DNA of 25,920 nucleotides from IMG/VR virus record IMGVR_UViG_3300033141_003292, positions 1-25,920 of that record; one strand, written 5' to 3'. Below are positions 1 through 25,920 of the stretch, piece after piece; position 1 is the first letter of the stretch, and every line of letters begins with the position of its first letter. The position numbers and the translations under genes were made by a program. Source of the stretch: a virus. A model generated the notes under the pieces. The model was not told the DNA's origin, searched no databases, and was given only the letters and a program-made list of their open reading frames with translations.

Positions 1-193
1 TGTGAGTCGGCTCCTGTATGCGTCCACCGAATATAGTTACATCGTTCTTCTCTACAGTCATACCCGCGAAGGCGGTGATGTCACGCACACGTGGTAGTGT
101 GGCGTTCCATGTGCCTATCTTTGACACCGCTTCACTTATGGTGAGGCTTTTATACTCCCATTCCTCGCCGTCTATGTTTAACTTGGTTGCCAC
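1..193 (-). CDS. Distal tail / baseplate-type protein, N-terminal fragment
   Basis: Only the first 64 codons are inside the window; the gene runs off the left edge. It starts with GTG, whose G is shared with the TAG stop of the tape measure gene (overlap of 1 nt), so it is translationally coupled to it. The fragment (VATKLNIDGEEWEYKSL at its N-terminus) has the short beta-strand pattern of proteins that open the distal tail or baseplate section. Position directly after the tape measure is the main argument for a distal tail role; no fold-specific motif is visible in so short a piece. Confidence 0.6.
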   Translation of the reverse strand, partial: MATKLNIDGEEWEYKSLTISEAVSKIGTWNATLPRVRDITAFAGMTVEKNDVTIFGGRIQEPTH

Positions 194-2571
194 TACTTTA
201 GCCCTCTTCTTTCAAGCTCTAGTTTAAGGTTCTCCGCTAGGAAATCCGCGTTATCACTGTATATGTTCTCTATGGTGACGTTAACGTTATTCGTGAACCC
301 TCTCTCCATAGCGCTATTGGTTGGCTGAATAGGTGTAGTGTTTTTCCATCCTCTTGTATCTGGTTTAGCTTGATTCATCCAAGGGTCTTCTGATAAAGGC
401 TCAACCCATTGTGGCGGTGTCCACTGTGGAGGTGTCCACGCTTCTTCACGTGTCTCCGTTTTCTCTTTCTCAGTCTTCTTTAACTCGTCAAGCTTCTTCT
501 GTAACGTTATTCTTTCCTTTATTTTATCGTTATATAACCCAAGTTTCTCAGCTGCACGTATATACGCGTCCTCTATGGCTTCCACTGCGTTCCTGTACTT
601 TGTCTCCGCTACCTCAGCCTCAGTGGTTAAGGTATTCGCTTCACGTTTTGCTTCATTATAGTTCTCTTGGGCGTCGTTGACATCATCCTCCGCGTCCCGC
701 TGGGAGACGTAGATGTTGTTCAGGTTCTCGTTAAGGCTGGTTAACTGATCGACAAGCGCCTGTGCTTCACTCATTTTCCTGTTTTTCTCATCCTGTTTAT
801 CGGTTGCTTTCTCTAGTTTGAGTGCAAGCTCAGCGTTTCTTATCTCTAGCTCCCTTTCCTTGTCAGCGAGTTCTCTTAGCCGCGCATCTTCCTCCTGTGT
901 GGCTTGCCCAGCGTCTTCAAGTTCTCTACGTTGCTCCCTGTATGCTTCAAGTTGTTTCCTCTGGGTGAAGGTGAGGAATCCCTGTGTCTGCGCTAGTTTC
1001 TCTAGTTTGCTTATCTCGTTGTCAACGCCAGCTATCTGCGCCTGTGCAGCGTCTTCTCTGTCCTGTATGGCGTCACGTATCTTCATCTGTTCTATGCTCT
1101 GCTTGCTTAGGGTGCGGTTGTTCTTCTCCATCGCCTGTGTTAGCTTATTCACCCTCGCCGTAGCGCGGCTGTACGCTGTCTGCGTCATGGATAGGTTCTT
1201 CTCTAGCTCCGTTAACGCCTCCGCTGTTCCCTCCACGTGGTAGGTTGTATCCTTTAACACCTCATCGTAGCTACGTGCTTCGCCTGTGACGTATTTAATC
1301 AGGTTCACGAGGTTCCCAGCTACCCGCGTATACTCAGCGTCTACCTTACGTTGATTCTCCTTAGCCTCATTCAGCCGCTCTAACGCATCGGCTTCCTTCT
1401 CCTGAGCCTTAGCTAGCTTATTCTCAGCGTCCATCCACGCGTCAAGTAAATCAGGTGTCTTCTCCGTCGCTGAGTTATACTGCTCTAAGGCGCGTGTATA
1501 GCCTGACGCCGCCTGCGTGGATTCTATCATGGCGTCGGCGAACGCTTGCTCTGCCTCTATTAGTTCCTCTGTGGTCTGGGTGTCGAACCGTTTGTTGGCT
1601 GTGAGGTCTTTTATTAGTTTAATGTATCCACGTATCGCGTATGGTAGTGTCGCTATCAGCAGCCCAGCTACGCCGCCCATGACGTACGCGGATACGCCGA
1701 ATACGTCTCCTAGATGTATTAAGTCGAATATAAGACCCTTCACAGCGAACCGTGTTACCCCGATTGCTGCACCTAGGTCGCTGAACGCCGCCATTGTTAC
1801 GCCTGTGATTACAGGTGAAAGTGTGCTAAGTATTGGCGCTAGTGTCCCTAGTGGCGTTATGAGTTCCCCTATGCTTACGGTGACGTTTCTTATCGTTGCG
1901 TCCCATTGTGAGAGTGATTTATCCGTGTCGCCGATGTTGTCTCCTAGTGTCGCAACTTTCTCGTTAAGACGCTCTATGGCGACTGTGTGGAACGCTGTTT
2001 GACGCTCTGACGCTGTTAACTCGTCAACGGTTTTACCTATGCGTTTCGCGTATATCTCGTTGGCGTCCCCTGCGCGGATGATTATCCCTAGGTCATCTAG
2101 TAGTCTGTAACTCTGTCGCCCTAACCCTAGTGTCAGTTTCTCAACCGCTGTCGTGGCGTCTAACCCCATGGCTTTCCCTAGTTTAATAGCGCCGACGAAT
2201 AATTCATCCAAGTCCTCCGTCGGTAAGCCGAGTGCTAGTGCTCTGTTTGCCTGTGTAAGCAAATCTACTCGGCTAATCATACCCATGGTGGCTTCCTCAA
2301 GCGCCTCTATGCTTACGGTTGACTCGTCTCCCACCCCCGCGAGTGCGTTGAAGCTGCGTTCAAGGGTTTCCATGCTTGCACCTAACGTGATGGCTTCACG
2401 GGTGGTGTCGCTTATAGCGTAGAATAAGTCACGCGCCATCACCCCGGCTGCGATGCTTGCGCTACGTTTGAAGATGTTCATGGTGCTGGTGGCTTTGCTG
2501 AGCCCTTTCTCCATTTCACCGGTTCGTACTATTACGTTGACCGCTATTTCGCCAGCTGTTACTGTGCTCAT
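193..2571 (-). CDS. Tail tape measure protein
   Basis: A 792-aa protein that should set tail length and occupy the tail lumen. The N-terminal ~260 residues are helical and Ala-rich; residues ~262-322 form a hydrophobic patch with one or two possible membrane segments (for example YVMGGVAGLLIATLPYAI), as usual for tape measures that insert into the host membrane. Residues ~330-740 are almost continuous Glu/Lys/Ala coiled coil, followed by a Pro/Trp-rich stretch (WTPPQWTPPQWVEP). The C-terminus, with NVNVTIENIYSDNADFLAEN, is typical of the family. The ATG at 2571 has AAGGAG nine bases upstream. It is the longest gene of the tail block and follows the chaperones, as expected. A soluble coiled-coil virion protein is the only alternative, and is unlikely. 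Confidence 0.93.
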   Translation of the reverse strand: MSTVTAGEIAVNVIVRTGEMEKGLSKATSTMNIFKRSASIAAGVMARDLFYAISDTTREAITLGASMETLERSFNALAGVGDESTVSIEALEEATMGMISRVDLLTQANRALALGLPTEDLDELFVGAIKLGKAMGLDATTAVEKLTLGLGRQSYRLLDDLGIIIRAGDANEIYAKRIGKTVDELTASERQTAFHTVAIERLNEKVATLGDNIGDTDKSLSQWDATIRNVTVSIGELITPLGTLAPILSTLSPVITGVTMAAFSDLGAAIGVTRFAVKGLIFDLIHLGDVFGVSAYVMGGVAGLLIATLPYAIRGYIKLIKDLTANKRFDTQTTEELIEAEQAFADAMIESTQAASGYTRALEQYNSATEKTPDLLDAWMDAENKLAKAQEKEADALERLNEAKENQRKVDAEYTRVAGNLVNLIKYVTGEARSYDEVLKDTTYHVEGTAEALTELEKNLSMTQTAYSRATARVNKLTQAMEKNNRTLSKQSIEQMKIRDAIQDREDAAQAQIAGVDNEISKLEKLAQTQGFLTFTQRKQLEAYREQRRELEDAGQATQEEDARLRELADKERELEIRNAELALKLEKATDKQDEKNRKMSEAQALVDQLTSLNENLNNIYVSQRDAEDDVNDAQENYNEAKREANTLTTEAEVAETKYRNAVEAIEDAYIRAAEKLGLYNDKIKERITLQKKLDELKKTEKEKTETREEAWTPPQWTPPQWVEPLSEDPWMNQAKPDTRGWKNTTPIQPTNSAMERGFTNNVNVTIENIYSDNADFLAENLKLELERRGLK

Positions 2572-2889
2572 TTAAGTGCTCTCCTTACGCCTTTTCTTAT
2601 CTGGTTTCTGAAATATTTTATCTGTGACATTAATGATACCTCCATGACGCCTTCTGGCGCCTGCCCGCTGTTTTGTCGGGGGTTCACGTCTTATGCTCTT
2701 CTGATAGGAGTGTGCTACAATGTAGTCTGGTATTCCAGTGGTTTTAGGGGTTCCTATTGGGGCGCGTTTCTTCGCTTCTCTTACAACCTGATCCTGTGTC
2801 AATACGGCTGCTTTTTCTGTTTCTAGTATTATTTGATTTATTATCTTGGTTAACTTGTTGTTAACCTGTTCAACGCCTGTGACGCTCAG
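2572..2889 (-). CDS. HK97 gp10-like tail completion protein (probable CTG start)
   Basis: The reading frame is open back to 2889, although the first common start codon is a TTG at 2802. Upstream codons read as normal protein (VNNKLTKIINQIILETEKAA), and a perfect AAGGAGG lies 8 nt before a CTG at 2889, so a 105-aa product from CTG is proposed. The central part, ...VVREAKKRAPIGTPKTTG...YQKSIRRE, matches the 'AK..aP..TG.Lr.SI' pattern of gp10-like neck and tail completion proteins; the C-terminus is Arg/Lys-rich. It sits between the chaperones and the tape measure, whose ATG immediately follows its stop. If CTG is not used, the product is a 76-aa form that lacks the N-terminal helix. Confidence 0.6.
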   Translation of the reverse strand: MSVTGVEQVNNKLTKIINQIILETEKAAVLTQDQVVREAKKRAPIGTPKTTGIPDYIVAHSYQKSIRREPPTKQRAGARRRHGGIINVTDKIFQKPDKKRRKEST

Positions 2890-2893
2890 AAAC

Positions 2894-3516
2894 TTAACCT
2901 CCTTGTATCTCTATTTTACCGCTCCACAGCAACCCAGCTAGTAACATGTCAACCTGCTCTAACGTTAAACACGCTATCTCTTCAAGAGTGTACCCGTAGT
3001 GCTGCGCTATGAGGATGACTGTCTTTGCGTAACTATTGTTCTGTATCCATCGAGACTTTGTTTTAAGACTGGCATTAAAAAACGTTCCGACTCCTCGCGT
3101 CCATACTCTATCAGTATGGTGTCTATGAAGCTCGCTGGTAGGTTATACACTGTGTCTTTGCTCCATTTCTCGGGGTTCGCCCTGTTTAACAGTAGGTATA
3201 CTGCGTGTCGGTTACGGTTGTTGGTCTGTATTTCCTCGTCTTCGTGTTTTATTGACGCTATCTCTGTTCTATCTTTTATACGTAGCGGGCAATACTCAAC
3301 GTAGTATGGTTTACCGTTGTCATCCGTTATAGTTGACAGGATTAACCGCTTCTTCAGGTTAGCGTAGTTAATCATCTCGTAGGCGTCAGCTAAGTCACGT
3401 GACTCAACGTATTCCATGTATTCTCTTTTCTTAGCCTCTTCAACTGGCTTCATTAAACGGTTACGAGTCTCCTCGTTACGTTCATCTAGGCTTCTCTCTA
3501 CTTGCTGTTCTTCCAT
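2894..3516 (-). CDS. Tail assembly chaperone, -1 frameshift fusion (gpGT-like)
   Basis: This is the extended product predicted from a -1 slip at T TTT TTA (3082-3076): 147 codons in frame 0, then 60 codons in the -1 frame, ending at the TAA at 2894-2896, 207 aa in all. The -1 frame is fully open and clearly protein-like (SRWIQNNSYAKTVILIAQH, then LEEIACLTLEQVDMLLAG). Without the slip this segment has no start and no SD. The arrangement matches the gpG/gpGT pair of lambda-type phages: a short and a frameshifted chaperone just upstream of the tape measure, which it helps to polymerise tail tube around. A sequencing indel could mimic this, but the canonical slippery heptamer in the right phase argues against it. 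Confidence 0.75.
3007..3516 (-). CDS. Tail assembly chaperone, frame-0 product (gpG-like)
   Basis: The 169-aa product when no frameshift occurs. The first ~30 residues are charged and helical (MEEQQVERSLDERNEETRNR), followed by a mixed alpha/beta region; the last 22 residues (after the slip site) end in QRQSSS and look non-structural. The ATG at 3516 has AGGAG about 9 nt upstream, inside the end of the preceding gene (19-bp overlap). By position and by the embedded slippery site it is the short member of a gpG/gpGT-type chaperone pair. It shows no database-style motif by eye, so the assignment rests on gene order and frameshift architecture. Confidence 0.75.
   Translation of the reverse strand: MEEQQVERSLDERNEETRNRLMKPVEEAKKREYMEYVESRDLADAYEMINYANLKKRLILSTITDDNGKPYYVEYCPLRIKDRTEIASIKHEDEEIQTNNRNRHAVYLLLNRANPEKWSKDTVYNLPASFIDTILIEYGREESERFLMPVLKQSLDGYRTIVTQRQSSS
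3076..3082 (-). promoter_or_regulatory. -1 programmed frameshift site (TTTTTTA)
   Basis: On the sense strand the codons are CGT TTT TTA ATG, giving the X XXY YYZ heptamer T TTT TTA in the correct phase for tandem -1 slippage by tRNA-Phe and tRNA-Leu. Re-reading the last A gives AAT GCC AGT and 57 further sense codons. The frame-0 stop lies 67 bp downstream. I could not verify a stimulatory hairpin by eye. Confidence 0.75.
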
Positions 3517-3746
3517 TCTAAATACTCCTCGTATTCATCCTTCTTCACTACCCGTAGATGGTTGTTACTGATAGTGTTATATATTAAACGGAACTCCGCC
3601 CTGTCTCTTAGATAATTCTTTAAGCTAAGTAAATCAAGCCAAGTCCCTGAGAGGACAACCCCCATCGTCATCAAAATCTGAAGGTCTTCATCCTCTATCT
3701 TAAGCTCATCTATACTGTATCTCCTGTACTCCATGTCTTTACTCAA
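3498..3746 (-). CDS. Small tail-region protein of unknown function (TTG start)
   Basis: An 82-aa acidic protein (SKDMEYRRYSIDELKIEDEDLQ at its start, ending in YEEYLEWKNSK). The frame is open further up to 3833, but that would overlap the preceding gene by 74 bp; a TTG at 3746 with AAGGAG nine bases upstream starts 13 bp after the previous stop and is the better choice. It lies between a tail-terminator-like protein and the tail chaperones. The middle section (LMTMGVVLSGTWLDLLSLKNYLRD) is amphipathic. No family recognised; a small tail assembly factor is the simplest reading of its place. Confidence 0.65.
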   Translation of the reverse strand: MSKDMEYRRYSIDELKIEDEDLQILMTMGVVLSGTWLDLLSLKNYLRDRAEFRLIYNTISNNHLRVVKKDEYEEYLEWKNSK

Positions 3747-3759
3747 TTTTATTATCTCC

Positions 3760-4221
3760 TTATGTCTTATAGTTTGCCTGAACACGTATACTCCACCGTA
3801 GCATACGTGGTTGACGGTTTCTACCCCGCTCATTCAAAAGCATCCCCCTGTCAAGAGGTATGACGAGTCCAACGGGTGGAACAAAGTTTTTACGCTGGGT
3901 GTTAAGAATCCGTATAACCTCCTCCTTCATATTCCAGACGGTGAGTTCACCGTCTGGGCTGGGGTCTTCGCCTCTGTCTACACGGTACCAGCAATCCACT
4001 TGGTATATCTCGTTTGTGAGTGTATGTAGGCTTGCATCGTATCCTGCCCCGAACCATCTTATATTAGGGCTGTACATGTGGCTGACTGTAACCTGATGCT
4101 TTATCTCGTCTTTCTCATACCAGCCTGTGGTGAAGTATACGTCACCTAGGGCGGGGTTGAGTATGCTCCAGTTGTTCTCAAGCATGTCACGTATCTGTTT
4201 AGCCACTGTCTCAAGAACCAC
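3760..4221 (-). CDS. Neck / tail terminator-like protein
   Basis: A 153-aa protein, GTG start at 4221 with AGGATAG in the end of the preceding gene. The layout is an N-terminal helix (VLETVAKQIRDMLENNW), several beta strands (HQVTVSHMY, YQVDCWYRVDR), a helix (WNMKEEVIRILNTQRK) and a final strand (MLRWSIRVQANYK). This alpha-beta-alpha-beta order, with 'Y.V.cw.....W.m..EV.RIL' in the middle, is what tail terminator and neck stopper proteins of siphovirus-type tails look like. It lies directly after the head-tail connector, as such proteins do. Assignment is by pattern and place, not by a unique motif. Confidence 0.6.
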   Translation of the reverse strand: MVLETVAKQIRDMLENNWSILNPALGDVYFTTGWYEKDEIKHQVTVSHMYSPNIRWFGAGYDASLHTLTNEIYQVDCWYRVDRGEDPSPDGELTVWNMKEEVIRILNTQRKNFVPPVGLVIPLDRGMLLNERGRNRQPRMLRWSIRVQANYKT

Positions 4222-4223
4222 GT

Positions 4224-4898
4224 CTATCCTACCTCTATGCTGTATAGTCTATATTTGTCTAGTATGTCTTTCTCGTTCTTAGTTAACACACGGGGGCTTC
4301 TGAACAGTGAGGATAACCCGCCTACGCTTCCCTGCCCCGTTTCAAGGATTGGTGTGATGAGGTCTGGCATCATCTCGCTTCGTATCATCTCCCTGAGTGC
4401 GTTACTGCATAGCTGGGCGGTGACGTATTGTATGTCATGCGGGTATGTTCCGTATCCCCATGTTCCTATGATGTCAACGTTCTGTCTCCCAGAGTTGAAG
4501 GTGTTGTTATGGTACGCTACGTAGGTTTCGTAGACTTGGAAATCTGTCGCTGTCTGCGCTACGTCGTCTATCGTTACACCTGTTACCGCTATTAACGGTA
4601 GGGGGAGTAGCATGCTTGGGCGTGGGGTTCCTGTTGTGTCTGTTACCCTTTGGTTGCTGAACACTGTTAAGCCATGTGGGCTGATGTGTTCCACTTCTTT
4701 CCCTGAGCCATCCAGTCTTATCGTGCCACGGTTCTCGTAGAAGTTGTGTCCAACATAGTTGTCAACCATATCCTGTGCTTTAGGTATAAGTGTTCCCTGA
4801 ATCCATCCACGGTAATCAGCGTCTGAGTCAAAATGCACTTGCTTATAGTTAATCTGGCTGAACATTATCACGTCAAAGGTTCCACAGTACAGCGTCAC
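4224..4898 (-). CDS. Head-tail connector (gp6-like adaptor)
   Basis: A 224-aa protein. The start is GTG at 4898, four bases into the stop of the upstream dehydratase (GTGA overlap), with GAGGTGG eight bases upstream. A leading helix (YRGWIQGTLIPKAQDMVDNY) is followed by beta strands and by the segment VDIIGTWGYGTYPHDIQYVTAQLC, which carries the 'I.GtwGYg..P.di..A...L' signature of phage gp6-like connectors that form the ring below the portal. A C-terminal helical tail follows. It is the first structural gene after the glycan cassette, which therefore splits it from the capsid genes. Confident for the family, less so for the exact ring layer. Confidence 0.75.
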   Translation of the reverse strand: MTLYCGTFDVIMFSQINYKQVHFDSDADYRGWIQGTLIPKAQDMVDNYVGHNFYENRGTIRLDGSGKEVEHISPHGLTVFSNQRVTDTTGTPRPSMLLPLPLIAVTGVTIDDVAQTATDFQVYETYVAYHNNTFNSGRQNVDIIGTWGYGTYPHDIQYVTAQLCSNALREMIRSEMMPDLITPILETGQGSVGGLSSLFRSPRVLTKNEKDILDKYRLYSIEVG

Positions 4899-5842
4899 TT
4901 GTAACCACCTCTATTTTCATTCATCTTATTCATCTCTCTGAAATCCCATTTCCCGCCATTACCTTTAAACCACTCCACAGTCCTCTCCAAACCATCCCTG
5001 AAGCAGACTTTAGGCTCCCACCCAGTGTATTGACGCAGCTTAGACGCGTCACATATGAGCCTATCCACGTCAAACGGCCTCAACCTTTTTTCATCTATTT
5101 TAATCTTAACATCCTCACCGGGGCGCATTATCTCGCCAAGCATCTCAGCTATAGTTAATATGCTCCACGTTTCACCTGTGCCGCAGTTCACGACTTCGCC
5201 GTCTAACTCACTGCACTCCATCACATCAACTAAGGCACGAGCCCCATCAACCACGTAGGTGAAATCACGCTCAGAGTACACGTTACCGAGGCTTAACACA
5301 GGGCCCCTGCTTAGCTGCTCAATTATCTCGGGGATAACGTATCGCCAAGTCTCTTTTGGCCCAAAGTTGTTGAACATTCGTACGACTGTTACGTCTACTC
5401 TGTGTTCATGGTGGTATGTTCTGCATAATCCGTCTCCCGCGTATTTGGCGACTGCGTATGTGCTGTGTGGGTTTATTCTATGGGTTTCACTCATAGGTAG
5501 GTTTGGGTCTTCGGCTGTGCCGTAGACTTCGCTTGTTGAAGTGTATATTACTCGTGTCCCTGTTTTCTTCGCGGCGTTCAGTACGTTCTGTGTTCCGTTG
5601 GCGTTTGTCTCGAAGAACTCGTTTGGGTGACTGTAACCGAATGGGATGTATGGGCATGCGGCCATGTGCAGGCAGTAGTCAGCGTTTTCCATGTATGCTT
5701 CCACCATTCTAGGGTTTCTTATATCTTGTTCTATGTTGCTGTAGTTATCGAAAGGTATTACTGTGTATCCTCTACGTTTTAACTCATCTGATACGTGGCT
5801 CGCTATGAAGCCGTCGCTTCCCGTTAATAAAACTTTCTCCAT
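4895..5842 (-). CDS. NAD-dependent sugar dehydratase/epimerase, LegB-like SDR
   Basis: A 315-aa extended short-chain dehydrogenase/reductase. The nucleotide-binding turn TGSDGFIASH (residues 7-16) is the GxxGxxG motif with the last Gly replaced by Ala. Residues 101-110 read TSTSEVYGTA, and the catalytic YxxxK is Y129-K133 (STYAVAKYAGD). FGPKET near 175 and ERDFTYVVDGA near 210 are typical of NDP-sugar 4,6-dehydratases and epimerases. TSTSEVYGTA is the form I associate with LegB-type UDP-GlcNAc 4,6-dehydratases, which feed a DegT aminotransferase; the adjacent upstream gene is exactly that. It could instead be a 4-epimerase or a decarboxylase. Last gene of the glycan cassette; its stop overlaps the connector start. 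Confidence 0.85.
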   Translation of the reverse strand: MEKVLLTGSDGFIASHVSDELKRRGYTVIPFDNYSNIEQDIRNPRMVEAYMENADYCLHMAACPYIPFGYSHPNEFFETNANGTQNVLNAAKKTGTRVIYTSTSEVYGTAEDPNLPMSETHRINPHSTYAVAKYAGDGLCRTYHHEHRVDVTVVRMFNNFGPKETWRYVIPEIIEQLSRGPVLSLGNVYSERDFTYVVDGARALVDVMECSELDGEVVNCGTGETWSILTIAEMLGEIMRPGEDVKIKIDEKRLRPFDVDRLICDASKLRQYTGWEPKVCFRDGLERTVEWFKGNGGKWDFREMNKMNENRGGYK

Positions 5843-5870
5843 TTTTAGGTTCTCCTAACTTTCATCATAA

Positions 5871-6896
5871 CTAGGTTAGATATTCTTTAACTACCTCCGT
5901 CACGTATAATGCTTCATCAGGTGTTAACGTGTTATACATCGGGATGCATATGACGTGTCGGTACACGAAGTCCGCTCCAAGCATATGTTTCAACGGCTTC
6001 CATCCTAGACGATAGCCTACTCCTTTCCGCATCAAACACGTAGCCAGCTTCACTGGGTTCTTAACGAATATGGGGAACATCATGTTGGCGTGTTGCTTCA
6101 CATAGTCTGGGATAAGCTGAAACCCTACTACGCCGTCAAGCTCCTCGCGGTATAGCTTCGCGATACGTTCACGGTTACTTAGATAGGTTTTAAGCTTCTT
6201 TAACTGAACTCTCCCAACCGCGCTGCATATGTCAAGAGGTTTCATGTTTAACCCACGGGTGATGAATGCTCCTTTCTCATCTGGGTTTTCCCCGTGGCAA
6301 CGCACCGCCCTCAGTTTATACGCGTACTCTGGGTTATCTGTTGAGGCGCATCCTCCCTCTATCATTGTGACTACTTTAGCAGCATGGAAACTATAGCACA
6401 GAATCCTATCGCCGCTAACATCACCAGTATAGCGAGTAGTTGCGCCAAAAGACTCCGCCGCGTCCTCCACCACGAGACGTGTTTCTCCCCAGACTTGTTG
6501 GTTAATAGGTAACCCAGCGTAGTGTACTGGTATCTGTATCTCATATCTTTTACCACTGTCTTTAGGTTTCATTAAAACAGTTGACGGGTTTACGTCACCG
6601 TATTTTACGCGGCGTAGCCCTGACGCGTACACAGCGTTTTCAGTCGCCTTAAACGTGTAGCTTGGTATACGCACCGTGTATCCTTCATGATATGCCCCTA
6701 TTGCGAGAAGGGATGCTAGTATAGCGTTTGTTCCGCTGTTGAACACTATGTTATGCTTCTTCCCTGTAACCGCCGCTAACTCAGTCTCCAAGCGCTGGGT
6801 TTCTTCACCCATCGTCATCCACCCGCTGTCTACTACGCGTTTAGCTGCCTTCTTCTCCTGTTCCCCGAAGTCTGGGGCTGCCCACGGTATATTCAT
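5871..6896 (-). CDS. DegT/DnrJ/EryC1-type PLP sugar aminotransferase
   Basis: A 341-aa protein, close to the usual ~370-400 aa. VEDAAESFGA (Asp145, which binds the pyridine nitrogen of PLP) and SFHAAKVVTMIEGG (Lys174, the Schiff-base lysine) are in the canonical order. SGTNAI near residue 54 is the phosphate-binding loop. Such enzymes transfer an amino group from glutamate to a 4- or 3-keto sugar nucleotide. The keto substrate is likely made by the LegB-like dehydratase encoded 28 bp downstream, and the amine could be acetylated by the NeuD-like transferase of the same cassette. All catalytic residues are present. The precise sugar cannot be read from sequence. Confidence 0.92.
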   Translation of the reverse strand: MNIPWAAPDFGEQEKKAAKRVVDSGWMTMGEETQRLETELAAVTGKKHNIVFNSGTNAILASLLAIGAYHEGYTVRIPSYTFKATENAVYASGLRRVKYGDVNPSTVLMKPKDSGKRYEIQIPVHYAGLPINQQVWGETRLVVEDAAESFGATTRYTGDVSGDRILCYSFHAAKVVTMIEGGCASTDNPEYAYKLRAVRCHGENPDEKGAFITRGLNMKPLDICSAVGRVQLKKLKTYLSNRERIAKLYREELDGVVGFQLIPDYVKQHANMMFPIFVKNPVKLATCLMRKGVGYRLGWKPLKHMLGADFVYRHVICIPMYNTLTPDEALYVTEVVKEYLT

Positions 6897-7142
6897 CTAA
6901 CCCACCAGTGGGTTATCCTCTTCTGGGATAATGTTAACCTTCTCCATAACTGCGTTGAACATTTTCATCGCCTGTGCGTCGTCCCATGCGGATACTTTCA
7001 CGTTTAGGTTTCCGGCTTTTAGCTCTAACTCTATGTTGGTGAAGTTTCTGTTTACTGTGCTGCTCGTCATCTCGGTTGGTTTTACCGTGATTTTTCCGGG
7101 TTCGGTGTATCCTCCGAGTATTCTTATGAGTGTTTTCCTCAT
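6897..7142 (-). CDS. Small conserved-looking protein of unknown function
   Basis: An 81-aa protein with ATG at 7142 preceded by TTGGAG at good spacing; its stop directly abuts the aminotransferase start. The N-terminus is basic (MRKTLIRILGGYTEPGKITV), the centre alternates like beta strands (FTNIELELKAGNLNVKVSAW), and a helix (DDAQAMKMFNAVMEKVN) leads into an acidic tail. It has no catalytic motif. It sits within the glycan cassette between two tiny proteins and the aminotransferase, so it may be a virion component carried along rather than a sugar enzyme. Not recognised. Confidence 0.65.
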   Translation of the reverse strand: MRKTLIRILGGYTEPGKITVKPTEMTSSTVNRNFTNIELELKAGNLNVKVSAWDDAQAMKMFNAVMEKVNIIPEEDNPLVG

Positions 7143-7164
7143 CTACGTTTTCTCCAATCTATCT

Positions 7165-7335
7165 TCACTGTTCTTCTGTTAACTGGAATAGGCATCTATG
7201 TCCGCCGTTCTTCGGGCATCTGCCTTCTCCTTTTACGCAGAAGCATATTAGCCCCACGTTTCGGTTCACGTTAGCTGATAACATCACCGGCACTTCTTCT
7301 CCGTCGTGTTTACATCGGCGTTTCCCGTGTTTCAC
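7165..7335 (-). CDS. 56-aa Cys-rich mini-protein
   Basis: The frame opens with GTG at 7335 (sense GTGAAACACGGG), with GTGGAG upstream, inside the end of the 48-aa gene in another frame. The product carries CKHDGEEVPVML, then ICFC, then CPKNGGHRC, so five to six cysteines plus histidines are spaced like a small metal-binding or disulfide-bonded module. It ends at TGA 7165-7167, 22 bp before the next gene. Function unknown; one of several Cys-rich mini-proteins in this genome. Confidence 0.5.
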   Translation of the reverse strand: MKHGKRRCKHDGEEVPVMLSANVNRNVGLICFCVKGEGRCPKNGGHRCLFQLTEEQ

Positions 7336-7456
7336 TCTTTTTCTCCACTCGCTCTATCTTGAATCCATGTAAACCTGTGTCGTCTCCACGGTACTCCGCT
7401 AACGTTACTTTACGTCCATCCTTATACGCTATAAGTCTGTAAATATGTTTACTCAT
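7310..7456 (-). CDS. 48-aa mini-protein of unknown function
   Basis: The ATG at 7456 overlaps the stop of the upstream glycosyltransferase (ATGA), a coupling used throughout this block. The product begins [19 protein letters not shown] and ends in a charged tail (ERVEKKSETRETPM). The beta-hairpin-like start with 'YRLIAYKDGRKVTLAEY' looks like a genuine folded mini-protein. No family recognised. Confidence 0.55.
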   Translation of the reverse strand: MSKHIYRLIAYKDGRKVTLAEYRGDDTGLHGFKIERVEKKSETRETPM

Positions 7457-8229
7457 CTTTCTATTAGCACTCTCCAATCATGAAGGCATTCAAGCTCAGG
7501 GTACGCCCAAACCTTGAAGCCTTGTTCACGCGCCGCCATACACCAACCCGGCGTAGCCTTATCCCCCGTGTACCATACTTTTTCATATACTTCACGCTTC
7601 GCGAGAACAGGGTTAGCCCCAACGCATATCATCGGTAATAGGTGTTTCTCTTTATCCGCTTTTATCGTGTCATCGTTAAGCATACGGCGTTTATAATACA
7701 TATGTATATTCGGGTTAAACTGAAGCCCGGGGTGTGGTCCGTATAGGTGTCTGTATCCCCATACGTCGTAGAACGTGTGTGTGTTTCTGTACGGGTTTTT
7801 ATAGTTGTTCTCTGGGTCTATGTATATGTATGGCGCAACTATGTCTACGTCTAAGTCTATGAGTGTTTTCAGTGTTTCCTGTGGTATCTTCACAACGTCT
7901 GCGTCGCATTGGAACACATAGTCTACTGGTTCTACTCCTTTGAAATGTGTCTTCACGTAGTGTCTCCATAGGTTGCTGCTGTAGAACATGCGTTCCCTGT
8001 GGCGGAACTTAGCGTCATCCATGTCATGTTGTATGAAGAACGTGTTCTTCTTAGGCTTCATCCAGTCAAGTATGATTCCGCGTGTGTTATCTTTGCTTCC
8101 ACCCTCTACGCACGCGTATCTCAGCCTATCTTTAGGGTAGTCAAGATTATCTATCTGCTCTAGGAAACGTGGGAGCGTATTCTCGGCGTCACGCGCGACG
8201 AATCCTATGAGAACCAGTGGCTCTACCAA
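7453..8229 (-). CDS. Glycosyltransferase, Anp1/GT-A-like
   Basis: A 258-aa GT-A fold protein. The N-terminus ([20 protein letters not shown]) is the nucleotide-binding strand and helix; [11 protein letters not shown] follows. [10 protein letters not shown] near residue 105 carries the DxD metal/sugar-nucleotide motif, and [10 protein letters not shown] follows it. The sequence resembles the Anp1-type mannosyltransferases more than ordinary GT2. It has no membrane segment, so it would act in the cytoplasm on a soluble or lipid-linked acceptor. It overlaps the acetyltransferase gene by 7 bp and the next mini-protein by 4 bp. Its middle (PIIAPYVYI-like) matches the second GT-A gene of the cassette, so the two may be paralogues. 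Confidence 0.85.
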
Positions 8230-8870
8230 TGCGGGAGCTTCCTGAACTTTATGTTACTGCGTGCAGGGTTTCCCGCTACAACCATGTTCGGTGGGACATC
8301 CCGTGTCACAACCGCGCCTGTTCCGACAACAGCGCCGTCCCCTATCTTAACTTTGGGTTTAACGGATGCCCCTTGCCCGATGAACACGCCTTCACCGAGT
8401 GTAACCCCCCCGCTTATTGCTGCTTGCCCACATATCGTTGAGTAGTCGCCTATAACTGTGTTGTGGCTAACGTTAGCGAGTGGTCCGATGCTTACGTGGT
8501 TTCCTATGTTGCACTGTGATCCTATGCTGCTTTGTTCTCTTATTATGAAGTCTACGCCTATGTGTTGTGGGTTTGTTATCACTGTTGTTTGATGTGTTAG
8601 TGTTCCCCATGTGTATTGGACGTTATGTCTAGTTGCGTCTTCTGTGAAGCGTTTTATCAGTGTTCTTTTGTCACGTGTGTCTCCTACGGCGGAGTATACG
8701 GTTAACGGTTGATCTATTACGATTATGGTGTCTTTTACTGGTTTGCCTCGTTTTGTCTCTGATCTGGTATAGGGTTCTTCGTATAGTTGTATTATGCTAC
8801 TCCATAGGTTAAATAAGTCGCATAGGTGTTGTGTCTTCACCCCAGCCCCTAACACGATTACTGGGTTCAT
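8223..8870 (-). CDS. NeuD/PglD-like sugar O/N-acyltransferase (left-handed beta helix)
   Basis: A 215-aa protein with two parts. Residues 1-~85 (start [20 protein letters not shown]) look like the small Rossmann-type domain of PglD/NeuD enzymes. Residues ~95-205 are hexapeptide repeats ([LIV]Gxxxx: [58 protein letters not shown]), forming a left-handed beta helix. VSH in '[12 protein letters not shown]' is the catalytic-His region of this family, and the C-terminus has the usual VAGNPAR. It should move an acetyl group from acetyl-CoA to an amino or hydroxyl sugar. With the aminotransferase and dehydratase it would complete a 4-acetamido-4,6-dideoxy sugar route. Confidence 0.88.
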
Positions 8871-8871
8871 C

Positions 8872-9687
8872 TCACATCACGTATTTTTGAATAAACTCTA
8901 AGGCGAAGTCGTTGTTCTCAACTATTTCACCTGAGTCAGTTATCAGTGGGGGTGGTTTATATGTGGGGTTATAGAATCTGCTATTCGGGTTTGTCTCAAT
9001 CGGGTTGTTTCCTCCACCGATTCTCTCCAAGTCCACGTGATAGATTTCTATATTCGGATCAACCCATACTCCGTACCCGCTTTCACGGCAATCGTTACAG
9101 AACAGTAGATGTGGGTAAGGATCACGATACGGGTGCTCTGTGAAAGGCTCTCGTTTAACTAGGAACACGCATCCCACGCTATCTATCTGCGCTAGTTTAT
9201 GCCCATGCATAGGTGGGTCGAAGGCATGATACCTGTACCCTTTGTATCTATACACCATTGTGTCATAGAACCGTTTCCCCGGCTCATGGTATTTAATGTA
9301 TACATATGGTGCTATTATTGGTTTATCGTGTTTAAGAAGCTTCTTAACGAGGTTCTTAGGTGCATCAACTATGTCGCTGTCCCATAGTAAGGCATGTGTG
9401 TCGTCACCTGTTTTTACGAGTTGCTGGAAATCGTGGTATAGGAACGCTATCTCTGCGCTGCTGTTCACCGTGTTTTTTGGTTTAGGTTCACGTATTAGCT
9501 CTACTCTATGTTTTGACTGTTTTATCCACTTAATCAATATGTTTAACGTGTCGTCCACGCTGTGTCCGTAGCTTATGATAACCCTGTTTATCTCTTTGCC
9601 GAAGCTTTCTATTATTTCAAGGTTTTTAGGCAGCCAAGGTTCACCGTTCTTAACAGGCATGCATAACGCTACCTTTGATTTTGTCAT
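8872..9687 (-). CDS. Glycosyltransferase, GT-A fold
   Basis: The ATG at 9687 ([19 protein letters not shown]) is preceded by GAGGAGAGGAGG and overlaps the stop of the upstream gene (ATGA); a longer version starting at 9759 would overlap it by 76 bp and lacks these signals. The 271-aa product has the GT-A start, a [11 protein letters not shown] motif (DxD) near residue 110, [15 protein letters not shown], and a C-terminal H in YHVDLERIG. It resembles the gene at 7453-8229 in architecture and key motifs, which suggests two related transferases acting in sequence. Cytoplasmic; acceptor unknown. Confidence 0.82.
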
Positions 9688-11596
9688 AGATTTATCCTCC
9701 TCTCCTCCACGCTCTTTGGGTGCATATCCTCTCTTAGTCTCTCTATCAGATTCACCCACAGTGGCTGCACGACTTTCTCCCAGTCATAGTTTAACGTAAA
9801 CCTCCGCGCCTTATCCCCTATCCTCTTAAGCTCAGCTGGGTCACTGTTATACGCTTTCTCTAGGTACTCCGCTATCTCCCACTCGTTAGGTATAGCCTGT
9901 TCGCTGAGAAGCATGGTTGTATCCGTTGTTATCGGGGATAGTTGGCACCCCGCATGCTTGTGCTTCTATTAACGGGATTCCGAATCCCTCGTTCCGCGCT
10001 GTCCCTAGGTAAACGTCGAACGCATTATACATCTTCGCCATGTTTCCCTCACTCATACCACAGTACATTTGGAACGGGTGGGTGACGCGTATATATTCCC
10101 CTAAACCAGTCATCTGCGCCATGTCTCTTAACGGGAAGGCGTTAGGGAAATCTGGGTTTGTGTGGAAGTATATTCGCGTGTCTTTCTTCGCGTCAGGGTT
10201 CTGTTGCAGGAATAGGCTTATGGCTTTTAAGTCTCTGTCATAGTTTTTCCGCTTCGTGTCCTTGTTGGCGGCGTTTTTCCCTATTAGGAATATGTTGTCA
10301 TCCCATGGTTTCCCTTCTTTCCCCGTTATCGGTGTGCTTACCCGTCTTAGTGTCTACTCCATGCGGTATGTATGTTGATTCTATGCCCTGTCGCCTTAAC
10401 TGGTTTCTGCCGAACATGCTCATTGATATACAGTGATACGCTAGACGGGCTTGCTCCAGCGTAGGAATAGGTATCGGATCATGATCCACCGGGAAGTAAG
10501 GACACCAATATGGATGTATTTTCGTGAACCAGTCACGTTGCCCCTTATATAAACCGCTGCTTCCTATCCATATATCGAATAACGTGATAAGTATATCAGG
10601 TTTCCAGTTACGGCAGATCATCTCCGCTGCGTCTATTCCATACGGGTCGAATTTCTTAGGGAACACCTTCATCCCGTTGAAGCTAAGCGCAGCCCCTTCA
10701 AGACCGTAGCTCGCTAGACACGCGATGTCGTAGTACTCGTGAAGCTTGTATACCACGTGCTTCGTTCCAAGGCCATAGCCCGTCGAAGACCAGTGTGCGT
10801 TGCTCCACCAGAGTATTTTGAAGTCTTTGCTGTCTGGTTTCACTGGGTACTCTACTGTGTTCTCTACGGTTGGCGGCGGTTTGGGTGTTTTGAAGTATAT
10901 TGTGACTGCGTGGTCGTGTTTATCCTCCCATGGGCTGTCTTCTCTTATCTTGGGGTATAGGTATTCCTGTATGTTTACTGGCTCCACGCCTCTTATCAGG
11001 AACTCGTTTATCCACCACTCTTTACTGTATATGCTTACATGTGTCTTATCTACGCCGTGGCTCTGATCTGGTTCACTGTCATCTGGGCGTATCGGCACAT
11101 CGAGGACTATGTTTCTCCCAACCCGCACAGCTTCACTTATAGCTGTGTATAGGTCTGGGACTCGTATATGTTCGAGCACGTCTAGTGCTACTACTAGGTC
11201 GAACTCTTTGTCACCCCACATGCTTAGGTCGCATACGTCTCCACAGTATAGGCTGTCTTTCACTTTCTCAGCGCCGTGTGTGATAGCCCATTCACTGATG
11301 TCTACTCCGACTGCTTGTACCCCTTTTTCATGGAAGGCTTGCACCATGTATCCACGGGCGCATCCTAGAACAATCGCCTTTTTCACGTTGGGTATTACTG
11401 ATAGAAAAACGTCAACCACTTTTCTGTCTCGGGGAAGATACACTTCCTCTATGTATGCGGTTGCCTCTGATTCGACTCCGTTATCTGTTTTCCCGTAGCT
11501 TGATCCTTCGCCTCTCAGAAAATAGCCTTCACCGTATGTTGATGATGGCATGCTTCCAGTGAAGGTTTTATCACTGCTTCGCTTTACTTTACTCAA
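9684..11596 (-). pseudogene. Methyltransferase-GT4 glycosyltransferase fusion, interrupted by two frameshifts
   Basis: Starts with TTG at 11596 behind the cassette promoter. Residues ~70-145 are a class I SAM methyltransferase (motif I AIVLGCARGYMVQAF, VGVDIS, FDLVVALDVLEH). From ~255 a GT-B domain begins (FKILWWSNAHWSSTGYG), reaching HGVDTK near 415. There the frame breaks: removing one base from the CCC at 10341-10343 continues it as TVSTPITGKEGKPW. The second segment holds the GT4 EX7E motif EGFGIPLIE and ACGVPTI; removing one base from the GGGG at 9934-9937 restores the third segment (ITTDTTMLLSEQAIPNEWE) to the stop at 9684. The repaired product is 636 aa. Both breaks need the same +1 repair in short homopolymers, so decay, assembly error or recoding are all possible. 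No start or SD serves the downstream parts as separate genes. Confidence 0.8.
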
Positions 11597-11644
11597 ATCC
11601 TATATTCTCCACGCTAGACGTGTTGATGTTAATAATGATATATA

Positions 11645-11672
11645 GAATAGATGTATATAAACGTATCTATTC
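11645..11672 (-). promoter_or_regulatory. TATA promoter of the glycan cassette inside an 8-bp inverted repeat
   Basis: The sense strand has TTTATATA (11661-11654), a textbook archaeal TATA box, about 60 nt before the TTG start. It is framed by a perfect inverted repeat, GAATAGAT (11645-11652) and ATCTATTC (11665-11672), with a 12-bp spacer containing the TATA box. A dimeric repressor bound to this repeat would block TBP. A second palindrome, CCATAG-GCTT-CTATGG (11674-11689), lies just upstream. Confidence 0.65.
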
Positions 11673-11701
11673 ACCATAGGCTTCTATGGGTTTAACTGGT
11701 T

Positions 11702-11708
11702 AAAAAAA
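11702..11708 (-). terminator. Oligo-T terminator after the MCP gene
   Basis: Seven consecutive T residues on the sense strand, 40 bp after the MCP stop; archaeal RNA polymerase terminates on such runs without a hairpin. A short palindrome (TTTAAC-TG-GTTAAA, 11691-11704) overlaps it. It would insulate the very active capsid message from the glycan cassette. Confidence 0.55.
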
Positions 11709-11747
11709 TGGGGTGCTAATACTCTACGGGGACTACGCGTTAGGCGT

Positions 11748-12896
11748 TTAAGCCTCTACGCTTTGTATCCAGTAGATGCCGTCAGGGTGCAGGCATACTC
11801 CGCCGTAGCGGATGTCCGCTATAACCCAGCGCTTCTGTAGGCGTGGGCTGTACTCTGTCTCAATGGTTACGCCGTGTTTAATGGCTCCCGCCAAGGCTCC
11901 CTTAGCTAGTAGGAGAGTCCTGTAGGTTCCGCCACCGACGTGCAGAGTCCCCTTCGGGGTTACGCTGATCTCTAGTCCGTATGCTTGTTCAAGTCTTCCG
12001 CCGCTGATAACGTCTCGTGCGCCGAAACGGTTAGCATAGGTGAAGTTCGTGTCCTGCATTAGCGACGTCCAGACTACTGGGTGCATGATGATTTTAGCCG
12101 GGGTGTATGTACCAGCCATCATCGAGCCCATAGCCTCTAGGATGAGGCTTCCAGTCATGGCGCCTGCGCTTGACAGTGTTCCGCCGTTAGTGCAGCTGAG
12201 AGCTACGTTAAAGAAGTAGTTGTCAACGCATACCGCTAGGCATGCTCCGAGTCCCTCGTTCAACGCGTCTACTAGTCCATACTGCACGTCCTCGATGTCC
12301 TCACGGCATATATAATATGCACATGTGTCATGCTCAAGGGTGATGTATGGACACTCTAATGTAGCCGCTGCGGTTGTAGGTTCTTCACATGCGAGGTCTG
12401 TGCATACTGCTGGTCCTACCCTGCATATATGCACTTTGTCTCCGGGTCTTCCCTGTATGTCGTCATACCAGTTCATGAACCATGCTCCGAGGAACACGCT
12501 TCCGGGGTAGACGTGGTCTCTTTCAACTTTGTCTGCCCATATCTCTGGGATGCAGCAGTCTGGGTTTAGTGATCCGATTGCCTCTGTTAACGAGTACTCT
12601 GTTTCCTTTAACGCTTCATTCATTGACGTGATGGCTATGTCTTCGACGTCTTTGCCGTCGAGTCTGTACTTGTAGTCATCTATGCCGATTTTTCTGTGCA
12701 CGGTGTGAAGTAGTTTGTCTACTCCTATCGTGTAGTCGAATGGCTGTGGTTTAGGCTGGTTTATAGCCTCGTTTATGCTGTCAAGTGTTTCCCTTGGCAC
12801 TAGTTTTTCTTCTAGGCTTCGGAAATGCTCCGCCATGTTGTCACGCATCTCTTTCTTGAAGTCGCTTAGGTCTAGTTCTACGATTGTTTCGCTCAT
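11748..12896 (-). CDS. Major capsid protein, HK97 fold
   Basis: A 382-aa protein. The N-terminal ~70 residues are charged helix (SETIVELDLSDFKKEMRDNM), which may be a scaffold-like delta region. The rest has the typical MCP order: an E-loop/P-domain stretch, 'MTGSLILEAMGSMMAGTYTP', 'IIMHPVVWTSLMQD', 'SGGRLEQAYGLEISVTPKG' and a C-terminal 'ADIRYGGVCLHPDGIYWI'. It follows the protease-scaffold and is preceded by a very strong SD (GGAGGAAAATAAACT-ATG). The sequence holds 12 cysteines, all after about residue 105, which is unusual for this fold and could give disulfides or metal sites that stabilise the shell. No protease cleavage site could be identified by eye. Confidence 0.88.
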   Translation of the reverse strand: MSETIVELDLSDFKKEMRDNMAEHFRSLEEKLVPRETLDSINEAINQPKPQPFDYTIGVDKLLHTVHRKIGIDDYKYRLDGKDVEDIAITSMNEALKETEYSLTEAIGSLNPDCCIPEIWADKVERDHVYPGSVFLGAWFMNWYDDIQGRPGDKVHICRVGPAVCTDLACEEPTTAAATLECPYITLEHDTCAYYICREDIEDVQYGLVDALNEGLGACLAVCVDNYFFNVALSCTNGGTLSSAGAMTGSLILEAMGSMMAGTYTPAKIIMHPVVWTSLMQDTNFTYANRFGARDVISGGRLEQAYGLEISVTPKGTLHVGGGTYRTLLLAKGALAGAIKHGVTIETEYSPRLQKRWVIADIRYGGVCLHPDGIYWIQSVEA

Positions 12897-12906
12897 AGTT
12901 TATTTT

Positions 12907-12921
12907 CCTCCTTTTTGGAGG
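12907..12921 (-). promoter_or_regulatory. Hairpin that covers the MCP ribosome binding site
   Basis: In the mRNA the order is CCUCC-AAAAA-GGAGG, then 10 nt, then the AUG of the MCP. The second arm is the SD itself, so the 5-bp stem would hide it. A TATA-like TCTATAAAC lies about 15 nt upstream (around 12930-12938). If transcription starts near 12908, the hairpin's first arm would be missing from that transcript and present only in read-through mRNA from upstream. Confidence 0.4.
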
Positions 12922-13065
12922 TGGGCTGAGTTTATAGACAACGTTTCCCGTTTCTAGTCTGTCTATATGCCATAATTTGTATACCGCAGCCATACTTTGC
13001 GGTCTCTTTTGGAGTATGAAAAAACGTGGGTTAGGTTTCACGTATAGGTGTAAGTTATGCTACGC

Positions 13066-13485
13066 TTAGGGTGTGGTTACAGAGTAGACGTCGAAGGTGA
13101 TTTCCGCTAAAACCGCTGCCTCTGACTCCTTTTCCATTCCGCTTAGCCGCCAACTCTTTATGGCGATGCTTCCCGCTATGGTTCCGCATGCCGCTATTGT
13201 TCCGGGGCATATGGTTTGTCCACGTGGGTAGATTGTAGCCGCGTAGTCTGTGCAGTTATTTAGGAATAGGTCAAGCCAGTCTCCGCATACGTATGCTTTT
13301 TCGGCTGTTCCCTCGAAGTTGCGTCGTCCTTTAAGTATCTGTGTTGCGTCGTATTCGCCCATGGGTCTCCATGGGGTCTGTGATCTGTCTCCGCTGAGGC
13401 TTATTCCAGTCAGTAGGCTTATTAGGGTTCCGCCGATGCTTAGCTCTGCTACGAGTCCTTCTATTGCTGTGGTTGGGTCTGCCAT
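13066..13485 (-). CDS. Tail tube-like (or head decoration) protein
   Basis: A 139-aa beta-rich protein with the same GGAGGAAAATAAAC leader as the MCP. The N-terminal part (VAELSIGGTLISLLTGISLSGD), the 'MGEYDATQILKGRRNFEGTAEK' centre and the terminal 'AAVLAEITFDVYSV' match the general pattern of phage major tail proteins (strands, a loop naming the fold change, 'G..e....l....dw'). It contains four cysteines in the centre. Its place between the scaffold and the MCP is odd for a tail tube, which would usually lie beside the tape measure; decoration protein is the alternative. The strong RBS suggests a high copy number, fitting either. Confidence 0.6.
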   Translation of the reverse strand: MADPTTAIEGLVAELSIGGTLISLLTGISLSGDRSQTPWRPMGEYDATQILKGRRNFEGTAEKAYVCGDWLDLFLNNCTDYAATIYPRGQTICPGTIAACGTIAGSIAIKSWRLSGMEKESEAAVLAEITFDVYSVTTP

Positions 13486-13502
13486 TGTTTATTTTCCTCC
13501 TG

Positions 13503-15257
13503 TCATCCTTTTACCTTTATTTTGCTTGGGCGTTTGTTTATCCTCTGTTTAAGGACGCGTATCTCTTCGATGTATCGTTTGTTATCCTCTAGTGCTTCCT
13601 GTAGTTTCTGGTAGTCCCTCATCTGTGCTTTGCTTGTCTCCGCCCTGAGTTTTGCGCTATCATAGATTTCCCGTTGTAGCGTTGAGACTTTCTCTGTTAA
13701 CGCGGCGTTTTCAACCGCGTATCTTGCTCTCTCCTCTTCAGCGTTTCGTGCGCGCTGGTTTGCCTCTGCTCTGTTGTTTGATTCCTCGTTTTTCTGTGCG
13801 ATTGTTTTTGATAATTGTTCTTTCAGCATTATTACTTCGTTTGAGAGTTCTCTATGTGTTCTCTCGTAGGAATCGTATCTATCTTTATAGTGTTTTATGT
13901 CAGCGTCTTTGGCGTCTATCTTCACCTTTAATCCGCTGATTTCTTCTCTGAGTTTATCGAGTTCAACCCGTAGCTCTGCTCTCTCGTTTTTAAGCCGAGT
14001 GTTCTCAGCGGTTAGGTTAGCTATCTCTGCTTCCTTCTTCTTCAGAGTGTTTGCCTGTTCAGATACTCGTCCAAGTGCCTTCAGCTTCTCTTCACGTTCA
14101 CTGTTAGCTTTCTTAGTCTCCTCGAATAGAAGTATCTCTTTTTCATTCAACTGTTTCTCGTAGTCATTCTTCATGGTTTCTTTCTCTATTTCTTCCAAGG
14201 TTTTTTCCTCTTTTATTCGATCTGCGTCGGTTGGCGCGTCTCGGGGTCTACCGTCTGTGCATACAGCGTCGTTCTTGCGAACGTATTTGGTTTTACCCTC
14301 TAGCTGTGTTGCTACTTGACAGATTCCTACTCCTGCACCTATTCCTCCGCTTGTTCTGGTTATGACTGAGGAGTCTTGTTCACCTACGTCCGTTATCTTT
14401 ACTGTTGTGTTCTCTAAGTCTATGAAGTATCTGCATTGACCGCATTGGTCGATACCGTTTACCCCAGTGTATTCTTCGCTTAGATTCGCTAACGGGTCTG
14501 GTGTATCCTCGTCTTTTTTCTTCTGTTTATTCTCTGTCATATCTTCTTCTTCCCTCCCATTCTCCATTAGCGACTCTACTAGGGTTCGCCCCATTGACTC
14601 GTTGAGGAACAATGGCTCAATCCGTGTTAACGGATCACCCGGTAGGGTTACGTCTTTCTCCAGTAATGCTAATCCAGTGAAATGCCAGTACCGTGGTGCT
14701 ACCCCGTGTTCTGTTTTCTCTGCTCCACGTGGTGTACCCTCTATGGATACGTGAAGTATGTCTCCATCCTTTATCATGTCGTTTACGAGTTTACCTGTCT
14801 CGTAGTGACGTTGATTGTTATCTATTCTTATGATTGTCTCAACAGCGTTATCCTCGTATCGTGCAAGCTCTGTGCGGTTCTCTGGGAACGGTAGCTGTAG
14901 GCTGTGGTCATGGTTCCAGTTGAGGGGTCGCCAGCTTAGGCTTGACGCTGTGTTTCTGAACTCATCCATGTTAGCCGAGTAGTCGTTGTTGTTCTGTGAC
15001 ACGTTCGCTGTTAGGGCGACTGTTTTCCATAGTGTTGCGTCTTCTTCGTGTTTATAGAACTGCATTAACGGTTCATCTATCCATCTGAATGATTCGCAGA
15101 GTCCTGTGGTGCATTCCTGTAATTGGTCGCTGTTTCTATATGGTTTCGTGTCGTCGAGGTTGTGTTTATTCAGCCACGCGTAGTAGTATTTTTTCCCCTT
15201 CTCTTTGCCGTATTGTTTAATGAATTTCCTGTATATCGCGGCGAAGTCTGGGTGCAT
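13503..15257 (-). CDS. Prohead protease fused to a Cys-4 module and a coiled-coil scaffold
   Basis: A 584-aa protein. Residues 1-40 (IYRKFIKQYGKEKGKKYYYAW...DDTKPY) form a lead helix seen in XkdF-like and related proteases. Residues ~65-215 are a U9/S78-like prohead protease with NWNHDH (His116/118) and LHVSIEGTP (Ser171) as likely catalytic residues. Residues 272-333 hold four cysteines (CGQC, GICQV, AVCTDG), probably a zinc or iron-sulphur knob. From ~345 to ~570 there is continuous coiled coil, ending in the basic RINKRPSKIKVKG, which suits binding the MCP. The protease would cut scaffold and itself out of the prohead. There is no good SD; it starts 8 bp after the upstream stop. Confidence 0.85.
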   Translation of the reverse strand: MHPDFAAIYRKFIKQYGKEKGKKYYYAWLNKHNLDDTKPYRNSDQLQECTTGLCESFRWIDEPLMQFYKHEEDATLWKTVALTANVSQNNNDYSANMDEFRNTASSLSWRPLNWNHDHSLQLPFPENRTELARYEDNAVETIIRIDNNQRHYETGKLVNDMIKDGDILHVSIEGTPRGAEKTEHGVAPRYWHFTGLALLEKDVTLPGDPLTRIEPLFLNESMGRTLVESLMENGREEEDMTENKQKKKDEDTPDPLANLSEEYTGVNGIDQCGQCRYFIDLENTTVKITDVGEQDSSVITRTSGGIGAGVGICQVATQLEGKTKYVRKNDAVCTDGRPRDAPTDADRIKEEKTLEEIEKETMKNDYEKQLNEKEILLFEETKKANSEREEKLKALGRVSEQANTLKKKEAEIANLTAENTRLKNERAELRVELDKLREEISGLKVKIDAKDADIKHYKDRYDSYERTHRELSNEVIMLKEQLSKTIAQKNEESNNRAEANQRARNAEEERARYAVENAALTEKVSTLQREIYDSAKLRAETSKAQMRDYQKLQEALEDNKRYIEEIRVLKQRINKRPSKIKVKG

Positions 15258-15264
15258 TGGTTCG

Positions 15265-15780
15265 TTAAGCGTTATAGTATGGCACCCCCTTGTATTTATT
15301 CATCAGGAACACTGTGCAGATTTCATGGTTCACGCAGTTCTTATCCACCCGTATGTTCTTGTTGGCGGCGTAGCACCATATTCCTAGACAGCTACTAGCT
15401 CCCTCTGGTGGTGGTCCTTGGTATGGGCAACTGCTTTCGCGTACATCTGGGTGTCCACATCCGCATGGTGTGTTTGGTTTCACCGCTGGGGTTATAGGTT
15501 CTTCTATTGTTTCCGTTGCAGGTACTAGTGTTTGGGGGGATGTTTCTGGTTCAGGTGCCGGCTCTTCCTCGTAAGGCTCAGCTTCTTCTAGTTGCTTTGG
15601 CAGTGTCTCTATGTAGCGTGTGCATAGCACGTACTCGTTGATGTCTCTGCATGTATCTAACTGTTTCTCATCTATTTTCTTCTCTCGCCCAGCGCTAGTA
15701 CAACGATACCCTGTGCATGATACACAGCTTTTACTCGTCTTATATATTAGGTATGGGCAGTTAACGTTTTCTTCACTCAT
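15265..15780 (-). CDS. Cys-rich two-domain protein of unknown function
   Basis: A 171-aa protein. ATG at 15780 is preferred over the GTG one codon earlier because GAGG lies eight bases upstream. The N-terminal ~55 residues hold six cysteines (CPYL, SCVSCTGYRC, DTC, VLC). Residues ~60-100 are a Pro/Glu/Thr linker. The C-terminal part holds another seven cysteines (PCGCG, SSCPY, SSCLG, IWCY, NCV, EIC). It resembles two small disulfide or metal knots on a flexible tether. It lies between a beta-rich virion protein and the protease-scaffold, so it may be a virion surface component. No known family by eye. Confidence 0.65.
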   Translation of the reverse strand: MSEENVNCPYLIYKTSKSCVSCTGYRCTSAGREKKIDEKQLDTCRDINEYVLCTRYIETLPKQLEEAEPYEEEPAPEPETSPQTLVPATETIEEPITPAVKPNTPCGCGHPDVRESSCPYQGPPPEGASSCLGIWCYAANKNIRVDKNCVNHEICTVFLMNKYKGVPYYNA

Positions 15781-15794
15781 CACTGTTTTCCTCT

Positions 15795-16370
15795 CTAAGC
15801 GAGGGTTCTCCCCTCATATGATATACATATTCCTATGAGCCGCGGCTCACAGGTTAACGCAGCCCCCGACGGTGTCTCGAAGCTGAACTGGATGAAGATG
15901 CATTCCTTGTCAACGAGGTCTGCGTGCGGTATAGTCATTTGCCCGCTTTTATGCTCGATGTAACCGGCGGCGCTAGTGTATGTGTCCTCAACGCTTAACG
16001 TGCCAGTGTTTCCAGATAATGATTCACCTATTGTGGTTGTTTTGTATGTTATCTGCCCCTTCACGTTTGTATCCTCATCATCAACCCCACCGTCATTAGT
16101 CCAGACGTAGCAGAACTTCAGCCCATCTGTTCCTTGGTAGGTTGATGGCTTAAATAGGTTTTTATGAACCTTATCTGTTCCGACGGTGAATATCATCACG
16201 TACACGTTGTCGATGAAGCCTTCTACCGGTGGGTTTGTGGGGTTCTTACCGAGCGACGTTACGTCGATGTTCTCCGTAACTGTCCCAGTTGCTACGCCGT
16301 ACTCTGACGCAGCCCAGACTATTGTATCTTGAAGGCTCTGTAGGTTTTCCCTGTTTTCTGGTCTACTCAT
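15795..16370 (-). CDS. Beta-rich virion protein (possible head decoration)
   Basis: A 191-aa protein. After a helical start (MSRPENRENLQSLQDTIVWAA) the rest is almost all beta strands and loops (GFIDNVYVMIFTVGTDK, QITYKTTTIG, SLSGNTGTLSVEDTY, ECIFIQFSFET), like a jelly-roll or immunoglobulin-like outer capsid protein. The start motif is shared with the end of the 49-aa protein directly upstream (see findings). It lies just before the Cys-rich protein and the capsid genes. The exact role is inferred from place and secondary structure only. Confidence 0.65.
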   Translation of the reverse strand: MSRPENRENLQSLQDTIVWAASEYGVATGTVTENIDVTSLGKNPTNPPVEGFIDNVYVMIFTVGTDKVHKNLFKPSTYQGTDGLKFCYVWTNDGGVDDEDTNVKGQITYKTTTIGESLSGNTGTLSVEDTYTSAAGYIEHKSGQMTIPHADLVDKECIFIQFSFETPSGAALTCEPRLIGICISYEGRTLA

Positions 16371-16376
16371 GTTTGA

Positions 16377-16526
16377 TCACTTGTTTTTAAACGCCCATAT
16401 TATTATATCGTTAGTCCGTTGAATGTTCTCCCTGTTATCTGGCTGCGTCCCTGACATGTTTCCCTTCGGCACACCGTGTGACGCGAAGGTTGTTACGATT
16501 GTGTCAGCCAGTTCTTTAATGTTCAT
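16377..16526 (-). CDS. 49-aa helical protein sharing a motif with the next gene
   Basis: The ATG at 16526 follows the previous stop by 10 bp. The product (MNIKELADTIVTTFASHG at the start) has two helices. Its C-terminal half, PDNRENIQRTNDIIIWAF, lines up with PENRENLQSLQDTIVWAA at the start of the 191-aa protein encoded 6 bp downstream. It is too short for most annotation cut-offs. It may be a partner or a duplicated docking segment of the downstream protein. Confidence 0.6.
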   Translation of the reverse strand: MNIKELADTIVTTFASHGVPKGNMSGTQPDNRENIQRTNDIIIWAFKNK

Positions 16527-16536
16527 ATAGTCGCCG

Positions 16537-16686
16537 CTATGGTTTTATTTCACGCCAGCCTCGGCGCGGTCTGCGGTTATTCAGTCTATAACTATTTAGA
16601 CGTGTTATTGTGCATCCGCCTCGTCCACGGTTCGCCCTTACGCCTCTGCCTGATCCGTCTCTTCTAGGTATTCCTCTGTCACTCAT
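16537..16686 (-). CDS. 49-aa Arg/Gly-rich basic protein
   Basis: The ATG at 16686 is preceded by AAAGGTG. The start MSDRGIPRRDGSGRGVRANR continues with GRGGC, and the last third is also basic. The DGSGRG...GRGGC layout recalls small Gly/Arg-rich proteins of the DUF5320 kind, but the match is only visual. With about 14 arginines in 49 residues, binding to nucleic acid or to the acidic capsid interior is plausible. Directly after the glycosyltransferase gene. Confidence 0.55.
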   Translation of the reverse strand: MSDRGIPRRDGSGRGVRANRGRGGCTITRLNSYRLNNRRPRRGWREIKP

Positions 16687-16701
16687 TTTATTCACCTTTT
16701 T

Positions 16702-17262
16702 TTAGTTATCTGCTCTACCTTCTCGGTACCAGCGTGGACGCTTCTCCATGAAGTGCCATATCGGTTTATCGAGCACCGTCATACATTTCCCCGGTATCCC
16801 ATCCAGTAGCGTCGGCACCTCGTCTACTTTATTCACCCATACTATGTTCTCGTTGTTCTTCAGTAAACGTGTCTGGTAGTCAGGGTAGTCGCTGCACTTC
16901 GGTAGATTGGCTCGTGGGAACCTGAACGCTATCGTCTCAGGGTACTGTTCCACGACGCCTGTTATTATCTCCTCTATGTTCGGGAGAAGCAGGTCGTGGA
17001 ATCGTTCATCAGCGTCTATGAACAGCGTCCACTCGGTGTCCTCAGGCACGAGTCCCCAAGCGTATTGCCGTTCCTCACCGAAGTCCGTTATCTTAGGCCT
17101 CTGCTCCACTCTGTCAGCTAATATGTTCGCTATTTCAAGCGTCCCGTCTGTGCTTCCGCCGTCTACTACTATAACGTAGTCTACGTGTGGTCCATGGTGT
17201 TTTATGCAGTCTTTTATATGTTTTTGCTCGTTTAATGTGAGTATAACTGCTGCTATCTTCAA
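16702..17262 (-). CDS. Family 2 glycosyltransferase (WaaE-like)
   Basis: A 186-aa GT2 protein. The TTG at 17262 has AAGGAG nine bases upstream. AAVILTLNEQKHIKDCI (strand and helix 1), VIVVDGGSTDGTLEIA (uracil/ribose binding) and LFIDADERF (DxD) are all intact, and 'IAFRFPRANL' plus a late WHF fit the WaaE/KdtX-like branch. It has no membrane segment. It lies between the portal and the head genes, 5 kb from the main glycan cassette, which suggests its target is a head protein made at the same time or that it belongs to the same pathway. Confidence 0.88.
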   Translation of the reverse strand: MKIAAVILTLNEQKHIKDCIKHHGPHVDYVIVVDGGSTDGTLEIANILADRVEQRPKITDFGEERQYAWGLVPEDTEWTLFIDADERFHDLLLPNIEEIITGVVEQYPETIAFRFPRANLPKCSDYPDYQTRLLKNNENIVWVNKVDEVPTLLDGIPGKCMTVLDKPIWHFMEKRPRWYREGRADN

Positions 17263-17279
17263 ACTCTTTTTTCTCCTTT

Positions 17280-18545
17280 CTATTTCTCTATGTCTGGTGT
17301 TTTCTTTATGATTGGGTTTACTGGTTGAGGTGGGAGCATTGGTTTGTCAGGTGGGTGTAGGTCGAGTCCGCTTCTCTGCAGTATCTCGTAGTATTGCGGT
17401 AGCTGTACGAATCCAGCGTTTACCCCTGTCTGCAGGAATCGTTCTAGCTGTATTCCTCGGAACTTCGCGTTCTCCGTTGTCCAGTTTACACGTGGCACGG
17501 TTTTGTATCCGTTTAGCTTCATCAGCCTCGCGTAGAACCCTGCCTCGTTTCCCCTTTTTATGCTTCTCCTTATTCCTCTTACGTTGTAGTCTACTAGTTC
17601 CTGTAGTATAGTCGCTGATGCCTGTGTTGCTTGGCGCCAGTAGTCAAGGTCGCCTGTGAATAGACTCTTATATATGAGGCGATCTATGTACTCTATGTAT
17701 TCCCATAGTTTCCCGCTTTCACCTATGTCGATTGGTTGGGCGATGTCTTTTAGCTCTTCCTGTGTTAGGTTTCCGAGGAAGATGTCTTCGTCTGGTTTTA
17801 TCCCTGTGACTGCTTCTTTTAATGATTCTATGTTGCGTGTGCTTTTCCAGATTATCATTGGTGCTAGGCGTTTATCTATGATTTTCTCTATCTGGTTTAT
17901 CGTGTTAAGCTTCGTTGATAGTAGTGTTTCCACTGGTTTAATTATGCTTGTCCCACGTTTATCGTTACCGATGGCGTTATGGTCGAACCACGCTAGGTTC
18001 CGCCCCATGATTTTAGCTTTATTATGCCCAACCTTCTGGATAATATACTTGATGCCATGGTACTCTGCTCCACCTATCTCAATGTGGACAACTGTCTTAG
18101 GGTGAATAATACCAACCTCACATCTGCTAGGGTATTTATTCATCTTCACCTCAACCGGACAATACCCAGCGATCAAGACGTTACGACATATATTCGCGTT
18201 CAAATCATCAGCGTTTATATACTCGTTAAACTCGTCAACCAGCTTCTTCTCAGGGCTATCCTCATCCTCCATGTCACTCGGGGCAAGCCCCGGTAACGCT
18301 GTCTCGAAGCCGTTACCAACCGCCATCTCTGTTATACTGTTAATCCCAGCGTACACGGCGCCGTCTGAGTTATACCAGTCATAGTATCCTCTGATACTTC
18401 TAGGCTGCTGCCCATAGCCACGGCTATATAACCCCTTGCCTGTTGAAGCCGACACTGACTTCAGCTTCTCCTGCATCGGCGCTGGTCCAAGCATTCTTGT
18501 GCTGAAGCGCTCTATAGCGTTAATGAATCTGTTTGTGCTGCTCAT
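17280..18545 (-). CDS. Portal protein
   Basis: A 421-aa protein. It starts with ATG at 18545 after AAGGAG, overlapping the preceding gene by 26 bp. Features that fit portals: an N-terminal Arg/Tyr-rich wing (SRGYGQQPRSIRGYYDWY), 'NICRNVLIAGYCPVEVK', a 'NLAWFDHNAIGNDKRGTSII' clip segment, a long helix (LLSTKLNTINQIEKIIDKRLAPMIIWK) and the terminal channel helix (YWRQATQASATILQELVDYNVRGIRRSIKR). It follows the large terminase with three small genes between. The length is within the usual 400-520 aa. Confidence 0.88.
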   Translation of the reverse strand: MSSTNRFINAIERFSTRMLGPAPMQEKLKSVSASTGKGLYSRGYGQQPRSIRGYYDWYNSDGAVYAGINSITEMAVGNGFETALPGLAPSDMEDEDSPEKKLVDEFNEYINADDLNANICRNVLIAGYCPVEVKMNKYPSRCEVGIIHPKTVVHIEIGGAEYHGIKYIIQKVGHNKAKIMGRNLAWFDHNAIGNDKRGTSIIKPVETLLSTKLNTINQIEKIIDKRLAPMIIWKSTRNIESLKEAVTGIKPDEDIFLGNLTQEELKDIAQPIDIGESGKLWEYIEYIDRLIYKSLFTGDLDYWRQATQASATILQELVDYNVRGIRRSIKRGNEAGFYARLMKLNGYKTVPRVNWTTENAKFRGIQLERFLQTGVNAGFVQLPQYYEILQRSGLDLHPPDKPMLPPQPVNPIIKKTPDIEK

Positions 18546-18711
18546 TTCTGTTTTTTCTCCTTTCCTCTATTTCCTTCATTAACTCTAAGTGTTCATTCAT
18601 CGGTGCTGGTTGCAGCATCACCTGTTTTCCGCATAGGCATTGGAAGGGTTGAGGGGGACATGTGGGGCACGCTAAAGGTAAAACCCGTCCACATTTAGGG
18701 CATCTAGGCAC
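18520..18711 (-). CDS. 63-aa zinc-ribbon protein
   Basis: GTG at 18711 begins MPRCPKCGRVLPLACPTC, followed by FQCLCGKQ: six cysteines in CxxC-type pairs form one or two zinc knuckles. The second half (ELMKEIEERRKNRNEQHK) is a charged helix. It overlaps the upstream 41-aa gene by 8 bp and the portal gene by 26 bp. Possibly an adaptor linking packaging proteins or binding nucleic acid; no specific family. Confidence 0.7.
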   Translation of the reverse strand: MPRCPKCGRVLPLACPTCPPQPFQCLCGKQVMLQPAPMNEHLELMKEIEERRKNRNEQHKQIH

Positions 18712-18829
18712 CGTTTTCCCCCCAGAAACCGCTTGTTTTATCGCTTTTTTTAATCATTTTCCTTACTTTTCCATCAAAAAAACGTTTTTTCTCGACGTAT
18801 TTCCTCTTTTTACACTGTTTTCTATTCAA
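18704..18829 (-). CDS. 41-aa strongly basic peptide
   Basis: A TTG at 18829, overlapping the stop of the upstream gene, opens a frame that ends at TAG 18704-18706, overlapping the next gene start: the gap is filled exactly with 8 bp overlap at each side. The product starts MNRKQCKKRKYVEKKRFFDG and has about 13 Lys/Arg. It could be a real peptide or the leader of the zinc-ribbon gene. There is no strong SD. Confidence 0.4.
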   Translation of the reverse strand: MNRKQCKKRKYVEKKRFFDGKVRKMIKKSDKTSGFWGENGA

Positions 18830-19031
18830 GATGCCCATGTGCCTCTCGCCAAGTCTCTCCATCAGAGTGAAAATAGGCTCCGCATGCCTCGCAGTGGAAT
18901 AAGTCGCTCTCGGGTTTGCCTTTAACGCCGACTGGTCCTATTCGTTCAATGTGAATCACTTCACCGCATGGGTAGTGTTTCCCCTTGTACGTTGATCCGG
19001 GGCAACATATGAATGGTGGGTTGTATGTCAT
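18822..19031 (-). CDS. 69-aa zinc-binding protein
   Basis: The ATG at 19031 immediately follows the stop of TerL. ICCPGSTYKGKHYPCGEV and later FHCEACGAYFHSDGETW give a four- or five-Cys plus His zinc ribbon. The middle (VIHIERIGPVGVKGKPESD) is a beta hairpin. Such fingers near terminase genes may act in DNA binding or packaging; there is no more specific evidence here. Confidence 0.7.
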   Translation of the reverse strand: MTYNPPFICCPGSTYKGKHYPCGEVIHIERIGPVGVKGKPESDLFHCEACGAYFHSDGETWREAHGHLE

Positions 19032-20351
19032 TTATCTAGGTCTCCTACCTGTTTCGGCTGATGGTCCCCCTGTTATTTTTCCGCTGAATACTCCCCATGT
19101 GGCTAAGCCGAGGCTTGTCACGCAGTCGTCGTGGATGCCTGTTGGGGCGTTGTAACGTATTCTCCCTGAGGGTAGTATATCGTATTCGAAGGCTTCAAGT
19201 TCGTCTATTAATGGTTTTAGCTGCGGTACGGGGGTTATTTCCTCGCCTAGTCGTGTGGCTGGTATGCCTATTTGCCCTTGGTCGAGTGCTATGTTAAGTA
19301 TGTTCACCATGTTGAATTTACTCTGGTTTGTGAACTTGTAGTCACGTATTAGAAGCTGTCTTCTTACAAGGTGATCGTAGCTTGACGCGCCTATGCCTGT
19401 TGCGTCTGTTACCAGTACGCCGGGGTATGCTTTAGTGAAGTTGTAGATACGGGTTTCTATGTCTTCCCAGTTAAGGTTGTTGAATCTGTCGAAGCCACGT
19501 ATGTTTCCACTTTGATTCATGGCGGTTAGCACGTTCCAGTCCTGTGTTTTCGCTACGTCGCATCCGATTACGTAGAACTCGTCTGGGTCTGCGGGTCCTA
19601 GCTGTATGTCTGGGTTTAGGCATTGGTATATGTTTCTGAATACTTGTCCTTCTCCTTTAAGGAAGTGGGCGTATATTTCCTGTCTCTTTGTGAGGTAGTC
19701 CATGCCTTTCGCGATGTCGTCTATGCTGCTTTTCTTCAGGTAGCCGCCTCGTTCTATCGTGTTCTCGTAGCTGCTGAACTGCCAGCTTTTATAGTTAGCC
19801 CAGTTCACGGGGTCTTGTCCACGTAGACACATCTGGTAGAACCAGCCACGGCCTTTCGGCGTGCCTATCGCCAGTAGCCAGCCGTCTCTGTCGATTAGGC
19901 TCGGCGCTAGCTCCTCTGTGTATCTTTCACCGGGGAAGCTTCCGGCTTCATCTATTACGAGTCCATCTAAGCCGTGTCCTCTTAGGCTGTCCTCTGTGTT
20001 TCCGCTGTGGAAGTATATTTCTGTTCCGTCTTGTAGCTGTAGATACCATATTACTTTGTTTCTTTCACGGACATCGTATATGAAGTCCGTGGGGGTCATC
20101 TCTTTTACTGTCTCTGTGGCTGGGGCGAGTTCCTTGTTTATCGACGCTACCCACCAGTATAGTCTGGTATCAGGGTTTATGGCGTCCATTATTATCTTAG
20201 CCCAGCCGAGACGGGTTTTCCCGAATCGTCTGCCTGCGCTTACTAGCTGGAACCTGTGGGTGTCTTGTATTATCTCCCATTGTTTCGGGTGGGGTTTGAA
20301 GACGAACTCATCGTCGTCAATGTTCCTCCACTTTATCTTTCGCGTGCTCAA
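19032..20351 (-). CDS. terL: Terminase large subunit
   Basis: A 439-aa packaging motor. The ATPase domain has Walker A (SAGRRFGKTRLGW, residues ~38-50) and Walker B (LDGLVIDEAGS) with the coupling 'AIGTPKGRGWFY'. The nuclease domain has the three acidic clusters expected of the RNase H fold: VIGCDVAKTQDW, GVLVTDATGIG and HDDCVTSLGLA. All catalytic residues are present. The start is TTG at 20351 (SD GAGGAG), 35 bp inside the small terminase gene. The C-terminal end is short and ends in GRRPR. TerL would drive DNA into the prohead through the portal encoded downstream. Confidence 0.97.
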   Translation of the reverse strand: MSTRKIKWRNIDDDEFVFKPHPKQWEIIQDTHRFQLVSAGRRFGKTRLGWAKIIMDAINPDTRLYWWVASINKELAPATETVKEMTPTDFIYDVRERNKVIWYLQLQDGTEIYFHSGNTEDSLRGHGLDGLVIDEAGSFPGERYTEELAPSLIDRDGWLLAIGTPKGRGWFYQMCLRGQDPVNWANYKSWQFSSYENTIERGGYLKKSSIDDIAKGMDYLTKRQEIYAHFLKGEGQVFRNIYQCLNPDIQLGPADPDEFYVIGCDVAKTQDWNVLTAMNQSGNIRGFDRFNNLNWEDIETRIYNFTKAYPGVLVTDATGIGASSYDHLVRRQLLIRDYKFTNQSKFNMVNILNIALDQGQIGIPATRLGEEITPVPQLKPLIDELEAFEYDILPSGRIRYNAPTGIHDDCVTSLGLATWGVFSGKITGGPSAETGRRPR

Positions 20352-20814
20352 TATGCTCCTCGCTCGGCGGTACTATTATGAATCTGTGGACTATTTCGCC
20401 CTCGTTGTCTACCTTTAACTCGCTTTTCCGTGGAACCGCTATCTTTATTAATCCTTCACGGTACCTCATGGCTGTGGCTAAGTCGCCTTGGCTTCGTACA
20501 GCCATTATGTCCTCTAGTTGCTCATCTATCATTCTTTCCTTGAACTCTTGGAAAGCAACGGTTTTGCGGTACTTGTATAACGTGTTACGGTCTATTCCAA
20601 GCTCTTTAGCTATTTCGCTGTAGGACGCTCCTTCTATGACGCGTTCCACTATGTAGGGGATGTATAGGCTTGCTTTTTCACTCATTTCATCCATGCAGTG
20701 ATATTTTGTTCGTTCAAGCTCTGTTCCCTTCATTATGCCTGTACCCCATGGCTTCTTTTTTCCCTCTCCGTACATCGGCACATCTACGCCGTATCTTGGA
20801 ACCTTTTTACGCAT
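20317..20814 (-). CDS. Terminase small subunit
   Basis: A 165-aa protein with ATG at 20814 at the stop of the previous gene. The first 45 residues are basic and loop-rich. Residues ~65-90 form a helix-turn-helix (SYSEIAKELGIDRNTLYKYR), the usual DNA-recognition part of TerS. A helical oligomerisation part follows (FKERMIDEQLEDIMAVR), then a C-terminal tail ending in HIEHAKDKVEEH, which could contact TerL. Gene order directly before TerL supports the call. Confidence 0.88.
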   Translation of the reverse strand: MRKKVPRYGVDVPMYGEGKKKPWGTGIMKGTELERTKYHCMDEMSEKASLYIPYIVERVIEGASYSEIAKELGIDRNTLYKYRKTVAFQEFKERMIDEQLEDIMAVRSQGDLATAMRYREGLIKIAVPRKSELKVDNEGEIVHRFIIVPPSEEHIEHAKDKVEEH

Positions 20815-21074
20815 TATATCACACCATACATTTTTAATAAGTTCAGTATACCCATTATGAATGTTAGTAAGCTACCTCCAACCAGCCACCCTAGAAGCTT
20901 CTTAGCTGTGTTCCACTCTGTTTTAAGCACCTGTATGTCATTCACTATTCCGTTACGCCCATCCTCGCCGTGAAAAGTTGTTTCAACCTTGTCGCAGAAC
21001 TTTATAAACTCTTTCTTCTCAACATATTTCGTGAAGCCACTTGAGTTAAAGCCAGCCGGTAAATCGTCATCCAT
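20814..21074 (-). CDS. XhlA-like membrane protein (holin-type candidate)
   Basis: An 86-aa protein. The first ~45 residues are soluble, followed by a helix (NGIVNDIQVLKTEWNTAKKL) and one membrane segment (LLGWLVGGSLLTFIMGILNLL). This order, an amphipathic helix before a single C-terminal membrane segment, is that of XhlA/haemolysin-type phage proteins that accompany holins. With the next two membrane genes it may form an egress module. Alternatively it could be a virion anchor. Confidence 0.55.
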   Translation of the reverse strand: MDDDLPAGFNSSGFTKYVEKKEFIKFCDKVETTFHGEDGRNGIVNDIQVLKTEWNTAKKLLGWLVGGSLLTFIMGILNLLKMYGVI

Positions 21075-21077
21075 TTT

Positions 21078-21338
21078 TTATTCCTCGTCGTTTTGTATAC
21101 TCTGTAAACTACCTTCTCCCCGTGCGTCTGACGTCACCTCGCCTCTCTCGAACTGAAGATGAAAACCTGTGCGCACCGAGCCGAACTCCTTGATGATGCT
21201 ACGCTCTATATCAATAGGGTTTAAAACGTTTATTGATTCACCTGCGTCAACATCATGATACGAGTTTCTGCTCACCAAATGATTTATATATCTACGCTGC
21301 CTAGACGCCATGCTACGTGGACGATACCGCCTAGTCAA
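21078..21338 (-). CDS. Small soluble protein of unknown function
   Basis: An 86-aa protein. The N-terminus is very basic (MTRRYRPRSMASRQRRYINH), the C-terminus acidic. It overlaps the metalloprotease-like gene by 4 bp and is within 4 bp of the XhlA-like gene, so it is part of the same coupled unit. The basic first 20 residues may bind nucleic acid or membrane. Nothing recognised. Confidence 0.6.
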   Translation of the reverse strand: MTRRYRPRSMASRQRRYINHLVSRNSYHDVDAGESINVLNPIDIERSIIKEFGSVRTGFHLQFERGEVTSDARGEGSLQSIQNDEE

Positions 21339-21766
21339 AGCGTCACCTCAACACGTTTTATTAACAAGAGATACATGAAGTATATTAAACCAATGAATAT
21401 CCCTAATATTGATCCTAGTTCCCAAAACGTTGACGGGAACAACGCCTCAAAGAAAGCGTATATCAGGTTGCTTACAGCGGACATCACGTATATTGTTCTA
21501 TGCTCGTTATCTATGTTTTTCCACACTAAAACAATGAACAACAGGAACACACTCACCCCACCAGCCCCATATATCACCCAGTGGTGCCACAGTGGAGCCG
21601 AGCCATTATACGTTATATGGGCGTGGTTCAACGCCGTGCTCCTTATCTCCCCATAGTGCCCAAGCAGCCGAGCCGCTATAATGTGCCCGTATTCATGCAC
21701 CGCCGTATTCAATAAATAGAATATCACCACAAGCTTTACAGTGAACTCGGTTAAACTCAGCTTCAC
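21335..21766 (-). CDS. Membrane metalloprotease-like protein with HExGH motif (M50-like)
   Basis: A 143-aa protein with about four hydrophobic segments. The first (VKLVVIFYLLNTAVHEYGHIIAARLLG) contains H24-E25-Y26-G27-H28, the HExxH zinc motif in the position and membrane context of M50 site-2 proteases. The remaining segments (WVIYGAGGVSVFLLFIVLVW, TIYVMSAVSNLIYAFFEALF, FWELGSILGIFIGLIYFMYLLLI) would complete a small fold; the second metal motif (NxxPxxxxDG) is not seen, though N and E/D residues are present in the third segment. If active it would cut within the membrane. It lies between a small membrane protein and a basic gene, before the packaging genes. It could also be a dead relative. 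Confidence 0.6.
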   Translation of the reverse strand: MKLSLTEFTVKLVVIFYLLNTAVHEYGHIIAARLLGHYGEIRSTALNHAHITYNGSAPLWHHWVIYGAGGVSVFLLFIVLVWKNIDNEHRTIYVMSAVSNLIYAFFEALFPSTFWELGSILGIFIGLIYFMYLLLIKRVEVTL

Positions 21767-22101
21767 CCTGTTTCACCGTTAAACAGCTTGGGCATAATGT
21801 GTTTACTCACCTCAGTGACAACCGGGTTCAGGAAACCTAAAACCACGCCCTTCACGAACGCGTCAAAGCGGTCAACTATAACCACGTCAAGCGGGTTCAT
21901 ATCATATATTATCAAAGTAGCTAACATAGCGACAACGTAACTCACAAGAAACGTTAACGTGTAAGCGTTATCCCATTCACTGAACTCTGTACCGAATTTA
22001 CGTATATACGGCGCTATCGCTGTAAACATCGCCGCCACGAATATCCCCAATAAATACGCCATTGTCTGTGGTGTCATGCGCCGCTCTTCCCTAATCTTCA
22101 C
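21763..22101 (-). CDS. Multi-pass membrane protein (possible holin)
   Basis: A 112-aa protein; the GTG at 22101 gives MKIREERRMTPQTM, with the ATG eight codons on an equally possible start. Two clear membrane segments (MAYLLGIFVAAMFTAIAP and LTFLVSYVVAMLATLIIY) are followed by a third weaker one (VKGVVLGFLNPVVTEV) and a charged tail. It overlaps the metalloprotease-like gene by 4 bp. Size and topology fit a holin, but holins cannot be recognised safely by sequence alone. Confidence 0.6.
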   Translation of the reverse strand: MKIREERRMTPQTMAYLLGIFVAAMFTAIAPYIRKFGTEFSEWDNAYTLTFLVSYVVAMLATLIIYDMNPLDVVIVDRFDAFVKGVVLGFLNPVVTEVSKHIMPKLFNGETG

Positions 22102-22144
22102 CCAAACAATGGGCGACGGCTTGAAGCCCTACACTACCTTACCT

Positions 22145-22387
22145 TTACCGCCTATACTCAGGGTACTTCCTGTAGAAGTAGTTATCAAGTTCAACGTAGA
22201 CTATATGCTCCATGCCTTTATCCCAGTACACGTCATAGTTTTTCCTATCCCCGTGTCCTTCACTGTATTTATAGTCCACGCCACAGCTACTGCACACCCA
22301 GTACCATTCACCCCTAACAGGATTGTTATCTATCAACGTCATGGGTCTATGACATCTATGACATTTTTTAAGTTGCTCTATATGAAT
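22145..22387 (-). CDS. Zinc-ribbon protein (start uncertain)
   Basis: From the ATG at 22342 the protein is 65 aa (MTLIDNNPVRGEWYWVCSSCG at the start) with one CxxC. However, the frame is open upstream and encodes HIEQLKKCHRCHRP just before that ATG: a second CxxC pair, 19 residues from CSSC, completing a four-Cys zinc ribbon. The ATG lacks an SD, whereas a non-canonical ATT at 22387 follows AGGGGT. A near-cognate start is therefore proposed. No function known; it could be a DNA-binding or adaptor finger. Confidence 0.6.
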   Translation of the reverse strand: MHIEQLKKCHRCHRPMTLIDNNPVRGEWYWVCSSCGVDYKYSEGHGDRKNYDVYWDKGMEHIVYVELDNYFYRKYPEYRR

Positions 22388-22399
22388 ACCCCTACTCTA

Positions 22400-22582
22400 T
22401 CACCCTACTCCGAAATAACGGTGAAAACAGAAACACTTATATAGCTGAACAATAGAAACCACCAAAACTATAGCGGGGGCAAACAAACTATATAGAACCC
22501 CATGAATCCCTATAGGGCCTATACCACCTACGATGATCACAGCTATTACACCTAGCACAGACACTATAAGCCCTATTACCAT
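22400..22582 (-). CDS. Small two-segment membrane protein
   Basis: 60 aa from the ATG at 22582, with AAGG upstream. Two hydrophobic segments (MVIGLIVSVLGVIAVIIVGG and LFAPAIVLVVSIVQLY) are followed by a Cys/His end. It overlaps the zinc-ribbon frame above by 95 bp in a different frame, which is long for this genome; one of the two may be wrong, or a frameshift may link them into a zinc-ribbon membrane protein. Confidence 0.4.
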   Translation of the reverse strand: MVIGLIVSVLGVIAVIIVGGIGPIGIHGVLYSLFAPAIVLVVSIVQLYKCFCFHRYFGVG

Positions 22583-22799
22583 CAAAACGAACCTTAAACC
22601 TAAACACCCGACCCCCACACATAGGACAAACACCCGGAGCAACCACACACAAAAAAGGATACCGCCTAGCAAACTCCCCACCACTCAACCAAGAATAACT
22701 ACCCACAACCCTACCCGGATTACCCACAACAAACCTACCACAACCATCACGAAACCCCCTATAACGATCAACCATACACAAACAAACACAACCAAACAA
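22488..22799 (-). CDS. Zinc-ribbon protein in a GT-rich stretch
   Basis: Up to 103 aa; an internal ATG at 22775 (MVDRYRGFRDGCGRFVVGN) is an alternative start. The clear signature is GVCPMCGGRVFRFKVRF followed by a CARC pair ~20 residues on: a classic CPxCGG zinc ribbon. Codons are rich in G and T at all positions, unlike the A-rich packaging genes but like the hydrophobic genes on the other strand at 23.7-24.4 kb, which suggests a different history. It would be the first gene of the minus-strand block. Confidence 0.5.
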   Translation of the reverse strand: MFGCVCLCMVDRYRGFRDGCGRFVVGNPGRVVGSYSWLSGGEFARRYPFLCVVAPGVCPMCGGRVFRFKVRFDGNRAYSVCARCNSCDHRRWYRPYRDSWGSI

Positions 22800-22877
22800 T
22801 AAAAACCTTACCCCATATTCCGGTTCGCTGTTTGTGTGGTTAGTTGTGTGTGCCTTTGGGGCTTGGTGTGGGGATAA

Positions 22878-22888
22878 TCTTATATGTG
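22878..22888. promoter_or_regulatory. Bidirectional TATA region between the divergent units
   Basis: AATCTTATATG on the plus strand gives CTTATATG about 30 nt before the ATG at 22916; the same bases read CATATAAG on the minus strand, about 80-100 nt before the first minus-strand gene. The 116-bp gap 22800-22915 is the only place where transcription diverges between the structural block and the plus-strand small genes. Confidence 0.45.
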
Positions 22889-22915
22889 TGAGTGTGTCTG
22901 TATGGGTGAATAGAG

Positions 22916-23092
22916 ATGTTGGTGTATCATGCTGTGGTGAGGTTTGGCGCAGCTAAGCAGAGTAGGGTCTTCTACGATTTTGTGGATGCTTGTAGGTGGC
23001 TGTATGGTTTCTCTGTGGGGAGGTACTATGTTGATGGGGTGCGGTATAGTAGGGAGACGCTCCGAGACGTGGTTCTAGCGGAAACTCTCTAG
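22916..23092 (+). CDS. 58-aa protein of unknown function
   Basis: The ATG at 22916 lies about 30 nt after a TATA box, giving a leader of only a few bases. The product (MLVYHAVVRFGAAKQSRVFY, then DFVDACRWLYGF and a basic SRETLRD end) looks alpha/beta and folded. First gene of the plus-strand unit. No family recognised. Confidence 0.6.
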   Translation: MLVYHAVVRFGAAKQSRVFYDFVDACRWLYGFSVGRYYVDGVRYSRETLRDVVLAETL

Positions 23093-23110
23093 TCTCTCTA
23101 TGGCGATATG

Positions 23111-23118
23111 CTTATATC
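23111..23118 (+). promoter_or_regulatory. TATA box before the 59-aa gene
   Basis: CTTATATC lies 31 nt upstream of the ATG at 23149, the same form as the box in front of the preceding gene; transcription from here would start close to the GTGATCTAAG leader. Confidence 0.5.
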
Positions 23119-23148
23119 TAGTGACTGTATAGGTTATAGTGATCTAAG

Positions 23149-23328
23149 ATGAAGACACAGAAAGAAATACAACATCTACTAGATGAAGGATACAGGTGCA
23201 TACTACGCGGATACCGTGTGAATCTATGCAGCGGTGAAAGGTGTCACCATAAGGATATATGTATATTCATGAACGGGGGCCCCGGTAACTACACTGAAAC
23301 TAGGATGATCAGGGAGACGCTTCTATGA
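23149..23328 (+). CDS. 59-aa Cys/His mini-protein
   Basis: The ATG is preceded by GTGATCTAAG, where GTGATC can pair with the archaeal 16S 3' end. The product (MKTQKEIQHLLDEGYRCILR at the start) has four cysteines and two histidines (RC, LCSGERCHH, IC), which could make a small metal site. The last codons overlap the next start (ATGA). Function unknown. Confidence 0.6.
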   Translation: MKTQKEIQHLLDEGYRCILRGYRVNLCSGERCHHKDICIFMNGGPGNYTETRMIRETLL

Positions 23329-23432
23329 CTGTTGACTTAGCCACAGTATACACATTCATAGTATTGGTGTTTGGTCTGTTCGCGGTAAGCCTTATAATTC
23401 TCGGTAAAAAGTTAATGAGGAGACGTTTCTAA
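23325..23432 (+). CDS. 35-aa single-pass membrane peptide
   Basis: MTVDLATVYTFIVLVFGLF starts a hydrophobic helix of about 22 residues that ends in the basic KKLMRRRF, so the N-terminus should face out. ATGA overlap with the preceding gene supports translation. It resembles the next peptide (VFGLFAV versus LGLFTV). Confidence 0.55.
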   Translation: MTVDLATVYTFIVLVFGLFAVSLIILGKKLMRRRF

Positions 23433-23433
23433 G

Positions 23434-23529
23434 ATGATGGATTACTTAACCCTGTACGTCGCCATTGTGTTGACGCTTGGCTTATTCACAGTATGCGTGA
23501 CCATATACACGGATAAGAGGAGTCCCTAA
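23434..23529 (+). CDS. 31-aa single-pass membrane peptide
   Basis: Starts 1 bp after the previous stop (MMDYLTLYVAIVLTLGLF), one membrane helix, then YTDKRSP. Similar in length, topology and local sequence to its neighbour, as if from tandem duplication. Such paired peptides could be holin/antiholin-like or toxin-like; neither is shown. Confidence 0.5.
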   Translation: MMDYLTLYVAIVLTLGLFTVCVTIYTDKRSP

Positions 23530-23530
23530 G

Positions 23531-23665
23531 GTGAAGAATGTGAAGTGTAAACACTGCGGCGGCCCCACTGTGAAGCGTGGGTACCGGATAACGGGGAAGA
23601 ATGGGGTGTCTAGAGCTGTTTACTTCTGCACCCGTTGCCCCCGTGTTACGCTTGTTAGAGAGTAA
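23531..23665 (+). CDS. 44-aa zinc-ribbon protein
   Basis: GTG start one base after the previous stop, with AAGGTG before it. CKHCGG near residue 6 and CTRC near 33 make a four-Cys ribbon with the hairpin between (VKRGYRITGKNGVSRAVYF). Similar ribbons occur in the N-terminus of some transposase-associated proteins, but there is nothing else of a transposon here. An oligo-T run (23673-23678) follows the stop. Confidence 0.65.
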   Translation: MKNVKCKHCGGPTVKRGYRITGKNGVSRAVYFCTRCPRVTLVRE

Positions 23666-23672
23666 CCCCTTC

Positions 23673-23678
23673 TTTTTT
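23673..23678 (+). terminator. Oligo-T terminator candidate
   Basis: Six T residues 8 bp after the zinc-ribbon gene stop, in a pyrimidine-rich stretch. Would end the first part of the plus-strand unit. Confidence 0.35.
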
Positions 23679-23684
23679 CCTATC

Positions 23685-23900
23685 ATGGCTTCTTTGTTTG
23701 TTTCTCTATGTATGTTGCCGTGTGGAGGGGGTTATATGCTGTGTGGTTCTGGGGTGTTGTGTTCCTTGTGGTTGTTTGTGTTTTTGTGTGTTTTTGGGGG
23801 GTGTTTTGGGGTTTGTGGTTTGTTTGCGTTGGTTGTGTTGTTTGGGTTTTGTATATCGTTAATGTTATATAGGGGTGGTGTGTATGATATGGTGATCTAA
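23685..23900 (+). CDS. Cys-rich hydrophobic protein, probably membrane-bound
   Basis: 71 aa from the ATG at 23685. Almost entirely hydrophobic (LCSLWLFVFLCVFGGCFGVC, then GLFALVVLFGFCISLML) with eight cysteines, so two membrane segments are likely. The DNA is extremely G/T-rich, unlike its neighbours. There is no SD, so translation is uncertain; compositional bias alone can give such frames. Its end overlaps the leader of the next gene. Confidence 0.35.
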   Translation: MASLFVSLCMLPCGGGYMLCGSGVLCSLWLFVFLCVFGGCFGVCGLFALVVLFGFCISLMLYRGGVYDMVI

Positions 23901-23901
23901 G
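23868..23901 (+). promoter_or_regulatory. TATA box and GGTGATC ribosome binding site
   Basis: TGTTATATAG (about 23868-23877) lies ~27 nt before the ATG at 23902, and GGTGATCTAAG immediately precedes that ATG. The same GTGATCTAAG-ATG leader stands before the gene at 23149. Confidence 0.5.
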
Positions 23902-24198
23902 ATGGGTGCTTTAGAGTTTGAAACGGAAGCAACTGGAAAGACGCCTGAAGAGGCTTTTAAGAGAGCGGTGGAAAACGCTTTGTATTGGCATGGCCGCAGT
24001 GGGTATACTGGTACAATAGCGGAAAAGGATTCATTCATTCTTATTCCTGTTCCAGCGGAATACGAGAACAATAAGAAGGAATACGCTAGAAAGCTATTGG
24101 ATGAGGATGATCCGCGTGTAAGCGATAAATGGGGTGACGCTGGTTGTATCCACCTAGAAAATAGTTTATATTATTTCTTCGGGTGGGCTTCTTACTAA
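23902..24198 (+). CDS. 98-aa soluble protein of unknown function
   Basis: Well-formed gene with its own TATA box and RBS. The start ALEFETEATGKTPEEAFKRA shows a strand and a helix; GYTGTIAEKDSFILIPVP follows, then YARKLLDEDDPRVSDKWGD and an aromatic end (YYFFGWASY). Codon use is A-rich like the structural genes, unlike the G/T-rich frames on each side. A nine-T run follows the stop. I have the impression of a widespread small viral protein with a GYTGTI-like centre, but cannot name a family. Confidence 0.75.
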   Translation: MGALEFETEATGKTPEEAFKRAVENALYWHGRSGYTGTIAEKDSFILIPVPAEYENNKKEYARKLLDEDDPRVSDKWGDAGCIHLENSLYYFFGWASY

Positions 24199-24203
24199 TC
24201 TCC

Positions 24204-24212
24204 TTTTTTTTT
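24204..24212 (+). terminator. Oligo-T terminator
   Basis: Nine T residues within 6-14 bp of the stop of the 98-aa gene, the strongest T run on the plus strand in this region. Confidence 0.5.
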
Positions 24213-24224
24213 ATCTTCTTTGCT

Positions 24225-24410
24225 ATGTTTGTTTGGTGGTGGTGTGTGTTATGCCGTGTTTTTTTAGGTATTCTAGGTTTAGCTCTAGTTGTTTTTTGTC
24301 TCTATCTTTTGGTGTCATGGTTGTTGTACGGGGGTTTGTGGATAATAGGTTTACGGATCATAAACATGTGTTTGCATAAAAAAAAGGGGGGGGGAACTAA
24401 ACTATCTTAA
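24225..24410 (+). CDS. Hydrophobic membrane-type frame
   Basis: 61 aa from the ATG at 24225; a longer GTG version from 24183 would overlap the previous gene and cross its terminator. The segment VLCRVFLGILGLALVVFC and the following LYLLVSWLLYGGLWIIGL would span the membrane twice. The C-terminus KKKGGG is encoded by the A8G9 tract. No SD and no promoter after the T9 run, so expression is doubtful. Confidence 0.3.
   Translation: MFVWWWCVLCRVFLGILGLALVVFCLYLLVSWLLYGGLWIIGLRIINMCLHKKKGGGTKLS
24381..24394 (-). terminator. C9T8 tract after the 40-aa minus-strand gene
   Basis: On the minus strand the stop of the 40-aa gene is followed within 5 bases by nine C and eight T residues; the T8 run is a probable archaeal terminator. 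On the plus strand the same A8G9 tract (24378-24394) lies in the tail of the convergent membrane frame and is prone to length change. Confidence 0.45.
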
Positions 24411-24519
24411 ACTCCGCCTCATCTTGTAATAGATTATATATTTTATCTATTATTTCAGACTCTGTTAATGTTTCAGATTTTCCTATGATTTTTATTTCAA
24501 AGTAGTTTTCCTTTTCCAT
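24397..24519 (-). CDS. 40-aa acidic mini-protein
   Basis: Reads MEKENYFEIKIIGKSETLTE at the start, a strand followed by a helix (ESEIIDKIYNLLQDEAEF) and a last strand (FKIV): a compact beta-alpha-beta mini-fold. The start codon lies within a 9-bp inverted repeat, which may control it. Monocistronic, with its own terminator. Possibly a small regulator; function not known. Confidence 0.6.
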   Translation of the reverse strand: MEKENYFEIKIIGKSETLTESEIIDKIYNLLQDEAEFKIV

Positions 24520-24549
24520 CTTTGATCGTATAATGAATCTATCAAAGAT
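24518..24549. repeat. 9-bp inverted repeat at the start of the 40-aa gene
   Basis: ATCTTTGAT (24518-24526) and ATCAAAGAT (24541-24549) are perfect reverse complements separated by 14 bp; a third half-site TATCAAAG stands at 24584-24591. This may be an operator for a dimeric regulator or, in the mRNA, a hairpin over the start codon. The remaining sequence to 24629 shows no gene. Confidence 0.55.
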
Positions 24550-24629
24550 AAATAAAAGGTTTGCTGTTGTAGAACTAAGAATTTATCAAAGGGTGCATGA
24601 TGTAATGTTAATGATTTGATATAAAGGAT

Positions 24630-24857
24630 TTATGGATCTGTGAATATAATACCCTTGTTTTTCACAAAGTCAAGCCATTTTCCAGAGTTCATTAATTCAA
24701 GTTGGCAATTATAACAAACAAAGTCATAATCACCGATAGGGCTTATTTCTCCTGTTTCCGGGTTTATGTCTCCTAGTTCTGCGTGTTTATAGTCATCCTC
24801 TGTAAACTCTAAACCACAGTAAAGACATTTTCCCTTTATTTTCTCTTTTTTATTCAT
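24630..24857 (-). CDS. 75-aa zinc-ribbon protein
   Basis: The ATG directly follows the TAA of the upstream gene. After a basic start (MNKKEKIKGKCLYCGLEF) it has CLYC and, ~38 residues later, CYNC: a four-Cys zinc ribbon with an acidic loop between (DDYKHAELGDINPETGE). Ends in KNKGIIFTDP. Last gene of the four-gene operon; a nucleic-acid or protein-binding finger is the usual role. Confidence 0.7.
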   Translation of the reverse strand: MNKKEKIKGKCLYCGLEFTEDDYKHAELGDINPETGEISPIGDYDFVCYNCQLELMNSGKWLDFVKNKGIIFTDP

Positions 24858-25007
24858 TTACTCTTTCACCTCCACTATATCGAAGGCTTCCACGAGTGAA
24901 AGATGAGATAATAACACCGCGATAAAGTCTCTTACCGTGTCACGGTGTGTTTTTTCCCCTAGGTCGTGGGGGTGCTGTATTGTCACTGTAAACCTGTATT
25001 GGTTCAT
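24858..25007 (-). CDS. 49-aa protein of unknown function
   Basis: The ATG overlaps the TGA of the 174-aa gene (ATGA), and its stop touches the next ATG. The product (MNQYRFTVTIQHPHDLGEKT at the start) has a beta strand, then a helix DTVRDFIAVLLSHLSLVEAF and a last strand. Coupled expression on both sides makes it a real gene despite its size. Confidence 0.6.
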   Translation of the reverse strand: MNQYRFTVTIQHPHDLGEKTHRDTVRDFIAVLLSHLSLVEAFDIVEVKE

Positions 25008-25528
25008 CTCGTGATTTCACCTAACTCTATGATAGGGTCCCGTTTTCCCTTCGGGGTTGATGCTCTAACACCATCACAACACAATATTTCATAAACCCAA
25101 CTAGCAAGATTTTTACTAAATATCTTATAAACAAAGGCACCGCTAAAACTCCGATGATTACCCCCGAAGCTCCAATACTCGCCACAGTTTTCAAGCCATG
25201 TAAACGATTCAAGCGGTAAAGCGGATGTTTCTGGGTTATCTGGATAAGGATCATAGTCAAACTCTTTAAGCGGCGCGCCTACGCCATGGACGCAAAAGAA
25301 ATACTCATCTAGATTATAGTTTTCCGCTAGTTTCTGAAGCTCCCTTAAACCATAATCCGCGTATGTTGCACGTCTAAAGCTAAACCATTTATCACAAGCC
25401 TTGATGTATAGTTTATACATTTTCACCCCGTATTCGCCAAAGTTAGGATGATCGATCTCAACAACCGTGATCCGGTGCTTACTGGATTCTTCTATTACCT
25501 CAATCTCCTTTTTTTCTATAACAGTCAT
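25004..25528 (-). CDS. 174-aa soluble protein of unknown function
   Basis: ATG at 25528 overlaps the upstream stop (ATGA). Beta-rich N-terminus (KHRITVVEIDHPNFGEYGVK), aromatic-rich centre (YFFCVHGVGAPLKEFDYDPY, SFTWLENCGEYWSFGGNHRS) and a C-terminal part with CCDG. No known motif. It is the largest gene of the coupled unit and probably its main product; an early host-interaction protein would fit its place, but this is a guess. Confidence 0.7.
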   Translation of the reverse strand: MTVIEKKEIEVIEESSKHRITVVEIDHPNFGEYGVKMYKLYIKACDKWFSFRRATYADYGLRELQKLAENYNLDEYFFCVHGVGAPLKEFDYDPYPDNPETSALPLESFTWLENCGEYWSFGGNHRSFSGAFVYKIFSKNLASWVYEILCCDGVRASTPKGKRDPIIELGEITR

Positions 25529-25731
25529 ACATATAAACTCCTATGGAATTTACCTTTTTCTGTTACCTCATCAGGATAAGTTATCCCCCAATCACTACAT
25601 AAGGACTCCACGATTTCGGCGCATTGGTCGATACTTAGCGACTGGAAAACATTATCCAGTAATTCATTAGGGCTGAGATATTCTAGTAAGTGATCTAGAT
25701 ACTCAACCCGCGTACATCTAAACTTACTCAT
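25525..25731 (-). CDS. 68-aa helical protein of unknown function
   Basis: First gene of the operon, about 9 nt behind the predicted transcription start. MSKFRCTRVEYLDHLLEYLS is followed by NELLDNVFQSLSIDQCAEIVESL, so mostly helices, with a 'WGITYPDEV' loop. Might be a small protein-binding or regulatory helix bundle. Nothing recognised. Confidence 0.65.
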   Translation of the reverse strand: MSKFRCTRVEYLDHLLEYLSPNELLDNVFQSLSIDQCAEIVESLCSDWGITYPDEVTEKGKFHRSLYV

Positions 25732-25760
25732 GTTTAGTCAATTGTTTATGTAGGGGATCA

Positions 25761-25770
25761 TATATTTAAG
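25761..25770 (-). promoter_or_regulatory. TATA promoter of the four-gene operon
   Basis: CTTAAATATA on the minus strand, with CCCC just upstream as a BRE-like element, centred 35 nt before the ATG at 25731. This leaves a leader of about 9 nt. Confidence 0.6.
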
Positions 25771-25834
25771 GGGTGCGTACAAAATGTGTAAATGATACTT
25801 CATAAACACAATAAATCTAGCTACGCGGATAGAT

Positions 25835-25846
25835 ACATATATAACC
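25835..25846 (+). promoter_or_regulatory. Plus-strand TATA box facing out of the window
   Basis: ACATATATAACC on the plus strand would start transcription near 25870 and serve a gene beyond the right edge, whose first codons may be the GTG at about 25895. The rest of 25732-25920 shows no gene, so this gap is a divergent promoter region. Confidence 0.4.
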
Positions 25847-25920
25847 ATAGAGTGTAATAATATCAGTTAGAAGTCACATCTAGGTAGCGGTTAAGTGAAA
25901 GTGGGTACACCCAACACCCC

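What the first reader, a model, noticed from the sequence alone, without database searches (positions are those of the whole stretch)
2894..3516. Canonical -1 frameshift in archaeal-virus tail chaperones
T TTT TTA stands in correct phase in the gene before the tape measure, and the -1 frame continues for 60 codons of clearly protein-like sequence without its own start. The layout copies the gpG/gpGT system of bacterial siphophages, in what expression signals suggest is an archaeal virus, where recoding is little documented.
Basis: partly seen in the sequence, partly recalled or inferred. Interest (0 to 1): 0.6.

Follow-up and report, generated by a model that had tools for sequence, protein, structure and literature searches.

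The report
Frameshifted tail-chaperone gene, probable archaeal virus
A tailed virus that probably infects archaea makes two versions of a tail-building helper protein from one gene, because some ribosomes slip back one base at a run of six U's; this trick is well known in bacterial phages and already predicted in a few salt-loving archaeal viruses, and here relatives keep the slip site although their proteins have diverged widely.

Summary
On the minus strand a 169-aa ORF (3516-3007) carries T TTT TTA in phase at 3082-3076. The -1 frame stays open to 2894, and the fusion is 207 aa. It is the only in-phase TTTTTTR among 6535 codons of window ORFs. Four divergent relatives (gpG 31-45% identical to the window) keep T TTT TT[A/G] at the same place. 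In one, the 0-frame stop follows the heptamer directly. The T peptides are homologous and evolve as protein. The gpG model resembles the HK97 tail assembly chaperone, though weakly (Z 5.8). Four further relatives put T in the +1 frame behind UUU CGC, the motif proposed for HF1-like haloviruses (PMC7230728). Trees indicate that -1 and +1 chaperone modules are exchanged between related viruses. No downstream RNA structure was found in the window. An archaeal host is likely but only inferred, mainly from relatives. The kind is known: tail-chaperone frameshifting has been predicted in HVTV-1, HCTV-1/2/5, HSTV-2, HF1-like viruses and Hardycor1. What is added is a conserved U_UUU_UUR heptamer in a new lineage and the -1/+1 module swap. 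Frameshifting itself was not measured.

The parts
3007..3516 (-). gpG-like tail assembly chaperone, 0 frame, 169 aa
   Evidence: predicted fold resembles the HK97 tail assembly chaperone 2ob9, Z 5.8
3076..3082 (-). slippery heptamer T TTT TTA, in phase
   Evidence: kept as TTTTTTA or TTTTTTG in four divergent relatives
2894..3082 (-). -1 frame T extension: 60 codons after the heptamer, then TAA; fusion gpGT of 207 aa spans 2894-3516
   Evidence: T peptides homologous among relatives
3526..3531 (-). Shine-Dalgarno-like GAGGAG of the gpG gene
   Evidence: sequence
3498..3833 (-). small conserved ORF just upstream of gpG in all nine viruses compared (function unknown)
2572..2890 (-). HK97-gp10-like tail-completion ORF between T and the tape measure; no ATG/GTG/TTG near its 5' end, probable CTG start after GGAGG; shortened by a deletion relative to L002
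   Evidence: assignment by resemblance and position
193..2571 (-). tape measure protein, 792 aa
   Evidence: PHROG 3779 tail length tape measure, E 3e-11
4224..4898 (-). head-tail adaptor
   Evidence: PHROG 442, E 3e-14
11748..12896 (-). major capsid protein, used to find relatives
   Evidence: PHROG 267
19032..20351 (-). terminase large subunit
   Evidence: Pfam Terminase_6N, PHROG 2; best annotated relative is Halorubrum virus Hardycor1, 32% identity

Best explanation
The locus encodes a frameshifted tail assembly chaperone pair. Most ribosomes read 3516-3007 and make gpG (169 aa). A minority, with the tRNAs on UUU and UUA, slip back one base at U_UUU_UUA, read the -1 frame and end at 2894, making gpGT (207 aa). 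By analogy with lambda, G and GT in a fixed ratio would coat the tape measure protein and recruit tail tube subunits through the T domain. Shown here: in-phase heptamer, open -1 frame without its own start, conservation of both across divergent relatives, position near the tape measure gene. Inferred: that slippage occurs, its efficiency, the chaperone function, and an archaeal host.
For: Frames and heptamer. Heptamer kept in G002, G003 and L116 (TTTTTTA) and G007 (TTTTTTG) while gpG identity to the window falls to 31-45%. In L116 the 0-frame stop TAA follows the heptamer directly, so its T homologue can be reached only by shifting. T peptides score far above shuffles (window-G007 z 34, window-G003 z 16, window-G002 z 16). 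Other frames score much lower, and T-frame third positions vary most after the 0-frame stop. Rare codon choices make the heptamer. Tape measure and head-tail adaptor neighbours. The three top structural matches of gpG are HK97 chaperone 2ob9, YqbN 3klu and 3fgx. Archaeal signs: PCNA in relative G006, enriched TATA-like but not bacterial -10/-35 boxes, TerL nearest Hardycor1.
Against: No stable structure follows the heptamer in the window; the next 91 nt fold worse than all 200 shuffles. Upstream Shine-Dalgarno-like pairing stands out only in G007 and G002, not in the window. No named Pfam or PHROG chaperone family matches. The structural match is modest (Z under 8), and Foldseek gave no match below E 0.001. 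No host genome or provirus was found.
Confidence: 0.88

Rival explanations
1. The two frames are one gene broken by a sequencing error or a recent mutation, or the -1 ORF is a chance overlap.
For: The contig does differ from a near-identical one by indels elsewhere, including an out-of-frame deletion in the next gene.
Against: The same two-frame layout with the same heptamer recurs in five viruses, from different samples and as little as 31% identical in gpG, and no relative has the frames joined. The second near-identical contig has the same junction.
Confidence: 0.02
2. T is made as a separate protein by internal or coupled initiation rather than as a fusion.
For: Coupled initiation is common in phage operons (general knowledge); no tool result here supports it.
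Against: The only T-frame start codons in the window are at codons 45 and 50 of 62, and start positions are not conserved among relatives. It would not explain the conserved heptamer.
Confidence: 0.02
3. The shift is made by RNA polymerase slipping on the six T's (transcriptional slippage), not by the ribosome.
For: A run of six T's is present, and slippage is a known alternative recoding route (PMC5009743).
Against: Six is a short run for slippage (general knowledge). The relatives keep exactly the X XXY YYZ phase and end with A or G, never extending the run. Related viruses use UUU CGC in the other direction.
Confidence: 0.05
4. The frameshift is real, but the virus infects a bacterium, so nothing about archaea follows.
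For: The host is not identified. Tape measure similarity also reaches bacterial phages, and most MCP matches in annotated records are Microbacterium phages at 23-25% identity.
Against: PCNA in relative G006, which in the control genomes is found only in the four archaea; TATA-like boxes enriched while -10/-35 boxes are not; TerL nearest a haloarchaeal virus; +1 group motif as in HF1-like haloviruses (PMC7230728).
Confidence: 0.12

Closest known systems
Lambda gpG/gpGT and the conserved frameshifted tail assembly chaperones of long-tailed phages (cited in PMC7911831 and PMC5009743)
   Same: Two overlapping frames near the tape measure gene, heptamer near the end of G, -1 T frame without its own start, small mostly helical gpG
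   Different: U_UUU_UUA instead of lambda's G_GGA_AAG (from memory); no detectable sequence relation; one extra gene between T and the tape measure
Haloarchaeal siphoviruses HVTV-1 and HCTV-1, -2, -5 (PMC5009743, PMC8211752)
   Same: Predicted -1 frameshift in G-T of archaeal tailed viruses
   Different: [quoted passage not shown] nothing here points to a halophilic host for the present lineage
Halorubrum virus Hardycor1 (PMC7911831; L128)
   Same: Best annotated TerL relative; G with a predicted -1 heptamer; T with a similar GY..E.I..LT motif, though the T score is only z 3.9
   Different: Heptamer G GGA AAT; T runs straight into the tape measure gene; no gpG relation was found in annotated phage records
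HF1-like haloviruses, +1 frameshift at TTT-CGC (PMC7230728)
   Same: The +1 relatives here (G006, G008, L115, L117) share UUU CGC at the end of G
   Different: The window itself uses -1; HF1-like viruses are myoviruses of haloarchaea

Membership tests
gpG/gpGT-type frameshifted tail assembly chaperone | Encoded shortly upstream of the tape measure gene in the tail module | tested here: met
   Head-tail adaptor, tail ORFs, gpG-T, one small ORF, then tape measure
gpG/gpGT-type frameshifted tail assembly chaperone | Shift-prone site in phase near the 3' end of G | tested here: met
   T TTT TTA at 3082-3076
gpG/gpGT-type frameshifted tail assembly chaperone | Overlapping T frame without its own start, protein-like and conserved | tested here: met
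gpG/gpGT-type frameshifted tail assembly chaperone | Frameshift arrangement conserved despite sequence divergence | tested here: met
   Five -1 viruses and four +1 relatives
gpG/gpGT-type frameshifted tail assembly chaperone | Chaperone fold as in HK97 (2ob9) | tested here: inconclusive
   Top match, but Z 5.8, rmsd 4.8 over 100 residues; +1 gpG model Z 6.0 to 2ob9
gpG/gpGT-type frameshifted tail assembly chaperone | G and GT both made in a fixed ratio, needed for tail assembly | not testable with these tools
   Needs expression and mutants
Archaeal tailed viruses | Archaeal host | tested here: inconclusive
   PCNA in relative G006, TATA-like boxes, TerL nearest Hardycor1; no host contig or provirus found

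The most novel reading that the evidence does not exclude
One lineage of archaeal tailed viruses carries interchangeable tail-chaperone modules: some shift -1 at U_UUU_UUR, others +1 at UUU_CGC. Recombination just upstream of gpG swaps the modules between otherwise close relatives, so the hosts' ribosomes must support both directions. L115's upstream small gene is 67% identical to that of G003 (-1), while its gpG is 70% identical to that of G008 (+1).
Probability: 0.6. Interest if true: 0.5.

Novelty: new member of a known kind. Interest (0 to 1): 0.4.

Why it matters
Frameshifting in archaea rests on one proven cellular gene (Sulfolobus alpha-fucosidase) and several predictions in haloarchaeal viruses (PMC8211752). 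A conserved U_UUU_UUR site in a lineage outside the known haloviruses widens the comparative evidence and gives short sites, without evident downstream structure in the window, for a direct reporter test. That slip would occur on tRNA-Phe, whose wye-type modification in archaea is discussed as relevant to slippage on U-rich sites (PMC5009743). The -1/+1 module swap suggests that the direction of the shift matters less than the existence of two products.

Tried and rejected
Downstream stimulatory structure: none in the window (z +2.4); only L116 was moderately structured (z -2.0), and no common hairpin was found. Rfam gave nothing over threshold. Upstream Shine-Dalgarno-like stimulator: notable in G007 and G002 (1% and 4% of background), not in the window, G003 or L116. 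Pfam and PHROGs gave no chaperone family for gpG or T. Annotated phage records gave no gpG or T relative. Two genome-contig scans for proviruses or host-like genes found nothing. The terminase alignment mixes unrelated proteins (L095, L099 and L103 rows) and was not used. Alignment A7 was too variable to search with. Further viral scans found no new members. Profile comparison of -1 and +1 gpG gave only a partial match (80% probability, N-terminal part), though both models share a long helix, a beta hairpin and helices.

Full report
What is there. All coordinates are on the minus strand. An ORF from ATG 3516 to the stop at 3007 encodes 169 aa. T TTT TTA lies in phase at 3082-3076, 66 nt before its stop. 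In the -1 frame the reading continues for 60 codons to TAA at 2896-2894, and the fusion is 207 aa. The window is an IMG/VR virus record of 25,920 bases. A second contig, IMGVR_UViG_3300033150_000997 (L002), is nearly identical and has the same junction.

Is it more than chance. In 6535 codons of window ORFs of at least 110 aa, TTTTTTR occurs in phase once, here. The preceding codon ending in T, TTT for Phe and TTA/TTG for Leu are all minority choices. The probability of the heptamer given the amino acids is 0.012 in the window, and the product over five viruses is 2.7e-10. The viruses are related, so the product is a guide rather than a strict p-value.

Relatives. A scan with the major capsid protein found divergent relatives, and the head-tail adaptor found three more with a full tail module. 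Four keep the -1 layout with an in-phase heptamer: G002 and G003 (TTTTTTA), G007 (TTTTTTG) and L116 (TTTTTTA directly followed by the 0-frame stop TAA). The L116 case is telling: its 0-frame product ends at the heptamer, yet the T frame is intact and 44 of about 63 residues match G003. T peptides of the -1 group are significantly similar to one another in most pairs (window-G007 z 34, window-G002 z 16, window-G003 z 16; weakest pair G002-L116 z 1.6). Other frames of the same DNA score far lower, and T-frame third positions vary most downstream of the 0-frame stop. T-frame start codons are mostly late and not conserved.

The +1 relatives. In G006, G008, L115 and L117 the T frame lies at +1. The junctions are AAG TTT CGC CCA AAG TAA, TCC TTT CGC AAG AAG TAA, TCC TTT CGC AAG GAG TAA and TCC TTT CGC TGA. 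UUU CGC is the motif proposed for +1 shifting in HF1-like haloviruses and, as UCC_UUU_CGU, for influenza A virus (PMC7230728 and its references). Some +1 and -1 T domains are significantly similar (G002-G006 z 9.4, G007-L115 z 6.0; many other cross-pairs are not). The gpG tree separates -1 from +1 viruses with full support. The trees of the head-tail adaptor and of the small gene directly upstream do not: L115 (+1) groups there with G003 and L116 (-1), with 67% identity to G003 in the small gene, whereas its gpG is 70% identical to that of G008. The simplest reading is exchange of the G-T module by recombination between the small gene and gpG.

What the protein is. Neighbours are a head-tail adaptor (PHROG 442) and a tape measure protein (PHROG 3779). 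One small HK97-gp10-like ORF separates T from the tape measure. gpG matches no Pfam or PHROG chaperone family. The AlphaFold2 model of gpG (mean pLDDT 77, five sequences) has as its three best structural matches the HK97 tail assembly chaperone 2ob9 (Z 5.8, rmsd 4.8 over 100 residues), YqbN 3klu (Z 5.4) and 3fgx (Z 5.2), standing somewhat above unrelated rows that match mostly the long helix. The +1 gpG model also finds 3fgx (Z 6.8) and 2ob9 (Z 6.0) on top. These Z values are modest, so the fold is support, not proof.

How it most likely works. Ribosomes make gpG; a fraction slips -1 at U_UUU_UUA to make gpGT. That slippage occurs, and its rate, are inferred. No stimulator is evident: the 91 nt after the heptamer fold worse than all shuffles in the window, and an internal Shine-Dalgarno-like stretch stands out only in G007 and G002. 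The roles of G and GT in coating the tape measure protein and recruiting tail tube subunits are taken from lambda (established knowledge).

Host. Relative G006 encodes PCNA over the Pfam cut-offs; in the control search PCNA occurs only in the four archaea. TTTATATA and TATATA are enriched in intergenic DNA of the lineage, while TTGACA and TATAAT are not. TerL is nearest Hardycor1 of Halorubrum. No host genome or provirus was found. An archaeal host is likely, but the lineage of the host is unknown.

Known or new. Predicted -1 frameshifting in G-T of HVTV-1 and HCTV-1, -2, -5 and +1 in HSTV-2 are in reviews (PMC5009743, PMC8211752). Hardycor1 has G GGA AAT (PMC7911831), checked here in phase, and HF1-like viruses have TTT-CGC (PMC7230728). 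The finding is therefore a new member of a known kind. The use of U_UUU_UUR was not listed for archaeal viruses in the passages read, but the library is incomplete (the 2013 survey PMC3737338 is not held). The less expected part is the coexistence and apparent exchange of -1 and +1 modules within one lineage.

Noticed in passing
window 2664-2674 versus L002/L003: Relative to the near-identical contig 3300033150_000997 the window lacks about 97 nt inside the HK97-gp10-like gene, which changes that gene's reading frame; natural variant or assembly error.
   Followed up: partly
window 9938-10345 versus L004: Further indels relative to the same contig lie in the glycosyltransferase / methyltransferase stretch, where ORF listing shows a broken-up gene series.
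   Followed up: no
window about 2885-2905: The gene after T has no ATG/GTG/TTG near its 5' end; GGAGG stands 8 nt before an in-frame CTG, a possible CTG start.
   Followed up: no
window 3498-3833: A small ORF of unknown function directly upstream of gpG is conserved in all nine viruses compared, down to 20-27% identity in L117.
   Followed up: partly
window 4895-11596: Between the capsid and neck genes lies a cargo of sugar-related genes (epimerase-like, DegT-like aminotransferase, glycosyltransferase-like, acyltransferase-like ORFs, named by eye); at least G003 and L009 carry glycosyltransferase-like ORFs at the same place.
   Followed up: no
L115 7169-7930 and 8218-8916: Two homing-endonuclease-like ORFs (by eye) flank the small gene just upstream of gpG in this relative, near the inferred module-exchange point.
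   Followed up: no
L097 9448-9525: A tRNA-Pro (TGG) gene near the end of relative G003, possibly carried by the virus or marking an integration site.
   Followed up: no
L098 17471-18658: A TnpB-like (OrfB_IS605 / Cas12f-like) protein in relative G006; the same virus encodes PCNA and a D5_N / DUF5906 primase-helicase-like protein.
   Followed up: no
L105 6858-7826: Relative G001 encodes a TGT/DpdA-like protein, suggesting 7-deazaguanine DNA modification.
   Followed up: no
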